Origin: Nitrosopumilus sp. LS_AOA
GTDB taxonomy: Archaea; Thermoproteota; Nitrososphaeria; Nitrososphaerales; Nitrosopumilaceae
Reading direction: 5' to 3'
DNA: 64,000 nt
Assembly: GCA_001543015.1 (NCBI GenBank)
Contig: LFLC01000025.1
Span: forward strand, 62,001 to 126,000
Shown: in pieces, positions 1 through 64,000 of the stretch
Position numbering within the stretch: the first letter of the stretch is position 1
How the letters are laid out: every line of letters starts with the position of its first letter
Program-made: the position numbers and the translations under genes
Notes under the pieces: model-generated
Database searches by the model: none
What the model was told of the DNA's origin: nothing
Seen by the model: only the letters and a program-made list of their open reading frames with translations

Positions 1-91
1 CTTGAGCATATACTGCACCGGATAAACCATAAGATAGAATTGATATAGATAATAATGCAAATGCAAAGAAACCCATTAATCTCATTTTCAT
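1..91 (-). CDS. N-terminus of a secreted/membrane protein (partial, continues beyond window start); signal peptide MKMRLMGFFAFALLSISILSYGLSGAVYAQ
   Basis: Reverse-strand translation from ATG at 91 gives a typical signal peptide (charged n-region, hydrophobic core, AYAQ-like cleavage site), open to the window edge. Confidence 0.7.
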   Translation of the reverse strand, partial: MKMRLMGFFAFALLSISILSYGLSGAVYAQ

Positions 92-145
92 TTTGATTCA
101 TGGTTTTGAGTATTTATGTATTCAATGAAAGAAAAATTGACCTGA

Positions 146-3100
146 TTATATTACAATTATACCTTTATTGACCAAGTATTGAATCGATTTTACAAAGTCT
201 TCATCAGGAATTTTATTATCGGCCCACCATTTTGCATTATTTTTTATCCAATCAGGAATTTCTTGTTCAACTCCAGCCCCATCTGAGGATTAACAGAAAT
301 TATTCCAATATCTATTAGATGCTCAAGTCCTGAAATAAATTCTTCATCAGAAATACTATCTGATGACCACCAATTGGCATTATTTTTTATCCAATCAGGA
401 ATGTCTTCTGAAATTACAGAAAATGATAAAGTTCCAAGATTTTTACCGTTATAGGAGAGTTGAAGAAAATATGTTCCAGGTAAAGAATCAGGATTTACAG
501 TAAAAATTGATCTATAGCTACCATTAGCACTTAGAGAAGCCCCAAAGCTTTGATTGGTTCCATCAGGATTTGTAAGAATAATAGATAAAGGAATTCCACG
601 TTTTTGATTCTCAACACTGCCAGATAAGATAATTTCTTGAGTTAAACCAATACCAGGTAATGGAACTTTATCTTGACTTAATTTTGCTGGACTAGAAAAT
701 GAGATAGTGGTTTTTGAACTCAATAAACTGAAAATATTTTCATTTCCTGAATCATCACGTGAATCATAATAACGTGCATCAAGACTACCACCAGCAGTTG
801 AGATTAGTTTTGAACCTGTTTTATCACAAATTTGAGAAGGCATCTTGAAAATACCCTCAAAAATTCCAGTACTTGGTCCCGTTTCAACAAGTGTAAACCC
901 AGTTGATGCCAAGCCTCCATGTTCAACACCATTAATTGTACAACGCTTGTAACGAATGTCTTTGAGTTTTACCTCTAAGAGAATTTCCCCATCTTTTCCT
1001 ACAGCATCAACATTGATGGAATTTGGATCATTAATTGTTTGGTAAATATCAATGGTGTTACTTTTCAAATTAAGATCAGAGTCCTTTAAAATAATTGTTA
1101 CAGGTTGACCAAATCGAAATGTTGTTGATTCAGTAGAAACAACTCCAGAATGTGTAGGGATGTCAGATTTAATTGAAGTAATAGTATTCAAACCAACTGA
1201 ATCTAAATCAAAATAAGAAATTACTATTCCTTCTTCATCAACTAGTCTATCAGTTACAATAATTTTAATTTCATCATTAATGGTTTGAATTGTTTGAATA
1301 AAATTAGGATCAAGTATGTTTAATTGATTAGTTACGGCATATTCTATAGTACCATCAAAAATAGAAGAGTTGTCTTGAGTTTCTTCTAACTCAAAACGAT
1401 AAATTGAATTGTTTACACTATTTTCATTTTGTAATCCAAAAGAAAAGATATCAAAAACAATTGGTTGGTTATTTATCTCACTAGAAATAGTAATCACACC
1501 TGCGTTATCATTTGATGAATCAAAATCAATTACTAAAAATACAGTTCCACTTTTATCTGCAATATCAGTTATATCAGAATCATCAATTTGGATAAATCCT
1601 TGAGAGGATGAAATATCACCAGCATCAATTATTGTAATAGATGAATCTCCAAGTGTTCCAAAAGAAAGAGAAAATGAAGTATCACCAAAATTTGAAACCC
1701 CCAAATCATTTACAAAGGATCTTAAATCATAATTTATCCAATTTGTACCACTTGTACTTGATTGAGATGAATCAAGCAATAATGAGGATAAGGATGAGGC
1801 AGAAAAACCCAAATTTACTGAAAATATTTCATATGAGCCATTTGTAACTGTGTCAATAATGAGCCTGTCAGAATTTGTATCAGGCACAGATGAATTTGCA
1901 GCAACTCCTGCAGTAAGTGGAGGGGATGATGAATGAAATTGCACATTTTGAGCATTTTCTAAAGTTAAAGGATTCCCAATAGTTATTGCAGGAATAATTG
2001 CTGATTCTCTAAATACATCCAAATCATCACGAGCACCAGTGTTAAGATTCTGATCAGGATCAATCAGAATTACAACATATTCTGTTCCAGGACGTATAGT
2101 TTCACCATTTCCAATGCTCAAAGAAGGTTCATCAACTGAAACAGATGCAGATGAGGATCCTGTCAAAATAGAAATTGATTTTTTATTGTAAGTGATTTGT
2201 CCAGCTAATCCACGAGAAGCATCACTGAGAATTTTCAATACAGATTGATCACTAGAATCAAAACTTTCAAAAATTCCTGAATTAGGTCCTCGTTCAACTA
2301 GTGTTATAATATTAGAAAATGTGTTTACACCCCCGTCACTAACTGAAGAATCAGTTTGATCATCATTTGTCTTTAGCTCCATAATATTTCCAAGATTCAA
2401 AGTGAGCTTTCCATTATTTTTAAAACCTAAATTTGAAATGGTTGGAAGTAAATCCACCAATCCTGTATTTCCATTTGCATCATTATTTCCAGAATTATCA
2501 AATGCTTGATAAAATGTGGAGGGGTTTGAATCAATATCAAAGGTCCAAGAATCTTCATCAGTTGGATCTTGATTTAATTGAAAATCATTTACAGTTAAAA
2601 AAACTTCAGCACTTTTAGGATAAAGATCCCTATCAAGATTCAAAGAGATATTTTGCATTTCATCATACTCTAATGAGACTTGTTGGGAGGGACCTCCAGG
2701 ATTATATTGAATGGTAACACCATTAAAAGAATAAAGTTGGATTAATGGCCAAGCATTAAAATCCAAACCAATTTGTCCAGTTGGAATATTTGAATTTGTG
2801 TTAATTGATTTTACTTTTCTAACTACATTATTCAAATTTTCAGAACCAGTTGGAGAACCAGTACATAAACTAAATGAGGAATCACCATTTGAAAATCCAG
2901 TCAAACCAGCAGATTGAGGTACTGCAATTCCATCAGTATCAGAAATAGATATTCCAAATACAGAAGATGGCGTATCCCTACTACAAAAAACTCCAAAGTC
3001 TAATCCTTTCCCAGCTAGTCCCACAGTAGAATCTGCAATTTTTGCCTTCTCAACATTGGCAAAATATGCATACCAATTACCATCAGTTGCCTGAACCATT

Positions 3101-3336
3101 CGTAAAGATTTTCCATTTATCGTGACATCAGGTTCTCCTTTTCCCTCACCAGTATCTTGTAAATTTGAATCACGAATTATCACTTCAATAACCATTGAGC
3201 CTGAAAAATAGTTTTCAAATTGTGAGTTTTCTGCAGAGACAAACAGGTTAGGATTACTTGATGCCTCAGCGTCAATTAATGGTAATAAAATTAATGAAAA
3301 AATGACAGGTAAAAATAATCTTTTTTTATCCAACAT
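146..3336 (-). CDS. Large secreted/cell-surface protein with C-terminal IPxWIKNNAxWW...F..G...LI..GII repeats; intact ORF ends at 244, but the reading resumes in another frame to a stop at 146-148
   Basis: ORF 244..3402; probable start at M23 (MLDKKRLFLPVIFSLILLPLIDAEA signal peptide, 3336). A second repeat copy EQEIPDWIKNNAKWWADNKIPDEDFVKSIQYLVNKGIIVI is read after a 1-nt shift near 277-280. Confidence 0.75.
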
Positions 3337-3422
3337 TTCAAAAAGTCGTTTTATTACAAATAATGTTATCGTAGCATTACTTCTTAGAAACTTGTAATAC
3401 ATGAGAAGAATTATTCAAAAAT

Positions 3423-4781
3423 ATGGAAATATTTGTAAACAGAGCCAAAGTATTACAGATTTCACTATTAGCTATTTTCTCAGCATTTGTAGTTGAACTA
3501 ATTTTTGGGTTAATCTCCAATAGTCTTGCATTAATTACAGATAGTATTCATGCATTGTTAGACAGTGTAGTAACCATAGTTTTACTTTTAGCAACAAGAA
3601 TGGCAATAAAACCTCCAGATGCAGAACACACCTACGGACATGGAAAAATTGAATCATTAGGAGGATTGATTGGAGGAATAGCAATTTTACTAATTGCTTG
3701 TTTTTTTATTTATGAATCAATTCATAGATTGCAAAGTCCACCTCCAAGTATTTTACCAGGATTGTTTGCAATTATTGCAGGCATTTACACAATTGGAATT
3801 GATATTTTTAGACTAGCAATACTTAGAAGATCCATAAAAAAAATTGGAGGTGCAACTCTGAAAGCAGATTTTTATCATGCATTTATGGATCTTGGCTCTA
3901 CTCTTGTAGCAATTGCTGGAATAGTTTTGATATCATATGGATTCTATTATGGAGATTTTGTTGCAGCATTAATTTTAGGAGGATTATTAGCAGTGCTCAG
4001 TGTAAAACTCATCTACAAAACTGCTCTTGATTTGACAGATATCATATCACCTGAACTAGTAAAAGATGTTAGAGAAATTGCAAATTCAACAAAGGGAGTA
4101 ATTGGTGCTAATCCAATTCTGATGAGAAGATCAGGTGAAACAATTTTTGCAGATATAACTATCTCATTAAGAGGAGATACTAGTTTTGACCAAGCACATG
4201 AAATTAGTAATAGTGTTGAACAAAATATAAAAAATAAAATTTCAAATGCGTCAATTACAATTCACTTTGAGCCAAATTGGAAAGATGTTCCTTTAGATAC
4301 AAAAATTTTAGATGTTGTAAAAAATGTTGATGGTGTAAAAGATGTTCATAATGTTAGCACACATAAAACCAAAGGAAAGACATTTTGTGATTTACATGTA
4401 ATGGTTGACAAAGCGATTAATCTATTATCAGCCCATAAAATTTCTGAAATAGTTGAGCAGAAAATTCAAGAAAACATACCTGAAATAGAACATACCACTA
4501 TCCATTTAGAACCATTTGTGACAGTACCTGAGAAATTTAATGTTGAGGATACAATTACTGAAGAGGAAATTAAAAAAGTGTTAGAGAAGTATCCTGAAAT
4601 CAAAAAAATTGGACGAATTATTTCTTTGAGTTTTGAGAATATTCTTAAAATAGACATTGATTGTTCATTTGATAAAGAATTGTCAATTGAGAAAGTTCAT
4701 GATTTAACATCAAAAATTGAACATATTATTAGAACACATATCAAAAATGCAGTAATTACAATTCACCCAGAACCAGACTAA
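3423..4781 (+). CDS. Cation diffusion facilitator (CDF) transporter with three tandem C-terminal cytosolic dimerisation-like domains
   Basis: DSIHALLDSVVT, HTYGHGKIESLGG, KADFYHAFMDLGSTLVA are CDF motifs; three repeats each end ...ITIHFEPN / TTIHLEPF / ITIHPEPD. Confidence 0.9.
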   Translation: MEIFVNRAKVLQISLLAIFSAFVVELIFGLISNSLALITDSIHALLDSVVTIVLLLATRMAIKPPDAEHTYGHGKIESLGGLIGGIAILLIACFFIYESIHRLQSPPPSILPGLFAIIAGIYTIGIDIFRLAILRRSIKKIGGATLKADFYHAFMDLGSTLVAIAGIVLISYGFYYGDFVAALILGGLLAVLSVKLIYKTALDLTDIISPELVKDVREIANSTKGVIGANPILMRRSGETIFADITISLRGDTSFDQAHEISNSVEQNIKNKISNASITIHFEPNWKDVPLDTKILDVVKNVDGVKDVHNVSTHKTKGKTFCDLHVMVDKAINLLSAHKISEIVEQKIQENIPEIEHTTIHLEPFVTVPEKFNVEDTITEEEIKKVLEKYPEIKKIGRIISLSFENILKIDIDCSFDKELSIEKVHDLTSKIEHIIRTHIKNAVITIHPEPD

Positions 4782-5986
4782 ACCAAAATACTAGTTAGAT
4801 ACATCACTAACATTCCTGCAGCAAGACCTGCTACTACTGCAGCACTAGAGAAATTTTTGTCGCCTTCAGATCTAATCCATTTCATAATTACAACAATTAC
4901 TTGGAAAATTGCACCTGCACCTACTGCAAGAAAAATCACTGAAGTAAATGGAGAGTAAACAAATCCACCTATCCATGCACCAAAAATAGCAGGAGAGCCT
5001 GCAATTAATCCCAATGCTGCAAGTTTTAGTATCATTGCTTTTCCTACCACTCCTTTTCCTCTAGACATTGGTGCTGCAATTGCAATACCTTCAGTGGTAT
5101 TGTGTAATGCAAATCCAACTATCAAAAAGGTACTAAATGCAATCGAACCTAAACCAACAGCTGCACCAATTGCAAGTCCTTCTCCAAAGTTGTGCAATCC
5201 AATTCCAATTGAAATCATTAATGCAATAGCTACAGGTTTTGAAATTCTGGAGGATGCTGTAGATGCTACTGCTCTTTTTACTAGCTTTTCACCAGCATAG
5301 TACAGGCCAAGAAATGACAAGACAATAACTGTAGCTACCAGCAATACGCCATTGAAACTCGCTGCAAGATTTTCTTCAGAGACATCTAATGCCTCCTCAA
5401 TGGAATCAATTGCTAAGAAAAGTAACAAACCAACAGTTAATGCCAAAAAGAAATGATATTTTTGCTTGCTGATTCTTTTGATAAATGGAAGCCATAGTAA
5501 TCCAATCATTACAGGTATGATTCCAACATAAGTTCCAATTAATGCAAAGAATCCAACAAGTTCAAGACTTGGTTGTAATGCAGGAGCGGCAGCCTCTATC
5601 TCTTTTTCAAATCTAGTTCCATCCTCAATTGTTAATCCTATTCTATATGGTTCTGCATCATTCCATGCAAAAGGAATTCTTACCAAAGCAGTTTCATATC
5701 GTTCCAGTAATCCATCAGGTTCAACTGCTGCAGGTTGTATTCGGTCATTAATGTCAGCCATTACAATCTCTACAGGAATTGGTCCGGTGTTTCTAACAGT
5801 TACTTGAATTTCAGAATCTACAAAATCAATTTTCTCCATAGTTATTTCGGGTAATGGTACACCTAAATCTAAAACATCAGAACCTGGACCAAAAATGTAT
5901 ACTACCAAGACTACTAAAAATGCAAATGGAATAATTCCACTTGCAATTAATTTGCCTTTTGATTGTTTTTTATCACTAACTTCCAT
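4778..5986 (-). CDS. ZIP-family metal transporter with N-terminal TM plus extracytoplasmic extension
   Basis: GIGLHNFGEGLAIGAA and FALHNTTEGIAIAAP are the ZIP TM4/TM5 HNxxEG motifs. Confidence 0.9.
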   Translation of the reverse strand: MEVSDKKQSKGKLIASGIIPFAFLVVLVVYIFGPGSDVLDLGVPLPEITMEKIDFVDSEIQVTVRNTGPIPVEIVMADINDRIQPAAVEPDGLLERYETALVRIPFAWNDAEPYRIGLTIEDGTRFEKEIEAAAPALQPSLELVGFFALIGTYVGIIPVMIGLLWLPFIKRISKQKYHFFLALTVGLLLFLAIDSIEEALDVSEENLAASFNGVLLVATVIVLSFLGLYYAGEKLVKRAVASTASSRISKPVAIALMISIGIGLHNFGEGLAIGAAVGLGSIAFSTFLIVGFALHNTTEGIAIAAPMSRGKGVVGKAMILKLAALGLIAGSPAIFGAWIGGFVYSPFTSVIFLAVGAGAIFQVIVVIMKWIRSEGDKNFSSAAVVAGLAAGMLVMYLTSILV

Positions 5987-7064
5987 AGTCTACGTTCTCT
6001 GCTGATTTTTTATCTTGTGAATTGTTATTAACTTGGAATATTCCAACCCAACCTTTTTCTGAGAATTCTACCTTGTGAGCATGGAACAGGTACTTTCCAG
6101 GATATTTGTATTCAAATTCTATAATTCCACGTTCTGTTTGTGACAGAGTAATCATATCAGTGTAAACCGAAGGAACAAGACTGGTTCCTGTCGGGTAGTA
6201 ATTGTATAGATTACCATGCAAGTGAAGGTTGTTTATTGGATCAAACTCAACCATGTTTACCACATAAATTCGGATTAACTCATCTGTGTTAATTTGGATT
6301 GGATTATTCTGATAGTAAAATGGAATAGTGTTTGCAGCATAGAAATTATTTTCTCCATCAAAGTCCATATCCAAACCATTTAGAACCATAACCATTTCAT
6401 CTGCTGCAGGTCTGCTCTCTTTTGGATCAACTATGAAAACACCATACAGACCACGTACAATATGTTCTTCAAGTGGCATAACATGACAGTGATATGGGTG
6501 AACACCAACTGGTCCTGCCTCAAATTCATAGGTAAATTGTCCGCCTCCAGGTCCAACTATCTCAAATACTCCATCCATTTCTGCAGGATGAATTCCATGA
6601 AAGTGCATCGTATGTGATTTTGCACCATTATTGATGAAATTAATACGAACAATGTCTCCTTCAGTAGCTCTTATCGTAGGACCCGGAACAGTTCCATTAA
6701 AGGTCCACACATTAAAGAATATTCCAGGGGAAACTTCCATAATTTGATCATCTTCTGCAATAATTGTAAATTCTCTTAGTGTGGTACCATCAGGGAGCGT
6801 AGAGACTGTACCATAGTTAAATTCTCTCAAATATTCCATTGGATCAAATTCTACAGTTGCTTCGGTGTATTGAGGATCAGTAGTTGTGGTGTATACGGGA
6901 TCAATTACCACACCTGTCGTGCTTATGGTACCGCCAGTATGTGTAGCAAAAATATTACCTTCTAGCTGTGCATTAATGCTTTCAGGAAATGTAATGTAAA
7001 GAGCAGATATAGTAACAATTACTATTATTGATGCAATCATAATTCTAGAACTAGATTTAATCAT
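5976..7064 (-). CDS. Two-domain multicopper oxidase (exported)
   Basis: MHFHGIHPAEMDG, HPYHCHVMPLEEHIVRGLYG, HLHGNLYNYYPTG, YLFHAHKVEFSEKGWVG copper-ligand motifs; N-terminal signal/TM segment. Confidence 0.9.
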   Translation of the reverse strand: MIKSSSRIMIASIIVIVTISALYITFPESINAQLEGNIFATHTGGTISTTGVVIDPVYTTTTDPQYTEATVEFDPMEYLREFNYGTVSTLPDGTTLREFTIIAEDDQIMEVSPGIFFNVWTFNGTVPGPTIRATEGDIVRINFINNGAKSHTMHFHGIHPAEMDGVFEIVGPGGGQFTYEFEAGPVGVHPYHCHVMPLEEHIVRGLYGVFIVDPKESRPAADEMVMVLNGLDMDFDGENNFYAANTIPFYYQNNPIQINTDELIRIYVVNMVEFDPINNLHLHGNLYNYYPTGTSLVPSVYTDMITLSQTERGIIEFEYKYPGKYLFHAHKVEFSEKGWVGIFQVNNNSQDKKSAENVDYGS

Positions 7065-7201
7065 TATTTACAAATGCTAAACTTCTCAATCATAATTTAA
7101 AGTTACCCTAAGCTAACTTTTTTAGCCTGATCTAACTTTTTTATATTTCAAAAATTTTTTTAATAAATTAGGTTTAAACTAAAGAAAATTAGGCTTAATT
7201 T
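7065..7201. promoter_or_regulatory. Divergent promoter region with TTAG-N6-CTAA (7122-7135) and TTAG-N7-CTAA (7168-7182) dyads
   Basis: Direct inspection: ttagcctgatctaa and ttaggtttaaactaa; function inferred. Confidence 0.4.
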
Positions 7202-7699
7202 ATGGAAAAAACAGGATTGGTGATAATTGTATCAGGAGCAATAATTGTTATTGGTCTTGTTTTGTTAGCATTAGGGAATCAAGTAATTCTTGATAGTGTT
7301 AACCAAGAAGATGGAAAAGTTAGCATAAATCAAGACATCACAGTCTCCACAAATATTGATGCAAAAAAAACATCAGTTGGGATTTTTGCAGTTCAGGTGA
7401 TAGATATTAAAGAAAATGTATTTTCTGCCAAAGTACTAGATCCATTAGGTATTGAAATTATTGCCCTAAAAGTTAATGAAGAAACTATTGAAGAGAAATT
7501 TGATGTTATAGAATCTGGAATTTACAAACTAGTGATTCAAAGTAGTATTGAGGAAAAAAGTCAGGTGTTTGGCGCCATAGGTCCACTCCCGGATGAGGGG
7601 AAAAAAACAATTAGTTTCATTTCAGTATATGTGGTCATTATTGGAATGATTGGGTTATTTGGGGCAGGGATTCTTAAAATCAAAAAAAGATCAATTTAG
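7202..7699 (+). CDS. Bitopic membrane protein with central extracytoplasmic beta-rich domain
   Basis: Hydrophobic N-terminal and C-terminal segments flank a soluble region (VIESGIYKLVIQSS...FGAIGPLPDEGKKT). Confidence 0.6.
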   Translation: MEKTGLVIIVSGAIIVIGLVLLALGNQVILDSVNQEDGKVSINQDITVSTNIDAKKTSVGIFAVQVIDIKENVFSAKVLDPLGIEIIALKVNEETIEEKFDVIESGIYKLVIQSSIEEKSQVFGAIGPLPDEGKKTISFISVYVVIIGMIGLFGAGILKIKKRSI

Positions 7700-7999
7700 A
7701 TAAGTATCTAATTTTTCAATACCATAAATTGCTTCATCAAAATTTCCATCATCCTCAATGAAACTAGAAAGTTTTTCAGGATTAGCAGAAATACTGCATC
7801 CGTTATCAGAATTTTTGAAAATAAATTCGTATTTTATCAAATATGAAAGTCTCTCAAGAACTTCAGATTCAGGTATAGCGTTTTTTTGTGCTAAAAATGA
7901 GCATTGTTTTTGACCATCTTCTAATTCTGCCAATATTGAAGACGTAATTGGATCAAACATACAATCTACAATTTTTTCTCGATCAAAGTTTTCATCCAT
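7691..7999 (-). CDS. Small winged-helix-like protein
   Basis: ILAELEDGQKQCSFLAQKNAIPESEVLERLSYLIKYEFIFKN resembles an ArsR-type wHTH layout. Confidence 0.5.
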   Translation of the reverse strand: MDENFDREKIVDCMFDPITSSILAELEDGQKQCSFLAQKNAIPESEVLERLSYLIKYEFIFKNSDNGCSISANPEKLSSFIEDDGNFDEAIYGIEKLDTYLN

Positions 8000-8082
8000 T
8001 TTTCTAAACTCGGTAATTTAGGATTAATAAATTTTGTACTAAATATGCTAGGATATAATTAGGAAAAACGATATCTCAAAAT

Positions 8083-8235
8083 ATGCAAAAACTTTGTACT
8101 CAAGATCAAACAGGGAAAGGGGAACATTGCTTTTGTAGGGATATTGATGCCCAGCGTGGAGTCAAAAAATGCTGCAAATGCAACCAATGGAACGTTCAAG
8201 GAAGTGATTGGACAACAGATGAAGACTTTAGATGA
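8083..8235 (+). CDS. 50-aa Cys-rich microprotein (MQKLCTQDQTGKGEHCFCRDIDAQRGVKKCCKCNQWNVQGSDWTTDEDFR)
   Basis: Complete ATG-TGA ORF below the 60-aa track cutoff; C-x-C and CCxC clusters suggest metal binding. Confidence 0.5.
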   Translation: MQKLCTQDQTGKGEHCFCRDIDAQRGVKKCCKCNQWNVQGSDWTTDEDFR

Positions 8236-8265
8236 TTTTAAAATTAGATCGATTTAGAAAAGACA

Positions 8266-8294
8266 AAAATGGGTTTTTCAAAAACCATTCATTT
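8266..8294 (+). promoter_or_regulatory. Hairpin upstream of rps13 (AAAATGGGTTTTT-C-AAAAACCATTcATTTT)
   Basis: Near-perfect inverted repeat in the leader. Confidence 0.3.
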
Positions 8295-8333
8295 TGACGC
8301 CTAGCATGGTTTTTATCGGGGGTTCATAGAATT

Positions 8334-8927
8334 TTGGAATACTTGAGTACACAAGAATATAGACACATTGTTAGAATTGTGGGTAACGATATCCCAGGTG
8401 AGAGAAAAACACTCATAGGATTAACCCAAATTAAAGGAATAGGCTACAATTTTGCTACAGCAATTCTAGATTCTCTTAAAATTAATACAAATTCAAACAT
8501 TGGAAATCTTTCTGATGAAAATGTTAAAGAAATTGAAAAATTAATTCTAGATCCAATTAATGGGAATTTTCCAATATGGTTTCTTAATAGAAGAAAAGAT
8601 ATTGAAACCGGTGCTGATTTGCATTTACTAACATCAGACATTCCATTTACATTAAGAAATGATATCGAAAGAGAAAGAATCGCTGCCAGTTGGAGAGGTT
8701 ATCGTCATATGAGTGGTCTAAAAGTTAGAGGACAAAGAACCAGAACATCAGGTAGAAAAGGTGGAGCAGTTGGTGTTGCAAAAGGTGGATTATCTGCACC
8801 AGTTAAGAAAGGTGACCCAGGAGCAGCAGCAACAGATACTCCAGCAGAAGGTGCAGCAGCTCCAGCAGAAGGTGCAGCAGCTCCAGCAGCAGAAAAGAAA
8901 GATGCACCAGCGGAGAAGAAGAAATAG
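8334..8927 (+). CDS. rps13: 30S ribosomal protein uS13 with Ala/Pro/Lys-rich C-terminal tail
   Basis: [58 protein letters not shown] start. Confidence 0.95.
8839..8889 (+). repeat. 21-bp tandem repeat (ctccagcagaaggtgcagcag) x2.4 in the uS13 tail
   Basis: Exact repeat read from sequence; encodes PAEGAAA. Confidence 0.9.
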
Positions 8928-8936
8928 GTGTTTTGA

Positions 8937-9524
8937 ATGGGAGATCCAAAATATCCACGTAGAGTTTGGCGAAAACCAAAGAGACCTCTTAATTATGAAT
9001 TAAAAATGGAAGAGCTAAAAACTCTTGGTACTTTTGGATTAAGAACTAAAAGAGAATTATGGAAAGCACATACAGAATTATCACGTGTAAGACATCAAGC
9101 AAGATCATTACTTGCATTGAGACAAGAAGTTAGAGAAGAAAAAGAACCAATTTTAATGAAATCATTAGCAAGAATTGGATTAGTAAGTAGTGATGCAACA
9201 TTAGATGATGTACTTAATCTAAATGCCGATGATTTACTTTCACGTAGATTTCAAACTATTGTTGCAAAGAAATTTGATTTCAAATCACCATATCAAGCAA
9301 GACAAGCAATTATTCATGGTCACGTAATGATTGGAGATAGAAAAATAGACATCCCATCATACATTGTAACAGTTGAAGAGGAAGGAGGAATTCATTTTAC
9401 ACCAGAATCTAAAATCCCAGAAATGTTAGAAAAATCAAAAGCTAAGGATGAAGCAGAGAAACCTACTGAAGCAACAGAGAAACCTACTGAAGCAAAAAAA
9501 GATGAAGATTCTTCAACAAAATAA
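8937..9524 (+). CDS. rps4: 30S ribosomal protein uS4 with Lys/Glu-rich C-terminal tail
   Basis: GDPKYPRRVWRKPKRPLNYELKMEE, LLSRRFQTIVAKKF...ARQAIIHGHVMIGDRKIDIPSYIV. Confidence 0.95.
   Translation: MGDPKYPRRVWRKPKRPLNYELKMEELKTLGTFGLRTKRELWKAHTELSRVRHQARSLLALRQEVREEKEPILMKSLARIGLVSSDATLDDVLNLNADDLLSRRFQTIVAKKFDFKSPYQARQAIIHGHVMIGDRKIDIPSYIVTVEEEGGIHFTPESKIPEMLEKSKAKDEAEKPTEATEKPTEAKKDEDSSTK
9454..9495 (+). repeat. 21-bp tandem repeat (cagagaaacctactgaagcaa) x2 in the uS4 tail
   Basis: Direct reading; encodes EKPTEAx. Confidence 0.9.
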
Positions 9525-9576
9525 TTAAAAAATAGGCTTATCCGTAAATAACCCCAAATTATCAAAGAGATTAGTT

Positions 9577-11337
9577 ATGTGTTCAATTATTGGTTTTTCA
9601 GGAAAAGAAGTTGCAGCCCCCATTATTGTAAAGGGGTTAAAAAGAATGGAATATCGCGGATACGATAGTGTCGGAGTTGCAACAGAGTCAGATAATAAAA
9701 TTGAATTAAAGAAAGGTACTGGAAAAGTAAATGAAGTTAATTCCAAAATACAACTAGACAGTCTACCAGGTAAAGTTGGAATTGGTCACACCAGATGGGC
9801 AACTCATGGAAAAGTTACAGAACTTAATGCACATCCACATCCAAGTAATTCTGGAAAAATCGCAATAGTACATAATGGAATTATAGAAAATTTTGAGGAA
9901 TTAAAAAAACAATTAGAAAATGAAGGATATAATTTCAAAAGTGAAACAGACAGTGAGATAATTGCAAATTTACTTCAAAAAAATTATGAATCAACAAAAA
10001 ATATTAAAGATACGATTTTGAAAACAGTTTCAGAAATTAAAGGACATTATGCATTTGTTGCCATGTTTGAAAATGGCCAACTAGCAGCAGCTAGATTTCA
10101 TGAACCATTAATTATCGGTGTCGGAGAAGAAAATATCTTTTTGTCAAGTGATGTTTTAGGATTTATTGAATATACGGATAATGCAATTTATTTGAAAAGT
10201 AAAAATATTGTAATTTTAGATAAAGGGGAATTTCAAATTTTTAATTTCGAAGGTGAAAATGCAGAATATGAAATTACTAAAGTTTCAAAAGAATTTGGAG
10301 ACGCATACAAAGGAGATTATGCACATTTTACATTAAAGGAAATTTATGAACAACCTGAAACAATATTGAAAGCAGGAGAAAAAACAGTTGATGCTATTGA
10401 AAAAACAGTTGATTATATCAGACATGCAAAAAATATCTACATAACAGGGAGTGGTACAAGTTATAATTCGGCACTTATTGCAAAGCAAATTCTATCAAAA
10501 TATGCTAAAATTAAAGCAGAGCCAATTATCTCAAGCGAACTTCAATTCTCACCAGATATTCTTGAGGAGAATTCCATTTTAATTGCAATATCTCAAAGTG
10601 GGGAAAGTGCAGATGTTTTAGATGCAGTGAGAATAGCAAAAAAAGTAAATTGTAAGATAATAGCTATTGTGAATTTACTTACATCATCACTTGCACGAAA
10701 AGCAGATGTGGTAATAGGGATGAATTGTGGACCAGAAATAGGGGTGGCTGCAACAAAGAGTTTCACATCACAGTTGGTAATACTCTACAAAATTGTACAA
10801 AAATTAAGTAATAATAAAATCACAATTAATTTTGAAAAATTTTCTGAATCAATTTTAAAGATATTAGAAAATACAACCAAAATACAAAAAATTGCAAAGG
10901 AGTTAAAAGATATTTCAGATATTTACATTCTGGGTAGAGGGATAAACTATCCAATTGCAATCGAAGCTGCATTAAAACTCAAAGAATTAACATACATTCA
11001 TGCAGAAGGAATTCCAGGTGGAGAATTAAAACATGGTCCTCTCGCATTAATGGATTCTGATGTATTTGTAATGATAATAAATCCAAATGATTCAACATAT
11101 GTAGATACTCTAACTAGTGCCAGAGAAATTAAAGCACGTGGAGCAAAAATTATAGGCGTTTCAGATATTGAAAGTGAAATTTATGATTATTGGATTGAAA
11201 TTCCAAAAATTGATGAAGTGTTATATCCCATTTCAGAAATTATTCCAATTCAGCTATTATCATACTATGCAGCTCTTGAAAAAGAAACAGACCCAGATTA
11301 TCCTAGAAATTTAGCAAAATCAGTCACAGTCAAGTAA
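9577..11337 (+). CDS. glmS: Glutamine-fructose-6-phosphate aminotransferase (isomerizing)
   Basis: MCSIIGFSGKEVAAPIIVKGLKRMEYRGYDSVGVA; GHTRWATHG; ISQSGESADVLDA; AKSVTVK C-terminus. Confidence 0.97.
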   Translation: MCSIIGFSGKEVAAPIIVKGLKRMEYRGYDSVGVATESDNKIELKKGTGKVNEVNSKIQLDSLPGKVGIGHTRWATHGKVTELNAHPHPSNSGKIAIVHNGIIENFEELKKQLENEGYNFKSETDSEIIANLLQKNYESTKNIKDTILKTVSEIKGHYAFVAMFENGQLAAARFHEPLIIGVGEENIFLSSDVLGFIEYTDNAIYLKSKNIVILDKGEFQIFNFEGENAEYEITKVSKEFGDAYKGDYAHFTLKEIYEQPETILKAGEKTVDAIEKTVDYIRHAKNIYITGSGTSYNSALIAKQILSKYAKIKAEPIISSELQFSPDILEENSILIAISQSGESADVLDAVRIAKKVNCKIIAIVNLLTSSLARKADVVIGMNCGPEIGVAATKSFTSQLVILYKIVQKLSNNKITINFEKFSESILKILENTTKIQKIAKELKDISDIYILGRGINYPIAIEAALKLKELTYIHAEGIPGGELKHGPLALMDSDVFVMIINPNDSTYVDTLTSAREIKARGAKIIGVSDIESEIYDYWIEIPKIDEVLYPISEIIPIQLLSYYAALEKETDPDYPRNLAKSVTVK

Positions 11338-12388
11338 ACACTCGTCGATATTCTTCTTCTACCATTTTTAAAAATTTCTCAGAGTCATTTCCGGTTTTTA
11401 GCATCGATGAGATAATACATCCACCTGCACCCACACCTTCTTTTGCAAACCCTTCAGAAAATGCCCTCAATCCAGAATGTCGCGAATTTTTCAAATTAGG
11501 GTCTACAGAAATAATAGGAATATTTGCAATTTTTTGAACAAGTTCTTTAAAATTTGCATTCTCATCATTTGTAATATACGAAGTAGTTCCAATGATAGTA
11601 TTTTCTTCATTAAATCCAATTTTTGATGCAAATGCCAACACAGCAGCCATCTGAGTTCCACCAGCTAACATTACTTTAGAAACTCCAGAAGCTGAGCTTA
11701 GCATTCCAGCAACAAAAGGAATCATGGGATCACCGACTTTAGCAACAATACTGTAAGGATGATCAGAATCAATTCTTTTGAGTGCAGATTCAACAATTTG
11801 ATTTTTTAATTCAATAGGATTCTCTGGAATGCTAGAACTGACTTTAGCATCAAAACCTAATGCGCGTAACACAGCTAATGCTGTGGTAGTTCCTCCAGGA
11901 ATACTTTCACCAATTACCAAACAATCAGTTAATGATGCTAAACTTCTTCCAAGAATTCTTCCAAAATCAACTGCTTGAGAAACTTCTGAATCAGTCATAG
12001 CATCTTCAATGGAGATATTTTTTCCAAAAGGTAATCCGGTTTCAATAAAAGGTAATTGGGGAGAAATTTTACTTCCCGCATTAATCGTTAAATGAGGAAT
12101 ACTAGATGATTCCAAAGCAATTTTGGTTAATAATCCAGGAGTGGGTTTGCCATCAGGAGTCATTGGAATTTTATCAATTGTTTTACAATACCCATAATGT
12201 AGATATTCTGCATCAGCTGGTGGAGTAAATTGGATTGAATTTTTATCAGCACCTGCAAAAGTGATTCCAGGAATTTCACAGGTTTCAGTATAAGAAATTA
12301 CAAATGCAAATAGGGATTTTCCAGATTTTATTGTTTCAAGAAAATTTTGAGCTTGCTCAATATTACCAATTAATTCAAAATTTTCCAA
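11330..12388 (-). CDS. cobT: Archaeal CobT-like nicotinate-nucleotide-dimethylbenzimidazole phosphoribosyltransferase
   Basis: VIGESIPGGTTTALAVLRALG; MLAGGTQMAAVLAFA; EGVGAGGC C-terminal motif. Confidence 0.8.
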   Translation of the reverse strand: MENFELIGNIEQAQNFLETIKSGKSLFAFVISYTETCEIPGITFAGADKNSIQFTPPADAEYLHYGYCKTIDKIPMTPDGKPTPGLLTKIALESSSIPHLTINAGSKISPQLPFIETGLPFGKNISIEDAMTDSEVSQAVDFGRILGRSLASLTDCLVIGESIPGGTTTALAVLRALGFDAKVSSSIPENPIELKNQIVESALKRIDSDHPYSIVAKVGDPMIPFVAGMLSSASGVSKVMLAGGTQMAAVLAFASKIGFNEENTIIGTTSYITNDENANFKELVQKIANIPIISVDPNLKNSRHSGLRAFSEGFAKEGVGAGGCIISSMLKTGNDSEKFLKMVEEEYRRVFT

Positions 12389-12395
12389 AATGTCA

Positions 12396-13004
12396 CTAAC
12401 CCATCATTTCAATAAACTGCTGTTCAGTTCTTTTTTGCATTATCATATTAGTGATTTTTTCTTGACCAATAGTTGATACCTCTGAATTTCCATAATTATG
12501 ACCAGGATACATAATCAATTCATCATCCAATGAGTAGAGTACATCAAAAAGACTATGGTAAAGATCTTTTGCACTGCCTCCAGGCAAATCTATTCTTCCA
12601 CAATTTCCAACAAACAAAGTATCACCTGAAAAAAGTTTTCCATCACCCATCAAACAAATGCTATCCTTTGAATGGCCAGGAGTATGAAGGACTTTTAATT
12701 TTGAATTTCCAAAATCGATAGTATCACCATCCTTTACTGAAATGTCATGTTTTAATTCAGATAATTCATGTTGAATGATTGGAGCTTTAGTTGACTTAAC
12801 CATTGCTTCATTTCCAAGAGTGTGATCAAAATGGTGATGTGTGTTAACGATGTATTTTATTTTCAGATTATTTTTTTTAATTATTAATTCTAATTCGACA
12901 AGATCCCATGAAGGATCTAGTATAATGGCTTCATTTGTTTCATCATCTTCTAAAATATATGAAAAATTCTCCATGCTACCAACAGAAATTTGATGGACTT
13001 TCAA
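12396..13004 (-). CDS. Metallo-beta-lactamase-fold hydrolase (glyoxalase II-like)
   Basis: NTHHHFDHTLGN, HTPGHSKDSICL, FSGDTLFVGNCGRIDLPGG, YPGHNYG. Confidence 0.93.
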   Translation of the reverse strand: MKVHQISVGSMENFSYILEDDETNEAIILDPSWDLVELELIIKKNNLKIKYIVNTHHHFDHTLGNEAMVKSTKAPIIQHELSELKHDISVKDGDTIDFGNSKLKVLHTPGHSKDSICLMGDGKLFSGDTLFVGNCGRIDLPGGSAKDLYHSLFDVLYSLDDELIMYPGHNYGNSEVSTIGQEKITNMIMQKRTEQQFIEMMG

Positions 13005-13666
13005 AGAATACCCTCTTCAGCTTCTGGCGGAATTCCAATTTTTTCGGCATATAGTTCACCAGTCAAATCTTTTCTTTTAGGAATCCCTTGTTTCATTTTA
13101 TGAAATGTGACTGTCATATCACATTTTGTGAAAATATTTGCAGTCTCACCGGTTTGAGGATTTAATCCAGAAGGAACATCTACTGCAAATTTGAAACAAT
13201 TTGTTTTGTTGATAAAATTAATTGCAGAAGCATATGGTTCCCTTATTTCTCCAATAATTCCCGTACCAAAAATTCCATCAATTATCACATCTGGATTAAA
13301 ATTATATTCAAAAGAGTCACCAGAAATTAGTTTGACTGATGGCATTTTTTTTAAGATGGACCAATTCCAGTTACTTTCATCAGTTTTGATGTTTTCAGGG
13401 GTACCAAGAAGTGCAACTGTAACTTTAGCACCATATCCAGATAGATGTCTTGCCATTACCAATCCATCACCGCCATTATTTCCTAATCCTACAAAGATCA
13501 AAATATTTTTTGAATCAATATTCTCAATTTTTTCAACTAGTCTTCTAACTGCAGATGCACCAGCATTTTCCATCATGAATTTTTTTAAAAATCCCATATC
13601 ATGTCCTTTATTTTCAATTTTGTACATTTGTTTAACTGTAATTTCCATATTGAACATGAAAATCAT
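13001..13666 (-). CDS. nnrE: NAD(P)H-hydrate epimerase (YjeF N-domain only)
   Basis: FVGLGNNGGDGLVMARHLSGYG; VIDGIFGTG; AVDVPSGLNPQTG; likely start at MEITVKQ. Confidence 0.88.
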   Translation of the reverse strand: MIFMFNMEITVKQMYKIENKGHDMGFLKKFMMENAGASAVRRLVEKIENIDSKNILIFVGLGNNGGDGLVMARHLSGYGAKVTVALLGTPENIKTDESNWNWSILKKMPSVKLISGDSFEYNFNPDVIIDGIFGTGIIGEIREPYASAINFINKTNCFKFAVDVPSGLNPQTGETANIFTKCDMTVTFHKMKQGIPKRKDLTGELYAEKIGIPPEAEEGIL

Positions 13667-13720
13667 ATCTAAAATAAGAGTTTGGCAAACGACTTTATCC
13701 AGGTTTTGTCATATCCAATC

Positions 13721-14335
13721 ATGACACTAAAAAATGTAAAATTATCATTAAACAAAATTACAAAATCTTTAGGAGAGGTACAAGATTCAAGAGAATTTTT
13801 ACTAAAAAATACTAGAGAGATTGTCATCCTCTGCAGTAAATCAATTATTGCAGTACACAAAGGGGATTTGAAAACCGGTAAAAATAATTTAAAACAAGCA
13901 GATTTACTCTTAAAAAAATACAAGAAAAAAGCAACAGGACAATTAAGAAGATACCTCATTACGCCTGAACAAGAATTTGTAGAGGCTGCATGTCTAATTG
14001 CAATTGTTGAAAAAAAAGAAATTCCTTCAGATGAAAAATTAGGCGTAATGCCAGAGTCATATGTTTTAGGATTGCTTGATTGTGTAGGTGAATTGAAAAG
14101 AAGAGTTTTTGATAAAATAAGAATTGGTGAAATTGATGATGCCAATAAAATTTTTGAAGTGATGGAGGAACTATATCTTCAATTATACACTTTTTCAATG
14201 TATGACAAAGTAGTAAAAGAAGCCAGAAGGAAAATTGATGTCAATAGAATTCTAGTGGATGATGTCAGAGCAATAATTACTGAAGAAAAAAGAAGATCTG
14301 AATTAATTAAAACTTTGAAAAAACTAGAAAAATAA
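13721..14335 (+). CDS. Translin-like family protein
   Basis: Helical protein with ...TPEQEFVEAACLIAIVE...VMPESYVLGLLDCVGELKRRVFDKIRIGEIDDANKIFEVMEELYLQLYTF, translin-like; start taken at MTLKNVK. Confidence 0.65.
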   Translation: MTLKNVKLSLNKITKSLGEVQDSREFLLKNTREIVILCSKSIIAVHKGDLKTGKNNLKQADLLLKKYKKKATGQLRRYLITPEQEFVEAACLIAIVEKKEIPSDEKLGVMPESYVLGLLDCVGELKRRVFDKIRIGEIDDANKIFEVMEELYLQLYTFSMYDKVVKEARRKIDVNRILVDDVRAIITEEKRRSELIKTLKKLEK

Positions 14336-14351
14336 AATTATTATTTTAAGT

Positions 14352-14435
14352 GCGGACGATGGGATTTGAACCCACGTACTCCTAAGAGACTAGCCCCTCA
14401 AGCTAGCGCCTTTGGCCAGGCTGGGCGACGTCCGC
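14352..14435 (-). tRNA. tRNA-Leu(GAG)
   Basis: GCGGACG...CGTCCGC acceptor, anticodon loop TTGAGGG, T-loop TTCAAAT, long variable arm. Confidence 0.95.
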
Positions 14436-14487
14436 AATGAAATTTCCGTGCATGGTTTTTATAATCCTTGATTATCTTTTCGTTCGT

Positions 14488-14724
14488 ATGTTAATTCCTG
14501 TTAGATGTTTTACATGTGGAAATATGGTAGCAGACAAATTTGAGGATTATCAAAATAAAGTCAAAGCAGGAGAAGATCCAAAAAAAGTGTTAGATTTTTT
14601 AGGAATTGAAAGATATTGTTGCAGAAGAATGCTGTTAACTACGGTTGAAACAATACAACAAGTAATTCCATTTTATGAAGCAATTCAGAAAAGAAAAGAA
14701 GAAGTTCAATCTGAGTTAGAATAA
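14488..14724 (+). CDS. rpoN: DNA-directed RNA polymerase subunit N
   Basis: MLIPVRCFTCGNMVADKFEDY...LGIERYCCRRMLL; start set at 14488 rather than the ORF-track start 14437. Confidence 0.97.
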   Translation: MLIPVRCFTCGNMVADKFEDYQNKVKAGEDPKKVLDFLGIERYCCRRMLLTTVETIQQVIPFYEAIQKRKEEVQSELE

Positions 14725-14725
14725 C

Positions 14726-15964
14726 TTGGCTACGATCACCTCAATTGAAGGGCGTATCATATACAATAGTAGAGGAAGTAAAACAATCGAGGTAGATATT
14801 GAGTCAGATGGAAAATTTCTCGGCAGAGTTTGTGCCCCATCTGGTGCAAGTGTAGGAAAATATGAAGCAGTAAGTTTTCCTAATGAAAAGCCAGAAAATA
14901 GTCTACAAATTCTAAAAGAAAATTCTCAGAAATTTATCGGTATAGAATCTTCAGACCTTAAAGGAATTCACGATATTTTAAAAAAATTGGATGATTCTTC
15001 AAACTATTCAAAAATTGGAGGAGGATTAGCTTTTGCAATAACAATTGCATCAATGGAATCAGCCTCAAAGGCATTAGGTCAACCATTGTTTCAAACATTA
15101 TCATCTGAATCATCATTCAAATTTCCATTTCCAATAGGTAATATTTTGGGAGGTGGAGCACATGCAGGTCCAGGAACACCAGATATTCAAGAGATTTTAA
15201 TTTGTGCAACAGGATCAAAAACCATTGAAGAAGCTATTGAAACTAATTTATTAGTTCATAAAGAATTACGTAAAGTTTTAGAAAAAGAAGATCCTACTTT
15301 TACAAATGGAAGAGGAGATGAAGGTGGTTGGGCACCAAAACTAGAAAATCAAAAAGCATTAGAGGTTTCTGTAAAAGCTTGTGAAAATTTGGGATTTACT
15401 TTAGGAAAAGAGGTATCATTAGGAGTAGACTTTGCATCATCTACACAGTGGAATGAAGAAAAACAAAAATATCAATATGACAGAGCAGGGTTTGAAAATT
15501 CTACCGGAGAGCAAATTGATTTTGCAGCAGACATTATTGAAAAATACAAATTGATTTATGCAGAAGATGCAGTTCATGAAGAAGCATTTGATGACATGTC
15601 AGAGTTAACTGCTAAATTTCCAAATACTTTGATCACAGGTGATGATTTAACAGTTACAAATAAAAAAATTCTATCAAAAGCAATTAGTTTAAAATCATGT
15701 AATGCCGCTATTCTCAAAGTAAATCAAGCAGGTAGTCTTTATGATGCTCTTGAATTTGCAGATGAGGCAAATCAAAATAATATCAAATTAATCACATCAC
15801 ATAGATCGGGGGAATCCATTGATTCGCAAATATCCCACATTGGTATTGCAACAAAATCAAAAATGCTCAAAGTTGGCGTAGTAGGAGGAGAAAGAATAGC
15901 AAAAATAAATGAATTATTACGCCTATCAGAGCATGATTTAATACGCGGTATGGCAGAGATTTAA
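14726..15964 (+). CDS. eno: Enolase
   Basis: IIYNSRGSKTIEVDI, GAHAGPGTPDIQEIL, EDAVHEEAFDD, ITSHRSGES. Confidence 0.97.
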   Translation: MATITSIEGRIIYNSRGSKTIEVDIESDGKFLGRVCAPSGASVGKYEAVSFPNEKPENSLQILKENSQKFIGIESSDLKGIHDILKKLDDSSNYSKIGGGLAFAITIASMESASKALGQPLFQTLSSESSFKFPFPIGNILGGGAHAGPGTPDIQEILICATGSKTIEEAIETNLLVHKELRKVLEKEDPTFTNGRGDEGGWAPKLENQKALEVSVKACENLGFTLGKEVSLGVDFASSTQWNEEKQKYQYDRAGFENSTGEQIDFAADIIEKYKLIYAEDAVHEEAFDDMSELTAKFPNTLITGDDLTVTNKKILSKAISLKSCNAAILKVNQAGSLYDALEFADEANQNNIKLITSHRSGESIDSQISHIGIATKSKMLKVGVVGGERIAKINELLRLSEHDLIRGMAEI

Positions 15965-15971
15965 AATCGTC

Positions 15972-16595
15972 ATGAGTGAACAAACAGAAGCAATCGACAT
16001 CAAAAAGAAGATCCTATCTACAGGAATTAGAGTAGGAACCCAAGTAAAGACAAAATTCATGATTCCATTCATCACAAAAGCTAGTCCAGAAGGGCTCTAC
16101 ATGCTAGATTTAGATATTACACTTGAAAAAATTAAAACCGCAGCCAAATTTATCAATAGACTAGGTCCAGATAATCTCATTGTTTGTTCAGGAAGACAAT
16201 ATGCAGAAACTCCAATAGAAAAATTCTGTGAAATGTTAGGTGCTAAACAACTCCTTGGAAGATTTATGCCAGGAACTTTAACAAATCCATCATTACCATA
16301 TTACATTGAACCAAAATTAGTCTTTATTTCAGATCCACAAGTTGATGAACAAGCAATTATCGAGGCAACTAATGCAGGTATTCCAATTATAGGAATTGCA
16401 AATACAGATAACCTCACATCAAATTTGGATGTAATAATTCCAGCAAACAACAGAGGAAGAAAAGCTTTAGCTACGGTTTACTGGTTACTAGTACGTCAAA
16501 TTCTCATTGAAAAAGGAGAGTTAAAAGAAAATGAATCAATGAAATATGAAATAGACGATTTTGAAACAAAGATTACCGAAGAGGGAATCAACTAA
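15972..16595 (+). CDS. rpsB: 30S ribosomal protein uS2
   Basis: GRFMPGTLTNP, PKLVFISDPQVDEQAIIEATNAGIPIIGIANTDN. Confidence 0.97.
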   Translation: MSEQTEAIDIKKKILSTGIRVGTQVKTKFMIPFITKASPEGLYMLDLDITLEKIKTAAKFINRLGPDNLIVCSGRQYAETPIEKFCEMLGAKQLLGRFMPGTLTNPSLPYYIEPKLVFISDPQVDEQAIIEATNAGIPIIGIANTDNLTSNLDVIIPANNRGRKALATVYWLLVRQILIEKGELKENESMKYEIDDFETKITEEGIN

Positions 16596-16618
16596 ATCAA
16601 TCAAAATTTAGTGTTCAC

Positions 16619-17560
16619 TTGATATCTAAAGCATCAGCACCAGGAAAAGTAATTCTATTTGGAGAGCATTTTGTTGTATACGGAGTAAAAGCAATTCTTT
16701 GTGCAATCAACAAAAGAGTTACAGTTACAGCAGAAAATATTGAAGATAAAATAATTTCCATCAAATCAAACATAGGTGATTTAGAATTACAACCAAACAA
16801 ACCAATTTCAGAAATTGATTCACCACTAAAACCATTTTATTATTTAGCAAATAAAATGATACAAAATCAAAATGCAGGAATTAAAATTATAGTTAAATCA
16901 GAAATCCCATTAGGAGTTGGACTGGGATCATCATCAGCTTGTTGTGTCGCAGGAGCTGCTGCAATTTCTAGATTGTATTCGGATACATCAAAAGAAAAAA
17001 TTTTAGAATTTGCAATAGAGGCTGAAAAAACTATTTTCCAAAACACTTCAGGGGCAGATTGTACGGTTTGTACATATGGTGGAATTATGGAATTTAACAA
17101 AGAAAATGGGTATACAAAAATAAAATCTGAGCCTAATTTTCATTTAGTAATTGCAAATTCAAACATAGAACATTCTACTGAATTAGTAGTAAATGAAGTA
17201 AAATCATTTAAAGAAAAAAATGAAGAGGAATTTTCAAAATTATGTGATAATGAAACAAATCTAGTGGAAGATGTTTTGGAATTATTAAAAGAAAATAATA
17301 CTAAAAAATTAGGAGAGAAAATTAATCAAAATCAAAAATATCTCGAGGCAATAGGAGTTTCAAATGAAAAAATTAAAGAAATGATACAAATTGGGATGAA
17401 ATCGTCTTTTGGTGCAAAAATCACTGGTGCCGGAGGTGGAGGATGTATTTTTGCATTAACAGATGAAACAAATTTGAATGAAACAATTAATCAATTTAGA
17501 AATAAGAGTTTTGAATGCTTTTCAGTAAAAATTGATCTTAAAGGACTGAATACTTTTTAA
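16619..17560 (+). CDS. mvk: Mevalonate kinase
   Basis: APGKVILFGEHFVVYG, PLGVGLGSSSACCVA, KITGAGGGGCIFAL. Confidence 0.96.
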   Translation: MISKASAPGKVILFGEHFVVYGVKAILCAINKRVTVTAENIEDKIISIKSNIGDLELQPNKPISEIDSPLKPFYYLANKMIQNQNAGIKIIVKSEIPLGVGLGSSSACCVAGAAAISRLYSDTSKEKILEFAIEAEKTIFQNTSGADCTVCTYGGIMEFNKENGYTKIKSEPNFHLVIANSNIEHSTELVVNEVKSFKEKNEEEFSKLCDNETNLVEDVLELLKENNTKKLGEKINQNQKYLEAIGVSNEKIKEMIQIGMKSSFGAKITGAGGGGCIFALTDETNLNETINQFRNKSFECFSVKIDLKGLNTF

Positions 17561-17583
17561 TTGACTAAATATTTTGAAACAGC

Positions 17584-18339
17584 ATGATTCTGATTAAATT
17601 AGGCGGTTCAATTATTACAAATAAAGAAAAACCACTTTCACCTAGACGAAAAACGATAGACAGTCTTACAAAAAGTTTGAAAAAAATTAGTGAGCCAACA
17701 ATAATTGTTCATGGTGGAGGTTCCTATGGACATTACTGGTCTGTAAAATATGACATGCATACAAAAGAAAAAAAATATGATCTTAGAGGTGTTGCAATAA
17801 TTAAAAATTCTATGATTGAGTTAAACAAAATCATTTTAGACTCTTTATTAAAAAATAAACTGTCTCCTTATTGTCTTCCACCAACTGATTTTATGTCAGG
17901 AAATAAACCAATTACAAAAAAAGTAAAAGAGATTGAAAAAATTGCAAAATCAGGCATGATTCCAGTAACATATGGTGATGCATTGTGGTTTGGTCAAAAT
18001 AAAACATACATCTTATCAGGGGACAAAATAATGACTCATCTTGCAAAAATTCTAAAACCAAGATTAACTATTTTTGCTCTAAATGAAGATGGGGTATATT
18101 CTGACCTAAAATCAAAAAAATTAATTTATGAATTAAAGGATGAACGTCCATCAATTTCAGAAAATAAAATGGATGTAACTGGTGGAATGACTAGAAAAAT
18201 TGAAGAAGCATCAAAAATTGCAAAAATGAGAATGAATGTATTTTTTGTAAATGGAAATAAACCAGACAGAATTGTAAAAGCAATTAAAAATAATAAATTT
18301 GATGGTACGTTGTTTAGAGGTAAAAAAAATGTCAGATGA
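17584..18339 (+). CDS. ipk: Isopentenyl phosphate kinase
   Basis: MILIKLGGSIITNKEKP, IIVHGGGSYGHYW, DVTGGMTRKIEEA; neighbour of mvk/idi. Confidence 0.93.
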   Translation: MILIKLGGSIITNKEKPLSPRRKTIDSLTKSLKKISEPTIIVHGGGSYGHYWSVKYDMHTKEKKYDLRGVAIIKNSMIELNKIILDSLLKNKLSPYCLPPTDFMSGNKPITKKVKEIEKIAKSGMIPVTYGDALWFGQNKTYILSGDKIMTHLAKILKPRLTIFALNEDGVYSDLKSKKLIYELKDERPSISENKMDVTGGMTRKIEEASKIAKMRMNVFFVNGNKPDRIVKAIKNNKFDGTLFRGKKNVR

Positions 18340-18979
18340 ATATGTAATTTTAGTTGATGAAAATGATATTCCAATTGGTACTGAGGAAAAAGTAAAGTGC
18401 CATTTACCAGATGGAAAATTACATAGAGCATTCACGGCTTTACTGTTTGATAAAAATGGTAGACTAGTACTCACTAGAAGAGCAAAAGAAAAAATGCTAT
18501 GGCCTGAAGACTGGGATGGGACATTTGCAAGTCATCCAAGAGAATCTGAAACATATGTTTCATCAGGTGAAAGAAGGATGCCTGAAGAATTAGGGATAGA
18601 GGGAGAATTAGATTATTTACACAAGTTTGAGTATCATGTACCTTACAAAAATGTGGGTTCTGAAAATGAAATTTGCGGAACATTAATTGGAGTAATTGAT
18701 GAATCAACAGAATTAAAAAAGATTGAAGGAGAAATTGATGAAGTTAAATGGATTTCTGCAATGGAATTATTATCAGAAATTAAAACAAATCCAAAAATTT
18801 ATTGTCCGTGGATGCTTATCGCATTAGAATTTTTAGATAAATCAGACAAATCCATGCTTGAAAAGTATGCAAATATCTTATCTACATGGATAAGTAGTGA
18901 AATTCATGCAGGGTTGTTAGAAGCAATCAAAACCCACATACCAGAAGACAAATGGAGATTAGTAAATGAAAAAAACTAA
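18329..18979 (+). CDS. idi: Isopentenyl-diphosphate delta-isomerase, type 1 (Nudix)
   Basis: MSDEYVILVDENDIPIGTEEKVKCH...LHRAFTALLFD...LTRRAKEKMLWPEDWDGTFASHPRESE...RRMPEELG. Confidence 0.94.
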   Translation: MSDEYVILVDENDIPIGTEEKVKCHLPDGKLHRAFTALLFDKNGRLVLTRRAKEKMLWPEDWDGTFASHPRESETYVSSGERRMPEELGIEGELDYLHKFEYHVPYKNVGSENEICGTLIGVIDESTELKKIEGEIDEVKWISAMELLSEIKTNPKIYCPWMLIALEFLDKSDKSMLEKYANILSTWISSEIHAGLLEAIKTHIPEDKWRLVNEKN

Positions 18980-19946
18980 ACAAATAGAACAAAATGCAAA
19001 ACTCGTAAACAAGTATCTTAATTCAAAATTAAAAGGAAGTCCAAAAAAACTCTACGATGCTGCTGGACATTTAATAATTCATGGTGGAAAAAGATTAAGG
19101 CCATACATGGTAATTAGAAGTTGTCAAATAGTAGGTGGAAAAAGTTCCAATGCCATGAATGCTGCAAGTGCCGTAGAAATGGTTCATAATTTTAGTTTAG
19201 TTCATGATGATATAATGGATAATGATGAAATGCGTCATGGAGTGCCAACAGTGCATAAAAAATATGGAATGCCAATTGCAATTCTTGCAGGAGATGTTTT
19301 ATTTTCAAAAGCATTTCAAATAATTTCAGATTCAAAATTATCTCCGAATGCAACTTTACAACTTGTATCTAGACTTGCAAAAGCTTGTGTAGATATTTGT
19401 GAAGGTCAATTATTAGATGTGAAAATGGCAGAAGAGAAAAGAATCCCAACACAATCAGACTACATTACAATGATTGGTAAAAAAACGGCAGCATTATTTG
19501 ATGTGTCTTGTGCAATGGGTGCTATTTGTGCATCAAACAAATCTAAGGATGTTTCAAATCTATCAACATTTGGAAGAAATTTAGGAATTGCGTTTCAAAT
19601 TACAGATGATCTAATTGGAGTGATGGGAGATCCAAAAATCACTAAAAAACCAGTTGGTAATGATTTACGAGAAGGTAAAAAATCACTTCCTATTCTGATG
19701 GCAATAAAATTAGCAAAAAATAATGATAAAAAAATAATTTTAAAAGCATTCGGAAATTCAAAGATATCTAAAAAAGATCTGAATAAGGCAGTAGATGTGA
19801 TAAGATCTCTTGGAATTGAAGAAAGTGTAAGAAAACAGGCACTAAAATATGCCGAAAAGGCTGAAAAATCATTGGCAAAATACTCAGGTTCTGCTAAAGC
19901 AGAATTAATCACATTATTAGATTTTGTAGTTAAGAGAAGTGTGTAA
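18966..19946 (+). CDS. idsA: Polyprenyl (geranylgeranyl/farnesyl) diphosphate synthase
   Basis: GGKRLRPYMV, LVHDDIMDND (DDxxD), FQITDDLIG. Confidence 0.93.
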   Translation: MKKTKQIEQNAKLVNKYLNSKLKGSPKKLYDAAGHLIIHGGKRLRPYMVIRSCQIVGGKSSNAMNAASAVEMVHNFSLVHDDIMDNDEMRHGVPTVHKKYGMPIAILAGDVLFSKAFQIISDSKLSPNATLQLVSRLAKACVDICEGQLLDVKMAEEKRIPTQSDYITMIGKKTAALFDVSCAMGAICASNKSKDVSNLSTFGRNLGIAFQITDDLIGVMGDPKITKKPVGNDLREGKKSLPILMAIKLAKNNDKKIILKAFGNSKISKKDLNKAVDVIRSLGIEESVRKQALKYAEKAEKSLAKYSGSAKAELITLLDFVVKRSV

Positions 19947-19965
19947 TTTTTACAGGTAAAATCAC

Positions 19966-21672
19966 ATGGATGAAAAACTAAAAAAAGAGATTAGAAAAAT
20001 GGCCCTTCAAAATGCTTTTGAGCATGGGGGCGAAACTAGAGATAAAATAATCTTAGGAAAAATTCTTGGAACAAAACCAGAATTTAGAACTAAAGTAAAA
20101 GAAATTGCAGAAGATATTTCAAAAATTGTTTCATCTGTTAATCAATTATCATTAGAAGAACAAAAAAAAGAGATTGATGAAAACTTTCCAGAATTATTAA
20201 TACCAAAAGAAAAAATTATAGAACGAGAAGGACTTCCAGAATTAAAAGATGCGATTCAAGGAAAGGTCATTACAAGATTTCCCCCTGAACCAAATGGTTA
20301 TCCACATATCGGACATGCAAAAGCTGCAATCATCAATTCAGAATATGCAAAAATGTATGGTGGGAAATTTATTCTAAGAATGGATGATACAAATCCTGAA
20401 GCAGAAAGAATGGAATATCACGCAGCCATCAAAGTAGGATTAGAATGGTTAGGAATTGAATTTGATACAGTAAAAAGTACTTCAGACGATATGGAATTAT
20501 TTTATGAAAAAGCAATAGAATTAATCAATTCTGGAAAAGCATACATTTGCACTTGCAAAAGAGAGAACATTAGTAAAAACAGAAGAGAAAGAAAAGAATG
20601 TAAATGCAGTAAAGGTGATATTGAAAAAAATAATAAAAATTGGGAAAAAATGCAAGCGAAATTTAAACCAGGAGATGCAATCGTAAGATTCCGTGGAGAT
20701 ATGAAAGCAGACAACGCAGTAATGCGAGATCCAGTATTACTCAGAATTATTGAAGGTAAACACTACACTTTAGGCGAAAAATATAGAATTTGGCCAAGTT
20801 ATGATTTTGCAGTTGCATTAGAGGACAGTATTGATGGAGTAACTCATGCTTTTCGTTCAAAAGAATTTGAATTAAGAGAAGAGCTAATTGGTGCGATTTT
20901 AGATGCCCTAGACATGAGAAAGCCATATCAGGGATTTTTCTCAAGACTAGAATTCAAAGGAATGCCAATTTCAAAAAGAATCATCAGACCATTAATTGAA
21001 GAAGGTAAAGTTACATGGTATGATGACCCCAGATTACCAACTCTGGAGGCTCTAAGAAGAAGAGGGATCAAGCCTGAGGCGATAAGAAAATTTATCATGT
21101 CATTGGGATTAACTAAAGCAAATACACTAGCACCATTTGATGCACTTGAGGCATTTAACAGGAAATTTGTTGATCCTACCAGTATTAGATTATTCATGGT
21201 AAGTAATGCAAAAAAATTAACAGTAAGAAACTTGCCAATGACATCAGTAGAAATTTCAAATCATCCAGTCAATGATATGGGAAAAAGAAAAATCGAAGTT
21301 GATGGAAATTTTTTCATTCCCGGAGAAGATACACAAGACATCAAAGAAGGAATGCAAATTAGATTATTAGGATTAGGCAATATCTCCATTACAAAAAGTG
21401 GTATAGAACTTGAAGGAGAATTTATTGAAGGAGAACCAACAAACATTCCAAAAATTCAATGGGTCTCCCAGAAAACAGCACATCAAATTAAAATGATCAT
21501 ACCCAAAGCATTATTCATTGGTGATAAATTCAATGAAAATAGTTTAGAAGAATTAGATGTTTATACAGAACCACATTATCTACAATTAAAAGAAGGGGAT
21601 GAAATTCAATTTGTTAGATTTGGATATTGTAGAAAAGATTCTCAAAATCAAGCTATTTTTACACACAAGTGA
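19966..21672 (+). CDS. gltX: Glutamyl-tRNA synthetase (archaeal type)
   Basis: RFPPEPNGYPHIGHAKAAIIN (HIGH), SRLEFKGMPISKR (KMSKS-equivalent). Confidence 0.97.
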   Translation: MDEKLKKEIRKMALQNAFEHGGETRDKIILGKILGTKPEFRTKVKEIAEDISKIVSSVNQLSLEEQKKEIDENFPELLIPKEKIIEREGLPELKDAIQGKVITRFPPEPNGYPHIGHAKAAIINSEYAKMYGGKFILRMDDTNPEAERMEYHAAIKVGLEWLGIEFDTVKSTSDDMELFYEKAIELINSGKAYICTCKRENISKNRRERKECKCSKGDIEKNNKNWEKMQAKFKPGDAIVRFRGDMKADNAVMRDPVLLRIIEGKHYTLGEKYRIWPSYDFAVALEDSIDGVTHAFRSKEFELREELIGAILDALDMRKPYQGFFSRLEFKGMPISKRIIRPLIEEGKVTWYDDPRLPTLEALRRRGIKPEAIRKFIMSLGLTKANTLAPFDALEAFNRKFVDPTSIRLFMVSNAKKLTVRNLPMTSVEISNHPVNDMGKRKIEVDGNFFIPGEDTQDIKEGMQIRLLGLGNISITKSGIELEGEFIEGEPTNIPKIQWVSQKTAHQIKMIIPKALFIGDKFNENSLEELDVYTEPHYLQLKEGDEIQFVRFGYCRKDSQNQAIFTHK

Positions 21673-21678
21673 GAAAAA

Positions 21679-22548
21679 ATGAAAATAGCACGAATACTTT
21701 ATGGTGATAAGGAAACATACGGTTTCATAAAAGGTGAAAAGATTGCTACAAAAGATGAAATTACTTATCTAACTGGAATTCCAATTCCACAAAATGTAAA
21801 AGATTTTCTTTTTGATGGATGGTATGATGAAATTAAAGACAAGATAAATGATTTATCATACAAGGAGGATATTTCAAAATACAAATTATTGTCACCGATT
21901 CCAAATCCAAATAAAATTATTTGTTTAGCTTTTAATTATGTGGATCATGCTAAAGAACAAGGATTACAAGCACCAGAAGATCCTTCAATTGTAATTAAAC
22001 CTAGAACTACATTAAATGGCACAAAATCAGATATTGTATGCCCAGATTTTGTTACACAGTTAGATTATGAAGTAGAATTAGCCATAATAATTGGTAAAAA
22101 CTGTAAAAATGTGGATATTGATGAGGCATCAGATGCAATATTTGGATACATGGTATTCAATGATGTTTCAGCAAGAGATATTCAATTCAAAGATAAGCAA
22201 TTTACAAGAGGAAAAAGTTTTGATTCATTTGCTCCATGTGGACCATGGATTACAACTAAAGATGAAATTAAAGATGCTCAAAATTTAAAATTAACAACAA
22301 AAATTAATGGAGAATTAAGACAAAATTCATCTACAAATAACATGTTTATTAAAATTCCAGAAATCATTTCAAAAATTTCAAAAGTTATGACTTTAGAAAA
22401 AGGTGATATAATTTCTACAGGAACTCCAGCAGGAGTAATGCTGAATAAACCAAATGCAGTATTTCTAAAAGACGGGGATAAAGTTGAGATGGAAATAGAA
22501 AATCTTGGGATTTTAACTAATACAATAAAATTTGTGAAATCAGATTAA
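21679..22548 (+). CDS. Fumarylacetoacetate hydrolase family protein
   Basis: FNYVDHAKEQG, PRTTLNGTKSDIV, DYEVELAIIIG, GKSFDSFAPCGPW, STGTPAGV. Confidence 0.92.
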   Translation: MKIARILYGDKETYGFIKGEKIATKDEITYLTGIPIPQNVKDFLFDGWYDEIKDKINDLSYKEDISKYKLLSPIPNPNKIICLAFNYVDHAKEQGLQAPEDPSIVIKPRTTLNGTKSDIVCPDFVTQLDYEVELAIIIGKNCKNVDIDEASDAIFGYMVFNDVSARDIQFKDKQFTRGKSFDSFAPCGPWITTKDEIKDAQNLKLTTKINGELRQNSSTNNMFIKIPEIISKISKVMTLEKGDIISTGTPAGVMLNKPNAVFLKDGDKVEMEIENLGILTNTIKFVKSD

Positions 22549-23330
22549 GACAAAGTTTTTTTCATTAAATGAAATGAAATTTTATGTTCTAGTGAATTAA
22601 AAATTGATAATTTTTCTTTAGTTAGAATTTGTATCCGTTCATATTTATTTTCTATAGCATAATTTTGTAAATAAGAAATTATTTGTGATGAAGAGTTTTG
22701 TGAACCGGAAAATAATGTTACAATCAGAGTTTTGTCAAAATGCTCGGAATCAGTTAGAATTGCAATAGAAATTTTTCCGTCTATATTTGATTTGATGATT
22801 TTGTCATTCTCATAAAATGAGTGCAATATAGAGTCATCAATTGGAAGCCACCTCCAAGATTTAACATAATGAGAATATTTTTGAATATTTAGAGAATTTT
22901 CAAAAGAAACATTATGATTTGAATTTTTTTGAGGTAAAAGAGAATAGAAACTCCAGGTTTGTGAAATGGAATAATCAAGTGAAATGGCCATCAAAAGTGA
23001 TGATGAATTTTCTATATCAATTAACATGAAAGAAAATTGGATATCTTTTTGTTGTCCTATTGATTCAGCAAATTTTACTAATTTAGATGCAATTTTTTGT
23101 CTACGAAAAACTGGATCAATTCTGATTCCTTCAATCCATAATTGACCAGTAGAAAAAAAAGCATGACAAATTCCGATTGGGGATTGCTTTTCAAATAATA
23201 ACAGATTTCCTTCAGATAACCAGTGATCCCAAACTTGTTCTATATAATCACCCCAAGAAAAAGTATCTTTACAAAATTTTAAAATTGGGATTTTATCTGC
23301 AATATTTGCTTCTCTAATCATCGTATACAT
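22545..23330 (-). CDS. GNAT-family N-acetyltransferase
   Basis: GIRIDPVFRRQKIASKLVKFAE acetyl-CoA motif. Confidence 0.75.
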   Translation of the reverse strand: MYTMIREANIADKIPILKFCKDTFSWGDYIEQVWDHWLSEGNLLLFEKQSPIGICHAFFSTGQLWIEGIRIDPVFRRQKIASKLVKFAESIGQQKDIQFSFMLIDIENSSSLLMAISLDYSISQTWSFYSLLPQKNSNHNVSFENSLNIQKYSHYVKSWRWLPIDDSILHSFYENDKIIKSNIDGKISIAILTDSEHFDKTLIVTLFSGSQNSSSQIISYLQNYAIENKYERIQILTKEKLSIFNSLEHKISFHLMKKTLS

Positions 23331-23362
23331 AAAAATAAAAGAAATGATTAGATAAAACTACA

Positions 23363-23671
23363 ATGGGTAAAATCATAGTAGGAAAAACAACAGATATTCC
23401 TCCTGGAAAAATGATCAAAGTATCAATTGATGGAAGAGATATTTTGGTTGCAAATATTGATAATAATTTTTGTGCTACTGATGATTCTTGTACTCACTCA
23501 GGTTCTAGTTTATCTGAAGGGAAATTAGATGGTTGTGTGATTACATGTGGTTGGCATGCAGCTCAATTTGATTGTAAAACTGGAAAACTAGTTAAATTCC
23601 CAGTAAAAATTAGAGATTTAACATCATATAATGTTACAGTAGAATCTGAAAATATTTTTGTAGAGATGTAA
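23363..23671 (+). CDS. Rieske-type [2Fe-2S] ferredoxin
   Basis: CTHSGSSLSEG...CGWHAAQFD Rieske box pair. Confidence 0.92.
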   Translation: MGKIIVGKTTDIPPGKMIKVSIDGRDILVANIDNNFCATDDSCTHSGSSLSEGKLDGCVITCGWHAAQFDCKTGKLVKFPVKIRDLTSYNVTVESENIFVEM

Positions 23672-23690
23672 CTATATACTTCTAATTTTT

Positions 23691-23975
23691 ATGAAATATG
23701 TAAAAATGGTTGATGACGCACAAAATCAAGAATCTATGAAGGGGGCAATTGATACATTGAATCAAATTACTTCTAGTAATTCCACTCCAAAGACAATAAA
23801 AAAATCACTTATAGATTTAGTTGCAGAATTGAATAATACGGAATATTCATTATCAGTTAGAGCCGCAAATACAATCAGTCTTCTTGATGATGTAACACAA
23901 GATCCTAACATGCCATCATATGTTAGAACACAATTATGGCAAGCAGTTTCAAAATTAGAAAGTATAAGAGAATAA
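23691..23975 (+). CDS. UPF0147 family small helical protein
   Basis: NAxxAAxxLxDVTQDPNMPSYVRTQLWQAVSKLES pattern. Confidence 0.8.
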   Translation: MKYVKMVDDAQNQESMKGAIDTLNQITSSNSTPKTIKKSLIDLVAELNNTEYSLSVRAANTISLLDDVTQDPNMPSYVRTQLWQAVSKLESIRE

Positions 23976-24000
23976 ATCCTCGATAGGAAAAGTAAAACTA

Positions 24001-24762
24001 TTGAAAATTGAAGAATATCTAAAAACACTTCCAGAAAATTTACTTAGTGGGGAAGATGTTCAATTATCAGATAAATCTTTTAGAGAAATTTTTAAATTAA
24101 TAGATTTAGGTGAAAATGATATTTTTTATCATCTTGGTTGCAATGATGAAAAAGGAATAGAAATTGCAATTAGTGAATTCAAAGTTAAAAAAGCAATTGG
24201 AATTGATAAGAATTCTGAAAAAATCAAAAATGGAAAAAAAAATCTTGATCAAAAAAATATTGATGGACAATTAATTTGTGAAAATATAAGAGAATCAAAT
24301 ATTACAGAAGCTACAGTAATTTTATTTTGGTTTACAGATGAAAACATAATTGAGAAAATGTTTGAAAAATTTGAAAAATTGAAAGTAGGAACAAAAATTA
24401 TTACAATTTGGAGTCCATTACCAGATTGTCTTCCAGATAAAGTAGATTTTCCATATATTAGTAACAAAGTACCATTCAAAAAAGCTCAAAATTTGCAGGA
24501 TCAATTACTGGCAATATTTGGTGTAAAATGTGTAGATTTTGTAACAGCGTGGGAATTTGCTGAAAGATATACAAAAGCAATTGGGTCACCAGAAATTAAA
24601 AATGATAGATTTTTGACAATCATACAAACTTTGATGATTTGGATTAATGCAAAAAAATTAGGAGTTGTGTGTGGAGATGAAATTCCAGAATCAATTCAGA
24701 CATATATCAAAATCATGAAAATGAATTTTGATATTGATTTTGAATATATGTTAAAAGAATAG
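24001..24762 (+). CDS. SAM-dependent methyltransferase-like protein
   Basis: DIFYHLGCNDEKGIEIAISEFKVKKAIGIDKNSEKI, class I MTase motif I/II layout; TTG start. Confidence 0.6.
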   Translation: MKIEEYLKTLPENLLSGEDVQLSDKSFREIFKLIDLGENDIFYHLGCNDEKGIEIAISEFKVKKAIGIDKNSEKIKNGKKNLDQKNIDGQLICENIRESNITEATVILFWFTDENIIEKMFEKFEKLKVGTKIITIWSPLPDCLPDKVDFPYISNKVPFKKAQNLQDQLLAIFGVKCVDFVTAWEFAERYTKAIGSPEIKNDRFLTIIQTLMIWINAKKLGVVCGDEIPESIQTYIKIMKMNFDIDFEYMLKE

Positions 24763-24802
24763 TCTGTGTAATCCTTTTATTTTGTTTTGATATTATCAAA
24801 AT

Positions 24803-25150
24803 ATGGATGAAAGAGTTCACATCAATGTTTCAACTGTAGATTATGATAAAACAAGTAAAGTGATGATTCAGCAATTATCACTTTTAGAGGAAATGGTCCA
24901 TAGTGAAGATAGTTTTGTTTTGACAGATTCGGAATTTGCATTTGGATGGCATTTTTTCGTATTAAGTGTGAATATATCACTAATTCAAAAATTAGTTGAA
25001 ATGATTGGTCCAGATTTTAAGAAATTAAAGGGAAAAACCATAGAAAAAAAATTTCTAACATGGTTAACAAATCACATAGAAGGAAAATCGCCTAGATTCA
25101 AAATTGCCATTAAAGAAGAGATGGAATCAAGTAAATTTGGAATTTTCTAA
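24803..25150 (+). CDS. Conserved hypothetical protein
   Basis: Intact ORF in the co-directional gene set; no recognised motif. Confidence 0.55.
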   Translation: MDERVHINVSTVDYDKTSKVMIQQLSLLEEMVHSEDSFVLTDSEFAFGWHFFVLSVNISLIQKLVEMIGPDFKKLKGKTIEKKFLTWLTNHIEGKSPRFKIAIKEEMESSKFGIF

Positions 25151-25246
25151 ATTTTCTGTAAAAAAAAGAATGAATTTTCTTGTTTGAAAATAGGTCAATT
25201 CTATCATCGGTGTAATATTTTTTAAGGGTATAAAATTTGTAAAACT

Positions 25247-25636
25247 ATGGATGATTATAGAGGATTTTTAGAAGTATTAATGATATCAAATAAAAAAGTT
25301 CGATTTGGAGCTATTTGTAATTTAGAAGGAGAATTATTATTTCAAAAACGTCGTGAAGATATTAGAACGTTATTTTCTTTAGATGAAACAAAAGAGCAAC
25401 TTAGCAGTACAATAAAATCTTGGAAATCTAGATCAGAAATAAAAGAAAAAATTGGAAAACCATTGTATTCGATCACATCTTATGAGAAAATTAAAAGAAT
25501 GACAATACCAATTGACGGTGAACATCTACTCTTTCTCAGTATAGATAATAGTGAAAATGAAGTTGAAAAATTCAAAAATATTAGCATTAAAAATATTTCA
25601 GCATTATTAGAAAATGATCCTACAAAATCTGCATGA
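25247..25636 (+). CDS. Hypothetical protein, possible roadblock/profilin-like fold
   Basis: VRFGAICNLEGELLFQKRRED...IPIDGEHLLFLSID; fold guess only. Confidence 0.5.
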   Translation: MDDYRGFLEVLMISNKKVRFGAICNLEGELLFQKRREDIRTLFSLDETKEQLSSTIKSWKSRSEIKEKIGKPLYSITSYEKIKRMTIPIDGEHLLFLSIDNSENEVEKFKNISIKNISALLENDPTKSA

Positions 25637-25672
25637 AATTAAAATTAATTTTGTGAAAACATAAAAAATAAA

Positions 25673-25745
25673 GGCCCTCGAGGGGAATCGAACTCCTGTC
25701 CGAGGATCCACAATCCTCTATACTAGCCACTGTACTACGAGGGCC
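25673..25745 (-). tRNA. tRNA-His(GTG) with encoded G-1:C73
   Basis: GGCCCTCG...CGAGGGCC, anticodon loop TTGTGGA. Confidence 0.95.
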
Positions 25746-25839
25746 ACAAAATAGGAAAATCAAGTATCCTGTAATAATCTTTGAGTTCTAGATTGAAATT
25801 ATACTGTAGATTTATTATTGACTAAAGAGAATTAACCAT

Positions 25840-25920
25840 ATGAGATTATGGTGGATTGCAATGGGGATAACAATTACTCTAGCATATATTGGTGCAGTCT
25901 ATTTGATGCCATTCAAGTAA
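25840..25920 (+). CDS. 26-aa single-TM microprotein MRLWWIAMGITITLAYIGAVYLMPFK
   Basis: Complete ORF in an otherwise empty intergenic gap, TATA-like tttattatt about 27 nt upstream. Confidence 0.45.
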   Translation: MRLWWIAMGITITLAYIGAVYLMPFK

Positions 25921-25983
25921 TATCGTTAATTTCTGAATAATTTTTACAACATATCTGAACGATCGCTTTAAATTTGTTGAATT

Positions 25984-27021
25984 ATGGTATTTTACAACTT
26001 GGAAAAAGGATTCATTGCCAAAAGATTGCGTTCTAGTAGAAAAACCATAGAGAATACTATAGAAAGTAAAACCGAAATCATTCAAGCCAAAAAATTTGAA
26101 TGGATTGATTTACAAAATCCAGATAGAAAAGATGTTGAAAAATTGTCTGAACAGTACCATTTCAATGCATTAAACATAGAAGACTGTATGACCAAATTTG
26201 AACTTCCAAAATTTGATAGTTATGATGAACATTTTTTCGTTATTCTACATTTTCCACCACTTGCTCAGAAAATAGGAATATCAAAAAATAGTCAATTATC
26301 CATATTTTTTGGAAAAAATTTTCTTGTAACAATACATCAAGGAGATCTTAAACCACTAGTTGATTTAGTAGATATTTGTAGAACAGGTTCTGATCAACAA
26401 AGAAAAGATAAACTATTAGAAAAATCATCAGGGGTTTTACTTCATGAAATTATAGATGCACTTGTAGATGATCTTTTACACACATCTAGAAAAATTATTG
26501 CAAATCTAGATGAAATTGAAGATAGAGTGTTTGATGAAACAAAACCAGTAGCAAGAAGTATAGCATTACTTAGAAGAGAGATTAACCGACTAAGAAGAAT
26601 AGTAAATCCATTAAAGAAATTTGTTCTAGAAATTGCAAAAAATATTAATAGATTTTCAGATGGAGGAGAGGAAGGACTTTCATTGTATTTTGATGATGTT
26701 ATTGATCACATTGACAAAGTAATTGAGACTTTGGAAGAATCAAGGGAGACAATGGAAATTTACAAAGATACAGATTTTGTTTTAAGTACTGAAAAAACAA
26801 ACAAAGTCTTAGGATTACTAACTATCATTTTTACATTAGCAATTCCCTCAACTGTAGTTGGAACATTTTATGGAATGAATGTTAATTTACCAGGTGGGAT
26901 TGAAAATAATTTAGATTTTTTAGGTCCATACACAATGTTCATCATTGTAATTCTAGCATCAGCAATACCAGCAATTATGATGTTTGCGTATTTCAATAAA
27001 TTAGGCTGGATTAGCAAATAG
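25984..27021 (+). CDS. corA: CorA-family divalent cation transporter
   Basis: TVVGTFYGMNVNLPG (YGMN) between C-terminal TM helices. Confidence 0.94.
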   Translation: MVFYNLEKGFIAKRLRSSRKTIENTIESKTEIIQAKKFEWIDLQNPDRKDVEKLSEQYHFNALNIEDCMTKFELPKFDSYDEHFFVILHFPPLAQKIGISKNSQLSIFFGKNFLVTIHQGDLKPLVDLVDICRTGSDQQRKDKLLEKSSGVLLHEIIDALVDDLLHTSRKIIANLDEIEDRVFDETKPVARSIALLRREINRLRRIVNPLKKFVLEIAKNINRFSDGGEEGLSLYFDDVIDHIDKVIETLEESRETMEIYKDTDFVLSTEKTNKVLGLLTIIFTLAIPSTVVGTFYGMNVNLPGGIENNLDFLGPYTMFIIVILASAIPAIMMFAYFNKLGWISK

Positions 27022-27084
27022 AGATCAAACTAAAAAGAATGGATTTATCAGCTTAGATAAATACCAGATATTTCAACTATTATT

Positions 27085-27343
27085 ATGGTCAAAGTAAAAA
27101 TCAGAACAGGTAGAGGTACAAGCACAATAGATGTGGATGTAAAAGACCTTAATTTTTCTGGAGCAGAATATAAAAAAGTTCAAGCAGATAAAAAAAAGGC
27201 AGCCGGAAATGTAATGGTTTCATCAGGAAGAGGAACAGGTAGAAGAAAACTATCAGATATACCAGAACCAAAAGATAGACCTGCTGCAAAAAGAACAAAA
27301 CACATCAGGTAGAGGTACTGGTTCAAGAAAAGCTACAACATAA
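27085..27343 (+). CDS. Small basic protein with SGRGTG repeats; ORF stops at 27312, but a +1-frame continuation reads TSGRGTGSRKATT to a stop at 27341-27343
   Basis: ORF 27085..27312; a 1-nt shift at the AAAA run (27297-27300) restores a second SGRGTG(S/R)RK motif. Confidence 0.65.
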
Positions 27344-27376
27344 ACTCCTTTTTGGATTTTATTTTTCTAAAATTTG

Positions 27377-28042
27377 CTATATGGTAGCATCAGGGTTTTT
27401 TTGTTTTAGCTTTTCCCAGTCAGCAAGGAAATTTTCTAATCCAATTGTGGTAAGAGGGTGTTTTAGCATCTTTTCTAAAACCACAGGAGGTAAAGTTACT
27501 ACATCTGCACCAATTTTTGCTGCATCAATTACATGTATTGGGTGACGAATACTTGCAACAAGAATTTGGGTTCCAAAATCATAATTAGAAAATATTTCTT
27601 TGATTTCTTTGATAAGATACATTCCATTTTGACCTATATCATCCAATCTTCCAATAAATGGGCTGACATATTTTGCACCAGATTTTGCAGCAAGTAAAGC
27701 TTGATTTGCAGAAAAGATTAGCGTAACATTTACAGGAATTCCTTCAGATGAAAGGGATTTGCATGCTTTCAAACCATCAGGAGTCATTGGAACTTTAACA
27801 ACAACATTATCTCCATATTCACGAAGACGTTTACCTTCTTCCATCATTCCAGAATATTCGGTACTAACAACTTCTAAACTAACATCACCTTTGATAATTT
27901 TTGTAATTTCCTCCATTGCGTCTTTTGGATTACCTCCTTCTTTTGACATCAATGATGGGTTAGTTGTAATGCCATCAAGTAATCCCATGTCATTATATTT
28001 TTTAATAGATTCAAGATTAGCAGTGTCAAGGAAAATTTTCAT
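27377..28042 (-). CDS. tal: Transaldolase (fructose-6-phosphate aldolase-like, short form)
   Basis: MKIFLDTANLESIKKYNDMGLLDGITTNPSLMSKEGG; VKVPMTPDGLKA; YVSPFIGRLDDIG. Confidence 0.95.
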   Translation of the reverse strand: MKIFLDTANLESIKKYNDMGLLDGITTNPSLMSKEGGNPKDAMEEITKIIKGDVSLEVVSTEYSGMMEEGKRLREYGDNVVVKVPMTPDGLKACKSLSSEGIPVNVTLIFSANQALLAAKSGAKYVSPFIGRLDDIGQNGMYLIKEIKEIFSNYDFGTQILVASIRHPIHVIDAAKIGADVVTLPPVVLEKMLKHPLTTIGLENFLADWEKLKQKNPDATI

Positions 28043-29013
28043 AGTTTTTTACTTCTAATTTCCTTAACTTGTTTTACCATATTAAAAGATGTTATTCCAT
28101 GTTTTGCCAAGAGTAAGGGAACTTCATTATCTCTTGCAGATTCACCAAACATATCTTGAGCACCAATTCTTTTAATTGGTACAGGGTATGATTCAGAAAC
28201 AGATTCTGCAATAGCTGAGCCCATTCCACCAAAAATATTATGTTCCTCAGTAGTTACAATACAACCAGTCTCGCGTGCAGCTTTTTCTAAGAGTTCATTG
28301 TCTATTGGTTTTATTGAAAAAATATCCAAAACTCTACAAGAAATTCCCTCTTGCTGTAATAATTCGGCTGCCTCTAAAGCCATCCTAACTGTAATTCCAC
28401 ATGCAGCAATTGTGCAATCAGTTCCATCCCTTAATGTAATTCCTTTTCCAATTTGAAATTCCTGAGATTCTGAATGAATTAAAGGTGTTTTTGATCTTGC
28501 CATTCTCATGTAAAATGGACCATATTCATTTGCCATCAAGTGAGTTAATTTAGAAACAGAAATTGTGTCAGCAGGAATAAAAACTCGAAAATTAGGAATT
28601 ACTCGCATTATTGCAATATCTTCAAGTTGTTGATGAGAACCACCATCAGGTCCAACAGACAATCCACCATGAGAGACTACTAATTTTACATTAAGACCTT
28701 TTTTTCCCAAAGGTGATGGATAAGCTATATTATTTCGAATTTGATCAACTGCTCTTCCTGGTAAAAATATGGCATAAGTACTTGCAAAAGAAATTTTTCC
28801 AGATGCTGCTAATCCGGCTGAAACTGTAACAAGGTTTGCTTCAGCAATACCAACATTGAAAAATCTATTTGGAAATTCTTTTCCAAAACTTGAGGTTTTT
28901 AATGAATCAGTAGTATCTGCACCCAATACTACAACATTTGGGTTATCATGTCCCACTTTAATCAAAGTTTTAGTATATTCTGAACGCATGTCAGTCATTA
29001 TTGGTTCATTCAA
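28039..29013 (-). CDS. Transketolase C-terminal subunit
   Basis: VVLGADTTDSLKT, FNVGIAEANLVTVSAGLA, VVSHGGLSVGPDGGSHQQLEDIAIMR, TTEEHNIFGGMGSA. Confidence 0.93.
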   Translation of the reverse strand: MNEPIMTDMRSEYTKTLIKVGHDNPNVVVLGADTTDSLKTSSFGKEFPNRFFNVGIAEANLVTVSAGLAASGKISFASTYAIFLPGRAVDQIRNNIAYPSPLGKKGLNVKLVVSHGGLSVGPDGGSHQQLEDIAIMRVIPNFRVFIPADTISVSKLTHLMANEYGPFYMRMARSKTPLIHSESQEFQIGKGITLRDGTDCTIAACGITVRMALEAAELLQQEGISCRVLDIFSIKPIDNELLEKAARETGCIVTTEEHNIFGGMGSAIAESVSESYPVPIKRIGAQDMFGESARDNEVPLLLAKHGITSFNMVKQVKEIRSKKL

Positions 29014-30677
29014 ATGTAACCAGCCTCTTTTGCAATTTTTTTAATTTGTTCTTGTTTTTCACCAATAACATGCAATCCAATCCACTTGTTTACCAAATCA
29101 ATTCCACCCAACTCATTTGCTTTATCAAGTAATGTACCTCTACGAGATTTTAAAACCTCATCTCTAAATTCTCTAATTGCAATTCGAACATCTTGTTGAC
29201 CAATAATTGCACCGCCACCAACAAATGCCCTTGCACCATCTGCAAATATTGAACCAATATTTTCAAGATTAACTCCTCCATCAGCCTCAATATATCCTGA
29301 AAAATTATACTGTTTTAAAATAGAATTTAGTCTATTCATTTTTGTATGTGTTTCTTCAATGTATTTTTGACCAGATTTTCCAGGCACCACAGACATTACA
29401 ATTAGTTGATCAAGTGAAGATATGAATTTGTAAGACCATTCAGGTAATTCAGTATCAGGATTTATTGCAAAACCTATGCCAATTTGATTTTGTTTTAGCA
29501 GATCATGTATTTCCCCAAAACTAGATTCATCAGTTACTTCAGCATGAACTGTAATTATGTCACTACCTGCATCAATGTAATCTTGAATATGTTTTACAGG
29601 TTCATTTATCATTAGATGTGAATCAAAAGGAATTACAGTCAAAGGTCTTAGTTCTTTAATTTTTGAATGATCAAAAGTTTTGTTTGGAACAAATTGGCCA
29701 TCCATTACATCAAGATGGATGTAATCAGATCGTCCAGAAACACATTTTTTAATTTCATTTTCTAGATTTGTCATATCACCTGCAATTATAGAAGGTGCAA
29801 TCATGAATTGTGAATCAAGTTCAAGATTAATTATCGGAACTATATCAGTATCAGGAGCTTTACCATGCCATAGGGGATTATCTTCCATGTGTTCTAAGGA
29901 TTTTCCCTTTACGGTTCTTGAAATTATCATTGTAGGTACTCCTTTTGTGGCATTAGCTTTAGTTATTGCCGCATCAATTTGTTCAACTCGATGTCCATCA
30001 ATTTCAATAACATTCCATCCAAAGGATCTCCATTTATCACCAGTCTTCCAACGTGATGCATCTTTCCACATTTCAGAAAGATCATCACCTTCTAATTTTT
30101 CATCAAGTGGCATGATTCGTTCAGTGTAAGAGTCTTGTTGTAGGAAGTTTCTGTCAAGAAAAACAGTAAGATTATCAACTTTGTATTTTGATGCAGTCAT
30201 TGCAGCCTCCCAAATTTGACCCTCATCAGATTCTCCATCTCCAATAATGGTGTAAACATGATAATCTTTAGAATCAATTTTTCCAGCTAGTGCTACTCCA
30301 ATAGAATAAGATAATCCAGTTCCCAATGAACCTCCACAAAATTCAACTCCAGGACATTTTAGATCAGGATGACCTTGTAATTTACTACCAAATTTTCTTA
30401 GAGTTTCAAGTTCAGAATCTGGAAAATATCCTGCAACTGCCATATTTGAAAACAAACCAGGTGCAGCATGACCTTTAGATAATACTAATCTATCACGATT
30501 TGCCCATTGTGGATTTTTAGGATCAAATTTCAAATGTTTGTAAAATAAACAGCCTAAAATTTCTGCCATTGAAAAAGAACCACCTGGATGACCAGAACCA
30601 GCAGCATTTGTTCCCTTAATTACCAATTTTCTGGCCCTGAGAATATTTTTCTTTATTTGATAATAATTAAGTCCCAT
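29010..30677 (-). CDS. Transketolase N-terminal subunit fused to ribulose-phosphate 3-epimerase plus ~50-aa C-terminal tail
   Basis: TK-N: GTNAAGSGHPGGSFSMAEIL, GDGESDEGQIWEA, DRNFLQQD; RPE: IAPSIIAGD, DYIHLDVMDGQFVPN, FDSHLMINEP, VMSVVPGKSGQKY, EADGGVN, FVGGGAI. Confidence 0.93.
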   Translation of the reverse strand: MGLNYYQIKKNILRARKLVIKGTNAAGSGHPGGSFSMAEILGCLFYKHLKFDPKNPQWANRDRLVLSKGHAAPGLFSNMAVAGYFPDSELETLRKFGSKLQGHPDLKCPGVEFCGGSLGTGLSYSIGVALAGKIDSKDYHVYTIIGDGESDEGQIWEAAMTASKYKVDNLTVFLDRNFLQQDSYTERIMPLDEKLEGDDLSEMWKDASRWKTGDKWRSFGWNVIEIDGHRVEQIDAAITKANATKGVPTMIISRTVKGKSLEHMEDNPLWHGKAPDTDIVPIINLELDSQFMIAPSIIAGDMTNLENEIKKCVSGRSDYIHLDVMDGQFVPNKTFDHSKIKELRPLTVIPFDSHLMINEPVKHIQDYIDAGSDIITVHAEVTDESSFGEIHDLLKQNQIGIGFAINPDTELPEWSYKFISSLDQLIVMSVVPGKSGQKYIEETHTKMNRLNSILKQYNFSGYIEADGGVNLENIGSIFADGARAFVGGGAIIGQQDVRIAIREFRDEVLKSRRGTLLDKANELGGIDLVNKWIGLHVIGEKQEQIKKIAKEAGYI

Positions 30678-30849
30678 CCGTTCGTTAGCCTAGTAAATTT
30701 AATAAAAATCTATTTCTGTGAAATAAAAATGATTTAAAATCAAGGTGTTCAATACGATAATAGAATCATTATTCTCATAATTTTAAGAATAAATAAAATA
30801 ATTTTACAATAGTTTAATTACAGTAGATTTAATCATTTTACAGAAAGAT

Positions 30850-31182
30850 ATGTCATACGATAGAGAAAGAGAAATGTTTGACGCAAAATGCGGAGATTGT
30901 GGAAATGATTGTAAAGTTCCATTTCAACCAAAAGAAGACAGACCTGTTTATTGCAGAGAATGCTTCCAAAATCACAAACCAGAACCAAGACAAGGTGGCG
31001 GTAGATTTGGTGGAAACCGAGGTGGCGGAGGTAGATTTGGTGGAGATAGAAGAAGAGATGATAGACCACGAGAAATGTTTGACGCAAAATGCGGAGATTG
31101 TGGAAATGATTGTCAAATACCATTTCAACCAAAAGAAGACAGACCTGTTTATTGCAGAGAATGCTTCCAAAATCATAGATAA
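30850..31182 (+). CDS. Double CxxC-x17-CxxC zinc-ribbon protein with RGG-type linker
   Basis: CGDCGNDC...YCREC twice, separated by RQGGGRFGGNRGGGGRFGGDRRR. Confidence 0.85.
   Translation: MSYDREREMFDAKCGDCGNDCKVPFQPKEDRPVYCRECFQNHKPEPRQGGGRFGGNRGGGGRFGGDRRRDDRPREMFDAKCGDCGNDCQIPFQPKEDRPVYCRECFQNHR
30869..31175 (+). repeat. Internal direct duplication: 30869-30974 and 31070-31175 (106 bp each, 3 mismatches by eye)
   Basis: Direct comparison of the two copies; only AAAGTT vs CAAATA differs. Confidence 0.9.
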
Positions 31183-31238
31183 TACTAGTGAGTATTTTTA
31201 TAAATCTCAAACTAGAATTTTATTAAATTTTTAAAATA

Positions 31239-31318
31239 GTAAACAACAAAGAACCTGGCACATACACCCAACAAAGCAATTATTGCCATTGCTGTTTTCT
31301 AAGTTCTTTGTTAGTTAC
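31239..31318. ncRNA. Candidate structured RNA: outer stem (31239-31254/31303-31318) with inner hairpin AGCAAT/ATTGCT
   Basis: GTAAacAACAAAGAAC / GTTCTTTGTTagTTAC inverted repeat with nested hairpin; strand not determined. Confidence 0.3.
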
Positions 31319-31429
31319 CATCCAATTTGGATACTATGTATTATTACATACAACATTCAAGGTTAAAGTTCAGCATGTGATCATTGTGAGCTAACAATTT
31401 GATAAATAATTTTTCCATTTATTCATTTT

Positions 31430-31510
31430 ATGAGTCATAATCATTTATGGAAGTCTGTAACTGAATACAAAACATGTCAAATTTGTGATGAAATTCGTTT
31501 TGAAAAATAA
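31430..31510 (+). CDS. Possible 26-aa CxxC microprotein MSHNHLWKSVTEYKTCQICDEIRFEK
   Basis: Short ATG-TAA ORF with a CxxC motif; weak. Confidence 0.3.
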   Translation: MSHNHLWKSVTEYKTCQICDEIRFEK

Positions 31511-31554
31511 CCAAATTTTTTAAAATTTTAATGTGATGTTTGTTAAAATAATTT

Positions 31555-31932
31555 ATGATATTTGATGAATATTTACCATTGATATTGTTTGATGATCAAT
31601 GCTATTTGTGTGGACAATTTATTAAAATTGTTAATTTTTTTGCAAGAGATAAAATTACAATAATTGGCCACTATTCAGATTTTGGAATAAAAATAAGAAA
31701 TGAAATTCTAGATGAATCTGCATTAGACATGTTTTGGTTTATTGAAAAAAAAGTTGCATATGGAGGAAGAGAAGCCTTACTTCCCTTGATTAAAGCAATT
31801 ATATCAAATAAATCAAAAAAATTACCCATTACAAAAATCAATAATGATTGTAAGCAAGAATGTAAAACTATCAAAGCAGTTTTTCTAAGATCATTTAGTC
31901 TTTTTTCAAATAGTAAAAAAATAAATTTATAG
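31555..31932 (+). CDS. DCC-family (DUF393) thiol-disulfide oxidoreductase-like protein
   Basis: PLILFDDQCYLCGQFIKIVNFFARDK (DxxCxxC). Confidence 0.75.
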   Translation: MIFDEYLPLILFDDQCYLCGQFIKIVNFFARDKITIIGHYSDFGIKIRNEILDESALDMFWFIEKKVAYGGREALLPLIKAIISNKSKKLPITKINNDCKQECKTIKAVFLRSFSLFSNSKKINL

Positions 31933-31969
31933 TAAATCTAAATATTACTTCAAAAATCAGGTATTCATT

Positions 31970-33445
31970 ATGAAGATAAAATCTGAAAATTCAGTAAAAA
32001 ATACACAACTACTTTGTGGATTTGTTTTAGAAAATTCAAACAAGGTTTTAGGGTTAAAGAAATTTGATTCCAAAACTACCTCAGCAATTAATCAATCACT
32101 AAAAGATATGGAAGGAAAATTAGGAAGATTTAGCATAATTCCAATACCAGGGAAAAAACCGGCTCATAGAATATTACTTGCAGGAATAGGGAAAAAAGAA
32201 AATTTGACAAAAGATACTATTAGAAATATTTCAGGTAAAATTGCACAAAAAGCAAGAGAGTTAAAACTAAAAGAATTTTCAATTATTGCACCACCAAATT
32301 TTGTGATTGATCAGATATCATCGGTTTCTCAAATAATAGAAGGCTCCAAGATGGCACTTTACAAATTTGATAAATTTAAATCTGAAAAAGTAGAAAAATC
32401 TCCAGATTTAACAATAGTTGTTTCTAAATCAAAGAAAATATCACAGACGATTAAAACTTCTGAAATTATTGCAGATGGTGCAATATTTACAAAAAGTATT
32501 GCAAATCTACCACCTAACGAATGTACACCAACTACATTAGCAGATTTTGCAAAAGTAATTTCTAAAAAGAATAATATGAAATGTAATATCATTTCCAAAC
32601 TTGAATTAAAAAAGAAAGGTTTTGGAGGAATTACAGCAGTAGGTAAAGGTAGTAAAAATGAGCCAAAACTGATTGTGTTAGAACATAATCGTGGTAAAAG
32701 CAATGAAAAACCGATTGTTCTTGTGGGTAAAGCAGTCACATTTGACACCGGTGGAATTTCATTAAAACCAGGTGCAGCAATGGATGAAATGAAATTTGAC
32801 AAATGTGGTGGATGTACAGTTCTTGGAATTATGAAAGCAGTTTCAGAGTTAAAACTTCCAATCAACGTAGTAGGAATTATTCCATCAGTCGAAAATATGC
32901 CAGGAGGGGAAGCATATAGACCAGGTGACATTGTAAAATTATTTAGTGGAAAAACTGCAGAAATTTTAAACACTGATGCAGAAGGTAGATTGATTTTAGC
33001 TGATGCATTATCATATGGAGAAAAACATTATTCTCCAAAAGCAATTATTGATTTTGCAACTCTAACTGGAGCATGTATTGTTGCATTAGGTAATAATGTA
33101 GCAGCAATTGTATCAAATGATGAAAAATTAGCAACAAAAATCAAAGATGCATCTAAAAAAACAACAGAATCAATTTGGGAACTTCCTTTAACTCAAGACT
33201 TTATGGATATGATAAAATCTGAAGTTGCAGATATGAAAAATGTTGGAATAGGAAGAGCTGCAGGAACAATTACAGCAGCAGCATTTTTGAAAAATGCAAT
33301 TGAAAAGACACCTTGGGTACATGTGGATATTGCAGGTGTTGCATGGACACAAACAGCTACCAAAGAAAAATCATACAATCCTAAAGGTGCAACGGGTTTT
33401 GGGGTAAGATTAATTTTAGATTATCTGCAAAATCTAAAAAACTAA
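31970..33445 (+). CDS. pepA: Leucyl aminopeptidase (M17)
   Basis: VGKAVTFDTGGISLKPGAAMDEMKFDKCGG; NTDAEGRLILADAL. Confidence 0.97.
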   Translation: MKIKSENSVKNTQLLCGFVLENSNKVLGLKKFDSKTTSAINQSLKDMEGKLGRFSIIPIPGKKPAHRILLAGIGKKENLTKDTIRNISGKIAQKARELKLKEFSIIAPPNFVIDQISSVSQIIEGSKMALYKFDKFKSEKVEKSPDLTIVVSKSKKISQTIKTSEIIADGAIFTKSIANLPPNECTPTTLADFAKVISKKNNMKCNIISKLELKKKGFGGITAVGKGSKNEPKLIVLEHNRGKSNEKPIVLVGKAVTFDTGGISLKPGAAMDEMKFDKCGGCTVLGIMKAVSELKLPINVVGIIPSVENMPGGEAYRPGDIVKLFSGKTAEILNTDAEGRLILADALSYGEKHYSPKAIIDFATLTGACIVALGNNVAAIVSNDEKLATKIKDASKKTTESIWELPLTQDFMDMIKSEVADMKNVGIGRAAGTITAAAFLKNAIEKTPWVHVDIAGVAWTQTATKEKSYNPKGATGFGVRLILDYLQNLKN

Positions 33446-33570
33446 TAACCACGACTATTTCTATCAGGTTTACCAACATTTGGATTTCTAAAACCATGTT
33501 TTTCCATCATGTGATTTAAAAATCGAATATCATCTGAAAAGGATTCATTACATACAGTACAATTTACCAT
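33442..33570 (-). CDS. 42-aa C2H2 zinc-finger microprotein MVNCTVCNESFSDDIRFLNHMMEKHGFRNPNVGKPDRNSRGY
   Basis: C-x2-C-x12-H-x4-H finger; complete reverse-strand ORF below track cutoff. Confidence 0.65.
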   Translation of the reverse strand: MVNCTVCNESFSDDIRFLNHMMEKHGFRNPNVGKPDRNSRGY

Positions 33571-33625
33571 TTAATTCACATCAATCCAATTAATTCAATA
33601 TTAAAAGATTGATTGAAAATAGAAA

Positions 33626-33740
33626 TGCCAGCACTGTTGCTTCCCAAGAGCTCTCGCATCTTAGTAGCACAACAGCGACATCAGGTTTGACTTCCAAGTT
33701 CGGAATGGGATTGGGTCGCACCCTAACGCTATGGCCGGCT
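33626..33740 (-). rRNA. rrf: 5S ribosomal RNA
   Basis: Reverse strand GCCGGCCATAGCG...GGGTGCGACCCAATCCCATTCCGAACTTGGAAGTCAAACC...; terminal stem GCCGGC/GCTGGC. Confidence 0.93.
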
Positions 33741-33835
33741 TGTATATTGAAGTGAAATTCTCATCTATTAACGTAACGAAGTATTGGAAATGGGTTCAAA
33801 ATAGGTATAAAGCAAAGAAAATACCGAATTACCAC

Positions 33836-35623
33836 ATGACACATAGAGTTGCAGTATTAGATCAGGATCTATGTCAACCACAAAAATGTGGTTTAGAGTG
33901 CATAAAATATTGTCCAGTCAACAAATCAGGAGCAGAATGCGTTACGATAAATGAAGAATCAAAAAAGGCTCAGATTGATGAAGATATTTGTAATGGATGT
34001 GGAATATGTGTCAAAGTATGTCCATTTGATGCAATAACAATTGTAAATTTAGCAAGTGAATTAGCTGAAGAGAAAATTCATCAATATGGGACAAATTCTT
34101 TTCGATTATACAAATTACCAACACCAAGAAAAGGAGAGGTTGTTGGGCTATTAGGTAGAAATGGAATGGGTAAAAGTACAGTAGTTAACATATTATCTGG
34201 AAAACTAAAACCAAATCTTGGAAGATATGAAAATCCACCGGAGTGGGACGAGATTTTTAAACATTATAGTGGAACTGAATTAAAACAACATTTTCAAAAA
34301 ATTGAGCAAAAACAAATTCGTGCATCAATTAAACCACAACAAATTCAACATCTTGCAGAAGCATTTGATGGAACAGGAAATGAGTTACTTGATAAATATG
34401 ATGAAAGAGGAGTAACAAGGGAATTAGTTAGAGAATTAGGATTACAAAATTCCATGGAGCAAAGTTTGAAAGAACTTAGTGGAGGAGAATTACAAAGAAT
34501 AGCAGTTGCTGTTACTGCATCAAAAGATACAGAATTTTATTTCTTTGATGAACCGTCATCATACAATGATGTATTTCAAAGAATAGGTGTTGCAAGAGTA
34601 ATACAAGGTTTAGCAAAAATTGGAAAAAGTGTGATGGTTGTAGAACATGATTTAACATTACTTGATTTTCTTAGTGATTATATCGAAATATTGTATGGTG
34701 AACCAACAGCATATGGAATTGTTTCAAATATTTTATCAACTAAAATTGGAATCAATGTTTTCCTTGAGGGATACCTTCCAAATGAGAACGTTAGATTTAG
34801 AGAAAAGAAATTCTCCATGGATGTATCATCATCATCTACTGATATTTTTCAAGAAGGAAGTGATATTGTAAATTATCCAAGACTTGAGAAAAACTTTGAT
34901 TCATTTTCATTATCAATTGAGCCTGGAAGAGTACGAAAAGGTGAGGTTTTAGGCATAATGGGTGCAAATGCCCTTGGAAAAACTACCATGATGAAAATGA
35001 TTGCAGGTGTCCAAAAACCAGATGTTGGATCAATTGATAAAAAAATAAAGATAGCATACAAACCACAATACCTACAAAATGATATTGATGTTGAAGTCAT
35101 GGCACTATTAGAAAAAGCAAGTGGAGGTCCCATCGAAGGAAGTCAAGAAGAAGAGCAAATTCTAGACCCGTTAAAAATTAGAAAGTTGTACAATAAATCT
35201 GTAAAAAATCTTTCTGGAGGAGAACTACAAAAGATTGCAGTTGCATCATGTTTAATTCAAAAAGTTGATTTGTATGCACTAGATGAACCATCAGCATTCT
35301 TAGATGTAGAAGATAGAATAGCAGTTGCAAAATTTTTACAAAAATTTGTTCGCTCTTTTGGAAAATCAGCAATTATTATTGATCATGACTTGCAGTTAAT
35401 GGATTTAGTCTCAGATTCAATGATAATTTTTGAAGGGGAATCAGGAAAAGCAGGAACAGCTACATCACCAATGCCAAAACATGAAGCAATGAATCGGTTC
35501 CTCAAATCATTGGATATGACATTTAGAAGAGATGAAAAAAGTCTAAGACCAAGAGTAAATAAAATAGAAAGTAGATTAGACAAGGAACAAAAAACATCAG
35601 GAAACTTTTACTACAAGCATTGA
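33836..35623 (+). CDS. Ribosome-recycling ATPase ABCE1/Rli1
   Basis: N-terminal 4Fe-4S motifs (CxxxxCGLECIKYCP; CNGCGICVKVCP), two ABC domains (GRNGMGKST, GANALGKTT, LSGGELQ x2); start at MTHRVAVLD, not the ORF-track start inside the 5S gene. Confidence 0.96.
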   Translation: MTHRVAVLDQDLCQPQKCGLECIKYCPVNKSGAECVTINEESKKAQIDEDICNGCGICVKVCPFDAITIVNLASELAEEKIHQYGTNSFRLYKLPTPRKGEVVGLLGRNGMGKSTVVNILSGKLKPNLGRYENPPEWDEIFKHYSGTELKQHFQKIEQKQIRASIKPQQIQHLAEAFDGTGNELLDKYDERGVTRELVRELGLQNSMEQSLKELSGGELQRIAVAVTASKDTEFYFFDEPSSYNDVFQRIGVARVIQGLAKIGKSVMVVEHDLTLLDFLSDYIEILYGEPTAYGIVSNILSTKIGINVFLEGYLPNENVRFREKKFSMDVSSSSTDIFQEGSDIVNYPRLEKNFDSFSLSIEPGRVRKGEVLGIMGANALGKTTMMKMIAGVQKPDVGSIDKKIKIAYKPQYLQNDIDVEVMALLEKASGGPIEGSQEEEQILDPLKIRKLYNKSVKNLSGGELQKIAVASCLIQKVDLYALDEPSAFLDVEDRIAVAKFLQKFVRSFGKSAIIIDHDLQLMDLVSDSMIIFEGESGKAGTATSPMPKHEAMNRFLKSLDMTFRRDEKSLRPRVNKIESRLDKEQKTSGNFYYKH

Positions 35624-36456
35624 CTCGAATGCTAAAAAAATTACTAGAAAATATTCTAACATTAGAAGAAAGTGAAGAATTAATCTCAGCATTTGATCAA
35701 ATTGGGAATATCATCATAGTTAGAATTCCAGATTCTTTATTATCAAAGAAAAAAATTATTGGTGAAACATTACTTGAACAAGTAAAAATTGCTAAAAGTG
35801 TGTTCTATCAGTCATCGGCAGTAGAGGGAGATTTTCGTACAAGGAATCTAGAAATTCTTGCAGGAGAAGACAATACAGAAACAGAATACAAAGAATTTGG
35901 ATGTAAATTCACAGTTGATGTTGAAAATGCATTCTTTTCACCTAGATTATCCACAGAAAGAGAAAGAATTGCCAATCTAATCCAAAATGGAGAGGTAATG
36001 ATTAACATGTTTGCAGGAGTAGGAATGTTTTCAATAATGGCTGCAAAAAAAAAGGAATGTACGGTATATAGTCTAGATATCAACCCAGTTGCATCAAAAT
36101 TATGTGAAAAAAATATCAAACAAAACAAACTATCTGGAAATGTAATTTCAATTAATGGTGACTCATCAAAAATTATCAAAGAGCAACTTGTAGATAAGTC
36201 AGATAGAACTTTGATGTTGTTGCCTGAAAGATCAGATGAATTTTTAGAATCAGCAATTAGTACTACTAAAAATAACGGGATAATTCATTATTATTCTCAC
36301 ATTCATGCGGATAAAAAATCAGATGCAGGAAAACTTTCAGAGGAGCATTATCTTAGTGTAACTCCAGTAAAATCAGAAATATTATCTTCAAAAATTGTTA
36401 GACCAGTTGGTCCAAGATATTATCAAACAGTAGTTGATGTAAAAATTTCTAAATGA
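35620..36456 (+). CDS. Trm5-like tRNA methyltransferase
   Basis: VFYQSSAVEGDFRTRNLEILAGE, FSPRLSTERERIA, INMFAGVGMFSI, YSLDINPVA. Confidence 0.9.
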   Translation: MTRMLKKLLENILTLEESEELISAFDQIGNIIIVRIPDSLLSKKKIIGETLLEQVKIAKSVFYQSSAVEGDFRTRNLEILAGEDNTETEYKEFGCKFTVDVENAFFSPRLSTERERIANLIQNGEVMINMFAGVGMFSIMAAKKKECTVYSLDINPVASKLCEKNIKQNKLSGNVISINGDSSKIIKEQLVDKSDRTLMLLPERSDEFLESAISTTKNNGIIHYYSHIHADKKSDAGKLSEEHYLSVTPVKSEILSSKIVRPVGPRYYQTVVDVKISK

Positions 36457-36457
36457 A

Positions 36458-36676
36458 TTAATCATCGGATGTAATTGATGCAGATGAGAATTTTGTTGTT
36501 GCCATTACATATCCAATCCATGCAATTACTGCCAGTATTCCCCCAGCAAGCATCAATACAGATAATTGTAATACAATAGGACCCCATTCTGAAAGCATTA
36601 ACAAATATGCATAAAGAAAGAATCCACCAATACAAGATGCAAAAATAGTGACACCTGTTCCTTTACGTTTATCCAT
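36458..36676 (-). CDS. Small two-TM membrane protein
   Basis: Two hydrophobic helices. Confidence 0.6.
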   Translation of the reverse strand: MDKRKGTGVTIFASCIGGFFLYAYLLMLSEWGPIVLQLSVLMLAGGILAVIAWIGYVMATTKFSSASITSDD

Positions 36677-36713
36677 GGCGGAGAACTTTTTGTGAGATAT
36701 TTATTGGTTTGAA

Positions 36714-37220
36714 CTAATCTATTTCAATTGCCATAAGAAATGCATCTTCACCATCTCGATAATAGGCGTTTAATTGTTGTCTAATTACAAATCCAAGCTT
36801 CTCATACAATCTTACAGCATCATTATTACTGCATCTAACTTCCAAATAGAACTCATCACATTTTCTTAATTTTATACCGTTGACTGATTCCTCAACAAGG
36901 GCATTGCCTATACCTTTTTTTCTATACTCATCAAGAACTGCAATGGAAACAACATGACCTTTTTTAACAAAACCTAATTTCTTAAAATTTGAAAATCCAA
37001 ATTCAGTTTTACACATGATATAACCAACATGTTTACCTCCAATTTCAGCAACAATGAATGCTTCAGGGAGTTCTGCCAATAAACATTCATAGAAATAATC
37101 AGAATAATGTTCAGGAAGTGTTTTTAGATTAATTTCCATAATAGAAATAAGATCGCTAGGTCCTGCCCTCCTAATGTTACATTCACCCAACTGTCTAAGA
37201 ATTACTTGCATACTATACAC
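36714..37220 (-). CDS. rimI: RimI-like N-acetyltransferase
   Basis: VSIAVLDEYRKKGIGNALVEE, LEVRCSNNDAVRLYEKLGF. Confidence 0.9.
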   Translation of the reverse strand: MYSMQVILRQLGECNIRRAGPSDLISIMEINLKTLPEHYSDYFYECLLAELPEAFIVAEIGGKHVGYIMCKTEFGFSNFKKLGFVKKGHVVSIAVLDEYRKKGIGNALVEESVNGIKLRKCDEFYLEVRCSNNDAVRLYEKLGFVIRQQLNAYYRDGEDAFLMAIEID

Positions 37221-37283
37221 TACAAGTATCGATATTTAATTTTAAACCAAAAGACCATTTAATGGAGAAAATGACTCTAAAAA

Positions 37284-38390
37284 ATGGAAGAAAACTCACA
37301 AGAAGAAATTATTTCTATTGTAAATTCCATATTTGAAGTCAGTAATTTCACAAAAACAGAATTTTCATTAGAATTTAAAATTGAGGATATAGAATTTAAA
37401 TCAAAATTTGAAGATTTGGCAAGAAGAATGGAAAATATGAGTTTTGTATGTAGATTAGAAAAAATTGATGGGGATAAACAGGTGTCAATTCAAAAATTTA
37501 CTCCAAAAAAACAAAGAAAGTGGATGAGTACTTCATGGACTCCAAGAATTTTGTTTGCAATAGTCATTTCATTTGTGATGATTGATGGATATTATAGGAC
37601 GTCTGGAACAAATTCTATTGTAGAAATTGGGGATCCTCTAGAAATGGCAGGAATCTATACATTATCATTATTAGGAATATTAGGAATTCATGAACTTGGT
37701 CATATTTTGGCTGCAAAAGTACATGGACTTAAAACAACTTGGCCTTATTTCATTCCAGGATTACCTATAATTGGGATTCCAACATTTGGGGCATTTATTC
37801 AATCAAAAGGATTAACAATTAATCGAGAAATTTTATTTGATGTAGCTATTGCAGGTCCCATTGCAGGATTAGTAATAACAATTATTGTTTCAATCTATGG
37901 AGCTTACACTGCACCAATCTTAGATCCAATAGTTGCTGAGGGATTATTTGCAGAAAAAAAATTGATTGCGTGGGACATGGGGGAGTCATTGCTAATGTCT
38001 GCTAGCTTGGCAATGTTTGGAAAAGGTGGAACAGGACATGAAGTAATCATGACTCCTGTTTTATTTGCGGCATGGATTGGATTTTTAATTACATTTCTAA
38101 ATTTACTTCCAGCATGGCAATTAGACGGAGGACATATGGCAAGAACATTACTAGGTCCAAAGATTCACAGATATGCAACTTTTGGCAGTATAGGAGTTCT
38201 TATTTTGTTGGATTATTTCATAATGGCAATATTAATTCTAGTCATGAGTTATAGAAATCCAAGTGCAACTCCACTTGATGATATATCCCCTCTTTCAAGA
38301 AACAGAAAATTTGCATATATTGGAATTATAGTATTGGCGCTTTTATGTGCACCATTACCATCAAATTTTTTGCCAGGTATTTTACCTTAG
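37284..38390 (+). CDS. Site-2 protease family (M50) intramembrane metalloprotease
   Basis: GIHELGHILAAK (HExxH) and NLLPAWQLDGGHMAR. Confidence 0.94.
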   Translation: MEENSQEEIISIVNSIFEVSNFTKTEFSLEFKIEDIEFKSKFEDLARRMENMSFVCRLEKIDGDKQVSIQKFTPKKQRKWMSTSWTPRILFAIVISFVMIDGYYRTSGTNSIVEIGDPLEMAGIYTLSLLGILGIHELGHILAAKVHGLKTTWPYFIPGLPIIGIPTFGAFIQSKGLTINREILFDVAIAGPIAGLVITIIVSIYGAYTAPILDPIVAEGLFAEKKLIAWDMGESLLMSASLAMFGKGGTGHEVIMTPVLFAAWIGFLITFLNLLPAWQLDGGHMARTLLGPKIHRYATFGSIGVLILLDYFIMAILILVMSYRNPSATPLDDISPLSRNRKFAYIGIIVLALLCAPLPSNFLPGILP

Positions 38391-39464
38391 TAAAAGTCTA
38401 GCACCATCTGAAATTACTGCAACTTTTTGTCTTGCACCCTGAGTTTTTAGAATATAATCCATAGAATATTTTATCCCAGGCAAGGAAATTATTTCAAGTT
38501 TCTTTGCATAAAATTCAGGAAGAATTGAAACCAAACCAATTTGAAAATTCTTTTGTATCTCTGTAAGAAATAACAAATCCTCCATTCCACTAATGTATTT
38601 AGTAGGATTTTTTAATTGTTCTAAGGTTAATCTGTTTTCAATATATTGTTGAATTGCATCAGAACCTAAACCACCTTTACATTCTGCAACTAAGATAGCA
38701 AGACCATCTTTTTTGATTGCATTAGCACAATTCCAAAGAGAAGAAAGAGATTTTCCAAGATTGTCGTTACTTGAATCCTTTCCAGTGCTGATAATCATTG
38801 TTTTATGTTGTCCCACATCTTTAATGGAATTTGATTCCAAAATTTTTGTCATAGCAATTGTTTCTGAAGGATGACCTATAGAAAAATCAAGGATACCTTG
38901 AGAATTTGCAATAATTTCAATCCCTTGAATTTCAAAATTATTAGCAAATTTTTTGGCTTCTTGCAAACTTTCGGGGTATTGTCCAGGTACAGGAAGATGT
39001 CCTTGTCTTTTTGCATAAGCTGAAAGCATGGACTCTAAACCAAATTTTTTGATAAGACGAGTTGCAATTGTTTCATATCCAAATAATCCATCAAATTCCA
39101 TTTCACCCATGAAGATAAGATCTGAATTAGAAATATCAGTATCATCAAATTCATTAATTGAACTTCCCTCAGGCAATCCTGCTTTAACTAAATTTAGAAT
39201 TTTTTTATCAGTTAGTATTTTTGGAAATGGTTTTGACTTTTGTTCACATATAGTAAATAATGAAGAAATAATTTTTTGTATAGATTTTGAGTTATGTAAA
39301 ACAACTAATTCCATAGGTTTTGATAAATCAAGTTTGGAGAGTTTTTCATTAATTACAGAATCATCTAAAATTTTTCCATCAGAATCAATTTTTTGCTCTA
39401 AATTCTCAGCCCTTATATCCAAAACAACGTCTGTGATACCATAATTCAACCAAATTTCAGGCAT
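38382..39464 (-). CDS. LarA-like (lactate racemase domain) protein
   Basis: GLAILVAECKGGLGSDAIQQYIE resembles the LarA C-terminal motif; rest divergent. Confidence 0.6.
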   Translation of the reverse strand: MPEIWLNYGITDVVLDIRAENLEQKIDSDGKILDDSVINEKLSKLDLSKPMELVVLHNSKSIQKIISSLFTICEQKSKPFPKILTDKKILNLVKAGLPEGSSINEFDDTDISNSDLIFMGEMEFDGLFGYETIATRLIKKFGLESMLSAYAKRQGHLPVPGQYPESLQEAKKFANNFEIQGIEIIANSQGILDFSIGHPSETIAMTKILESNSIKDVGQHKTMIISTGKDSSNDNLGKSLSSLWNCANAIKKDGLAILVAECKGGLGSDAIQQYIENRLTLEQLKNPTKYISGMEDLLFLTEIQKNFQIGLVSILPEFYAKKLEIISLPGIKYSMDYILKTQGARQKVAVISDGARLLLR

Positions 39465-39499
39465 AATTCATTCATAATACAAACCAAAATAAATCCAGT

Positions 39500-40120
39500 G
39501 TGGTTAATTTTGGTATGGATTTTGTAAAAGAGTTTACAACATTTTTGTTTAAAAATGACATAATAAAATTTGGAGACTTTACCCTTGCAAGTGGGAAAAA
39601 AAGTTCATACTATGTAGATTTAAGATTAGTTCCAAGTTATCCCCATGAATTTAGAAAGATGGTGAAATATCTTGAAAATGAGATCATTCAAGATATAGGT
39701 TTAGACAAATTTGATTCAATTGTTTCAGTTCCAACAGGAGGATTAGTAATTGCATCAGCATTAGCAATAGAAGCAGTCAAGCCATTAATCTATGTGAGAA
39801 GCAAACCAAAAGATTATGGTACTTCAAAATCGGTAGAAGGAAAAATTAATGACGGTATGAAAGTTGTAATGATTGATGATGTTGCAACTACAGGTGGTTC
39901 TGTAGTTAATGCAATAAAATCACTAAAAGAAGTAAACGTTATCATAAAAGATGCTTATGTGATTGTAAACAGAATGGAGGGGGCCAATGAAGCTTTATCA
40001 GAATTAGGAGTACAGATGCATTCAGTTTTAGATATTTTACAGATTACAAAAATATTATATGAACAAAATCTCATACAGCAAGATATTTTAGAAAAAGTAA
40101 AAAAACAAATCAATAAATGA
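39500..40120 (+). CDS. pyrE: Orotate phosphoribosyltransferase
   Basis: FTLASGKKSSYYVDLRL, VVMIDDVATTGGSVVNAI. Confidence 0.95.
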   Translation: MVNFGMDFVKEFTTFLFKNDIIKFGDFTLASGKKSSYYVDLRLVPSYPHEFRKMVKYLENEIIQDIGLDKFDSIVSVPTGGLVIASALAIEAVKPLIYVRSKPKDYGTSKSVEGKINDGMKVVMIDDVATTGGSVVNAIKSLKEVNVIIKDAYVIVNRMEGANEALSELGVQMHSVLDILQITKILYEQNLIQQDILEKVKKQINK

Positions 40121-40123
40121 ATT

Positions 40124-40188
40124 TGGCAGCTCAGACAAATGCCTTCCAATCATCATTCAGATATAACTCTGATTCTTCATTGCAGCCA
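40124..40188 (-). ncRNA. Candidate C/D-box sRNA
   Basis: Reverse strand: stem TGGCTGC / C box ATGAAGA / guide / D' CTGA / C' ATGATGA / guide / D CTGA / stem GCTGCCA. Confidence 0.55.
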
Positions 40189-40232
40189 TTGAGTTTGATT
40201 ACAGCTCATTTTAAAACTAATTGAAAAGAAAT

Positions 40233-40305
40233 GGGCCCGAAGGGCTTTGATCCCTTGGCTCACCGGTTATGAGCCGGTTACTCTACCAAGCTGAGTTACG
40301 GGCCC
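40233..40305 (-). tRNA. tRNA with CAT anticodon (elongator Met or Ile2)
   Basis: GGGCCCG...CGGGCCC acceptor, anticodon loop CTCATAA; Met/Ile2 identity not resolved by eye. Confidence 0.92.
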
Positions 40306-40346
40306 TAAGCAAGTGAAATTTTTCTCAGATATAAAATGTTATGAGA

Positions 40347-40979
40347 TTAACAATATGCTTCAAAACAACTATCAAGTAACAAGTTTTGTGCAGAAATTGA
40401 TTTGTCTGCAATTTCAATCAGGTTATTTGAATTAGTTGAAGATTTTTCTAGAATGTGTTGCCAAGATGCAGCGTGTCTAACATCAGCTTCTGTATGAAGT
40501 TTGAAATATTCGGTAGACTCATTATTTGTCATACCATAAAATTCTGCCAATCCATCAAGTTTAGTTTGACTAATTTTTGGAATTTCTTTTTCAAAAGCAT
40601 ACATTGCACAAGCGCCACCATCAAAAGTATTCATTAAATTGTTCAAATCAGATACAGCTTTTTGAGTTTTAGGTAATCCCTCATAAGCAATTAATTCATC
40701 TTTAGAGATTCCAAGTTCTCCTGCAAATGTAATCCATGGTTTAATATGATCAGATTCTTCTTGTTGATTTTCAATCAAATCACCAACTACATCATCAGAT
40801 GCATTTTCAATAATTGGTTCCATAAAAGATGGAACAGCCTTTACAAGTTGAAAATATTCTTTAGAATAACCTGCTAAAGATTCCTGAGTTAATTTTCCAT
40901 CAGACCAAGCTTGGTAAAATGGGTGCTTTAGTAAACTTCGTTCTTCAATTATGTCATCAATTTTTTTAATTATATTCAT
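40347..40979 (-). CDS. TENA/THI-4/PqqC-like family protein
   Basis: HPFYQAWSDGKLTQESLAGYSKEYFQLVKAVPSFM; YFKLHTEADVRHAASWQHIL. Confidence 0.85.
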   Translation of the reverse strand: MNIIKKIDDIIEERSLLKHPFYQAWSDGKLTQESLAGYSKEYFQLVKAVPSFMEPIIENASDDVVGDLIENQQEESDHIKPWITFAGELGISKDELIAYEGLPKTQKAVSDLNNLMNTFDGGACAMYAFEKEIPKISQTKLDGLAEFYGMTNNESTEYFKLHTEADVRHAASWQHILEKSSTNSNNLIEIADKSISAQNLLLDSCFEAYC

Positions 40980-41059
40980 AATTCATCGCCAAATTTGCCA
41001 ATAAAAAAATCTTTGTGGTTTACAAAAGATTTTATGGTCAAAATACTGAATTTTCTTGG

Positions 41060-41153
41060 GTTCCAGTGGTGTAGACCGGTCAAGCATTCTGCCCTTTCAA
41101 GGCAGAGATCCCGGGTTCAAAATCTAACGATGAAAATCCCGGCTGGAGCACCA
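41060..41153 (+). tRNA. tRNA-Glu(TTC) with 15-nt intron (41122-41136) in the T-loop; encoded CCA
   Basis: GTTCCAG/CTGGAGC acceptor, anticodon loop CTTTCAA, T-stem CCGGG/CCCGG with 22-nt loop TTCAAAATCTAACGATGAAAAT. Confidence 0.92.
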
Positions 41154-41167
41154 AGATTTAATTACTT

Positions 41168-42046
41168 ATGAAAAAATTTTTTCAATTAGGCATCTTGGAC
41201 AGAAAAAATATGGAGATTAACCCTTTGCTTGAAACATATGGAAAATATATTAAAAAAATTGATCAAGCCTTAGATGCTGAACTATCATTATATTCTGAAT
41301 CTGAATTTATTGAGCCTCTAAAATATTCCTTAGAAGGTGGAAAGCGGATTAGACCCATCATTTTGACTTTAGCTGCTGAAAGTGTTGGTAAAGTTGATGA
41401 TAATACATTTTCAGCATCTTGTGCAGTTGAATTTTTACATATGGAATCAATAATTCATGATGATATTATCGATAATGAAACTATGAGGAGACAAAAGGAT
41501 CCATTCCATATCAAATTCGGTTACAATACAAGTGTTCTAACAGGAGATTTTGTTTTAGGATTAATTCTTGCAATATGTTCTAGGTTAGATAATGCTAGAA
41601 TTACAAAAGATTTGGCATCAACTGCAATGTTAATGAGTGAAGGAGAAATGATTGAAAATAGATTAGAAACTAGTGAAGATGTTACTTTTGATGATTATCT
41701 TAAAGTAATTGAATATAAAACAGCAACAGCATTTGAAGCTGCATCTAGAATAGGTGGAATTATTGCAAATGGGACTGAAGAGCAAATCGAAGCATTGTCT
41801 GAATATGGATTAAACCTTGGAATAGCTTATCAAATTAGAGATGATTTGTTTGATTGGAAAAATGAAGATAAATTGTTTAATACATTAATTAAAAAAAGTG
41901 CAGACCCAAGAGATGTTTTTAACAAAATGGAAGATTTGTTAAAAGAATATGCAGAAAAAGCAAGAGCCGGATTAAGAAGAATTCCAGATAGTGATGCAAA
42001 AATGAATCTAGAAAATTTAATTAAATTTACTTCGTTTAAGGCATAA
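41168..42046 (+). CDS. Second polyprenyl diphosphate synthase
   Basis: EGGKRIRPIILTLAAE, IIHDDIIDNETMRR, AYQIRDDLFD. Confidence 0.92.
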   Translation: MKKFFQLGILDRKNMEINPLLETYGKYIKKIDQALDAELSLYSESEFIEPLKYSLEGGKRIRPIILTLAAESVGKVDDNTFSASCAVEFLHMESIIHDDIIDNETMRRQKDPFHIKFGYNTSVLTGDFVLGLILAICSRLDNARITKDLASTAMLMSEGEMIENRLETSEDVTFDDYLKVIEYKTATAFEAASRIGGIIANGTEEQIEALSEYGLNLGIAYQIRDDLFDWKNEDKLFNTLIKKSADPRDVFNKMEDLLKEYAEKARAGLRRIPDSDAKMNLENLIKFTSFKA

Positions 42047-43520
42047 GATCTGAACTAATTACAGGAGTTGCAAATTCTACAAATTGCATTATTGGTTCTG
42101 GATAGATACCAAATCCTATCAAGAAAATCATTGATGTAATCATTACAGCAATTATTGCTTTTGGTTCTTTAACTCTCTTCTGAGTTTCTCCTTCAAAGTA
42201 CATCTTTCTTGTAATCCAGCCATAGTAAGCAAGAGATAATGCACTATTAAGAACACCAGCAATTGCAAGCCATGGTGCCCACCATAAAGTAGAACCAGCA
42301 TCCAATGCACTACCAAATAACATCAATTTACTCCAAAATCCTGCAAGTGGAGGAACACCAGCCAATGCGAATAAGGAGATAACCAAAGCAAGTGCAGTAA
42401 TTGGCATTCTTCTTCCAAGTCCCTGTAGTTTATCGATATGAGTAACTGCAAGAGTTGTTACAATTCCTGCAATTGCGATAAAAGCCATACCTTTCATTAC
42501 TGCATGGTTTAGAATATGATACAAAGAACCTTGTAAACCAAGAGAACTATGTGGTGCAACTGCAAGTCCTATCAGAATGTATCCAGCATGTGCAATACTA
42601 GAATATGCCAACATTCTAGTGAGATTCTTTTGCATGATTGCTGCAATATTACCAATAGTCATTGTCATGACTGCAATAACTCCAAGAGCTAGTGTCCAAT
42701 CAAGATGTAAGACAACCATTCCAAGAACAATAATTCTTATGGTTGCAGCAAATCCTGCTTTCTTTGTAGCTGCTGCAAGTAAAGCTGTAATTGGAGCTGG
42801 TGCTCCTTCATATGTATCAGGGAGCCATTGATGAAAAGGTACAAGTCCCATCTTGAATCCAAATCCTGCGATAAACATTCCAACAGAAAGTAGCGCAAGA
42901 GGTAACAGCGAAGGATCAAGTGTAGAATATCCTTGAATTACTTCTCCAATATTTGTAGAACCAGTCAACCCATATGCAAGTGAAATTCCATAAATTATGA
43001 TTGCAGATGATAATGCACCAAACAAGAAATACTTTAGAGCAGCCTCGTTTGAGCTTGGATTCTTTTTTATAAATCCAACTAAAACATATGTTGGAATACT
43101 CATTAATTCCCATGCAACAAACAACATCACCAAATCAGTAGAATATGCAACCAACACCATACCAATTGTTGCAAGTAAAATTAGAGAATAGTATACCGCC
43201 GGAGAATTATGTTTCCTCATATAATTAAAAGACCCAACAGTTGTGAACAAAGCAACAATTAGCATTGCAATTGCAAATAATCCACCAAAGGCATCATCTA
43301 CAATTACATCTTCAGAAAAAAGAGCAGCTGGTGCTACGTTTTCATTTAAAAATTGATAACCAACATAACCAATGGATACAATTAATGCTGCAAATGCAAT
43401 TACAGCATAAAATGAATTAGAACCCTTTTCTTTTCTTACAATACTAATAATTGGAAGAAGAACTCCGACAGTTCCCAATATTGCCATAATAACTAGTGGA
43501 GTGGAAGTAATCTCTAACAT
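42036..43520 (-). CDS. nuoN: Complex I subunit N
   Basis: Antiporter-like TM protein, MGLVPFHQWLPDTYEGAPAPITALLAAATKKAG. Confidence 0.95.
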   Translation of the reverse strand: MLEITSTPLVIMAILGTVGVLLPIISIVRKEKGSNSFYAVIAFAALIVSIGYVGYQFLNENVAPAALFSEDVIVDDAFGGLFAIAMLIVALFTTVGSFNYMRKHNSPAVYYSLILLATIGMVLVAYSTDLVMLFVAWELMSIPTYVLVGFIKKNPSSNEAALKYFLFGALSSAIIIYGISLAYGLTGSTNIGEVIQGYSTLDPSLLPLALLSVGMFIAGFGFKMGLVPFHQWLPDTYEGAPAPITALLAAATKKAGFAATIRIIVLGMVVLHLDWTLALGVIAVMTMTIGNIAAIMQKNLTRMLAYSSIAHAGYILIGLAVAPHSSLGLQGSLYHILNHAVMKGMAFIAIAGIVTTLAVTHIDKLQGLGRRMPITALALVISLFALAGVPPLAGFWSKLMLFGSALDAGSTLWWAPWLAIAGVLNSALSLAYYGWITRKMYFEGETQKRVKEPKAIIAVMITSMIFLIGFGIYPEPIMQFVEFATPVISSDLMP

Positions 43521-43530
43521 ATCATATCAC

Positions 43531-45627
43531 CTATATCAACAATATCAAAACTACGAACAATAGTCCTGCTCCAAATACGAATAGGTATGATTGGGATACA
43601 CCAGTCTGAGTTCCTTGTACAACTTTTGCGCTCCATCCAATTGCTTTCTGGAATCCATCATTCATACCATAATCTATAGCTGTCCTTTCAAAGTATCTGA
43701 ATACACCTCTTGATAACCACAATGGTGCTATAACAAAGCACCAATACACCATAGCATTAAGGTACCATCTGTTTAAGAGAAGTTTATGAATTGAGTAAAA
43801 TAAAATATTAGAGTTTACAACCTTTACAGGATCAACCCATCTACCAATATAGAAAATATAGCCTAATCCCGCCCCTATAGCAAATGCTACCAATGATGAA
43901 CCAAGTGCAATTGGATTAAGTCCTTGCAAGAATTCGGGCAAAATTGATGATTCTATTGCAATATGTTCAGTATGAATACCATAGGAGTTTTCAAGGAAAT
44001 CAACAAACGTATGGTGAAGTCCTTCTTCTGCAGATAATCCAACTAAACCAATGCCTATAGTAAGAACTGCAAGAATTCCATATGGAATCCACATTGATAA
44101 TGGTGCTTCATGAATATGATGTCCTTCTTCTTCCATCTTTTGGATGTGTTTACTTTTATTTCCAAAGAATACCAATCCCATCATTCTCATAGTATAGAAA
44201 GCAGTAATGGCTGCAGTAAATACAGCAATTGCAAACAATGGCATTGCCCATTCATTTCCAGATTCATAGACAGCAGCAAAGATTGCATCTTTACTCCAGA
44301 AACCTGTTGTGATAAATGGAGCACCCATTAAACCAAGACCGGCAGCCCACATGAATGCATAAGTTTTCTTCATCTTTTTTCTTAGACCACCCATATCTGT
44401 CATAAATCGAGAGCCAACAGTATGCAGTATTGCACCAGCTGCCATAAACAATGAAGCTTTGAACATTGCGTGAGAAATTAAATGGAAGAATCCAGCAGTA
44501 TATCCATCAACATATTGATAAGATAATCCTGCAACACCTAATGCCATCATCATATAACCAATTTGAGAACCAGTAGAATAAGCAAGGACTTTCTTAATTT
44601 CAGGATTGACCATCGCTTGTGTTGCTAGTAATAATGCAGTAATTGCACCAACCCATGCAATAATCTCAAAGAATTGATCTGCAAGAATTCCTGCAGCCCC
44701 TAATGCAAATACAAGAGGTCCTAGTCTTGCAACTAAGAATACACCTGCCTTGACCATTGTTGCTGCATGAATCAATGCAGATACAGCAGTAGGTCCAGTC
44801 ATTGCTTCTAACAACCATTCGTTTAATGGGAATTGTGCAGACTTTCCCATTGCACCACCAAAAAGTAAAACAAACGCAGGAACCAAAAGACCTTGAGAAG
44901 CCATTGTAACTGCCCATTCAGTATCACCAAGTAATTCTTTGAATCCAAAAGTGCCTGCGTACACAAATATCAAAAGCATACCTGCAATCATCATTACATC
45001 ACCAACTTTGGTCATGATGAATGCCTTCATACCGGCATGAGTTGGAGAATAATAATCTAACACACCAAGAACAGTACGTCCTTCAACACCAACATGATCT
45101 TTCTTCTTGTCACGATACCAAAAGCTGATCAACGCATACGACGCAAGACCTACACCTTCCCAACCAAAGAATACTTGAAGTAAATTATCAGACATGACAA
45201 TTAATTGCATTGAACCAATAAAGAACATCATCCAGAACCAAAATCTTGTAATGTCTTTATCACCTTTCATGTATCCTGTACTGTATATCATAATGAGGAA
45301 TGAAATCCAACCAACAACGTTTGCCATTATTATTGAAAGTGGATCTGCTAAGACTCCGCCATTTAGACCAAGGGATTCTATCCAAGGAATTTGATGATGT
45401 ATTTCACCAGCCTCTAAAGCAATTGGAATCATTGATGCTGCAGATAATGTACTCATTAAAGCAAATCCAACTGCAATATACCCAGTTGCGTGTTTTGATA
45501 AGTTGTCAGGTAAGAATTTAGATAATTTTGCAATTCCAGGTATGATAAGAGCTGCAACAAATGGTAAAACCCAAACTAACCAAGCACTTGTTGCTCCAAT
45601 TTCAAATCCCAGTAATTCAGTTGCCAT
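43531..45627 (-). CDS. nuoL: Complex I subunit L
   Basis: FFGWEGVGLASYALISFWYRD, GKSAQFPLNEWLLEAMTGPTAVSALIHAATMVKAGVFL. Confidence 0.96.
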   Translation of the reverse strand: MATELLGFEIGATSAWLVWVLPFVAALIIPGIAKLSKFLPDNLSKHATGYIAVGFALMSTLSAASMIPIALEAGEIHHQIPWIESLGLNGGVLADPLSIIMANVVGWISFLIMIYSTGYMKGDKDITRFWFWMMFFIGSMQLIVMSDNLLQVFFGWEGVGLASYALISFWYRDKKKDHVGVEGRTVLGVLDYYSPTHAGMKAFIMTKVGDVMMIAGMLLIFVYAGTFGFKELLGDTEWAVTMASQGLLVPAFVLLFGGAMGKSAQFPLNEWLLEAMTGPTAVSALIHAATMVKAGVFLVARLGPLVFALGAAGILADQFFEIIAWVGAITALLLATQAMVNPEIKKVLAYSTGSQIGYMMMALGVAGLSYQYVDGYTAGFFHLISHAMFKASLFMAAGAILHTVGSRFMTDMGGLRKKMKKTYAFMWAAGLGLMGAPFITTGFWSKDAIFAAVYESGNEWAMPLFAIAVFTAAITAFYTMRMMGLVFFGNKSKHIQKMEEEGHHIHEAPLSMWIPYGILAVLTIGIGLVGLSAEEGLHHTFVDFLENSYGIHTEHIAIESSILPEFLQGLNPIALGSSLVAFAIGAGLGYIFYIGRWVDPVKVVNSNILFYSIHKLLLNRWYLNAMVYWCFVIAPLWLSRGVFRYFERTAIDYGMNDGFQKAIGWSAKVVQGTQTGVSQSYLFVFGAGLLFVVLILLI

Positions 45628-45630
45628 ATT

Positions 45631-47184
45631 CTAAACTCCCAAAACTCCACTCATATGAGGAATTATTGATTTATAGAAAATGTCTGGATAAATTCCTAGT
45701 ACAATAGAAAATCCTGCCAACACCATCATTGGTACAGTCATGTACCAACTTCCTTCTTTTACATTTTCAAGATGTTCAGGAGTTTTACCAAAGAAAATAC
45801 GTTTTAGCATCCATAGAAGATAAGACATTGTAAGAACAGTTGCGATAAGACCTAAACCAAATCCTACTGCTCTAAGTGTAGAACCTTCTTCAAGTGCAGT
45901 CTGTAATGCACCAGCAAAGAGAATCCATTCTCCCATGAAACCACTAGTTGGAGGTATTCCCATTATTGTCAAGGCACCAATTACTGCACATACTGCGGTA
46001 ATTGGCATCTTACCAGCTAATCCTCCAAGTTTAGAGAGACTTCTAGTTCCGACTTTAACGATAATAATTCCAGCCATCATGAAGAGAATACCTTTTCCAA
46101 TTGCATGTGTTACATACATCATCTCAGCTCCAGCAAGACCAAGTGCAGACATTGAACCAATACCAAACAAAAGATAACCCATTTGGCTTATACTAGAATA
46201 TGCAAGAAGACGTTTTATGTCATCTTGCATGAGTGCCATTGCACCACCATAAATCATTGTAACTAGTCCCCATATGTAGAACCATATTGACAGGTCAGCA
46301 AAGGTTGCAGGCAAAAATTCAACAATTAATCTAAAAATACCATAAGCACCAATTCCGATCATAGCAGGTGACAATAATGCACTGATTGGTGTTGGTGCAG
46401 AACCGTGGACATATGGAAGCCAAATGTGGAACATAAAGACTGCTAGCTTTACACCAAGACCTAATGCAATTGCAACTGCAGAAATCATCGCAATGTCTTG
46501 AGGAATGTTTGCTTCGTTTATGTCTGCAAAATCAAAACTTCCAACAGTCAAACCAATCATCAAAAAGCCTAACAGTAAAACAACTGCACCCGAATGAGTC
46601 CAAAATAAGAACATTAAACCAATCTTTCGCCTATTACCTGCACCCCAAAGAGCAACTAAGAAGAAACCAGGAATCAACATGATTTCAAAAAATACAAAGA
46701 ATTCAATCAGGTTTGTTGAAAGAACTGTACCAAGCATTCCCATTGAAAAAAGAAGATAAAGTGCAAAGTAAAGTCCAGATTTTGCATTTACATAACTTGA
46801 AAGAGCAGATGATTCTATTACTGAAGTTTGTCCGCCTCCAGATGAATTGATGTTATGTTCTTCTTCAAATTGATGGTGGAATATATGAAGCATGTATGGT
46901 TTTGAATAAAGCACCAAGATTGTAGATAATACATAAATCATTATTGCAAATGGTGATGCTAAACCATCCATCAAGAATCCAAACTCACCAAACTGAGTTG
47001 TCCATGGATAATGTTCTTCCACAGTTCCAGAAAGTGCAGCATTAATTACAAGAATTGTAGTATAAAGTAAAACAACAAATGTAAACCACATTGCAGGTGT
47101 TGGACCGAATTTTCTTCCAATAAGATATGCTACAGGTGCTAATAGAAGAGGCAGTATAACTGCCTGTAATAATGCATATTCCAT
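45631..47184 (-). CDS. nuoM: Complex I subunit M
   Basis: VKLAVFMFHIWLPYVHGSAPTPISALLS. Confidence 0.96.
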   Translation of the reverse strand: MEYALLQAVILPLLLAPVAYLIGRKFGPTPAMWFTFVVLLYTTILVINAALSGTVEEHYPWTTQFGEFGFLMDGLASPFAIMIYVLSTILVLYSKPYMLHIFHHQFEEEHNINSSGGGQTSVIESSALSSYVNAKSGLYFALYLLFSMGMLGTVLSTNLIEFFVFFEIMLIPGFFLVALWGAGNRRKIGLMFLFWTHSGAVVLLLGFLMIGLTVGSFDFADINEANIPQDIAMISAVAIALGLGVKLAVFMFHIWLPYVHGSAPTPISALLSPAMIGIGAYGIFRLIVEFLPATFADLSIWFYIWGLVTMIYGGAMALMQDDIKRLLAYSSISQMGYLLFGIGSMSALGLAGAEMMYVTHAIGKGILFMMAGIIIVKVGTRSLSKLGGLAGKMPITAVCAVIGALTIMGIPPTSGFMGEWILFAGALQTALEEGSTLRAVGFGLGLIATVLTMSYLLWMLKRIFFGKTPEHLENVKEGSWYMTVPMMVLAGFSIVLGIYPDIFYKSIIPHMSGVLGV

Positions 47185-47486
47185 TATCCTTTCAAACTCC
47201 TAAAGTCTGCAATATCGACATTGTGATACATACGATATGCCACAATAATTAACGAAAGTCCTACTGCGACTTCCGCTGCGGCAATTGCAATTGAAAATAA
47301 TGCCAAAGTTTGACCTCCACTATGAGGTAGAAATCTACCAAATGCAACAAGATTAAGATTTGCAGCATTGATAATAATTTCAATGGCAAATAACATTCGA
47401 ATAAAATTCCGTTTTACGGCAAGACCGTAAATTCCTATGCCCAATAAAGCAACAGATACTAGAGTAAAATCAATTAGTTCGCTCAT
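47184..47486 (-). CDS. nuoK: Complex I subunit K
   Basis: GIYGLAVKRNFIRMLFAIEIIINAANLNLVAFGRF; start MSELIDF. Confidence 0.94.
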   Translation of the reverse strand: MSELIDFTLVSVALLGIGIYGLAVKRNFIRMLFAIEIIINAANLNLVAFGRFLPHSGGQTLALFSIAIAAAEVAVGLSLIIVAYRMYHNVDIADFRSLKG

Positions 47487-47979
47487 TTTCCACATCCTCT
47501 CGTCTAGCTAAAACTAATGCACCAGTTACAGAACCTGCTAAAATTAATCCCATCAAAATTAATGCAGGCCAATAATACATTACAAAGTCAGCACCAATAT
47601 CTCTAAAGTTTACTGGGGGTTCATCAGTAGTAATTGTTTTGATACCAGAATCAATAAACACTGCACCCAAAGCTAACATCATTACAAGCATTAATCCAAT
47701 TCCTGCAAACTTTCTTCTTGGGTCTTCAATTTTTTTGAATATCAATTCTCGTTTAACTAACATAACAGTAAACAAAATTAAAACAGCAATAGAGCCAACA
47801 TAAACTGCTATTTGGAATAATGCAACAAAAGGTGCATCTAACAAAAAGAAGAATCCAGCAACTCCACCAAGAGTTCCCATCAAAGCAATTGAACCATAAA
47901 TTAATGATCTCATTTCAAGTGCAGCAATTGCAGAACCAATTGTAATTACAGCTAAAGCTAAAAATGCTATATCAGCCAT
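47470..47979 (-). CDS. nuoJ: Complex I subunit J
   Basis: AIYVGSIAVLILFTVMLVKRE-type NuoJ motif (FQIAVYVGSIAVLILFTVML). Confidence 0.93.
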   Translation of the reverse strand: MADIAFLALAVITIGSAIAALEMRSLIYGSIALMGTLGGVAGFFFLLDAPFVALFQIAVYVGSIAVLILFTVMLVKRELIFKKIEDPRRKFAGIGLMLVMMLALGAVFIDSGIKTITTDEPPVNFRDIGADFVMYYWPALILMGLILAGSVTGALVLARREDVENERTN

Positions 47980-48469
47980 GTGTTGCACCTCTATCAGTAA
48001 TTATGATTTCACTATCTTGTGCCACATATGGTTTCACCTGGAGTTGAGCAGGTGTATAGATCAATCCTTCTTTGGAAAATGAAGAAAGTTCATAATCATT
48101 AGTCATGTATAATGCATAAAATGGACATGCATCAACACACAATCCACAAAAAACACATTTGCCATAATCAATTTGAGGCATTATTGCTTTCTTGTTTTGT
48201 TTGTGTTCTTCTGGAACCTTTACCATTGCAATAGCTTCTGCAACTCCCTCACATGCAATAGAACATAATTGACAACCAGTACAATGATCATGAAACAATA
48301 AATGACGTCCCTTTAATCCAGCAATTCCAACACCAGTTGACGGATCAAATTGATAACCATCACCTACAAACTTTAGTTTCTCTTCAGGATATCTAAGTGT
48401 AAATCGTTTTGTTGCAAGATGTTTAATTCCAGAATTTAATGCACGAATTATACCTGTAGCAGTTCCCAT
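47972..48469 (-). CDS. nuoI: Complex I subunit I (2x[4Fe-4S])
   Basis: CTGCQLCSIACEG and CVFCGLCVDACP. Confidence 0.95.
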   Translation of the reverse strand: MGTATGIIRALNSGIKHLATKRFTLRYPEEKLKFVGDGYQFDPSTGVGIAGLKGRHLLFHDHCTGCQLCSIACEGVAEAIAMVKVPEEHKQNKKAIMPQIDYGKCVFCGLCVDACPFYALYMTNDYELSSFSKEGLIYTPAQLQVKPYVAQDSEIIITDRGATHG

Positions 48470-49782
48470 TATTGTAATCCTCCTGGTCCCAAGACTCCAG
48501 CGTAAAGCAAACCTAGTGCAATAAAGATGTTAACGAATGCAAGTCCAATTAGTTTACTCCAACCAAGATCCAGCAACATATCGACTCTAATTCTTGGGAA
48601 AACACCTCTTGGTAATATTATAAAGAAAATTACTCCTACTGTTTTGAGAACAAACCAAAGTGTACCATTTAGCATTTCTTGAGTGATTACTTCACTAAGT
48701 AATGGTGCCAATCCAGATATTTTTAGTGTAATTGGACCCATTTCAATTCCATTTTCAATTAATTCCATTGGGAAAGAAGGTACAACCATTGGGCCATTCC
48801 AACCTCCAAGGAATAATACAACAAACAAACCTGCAAATGCATAAAGTTTCAAATAACTTCCTAATTGAACAAGGCCATACATCATTCCAGATAATTCAGT
48901 TAGCCAACCAGCTACAATTTCACTTTCAGCTTCTGGCAAATCAAATGGAATTCTTTCTAATTCTGCAAGCATTGTAATAAAAAATACAATTGCACCAACT
49001 GGCAAAAATATTATCCATGGAAAGTTAGATTGACTTGCTGCAATTTCAGATAAGTTAAGAGAACCAGTTAAAATTACAACCCCCAACAAAGATAAAATTA
49101 ATGGAATTTCAAATGAGACCATTTGGAATAATGCTCTAATGCCTCCAATGAATGGATATTTACTATTTGCAGACCATGCAGAAAGAATAGTAATAATTGG
49201 GAAGAATCCAATTACTGCAAATACAGCTAATAATCCCAAATCAACATCTGCAACGACCCAACCTGGAGCAACAGGAATTAATGCAACAAAAGCTGCTGCA
49301 GCTGCAACAAACATTACAGGCGCTGCCCAAAAAATTGGTTTATCTGCTTTTGCAGGAATTATAATTTCTTTTGAAATTAATTTTAATCCATCACCCATTA
49401 ATTGTAAGATACCTTCAAATTTACCACAATAGAAAGGGCCAACTCTTAATTGAATTTTTGCCATCATCTTTCTTTCAGCAAAAATTGTTCCAGCAGCTAA
49501 CAATGCTGCAAAACCAAATCCAGGAAATGCCATTACTCTAAATATGTCAGTTTCCAGGAATGCTTGAATTATTGGTAAAGTACGTGAAGGATCTGCAATC
49601 CATGAAAGTGCAAGGAAGGGTGTAAGTAATTCACCATCAATGACAGGTAAAGGAATTACAAATAAAACCATGAAAACTAGAGGAATGCCAATTAAGACTA
49701 GTAGTAATAGTATCCAGAAAATATTATCAAGTAATGATTTGATAAATGAACTTAGTTTGAAATTTGGTGCAATTACTGACAT
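48469..49782 (-). CDS. nuoH: Complex I subunit H
   Basis: ERKMMAKIQLRVGPFYCGKFEGILQLMGDGLKLISKE; ELERIPFDLPEAESEIVAG. Confidence 0.96.
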   Translation of the reverse strand: MSVIAPNFKLSSFIKSLLDNIFWILLLLVLIGIPLVFMVLFVIPLPVIDGELLTPFLALSWIADPSRTLPIIQAFLETDIFRVMAFPGFGFAALLAAGTIFAERKMMAKIQLRVGPFYCGKFEGILQLMGDGLKLISKEIIIPAKADKPIFWAAPVMFVAAAAAFVALIPVAPGWVVADVDLGLLAVFAVIGFFPIITILSAWSANSKYPFIGGIRALFQMVSFEIPLILSLLGVVILTGSLNLSEIAASQSNFPWIIFLPVGAIVFFITMLAELERIPFDLPEAESEIVAGWLTELSGMMYGLVQLGSYLKLYAFAGLFVVLFLGGWNGPMVVPSFPMELIENGIEMGPITLKISGLAPLLSEVITQEMLNGTLWFVLKTVGVIFFIILPRGVFPRIRVDMLLDLGWSKLIGLAFVNIFIALGLLYAGVLGPGGLQ

Positions 49783-50916
49783 TTATCGGTCTGCCTCCAC
49801 TGGCCAATAATTTAGACTCCAATAAACAGATGGCATGTTACCAAGTTTTTCTCCTTTGAGAAGATATGGTAATGCTATCAAGTTTCTAAAAGAAGGAACA
49901 CTTAGTTTCAATCTGTATGGTTCGGGTTTACCATCAGAGACTACATAACATCCCAAAGAGCCTCTACCAGATTCTACACGTTTGTAAACGGAAGTAAGCC
50001 CTTTTCCTTTTGGATTTGGTTTTAGTTTTACTCTAACTGAACCAGACTTTGGCATTTTTTGTAATGCTTGTCTAATTATATTACAACTCTCCAGCATGTC
50101 AAGCCATGGAATTTTTGATCTTGCATAAGAGTCACCTTCCTTCATTACATTAGTATGAACATCTAATTCATCATAAACATCATAAGGTTCTTTTTTTCTA
50201 AGATCATAATCAACACCACTTGCACGAAGGACAGAACCAGTAGTTCCAAGTCTAATTGCATCTTGTCGTGACAAAACACCAGTATCTTTAGTTCTTGCAA
50301 TTAAAATTGGATTATCATAAAATACTGCAGAGTATTCTTTGATACGTTTTTCAAAATAATTAACATGACGTAAACAAACATCTTCAAAGTTTGGTGGTAA
50401 ATCATTTCTAACTCCTCCAGGGATAAAATGTGCATGTGTAACTCGTGCACCAGTCATTTTTTCCATAAGATCAATTAAGAGTTCACGATCACCTGCAGGC
50501 CACATAAACATTGTAGAGTGTCCTAAGAAAATTCCATAAATTGCAAGCCAATACATGATGTAAATACATCGATTTAATTCAGATGCAATTACTCTAACAT
50601 ATTTTGCACGTTCAGGAACTTCGATACCAAGAATTTCTTCAACTCCCAGGACATACGGATAAAGAACATTACATGAATCATGAATTACAGGTCTTTCCAA
50701 GTGAGGAATGTTTAAGATATAATTTCTATATTCTGCCATTTTTTCTTCTCCACGATGAACGTATCCAGGATCAGGATCACATGCAACAATATAGTCACCA
50801 TCAATTTGTACAATTAGTCTCATGTGGCCAGAACCGGGATGCTGTGGTCCCACATTGAGTGTCATAATTCTCTCATCAACTTTTTGGAGTGCTAGTCCAG
50901 GCATTATCTCATTCAT
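49783..50916 (-). CDS. nuoD: Complex I subunit D
   Basis: LNVGPQHPGSGHMRLIVQIDGD, GYVHRGEEKMAE; start at MNEIMPG. Confidence 0.96.
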   Translation of the reverse strand: MNEIMPGLALQKVDERIMTLNVGPQHPGSGHMRLIVQIDGDYIVACDPDPGYVHRGEEKMAEYRNYILNIPHLERPVIHDSCNVLYPYVLGVEEILGIEVPERAKYVRVIASELNRCIYIMYWLAIYGIFLGHSTMFMWPAGDRELLIDLMEKMTGARVTHAHFIPGGVRNDLPPNFEDVCLRHVNYFEKRIKEYSAVFYDNPILIARTKDTGVLSRQDAIRLGTTGSVLRASGVDYDLRKKEPYDVYDELDVHTNVMKEGDSYARSKIPWLDMLESCNIIRQALQKMPKSGSVRVKLKPNPKGKGLTSVYKRVESGRGSLGCYVVSDGKPEPYRLKLSVPSFRNLIALPYLLKGEKLGNMPSVYWSLNYWPVEADR

Positions 50917-50918
50917 GA

Positions 50919-51530
50919 TTATCGTCCCTTTAGTACGAAGTCCTTTCGGAGTGGAGGTAAATCTGCCCAATCTTCGGGTAAAAGTAATCGTCGATTATCA
51001 GGATGACCATCAAAGTAAACACCCAACATTTCAAAAATTTCTCTTTCATGAAATTCTACACTATAAAAGATATTTCGAAGAGTAGGGAGTTTTGTAGAAT
51101 CATGACCAGGAATTGGGTTTTCTTCTCGTTGAGCCCTAGTAGCCAAAACAAGAATCTGTCTTGCCAAAGAAGAATCAGAATAGGAACCAATGTGATAAAC
51201 AACTTCAATTTCTTTATCTTGAGGGAAATCTATGCCTGTAACTGATTCTACATGATCAAAATTTAATCCATCACGAATGAATTCAGCAACATCAAGAATA
51301 TTTTCACGACTTACATTAATTCTGACTCGATCTTCTTTTACAAACGCAACTTCAACTTTATCACCGAACTTTTCAACAATTTTATCAGAAATACCTTTTT
51401 CAAATGCAGGTAACTCTACTGGTTTTTCCTCAGGTTTTTTTGCTACAGGTTTTGGAGCAGGTTTTTCTGCAGGTGTAGATTTTTCTTCGGATTGTGTATC
51501 GGTTACAGATTTTTCAGAATCAGAACTCAT
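50919..51530 (-). CDS. nuoC: Complex I subunit C with Lys/Pro/Glu-rich N-terminal extension
   Basis: VESVTGIDFPQDKEIEVVYHIGS, EREIFEMLGVYFDGHPDNRRLLLPEDW. Confidence 0.95.
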   Translation of the reverse strand: MSSDSEKSVTDTQSEEKSTPAEKPAPKPVAKKPEEKPVELPAFEKGISDKIVEKFGDKVEVAFVKEDRVRINVSRENILDVAEFIRDGLNFDHVESVTGIDFPQDKEIEVVYHIGSYSDSSLARQILVLATRAQREENPIPGHDSTKLPTLRNIFYSVEFHEREIFEMLGVYFDGHPDNRRLLLPEDWADLPPLRKDFVLKGR

Positions 51531-52054
51531 TATACAAACTTCCTAGCTTTCATTCGTTTAATTTTTTCTTGCAATAAAAGACATCCTTGAATTAAAGTTT
51601 CAGGTCTAGGTGGACAACCCGGAACATAAACATCAACTGGAATAATTCCATCAATTCCTGGAAGAACATTATATGAATCAAAATATAATCCTCCAGTAAT
51701 TGCGCAAGCCCCCATTGCAATTACATATTTTGGTTCAGGCATTTGATCATAAACTAATCTAAGACGTGGTGCCATTTTTCTTGTAATAGTTCCTTGAACA
51801 ACAACTAGATCACATTGACGAAGTGATCCGAATGCTTCAATGATACCAAATCTTTCAACATCATATCTAGGACTAGATGCTGCACCAAATTCTACACTAC
51901 AACAAGCTGTTTCAATGTGTACTGGCCACAGTGACCAAATTCTACCCCAATTTATTGCATAACCTAATGGTTTACCGATTGCTTTTTCTAAAATATCTCC
52001 TAGTTTTCCTACAAAGACATTTGCATTTTCCGGTGTCATTAAGTCTTTAAGCAA
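51530..52054 (-). CDS. nuoB: Complex I subunit B
   Basis: ACCSVEFGAASSPRYDVERFG, VQGTITRKMAPRLRLVYDQMPEPKYVIAMGACAITGG, VPGCPPRPE. Confidence 0.97.
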   Translation of the reverse strand: MLKDLMTPENANVFVGKLGDILEKAIGKPLGYAINWGRIWSLWPVHIETACCSVEFGAASSPRYDVERFGIIEAFGSLRQCDLVVVQGTITRKMAPRLRLVYDQMPEPKYVIAMGACAITGGLYFDSYNVLPGIDGIIPVDVYVPGCPPRPETLIQGCLLLQEKIKRMKARKFV

Positions 52055-52093
52055 TTTTATCCCCCATTTTGTGAATATTCTTTACATAAATAA

Positions 52094-52468
52094 CTACCAA
52101 ATTCTTCTTCTCCCTGATTGATACAATGCAAATGCCATTGCTCCAAACATAATAGCTAAGAATCCCATCATAGGCAAAGTTGCACTCTTTGGAAGTTCTA
52201 AGATTGCACTTCCCCATGCATACAAGAAAATCGCCATGACATCAAATACAACAAACATCAGAATGTAAGGATAATACTGCATCATAAAATGAGTTCTTCC
52301 TTCCCCGGATGGTACTTGACCACATTCCATCGGTAAAAATTTCACAGGGTTACTTCGTTTTCGAGGTGAAATCATTCTTGAGATTACTAACGCTGGAGCC
52401 ATTGCAGCAACCGCAAATCCAAACATCAAGACAATGTTACTGTAATTGCCCGCTAATTCCCCGACCAA
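52094..52468 (-). CDS. nuoA: Complex I subunit A
   Basis: KFLPMECGQVPSGEGRTHFMMQYYPYILMFVVFDVMAIFLYAW. Confidence 0.94.
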   Translation of the reverse strand: MVGELAGNYSNIVLMFGFAVAAMAPALVISRMISPRKRSNPVKFLPMECGQVPSGEGRTHFMMQYYPYILMFVVFDVMAIFLYAWGSAILELPKSATLPMMGFLAIMFGAMAFALYQSGRRRIW

Positions 52469-52582
52469 TTTAGCTTTTGTCCCTAATTTTTGTATAAAAA
52501 GGTATGCGTTCTTCTTTCGATCTATTTTTTAAAAAACCCTATTTTTCTAAAGTACTTTATAGAACATTGATAAAAAACGTAC

Positions 52583-53047
52583 ATGACATCAAATATTGGA
52601 GATATTGCTCCGGGTTTTGAACTTCCAGACACAGAATTAAAAATGAGGAATTTAGAAGAATTCAAGGGGAAGAAAATCGTACTATCATTCATAGTAGCTG
52701 CTAGCTCTCCAGTGTGTGAAGCAGAACTGTGTACATTAAGAGATTCTTGGCAAGAGATATCAGATCTTGGTGCACAAATAGTTGCAATTAGTAATGATGG
52801 TCCATTTGCAAATAAAGTATTTACAGAAAAAAATAATTTTAAATTTCCATTGCTAGGGGATTACACTAGCAAAACAATTCAGGATTATGATGTTTTGATG
52901 AAGGATTTACTTCACCTCAAAGATTACAATGCTGCAAAACGTTCTGTATTCATAATTATGGAAGATGGAAAAATTGGTTATAGATGGGTTTCAGAAGATC
53001 CATTAAAAGAACCAAATTATGAAGAAATTAAAAATTTCCTAAAATAG
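52583..53047 (+). CDS. Peroxiredoxin (AhpC/TSA, PrxQ/BCP-like)
   Basis: GDIAPGFELPDTE, ASSPVCEAELC (C-x4-C). Confidence 0.88.
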   Translation: MTSNIGDIAPGFELPDTELKMRNLEEFKGKKIVLSFIVAASSPVCEAELCTLRDSWQEISDLGAQIVAISNDGPFANKVFTEKNNFKFPLLGDYTSKTIQDYDVLMKDLLHLKDYNAAKRSVFIIMEDGKIGYRWVSEDPLKEPNYEEIKNFLK

Positions 53048-53061
53048 GAAAAATTTCTTTT

Positions 53062-53574
53062 TTATTCTATTTCTGCAATAACGTCATTTTTGGCAACAAT
53101 TGCAGTTTCTTTTACTTTGATAGTTTTTACAACTCCATCTTTATGTGATTTAATTGCAACTTGCATCTTCATGGATTCCAAAGTACAAACAACGTCACCT
53201 TTCTTTACAGAATCACCTTCAGCAACTGCAATGGATACAACCTTTCCAGGAATTTGACTCTTCAAAAATAGTTCTGCATTACCTGTACCACTACTACCAG
53301 AATTTTTGAAAACAATTTTATCAAAATGAGTATTAAGATTTAGAGTAATTGGAACATTATCAATTACTAAACTTATTTCATTTGTAGATTGTTCAAGATA
53401 TTTTGCTCTATGATAATTTTTGTCTAAAATAAATTCAATTCCTTTTGAATCCATAGTTATAATTTTTAATTGGTGTTCATTATCGTTGATTTTAATTGTA
53501 TAATCATTATTTCCGAGACGTTCTACTATTTTACCTTCAAATGATTTTTCAATATCTTGAATTTTATAATTCAT
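53062..53574 (-). CDS. accB: Biotin carboxyl carrier protein of acyl-CoA carboxylase
   Basis: VVCTLESMKMQVAI biotinylation site. Confidence 0.95.
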   Translation of the reverse strand: MNYKIQDIEKSFEGKIVERLGNNDYTIKINDNEHQLKIITMDSKGIEFILDKNYHRAKYLEQSTNEISLVIDNVPITLNLNTHFDKIVFKNSGSSGTGNAELFLKSQIPGKVVSIAVAEGDSVKKGDVVCTLESMKMQVAIKSHKDGVVKTIKVKETAIVAKNDVIAEIE

Positions 53575-53580
53575 TTATCA

Positions 53581-55071
53581 TCAATCCAGTTTGTTTTTCC
53601 AGTTGGAATTATTTCCAACATTATTTTGTACACGACTCTTAAAGTATTCAGAATGAATAATGGCTGCAGCTAAGGCTGCTTCACTTTTATCTTCCTTTTC
53701 TTTCTTTAGATCTTCAGTTAATCTATCAATCATATCATAACGCTTTAGAAAATCAGTTGTAAGTTGACCGTTTTTGTATTCATCTGAATTTAGAATAGTT
53801 TTGTATAGTGGAATTGATGTTTCTACACCTTGAATGTAGAAATCATTTAAAGCTGCAAGCATTCTAGTTCTAGATTCTTCAAATGTTTGTCCCCATGTAA
53901 CGAGTTTTGCCATAAGTGAGTCATAAAATGGAGATACAGTACATCCAGGATATAGATATGTATCACATCGTACACTTGGACCTGCTGGAATTATTACATC
54001 TGGAATAGGTCCAGTAGATGGTGCAAAATCCAAGAAAGTATCTTCAGCATTAATTCTACACTCTATGGCATAGCCATTCATTTTCAGATCACTTTGTTTG
54101 AATGGGAGTGGTTCTCCGTTTGCAATATCTATTTGTAATTTAACCAAATCTAAACCAGAAACAAATTCTGTAATAGGATGTTCTACTTGCAATCTTGCAT
54201 TAATTTCAATAAAATAAAATTCGCCATTATCAGCTCTCAAAAATTCAGCAGTGCCCAAGTTTGTATATCCAACTGCATCAGCTGCATTACAAACAATTTC
54301 ACCTATACGAGCTCTTGTTTCTTCATCAACAATTGGTGAAGGGGTTTGTTCAATTAGTTTTTGATTACGTCGTTGTATTGAACATTCTCTCTCAAAGATG
54401 TGAACTGTATTACCATGAGTGTCTCGAGCAAATTGGTATTCAATGTGTCTTGTTTTCTCTAGGAATTTTTCTACAAGAATGGCTGATTTTCCAACAGATG
54501 CAATAGATTCTGCAGTAACTGCTTCATAACCTTCATGTAGTTCTTTATCATTTGTAACTATTCTAATTCCACGTCCACCGCCACCATAAACAGACTTTAG
54601 CATTACTGGATAACCAATTTCATTTGCAATTTTTGCTGCATCATCTGCATCTTTTACCAAATCAGGACTTCCAGGAACTGTCGGAACTTTAGCTTTGAGC
54701 ATTGCATCCTTGCATCTCATTTTGTCACCACATAGATTCATAGAATCTGCAGAAGGACCAATGAAAATAATTTTATTTTTTTCACATAATCTTGCAAAAT
54801 CATCATTTTCAGAAAGAAAACCATAACCTGGATGAACAGCATCACTACCAGAAGATAGCATTACATCTAGAATTTTTTCTTGATTAAGATATGATTTTGC
54901 AGGAGCGGCTTCACCAATATGATATGCTTCAGTTGCTTGTTTAACGTGCATAGAATTTGTATCTTCATCAGAATAAACTGCGACTGTTTTAATTCCAAGT
55001 ACTTTACAGGTTCTAATAACTCGTAAAGCAATTTCACCTCTATTTGCAATTAGAACTTTTTCAATCATCAT
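53581..55071 (-). CDS. accC: Biotin carboxylase of acyl-CoA carboxylase
   Basis: KVLIANRGEIALRVIRTCK, KSVYGGGGRGIRIV, FYFIEINARLQVEHPITE. Confidence 0.97.
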   Translation of the reverse strand: MMIEKVLIANRGEIALRVIRTCKVLGIKTVAVYSDEDTNSMHVKQATEAYHIGEAAPAKSYLNQEKILDVMLSSGSDAVHPGYGFLSENDDFARLCEKNKIIFIGPSADSMNLCGDKMRCKDAMLKAKVPTVPGSPDLVKDADDAAKIANEIGYPVMLKSVYGGGGRGIRIVTNDKELHEGYEAVTAESIASVGKSAILVEKFLEKTRHIEYQFARDTHGNTVHIFERECSIQRRNQKLIEQTPSPIVDEETRARIGEIVCNAADAVGYTNLGTAEFLRADNGEFYFIEINARLQVEHPITEFVSGLDLVKLQIDIANGEPLPFKQSDLKMNGYAIECRINAEDTFLDFAPSTGPIPDVIIPAGPSVRCDTYLYPGCTVSPFYDSLMAKLVTWGQTFEESRTRMLAALNDFYIQGVETSIPLYKTILNSDEYKNGQLTTDFLKRYDMIDRLTEDLKKEKEDKSEAALAAAIIHSEYFKSRVQNNVGNNSNWKNKLD

Positions 55072-55074
55072 TAA

Positions 55075-56622
55075 TCACAAATTAATATTTCCATGTTTTC
55101 TAGGTAGTTGTGTTGCTCTTTTGTTTGCAAGCATTTCAAGTGCTTTAATTAACATTGGTCTTGTTTCAGCAGGATCAATTACATTATCAACAGTTCCATG
55201 AGAAGCTGCAACATATGGATTTTCAAATTTTTCTGCAAATTCATCTATCAATTGTTTTTTAAGATTCTCAGCATCATCAGAAGCTTTTAGTTCTTTTCTA
55301 TACATTATTTTTACTGCAGCTTCTCCACCTAAAACAGCACATCTAGCAGTAGGCCAGGCATAATTAACATCAGTTCTTAAATTTTTACTACCCATTGCAA
55401 TGTATGCTCCACCGTATGCTTTTCCAATTACCAAAGTGATTCGTGGGACAGTAGCTTCACAATATGCATAAAGTAACTTGCTTCCATGTCTAATAATTCC
55501 ATTATGTTCTTGATTTGAACCTGGCATGTATCCTGGAGTATCAACTAAAGTGATAATGGAAATATTAAATGAATCACAAAATCTTATGAATCGGGCTGCT
55601 TTATTTGAAGAATCAATATCAAGTGCACCTGCAAGATGCATTGGATTATTTGCAACAATTCCAACAACAGTTCCATTCATTCGTGCAAATCCTACAACTA
55701 CGTTTGGTGCAAATAATTCATGAACTTCAAAAAAGTCATGATTATCAACGATTGAGTTGATAATATCTTTCATATCATAAGGTTGCAAAGGATTTTCTGG
55801 AATAATATTTATCAAATTATGATCTAATCTGTTTGGATCATCATCAGTTTTGGTTTTAGGTGGTTCTTCAGTATTATTTTGAGGAAGAAATGAAATTAAT
55901 TTTTTGATATAATCCATACATTCGTATTCATTTTGTGCAACAAAATGTGCAACACCACTTTTTGAACCATGAGTCATAGCTCCTCCAAGATCATCAAATG
56001 AAATTTCTTCACCCAATACAGTTTTGACTACATCAGGTCCTGTAACAAACATAGTTCCAATTTTTTCAACCATGATTACAAAGTCAGTCATTGCTGGTGA
56101 GTATACTGAACCACCTGCTGAAGGTCCAACACTTGCAGTAATTTGTGGAATAATTCCTGATGCTAATTGATTATGATAAAAAATATCTGCAAATCCATCA
56201 AGACTCATAATTCCTTCTTGAATTCTAGCACCACCAGAATCCATGACGCCAATAATTGGACATCCAGTTTTAAGTGCATGACTCATTAGTTTAGTAATTT
56301 TTTTAGCACCCATATGACTTAGGGTTCCACCAAGAACAGTAAAGTCATAAGCAAAAACAAAGATTTGTCTTCCATCTATATTTCCATAACCACAAATAAC
56401 ACCATCTGTGAAAAATTTCTTTTTCTGCATATCATACTCGTGATAATGATGTGTAACTAATGGATCAATCTCAGTAAAAGTACCTTCATCAAGTAAAAGA
56501 TCAATTCTTTCACGTGCAGTTAATTTCCCTTTTTCATGTTGGGCTTTGATTCTATCTTGTCCCCCACCTTGTAATGCGGTTTTGTTATTTTTAATAGACT
56601 TTTCAATCTTATCAGAATGCAT
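55075..56622 (-). CDS. pccB: Acetyl-/propionyl-CoA carboxylase carboxyltransferase
   Basis: ARERIDLLLDEGTFTEID, MDSGGARIQEGIMSLDG, VDTPGYMPGSNQEHNGIIRHGSKLLYAY. Confidence 0.96.
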   Translation of the reverse strand: MHSDKIEKSIKNNKTALQGGGQDRIKAQHEKGKLTARERIDLLLDEGTFTEIDPLVTHHYHEYDMQKKKFFTDGVICGYGNIDGRQIFVFAYDFTVLGGTLSHMGAKKITKLMSHALKTGCPIIGVMDSGGARIQEGIMSLDGFADIFYHNQLASGIIPQITASVGPSAGGSVYSPAMTDFVIMVEKIGTMFVTGPDVVKTVLGEEISFDDLGGAMTHGSKSGVAHFVAQNEYECMDYIKKLISFLPQNNTEEPPKTKTDDDPNRLDHNLINIIPENPLQPYDMKDIINSIVDNHDFFEVHELFAPNVVVGFARMNGTVVGIVANNPMHLAGALDIDSSNKAARFIRFCDSFNISIITLVDTPGYMPGSNQEHNGIIRHGSKLLYAYCEATVPRITLVIGKAYGGAYIAMGSKNLRTDVNYAWPTARCAVLGGEAAVKIMYRKELKASDDAENLKKQLIDEFAEKFENPYVAASHGTVDNVIDPAETRPMLIKALEMLANKRATQLPRKHGNINL

Positions 56623-56727
56623 AACGATATTCTAAAGCATGAGGGTTTCCTATATTAATTTAATTTGAAGATTCAAAATTAATCAAAATTTTACTATAAT
56701 CAATAGATCATTGTTTATTTTTGAAAT

Positions 56728-57039
56728 TTATGAGTTCAGAAGTGGAAATTTCTTGTTTACAAGTTTTTGATAAGAACTAAAAGCATCTTTTTCCTCACTA
56801 CATTTCTTACATATACATAATTGAGATACATTTGGAATATCGCAATTTTCTTGAAATTCGCATTGTGGGCAACCAGCCGGAGAACCACACACAACGCACT
56901 GTAATTCATTTATCTGAGCACATTTTTCATGTTTAACACCCAATCCTTTTGACCATAATCCTATTTCATTTACTGGGATTTTTTCATTACATACAATACA
57001 TGTTCCTGGAAACTTCATAGGTATTTTTCTCCAGCTCAT
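56728..57039 (-). CDS. Cys-rich multi-zinc-ribbon protein
   Basis: CIVCNEKIP, CVVCGSPAGCPQCEFQENCDIP, CICKKC. Confidence 0.75.
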   Translation of the reverse strand: MSWRKIPMKFPGTCIVCNEKIPVNEIGLWSKGLGVKHEKCAQINELQCVVCGSPAGCPQCEFQENCDIPNVSQLCICKKCSEEKDAFSSYQKLVNKKFPLLNS

Positions 57040-58205
57040 TGAATTAATTCCATCTCCTTTTCTATTACATCACCAAATGTTTCTTGTAATTCTAATTCTA
57101 GTGTTTTATTTTTAATACAAAATAAGACATAGGGTAAACAAATGGTAACAAAAGCACTAGACGACAAATGCAATTTTTTTGCCATTACAGACGATAATGA
57201 TTTAATTTTTGCACCATCCCAACGAATTCTATTGAGTAAAGGCCATGATAGATTGTATTTAGTATATCTAATTCTATCATCATTTTGATATAATTTAATT
57301 AAGATATCATTAAGATAACGTAATAATCTCCAATTCTGAGTTTTCATAATTTTCCCATAAATCATGTCAGCATCAGAAATTGTTTCTAGATATTTTGCAA
57401 GAGTGGGATTATCTAAATTACTTGTAACAATACTAGAATAAAACGCATTAATTTTTTCTCTAGGATTAATTTGCATAGAATATAAAACACTTCGAGCTTC
57501 GTCAATTGAATTTGCTTTAAAGAATGCATTAACACCATCCTCAACATTAATTTTCTCAAAAGATGTTTCAGTTTGAGGATTAAACCCAGTTACTAAAGAC
57601 TGTGTTAAATTAATCATAGAGCGAATATCTCCACGAGATTTGGAAATAACTTTAATCAAAGATCCGGGACTTAATTTTACATCTTCTTTTTTCAAAATAT
57701 TTTCAAGATAAACTCGTAATAGTCTAGGCGGAATTCTTTTGAAAGAAATTGTTTTAACTACTTTTTTGATATTTTTCATTTTCTCCAAAGTGTCATCATT
57801 TGCTGCAATAACAATTGGTACTGTTGGTTTTTTCAAAATATCAACAAGTGCTGCAGCACCACCATAATCCCCACGACCATGTAATCCATCAACCTCATCG
57901 ACAAAAATCATTGGAGTTCCCAAAACACTAACATTTCCTAAAACAGGCGTAAGAATTTCATTAATTCTTGATTTGCTTCGAACATCACTTGCATTAAGGC
58001 CAATCATATCATATCCAAATTGTTTAGCTACAAGAAAAGCCATAGTAGTTTTTCCAATTCCAGGAGGTCCAACTAGAAGAAGAGGTTTTGTTCCTTTCTT
58101 CCATTTTGCAAACCACTCCATTATAGCAGAACGAGGTTCTTCATTTCCAACCATATCAGAAATAATCTGAGGTCGGTATTTTTCAGACCACATCAATTTT
58201 ATCAC
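57036..58205 (-). CDS. rfcL: Replication factor C large subunit
   Basis: MWSEKYRPQIISDMVGNEE, LLVGPPGIGKTT, FVDEVDGLHGRGDYGG, SRGDIRSMIN. Confidence 0.94.
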   Translation of the reverse strand: MIKLMWSEKYRPQIISDMVGNEEPRSAIMEWFAKWKKGTKPLLLVGPPGIGKTTMAFLVAKQFGYDMIGLNASDVRSKSRINEILTPVLGNVSVLGTPMIFVDEVDGLHGRGDYGGAAALVDILKKPTVPIVIAANDDTLEKMKNIKKVVKTISFKRIPPRLLRVYLENILKKEDVKLSPGSLIKVISKSRGDIRSMINLTQSLVTGFNPQTETSFEKINVEDGVNAFFKANSIDEARSVLYSMQINPREKINAFYSSIVTSNLDNPTLAKYLETISDADMIYGKIMKTQNWRLLRYLNDILIKLYQNDDRIRYTKYNLSWPLLNRIRWDGAKIKSLSSVMAKKLHLSSSAFVTICLPYVLFCIKNKTLELELQETFGDVIEKEMELIQ

Positions 58206-59317
58206 TTGGGAAGTTTGGATTCAAACTCTGACCATTTGTTAGCCTTTTGTAATTTGTTAAACCAATATTGATTATAATGCTCTACAGTCAAGAACAAAAA
58301 TTCTAAAAATTCTTTATGAGAAAATCCATCAGGTAACAATTCAAGAGTAAGACGTGCATCTTGTAAATACAAATTACTTTTTTCTAAAGTTACATCAAAT
58401 CCTTTTTTCACATCATTTGCTAGTAATGAATAGTATAATGGCCAAGAAGGGATCTTTACAAAGCCATTTTTAATTGAATCTTCAATTTCATTTCCACATC
58501 CAACACCTTCAGCAGCTCTTGCCATTCCTAAATAGAAAATTTCACCTAATGGTCTTTCTGCCAACGCCATGTTTCTACCAGCAGTTCCCATTACTGCACG
58601 ATATTTTTTGTAAGACAATGTCATGTCTTCTTCAGTAATTTCTGTTGGTTTTGATTTTAATTTTTCATCAAGATACTGTCCAATCCGGGCATCTTTGAAT
58701 CCTTCTTCAAATTCTTTTAAAACTTGTTCACCACCTTTAGAAATTTTATTTCGAGCTAATTTCAAAATATATGGATTCATTAATTTGTAATCATCAAGAA
58801 AATCTAGATCTTCATCTTTGTCTACAATTCTATCCATGGGTTCACTAAGATCAATTGCCAAAATATGTCCCTCAACTACATCTTGTTTTAATTGAGGATC
58901 ATTTCTTCCAGAATATTCTGCTGCCGCATCAAACAATCCATTAAAAACAGGGAAAGTCATTTTTACAAAATTAGAATTTAAAATTCTAAGAACTCTATCT
59001 TTTAGAACATCAAGATTTTCTAATTTTGATTTTATAGGCTCAATTTCAGAGGCATTTAAGATAATTTCAGTAGAACCTACCTCATCACCAAATGCCTGCT
59101 GAGTAGCATTAGGATTTTTATCTGATTTTATTTCATTTAGAAGACCTTCTACAAATCTATTAGTAAAATTTGGAAATTCCTTTTCTGTTTCTTCTTTATA
59201 TTTTTTAAATAATTTGTAACCTTTTGATTTGAACAAACCTTGTTTGATAATTTGTTTGCCAGGTTTTGTGCTCATTAATGCTTCTTTACTTACAACTGAT
59301 TGATCTTTACCACTCAC
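58202..59317 (-). CDS. Hypothetical protein, coupled to rfcL
   Basis: Intact 371-aa ORF overlapping the rfcL start by 4 bp; no recognised motif. Confidence 0.7.
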   Translation of the reverse strand: MSGKDQSVVSKEALMSTKPGKQIIKQGLFKSKGYKLFKKYKEETEKEFPNFTNRFVEGLLNEIKSDKNPNATQQAFGDEVGSTEIILNASEIEPIKSKLENLDVLKDRVLRILNSNFVKMTFPVFNGLFDAAAEYSGRNDPQLKQDVVEGHILAIDLSEPMDRIVDKDEDLDFLDDYKLMNPYILKLARNKISKGGEQVLKEFEEGFKDARIGQYLDEKLKSKPTEITEEDMTLSYKKYRAVMGTAGRNMALAERPLGEIFYLGMARAAEGVGCGNEIEDSIKNGFVKIPSWPLYYSLLANDVKKGFDVTLEKSNLYLQDARLTLELLPDGFSHKEFLEFLFLTVEHYNQYWFNKLQKANKWSEFESKLPK

Positions 59318-59397
59318 AAACGTAATTTGCTTTGTTGTTATTTATGCTTTCAAACAAATATTTTGTCACTTAAATTACGATGAATTAGAAATCAGTT

Positions 59398-60198
59398 ATG
59401 GAAATAATTGAAATTCTTCGTGAAGCATCAAATAAAATTTATGAGAACGTAAAAGATCTTGCAGGAACTGAACAAGCTGCAGGAGATTTTGGTAGAGGTG
59501 TAGGAGGAGATATTTCTAGAAATATAGACATTGTTGCTGAAAAAACTGTGCTAGATTATCTTAAAGAAATTAATTTTGAATGTGTTGTGTTGGGAGAAGA
59601 ATGTGGAAGAGTAGAGTTGTCAGATAATCCAAAAGGATTTGTAATAATGGATGCAATAGATGGTTCTGCAAATGCAGTAAGAGGAGTTCCATTTTTTTGT
59701 AGTTCGTTAGCATTTGCAACTGAAAATAAACTTAGTTCAATTACTGATGGGGTTATTACAAATCTTTCAAATGGAGAAATATATTGGGCTTCAAAAAATA
59801 AAGGTGCATTTTTCAATGACAAACAAATTAAAGTTCATGATAAAGAACCAATCTACAAAATAGTTGGCATCAATACATCAGGTGCATCAATAGACTTGAT
59901 GAAACGCCTACATCCAATATTTGAAAATCACAATCACATAAGACATTTTGGAGCAAATGCACTAGAAATGGCATTATTTGCAAGAGGATTGATGGATATT
60001 TTTATTGATTTAAGGGACAAAATCAGAATACAGGATATTGCTGCAGGTTATCTAATTGTAAAAGAGGCAGGGGGATTACTAGTAGATGCTGATTTGAATC
60101 CACTTGATGCTGATCTCAGTTATTCTACAAGAGTATCTTTTATTGCAGCTGCAAATCAAAAAATTCTTGATGAAATAGTATCACAGATTAATCAGTAG
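59398..60198 (+). CDS. Inositol monophosphatase/fructose-1,6-bisphosphatase family
   Basis: VLGEECGR, VIMDAIDGSANAVRGVPFFCSSLA; AAGYLIVKEAGGLLVD. Confidence 0.92.
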   Translation: MEIIEILREASNKIYENVKDLAGTEQAAGDFGRGVGGDISRNIDIVAEKTVLDYLKEINFECVVLGEECGRVELSDNPKGFVIMDAIDGSANAVRGVPFFCSSLAFATENKLSSITDGVITNLSNGEIYWASKNKGAFFNDKQIKVHDKEPIYKIVGINTSGASIDLMKRLHPIFENHNHIRHFGANALEMALFARGLMDIFIDLRDKIRIQDIAAGYLIVKEAGGLLVDADLNPLDADLSYSTRVSFIAAANQKILDEIVSQINQ

Positions 60199-60330
60199 AA
60201 AACACAAGAAAAAAACTGAATTTTTGTGATTAATTTATAGATAATTTGATACTATTGGATAATAACAGAATTTTTTGAATCATTCCATAACAGAAATATA
60301 TTTAACCAAAATCACAAATTAACTTCTTGT

Positions 60331-61173
60331 ATGGTAAGTGAAACAAAGGCTAAAGTTGTTTATAGAGAATTACTAAAAGTAGATCTTGTAGTCTTACGAT
60401 TAGTCCCAGAAAACGGAATGCCAAAATTTCAAACGGGGCAATTTCTAACAATTGGAGTTCCAATTCCTGCAGAAAAAAAAATTGTCAGACGAGCATATTC
60501 AATCGCATCCCATGCAGAAAATAAAGATTATTTTGAATTTGTAATTAGATGGGTGAGAAAACCACTTCCAGGTCGTGTTACAACTGAATTATTCTATGCA
60601 AGTGTAGGTGACGAAGTATTTCTAGGAGACCCTACTGGAAATGCATTACAAATTAGTGATACATTACCTAATGGACAAAAAGATAACAGAAGAGTAATTT
60701 GTGTTGGTGGTGGAACTGGACTAGCACCATTTATTGCATTTGCAAAACACTTCCATGATACAAATGACAAAAGAGAAGTGGTTATTTTACATGGAGCAAG
60801 TTATGTTGATGAATTAAGTTACAAAAGATTATTGACAGATTTAGAATTAGAAAGTGAAAAAGTAGGTAGAGATAAATGGAATTTTAGATATAGAGCCGCT
60901 ATTAGTAGACCAAAAGAATACTTTAACAGATCTTGGAATGGACATACAGGTAGAGTAGAGTCATTTTTTAAACCTGATAAAAAAACTGGTATGTCACCAG
61001 TAGAAGAGATGGTAGGTGAGGAGATCACGCCAGATAATTCAATAATATACATTTGTGGATATCAAGGAACAATTGATGGTGTAATAGATTCATTGGAATC
61101 AAAAGGTTTCGTAACTGAACATGAGAAGAAAGATGATGGAAGTTTTGGAATCAAGTTTGAATCATACGGATAA
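60331..61173 (+). CDS. fpr: Ferredoxin-NADP reductase-like flavoprotein
   Basis: RRAYSIASHAENK, CVGGGTGLAPFIAF, IYICGYQG. Confidence 0.9.
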   Translation: MVSETKAKVVYRELLKVDLVVLRLVPENGMPKFQTGQFLTIGVPIPAEKKIVRRAYSIASHAENKDYFEFVIRWVRKPLPGRVTTELFYASVGDEVFLGDPTGNALQISDTLPNGQKDNRRVICVGGGTGLAPFIAFAKHFHDTNDKREVVILHGASYVDELSYKRLLTDLELESEKVGRDKWNFRYRAAISRPKEYFNRSWNGHTGRVESFFKPDKKTGMSPVEEMVGEEITPDNSIIYICGYQGTIDGVIDSLESKGFVTEHEKKDDGSFGIKFESYG

Positions 61174-61276
61174 AAAATACAAAAATTTGTATTGATTTTA
61201 TTTTTAGATACCAAAAATTAGTTGTATAGATTAAACATACATGTTGATTTTTATATTAAGAGTATTTTTTTAATAC

Positions 61277-61444
61277 ATGGCAGAACTCAAGTGTAGAGAT
61301 TACGGGTTTGAATGTGATTTTGTATCGGCTGGAGAAATGGAGGATGTAATTAAAAATTTTAGAGATCATACAGAAGAGGAACACGGAATAGATTATTCTA
61401 AAGAAGCAGTCATGCAGTTTCTCTTAAGAAAACAAGGATTATAA
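61277..61444 (+). CDS. DUF1059 small protein (55 aa)
   Basis: MAELKCRDYGFECDFVSAGEMEDVIKNFRDHTEEEHGIDYSKEAVMQFLLRKQGL; below ORF-track cutoff. Confidence 0.85.
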   Translation: MAELKCRDYGFECDFVSAGEMEDVIKNFRDHTEEEHGIDYSKEAVMQFLLRKQGL

Positions 61445-61449
61445 TAAAA

Positions 61450-62526
61450 TCAAGCGTCGAATCGCGTCATTCTGATTGATAAAACTGGGAGTTCTTTTTC
61501 AATGATTTTTTCAACTGCAGGAACAATACCAGTTCTAGATTTTACATTCTCTTCAAAAATTTCAAAAACTTGATCTCTAAATAATAATTTGATTCCAGGA
61601 AGTGCAGTAATTCCTTCATCAACAGTTCTAGGATCGGATAAATCTAAAATTAGTGTGCCTTTTTTCTTTTCTGCCATAACTAATCTAATACTATCATATG
61701 TAATCAAGAAATAGTCAGATGTAGTTGCAACTAAAATAATATCATATTTATCAAAACCAGTTAAAACATCATTAAAGTCAACAGGAGTTCCGCTCAAAAT
61801 TGTTGAAAAGCCAGTAGCACGTTCAAGAGATCTACTTGTAACATCAAAAGAAACCCCTCTTTTGTTCAAAGTTTTTGCAACCATGGCTGCAGCCTCACCA
61901 GTTCCAATTAGCAATACTTTTTTCTTTGAATCAAGTCCTGCTTTTTCATCTACAAGTTTTATTGCAACATCTCCAAGAGAAACCACATCTTTTGCAATAC
62001 CAGTAGTATCCCTCATTCTAATGGCCAATCTAATTACACTATCAAATAATTTATTGAGAATTTTACCTGTTACACCACTACTTTTTGCCTTTGCTAATGA
62101 TAATACAATCTCATCAAATATTTCTTGTTTTCCAACAACAACAGAATCTAATCCAGATGCTAAACGCAATAAATGAAGATATACATCATCTCCCTTGTAT
62201 ACTTCAAGGGTTTGATCAAAATGATCAATGTCTATTTGTTCTAATGTAGATAGAGATACCCAAGTATTTTTTATTTTATTTAATACAAGAGCTTTTCCTT
62301 CTGATCTTCGTGCATCAGGAGAATCTTTTGATTCAGTATTACTTACTGTAAAAATTTCAACTCTACTTGCAGTTTGAATAATAATACATTCATCTACGCC
62401 AGGAATTTTTTTAAATTCTTCACAAGCTACTTGTACATCTTTGAAAGTAAATTTAGATAATGTATGTAATGGAATATTTTTGAAGGTTACTCTTGCATTC
62501 ATTACATCAAAATTAACTTGACTCAA
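61450..62526 (-). CDS. hemA: Glutamyl-tRNA reductase
   Basis: IIQTASRVEIF, LLRLASGLDSVVVGKQEI, VLLIGTGEAAAMVAKTLNKRG, LDLSDPRTVD. Confidence 0.94.
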   Translation of the reverse strand: MSQVNFDVMNARVTFKNIPLHTLSKFTFKDVQVACEEFKKIPGVDECIIIQTASRVEIFTVSNTESKDSPDARRSEGKALVLNKIKNTWVSLSTLEQIDIDHFDQTLEVYKGDDVYLHLLRLASGLDSVVVGKQEIFDEIVLSLAKAKSSGVTGKILNKLFDSVIRLAIRMRDTTGIAKDVVSLGDVAIKLVDEKAGLDSKKKVLLIGTGEAAAMVAKTLNKRGVSFDVTSRSLERATGFSTILSGTPVDFNDVLTGFDKYDIILVATTSDYFLITYDSIRLVMAEKKKGTLILDLSDPRTVDEGITALPGIKLLFRDQVFEIFEENVKSRTGIVPAVEKIIEKELPVLSIRMTRFDA

Positions 62527-62538
62527 ACCATATCACCA

Positions 62539-63252
62539 TTAAGAAAGTTTACTTCGTCCACCTTTAGCAGTTCTGAAAACATTCATTCCAATGTAAAAAT
62601 TTTCATGTATTGATTCTAAATATTTAATATCATTTGCAGCATTAAGGATTTCTTTTTCAGTAGATTCAGGATCATTTTTTAGTTTTTCAAAGTTTAATTT
62701 GGATTCATCTAAAAAGTCGTTAACTCCACGTTCATAATTTGACATGCCCTTAAACTCTGGACTTAAAACATTTTCAGGAACATATGCAGGGGTTTGATCT
62801 TTTGGAGTTTCTGCGGTTCTTGTAAGAGATGCTTGTTGTTCAGGTGTGAGAATTGGTCGAGGGAATCTATCTTTTTTATCTAAAAAGAATTCGGGTTCAC
62901 TCATATCTCGTCTAAAAATTTCTTCGCCTTGTCGCTTGAAGGTATAAGTAGATTTTTTTGCAGTTTCTGCTTTAACTTCATTTGTAATTGCTTTGTATTC
63001 TGCTTCTGCTGCAGATTCTGCTTCTGCTTTTGCTGCTTTTGCTTTGGCAATTGCTTCAGCAACTGCTGCTTCTGCTTCTTCGGCTATTTTAGATGCAGCT
63101 TCTGCTTTTGCTGCCGCATCCATTGCTAATTTTGATTCATCAACAGTTTCTACTGATTCTTTTTTCCCAGTTTCTTTTGCTGATGGTTTTTCTGATGCTG
63201 AATTTTCACTAGTTTTTACTTTTTCAGAATCTTTTTTCTCTTCAGACATCAT
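62539..63252 (-). CDS. Ala/Lys/Glu-rich coiled-coil hypothetical protein
   Basis: AAKAEAASKIAEEAEAAVAEAIAKAKAAKAEAESAAEAEY region plus globular C-terminus. Confidence 0.75.
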   Translation of the reverse strand: MMSEEKKDSEKVKTSENSASEKPSAKETGKKESVETVDESKLAMDAAAKAEAASKIAEEAEAAVAEAIAKAKAAKAEAESAAEAEYKAITNEVKAETAKKSTYTFKRQGEEIFRRDMSEPEFFLDKKDRFPRPILTPEQQASLTRTAETPKDQTPAYVPENVLSPEFKGMSNYERGVNDFLDESKLNFEKLKNDPESTEKEILNAANDIKYLESIHENFYIGMNVFRTAKGGRSKLS

Positions 63253-63395
63253 AAAATCACTGAGATTGCCCGAATTTTAATATTTTTGTAAGAGAAAAAT
63301 CTGTTTTTTCTGTCTCATTACTAAAATAGATACGATATGACCCTAATCGATCAATAAAAATAATTTTCAAATAAATGAATTTAAAGAAATAATGG

Positions 63396-63470
63396 CGCCC
63401 TCGGCGGGATTTGAACACGCGTCTCAACCGTGACAGGGTCGAATTCTAGACCAGACTATACTACAAGGGC
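63396..63470 (-). tRNA. tRNA-Asp(GTC), CCA encoded at 63393-63395
   Basis: GCCCTTG...CGAGGGC acceptor, anticodon loop CTGTCAC. Confidence 0.95.
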
Positions 63471-63565
63471 ACAAGTAGAGTGAATTGAAATGCCAGATTA
63501 AAAGTTTCGGTCACAACAAAAAATTTGTAAAAGACTAAATTATACGCGTGAAACATTTTTCATGA

Positions 63566-63639
63566 GGGTCTATGGCGCAGCCAGGTAGCGCACCGGACTT
63601 TTAATCCGGTTGTCTAGGGTCCGAATCCCTATAGACCCG
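63566..63639 (+). tRNA. tRNA-Lys(TTT)
   Basis: GGGTCTA...TAGACCC acceptor, anticodon loop CTTTTAA. Confidence 0.95.
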
Positions 63640-63658
63640 CTACTTTTCTTTATCTTAT

Positions 63659-64000
63659 CTATTTGATAATCTCATTGATTTGTTTCATAAAGGATTCAAT
63701 AGAAGAATTGATCTTGTTTTCTCTTTCAGTAATATCTGCCCTATACTGATTAATCATTTGAATTCTATTAGAAATCATCCTTTTTTGTTCATCATAGCCT
63801 GAAGAGCCATATGATTTTCTATCTTGTAAAGATGAGACAACTGTAGTTGTAGAAATAATTTTTGAGACAATTTTTGGATCAACTTTAGTGTCAATTACGG
63901 ATTTTTTTATTTCTGAGAAAGTTAATTTTGAAAGAGGTTTTTTTGATTGGTGAGCTAACTGAACTAAAATACCTGAAATTTTATGAGTTACTCGAAAAGG
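63659..64000 (-). CDS. argH: Argininosuccinate lyase, C-terminal part (continues beyond window end)
   Basis: PFRVTHKISGILVQLAHQ... matches the ASL PFRxAHxIxGxxV motif; ...SYGSSGYDEQ resembles the ASL C-terminal GSS region; stop TAG at 63659-63661. Confidence 0.75.
   Translation of the reverse strand, partial: PFRVTHKISGILVQLAHQSKKPLSKLTFSEIKKSVIDTKVDPKIVSKIISTTTVVSSLQDRKSYGSSGYDEQKRMISNRIQMINQYRADITERENKINSSIESFMKQINEIIK

Follow-up and report, generated by a model that had tools for sequence, protein, structure and literature searches.

A 15-nt T-loop intron at position 59/60 of tRNA-Glu(UUC) in a Nitrosopumilus-like archaeon, and its presence and absence among relatives

Archaeal tRNA introns range from 11 to 129 nt, with medians mostly between 12 and 25 nt, and position 59/60 is one of the sites listed for them (PMC4090602). 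The non-canonical introns described at this position (PMC4090602, with the work of Sugahara et al., 2008 and Chan et al., 2011 that it cites) share with the one analyzed here the site, the logic of the bulge-helix-bulge motif and the length class, but that account stresses Crenarchaeota and Nanoarchaeota, whereas our case is thaumarchaeal and has a very short inner helix (2 bp) closing an N4 loop. The description of tRNAscan-SE 2.0 reports 107 non-canonical tRNA introns in the Thaumarchaeota genomes examined, together with a dedicated Thaumarchaeota bulge-helix-bulge model (PMC8450103), and our intron shares lineage and kind with those. Neither the 59/60 site nor the 15-nt length falls outside the described variation. 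The first-pass annotation had regarded the T-loop placement and the short length as non-canonical; this holds for the site, which is non-canonical though listed, and not for the length, which is unexceptional in the 11–129 nt range. Our literature searches retrieved no published description of this intron by name, and perhaps it is already contained in a tRNA database.

The window (the whole 64,000 nt stretch of DNA analyzed, GC 32%) belongs to an assembly of 1.93 Mb that is 98.6% complete. The tRNA-Glu(UUC) gene occupies positions 41060–41153 of the forward strand, on which all the parts given below also lie. Its acceptor, D, anticodon and T stems are all complete, and CCA is encoded. The anticodon TTC (41096–41098) is evident from the sequence and from the ARAGORN calls on the spliced form and on intronless orthologues. 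The two strands of the T-stem, CCGGG (41111–41115) and CCCGG (41138–41142), enclose 22 nt, and the stem serves at the same time as the outer helix of the splicing motif. Within this loop TTCA (41116–41119, tRNA positions 54–57), the exon strand of the 4-bp central helix, faces the intron strand TGAA (41131–41134). These are flanked by the 5′ bulge AAA (41120–41122, predicted cut 41121/41122) and the 3′ bulge AAT (41135–41137, predicted cut 41136/41137), and the 2-bp inner helix TC:GA (41123–41124 with 41129–41130, spanning 41123–41130) closes the loop TAAC (41125–41128), which elsewhere is 3–8 nt long and freely variable. Exon 1 (41060–41121) would thus comprise tRNA positions 1–59, and exon 2 (41137–41153) T60, the 3′ strands of the T-stem and acceptor, the discriminator A and CCA. 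When the 15 nt between them (41122–41136) are taken out, the T-loop reads TTCAAAT. The tRNA identity, the T-loop intron and the exact layout of its fold all read as first described.

The unspliced gene was missed in the window by both ARAGORN and the Rfam tRNA model, and by the latter also in the genome-wide search, so that an annotation relying on these tools would lack an essential tRNA-Glu(UUC). ARAGORN calls tRNA-Glu(ttc) in the window gene only after removal of the intron; the same removal gave this call in all seven relatives tried, the unspliced form being missed in all but one of the window gene and its relatives, and intronless orthologues are called directly. A silent gene in standard tRNA finders is what would be expected of a pseudogene, its T-loop broken by an insertion and the cell using another tRNA-Glu, and a tRNA-Glu(CUC) does exist elsewhere in the genome (L010). 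However, a CUC anticodon is not expected to read GAA, and the tRNA census of the window genome (Rfam, BLAST and pattern searches) found no second tRNA-Glu(UUC), the intronless copy that the first-pass annotation had named as decisive against a working gene. The exons are also intact, with a fully paired acceptor and CCA present, and the structure of the insert is conserved throughout the family. Given this conservation and the single-copy status we reject the pseudogene reading, which is extremely improbable. No group I or other self-splicing intron family of Rfam matched in the window, and 15 nt is far too small for one. The gene is almost certainly, judging from sequence comparison, a functional, single-copy tRNA-Glu(UUC) carrying a 15-nt intron at position 59/60 that would be removed by protein enzymes. 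In the same census, the genes for tRNA-Val(CAC), Met, Gln(CTG), Tyr and two Ser (L031, L032, L036, L038, L039, L040) also appeared interrupted; the Rfam model further failed to detect Trp and some Leu tRNAs, whose genes may likewise contain introns. A looser pattern search of this genome found no convincing second T-loop intron.

A way to judge the insert is to compare the same gene in related genomes, as had been suggested at the outset. The closest named locus is that of the Thaumarchaeota MAG isolate NORP47 (L084; 97.5% identity over 8 kb) and the other named records with the gene are mostly Nitrosopumilus or Nitrosarchaeum, names from which we infer a Nitrosopumilus-like host within the family Nitrosopumilaceae. 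A search with the body of the tRNA recovered the orthologue across much of the family and in 93 stretches of named genomes; among the 80 retrieved, 54 have the intron and 26 do not. The synteny is very well preserved: in 146 of 150 loci (some genomes are counted twice) the tRNA lies directly upstream of a prenyl (GGPP-type) diphosphate synthase gene, found in the window at 41168–42046 (+), and in each of the four exceptions the contig or locus ends no more than about 100 bases away. The intronless T-loop is exactly TTCAAAT, or TCCAAAT, and once TTCGAAT, and the segment that these same-locus orthologues lack is precisely 41122–41136, up to the register ambiguity of AAA. In the family the intron measures 14–19 nt (15–18 in the extracted forms, 14 in G120 and 19 in G528) and outside its loop it is near-constant across genera, in the form ATC-loop-GATGAAA. 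Natural tRNAs with odd arms exist, and the 22-nt loop might be thought to stay in the mature molecule as an enlarged T-arm. Against this, the same gene of the relatives has a normal 7-nt loop, removal of the insert always restores the intronless sequence, and insert and exon covary in just the manner expected of an endonuclease substrate (see below); a retained loop can hardly be the right explanation. Taken together, these observations indicate that the archaeal tRNA intron is real and that the gene looks functional.

The comparison also supports the details of the predicted bulge-helix-bulge. All 34 distinct intron forms keep the six pairs of the 4-bp central and 2-bp inner helices, the latter being present in every form, and a 3-nt bulge fits on each side of every extracted form. 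The strict version of the motif has an outer and an inner helix around this core, whereas relaxed versions lack one of them; here both are present, the outer one being the T-stem. The second pair of the central helix varies between T:A and C:G, with the exon sequence TCCA always accompanied by TGGA in the intron (TTCA:TGAA to TCCA:TGGA), and in one relative the inner helix changes from TC:GA to the compensated CC:GG. Among the 22 forms of equal length, 100% of the cells are paired, against 30–64% when the partners are slid. The covariation within the family involves two variable pairs only and is real but thin. A random AT-rich insert of 15 nt has a chance of about 0.2% of forming all six pairs, and we reject chance pairing because the fold is conserved and covaries across relatives. 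The exact cut is ambiguous from the window sequence alone, in which AAA occurs on both sides, and only relatives whose 3′ bulge is AGT or ACT settle it. Given the mature loop TTCAAAT, the AGT forms exclude earlier registers, and cleavage behind the second nucleotide of both bulges yields TTCAAAT or TCCAAAT in 34 of 34 forms. The removal of 41122–41136 that had been proposed from the single sequence thus agrees, as a prediction, with the orthologues with and without intron and with the AGT/ACT bulges.

Folding energy by itself points elsewhere. For the T-arm of the window, a 3-bp AUC/GAU hairpin (−9.8 kcal/mol) is favored by about 1.8 kcal/mol over the bulge-helix-bulge (−8.0), and the computed probability of the central helix in the precursor is about 0.1, so the case for this helix rests on comparison and not on energy. 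For relatives with TCCA, the most favorable fold is the bulge-helix-bulge itself. Our assumption is that the weaker conformer is the one chosen by the enzyme, and we have taken the comparative evidence as decisive.

Beyond the family, we have used a phylum-wide pattern that accepted either purine at tRNA position 57 and either pyrimidine at its partner. The 53 matches outside the family comprise 31 A:T, 19 G:C, three G:T and no A:C combinations, so that position 57 and its partner covary (Fisher p = 1.3e-11). Of the ten phylum loci examined, none is recognizable as a tRNA with its insert in place and eight are once it is taken out; the isotypes of these eight include Gly, Phe, Glu(CUC) and Ser, although two of the eight spliced calls (L209, L215) have odd anticodons and long additional introns. 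Many other genomes of the phylum have the 59/60 T-loop motif, and the tRNAs that carry it belong to several isotypes. The other two loci (L216 and L217, with inserts of 28 and 30 nt) gave no tRNA when spliced and are probably chance matches.

The window genome encodes two splicing-endonuclease proteins (PF01974), one matching solved crenarchaeal subunits (E = 1.9e-44) and the second more diverged, and one RtcB. The Thaumarchaeota endonuclease has been reported to be of the alpha2-beta2 type (PMC4090602, PMC3218864), and two subunits fit such a stoichiometry. Enzymes of the (alpha-beta)2 and epsilon2 class have a broad substrate range, accepting relaxed motifs and introns outside the anticodon loop, including T-loop and other non-canonical ones (PMC6379350, PMC12397907); compared with them, the two subunits here are assigned by sequence only. 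That the 4-bp helix with 3-nt bulges is the layout recognized by the endonuclease, as initially claimed, appears well founded in view of the exon-intron covariation and of these encoded proteins. Before splicing, the TTCA with which the T-loop begins would pair with TGAA of the intron, and the resulting 4-bp helix, flanked by the 3-nt bulges, would stack on the T-stem. A heteromeric (alpha-beta)2-type endonuclease would then cleave both bulges behind their second base, and ligation of 41121 with 41137 by RtcB would produce the T-loop TTCAAAT. If this loop is formed by ligation, the tRNA elbow could form only after splicing. One might speculate that the intron is kept as a maturation checkpoint, the open T-loop delaying elbow folding and T-loop modification until splicing has occurred; we consider this quite improbable, but were it true, the repeated loss of the intron would mark lineages that dropped control of their only GAA-decoding tRNA.

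The history of the intron can be followed on a midpoint-rooted tree built from one gene, the linked synthase, in which some branches are long; of its 115 rows, 82 carry the intron and 33 do not. Six changes of intron state occur on this tree, at least five of them being forced by well-supported branches, compared with 28.8 changes when labels are shuffled. The tree gives no direction by itself, and its six changes could also represent several independent gains at the same site, particularly as the phylum-wide recurrence of 59/60 T-loop introns suggests a favored insertion point. Independent gains are nonetheless unlikely, the intron sequence being near-constant outside the loop in different genera and every deep branch being occupied by intron-bearing lineages. 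Three genomes of another family of the same order (G125, G193, G196) have an intronless tRNA-Glu(UUC), and with intron-bearing lineages on every deep branch, a single gain and repeated loss is the simplest scenario. Most likely there was one early gain near the base of the family followed by at least five precise losses. The direct repeat AAAATC (41119–41124 and 41133–41138) that flanks the intron has a spacing of 14, and deletion between its copies is rejected as the route of loss, removing 14 and not 15 nt; a precise loss needs a spacing of 15, which only the 3-nt AAA repeat fits. Deletion between these short AAA repeats and recombination with a copy of the mature tRNA are the candidate routes. 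What our comparison adds to the described introns is that the same one appears to have been cleanly lost several times in close relatives. It is ordinary in kind and modestly useful as a system for intron loss: dozens of close genomes offer the orthologue with and without intron beside the same neighbor, leaving the mechanism of precise loss open to test.

Some minor observations were also made. In the Nitrosarchaeum MAG CoA_2_bin.4 (L132:360–1160) the T-arm of tRNA-Glu runs straight into the downstream synthase gene at about its codon 40, and the tRNA lacks its acceptor 3′ strand, reflecting either a deletion or an error in the MAG assembly. U is near-universal at tRNA position 55. The tRNA-Lys(UUU) of the window (63566–63640, +) has the T-loop TCCGAAT, with C at this position, and C55 is likewise found in the TCCAAAT T-loop of tRNA-Glu(UUC) in several relatives (L201–L206, L169). 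The window also contains a stand-alone 5S rRNA gene (33623–33742, −).
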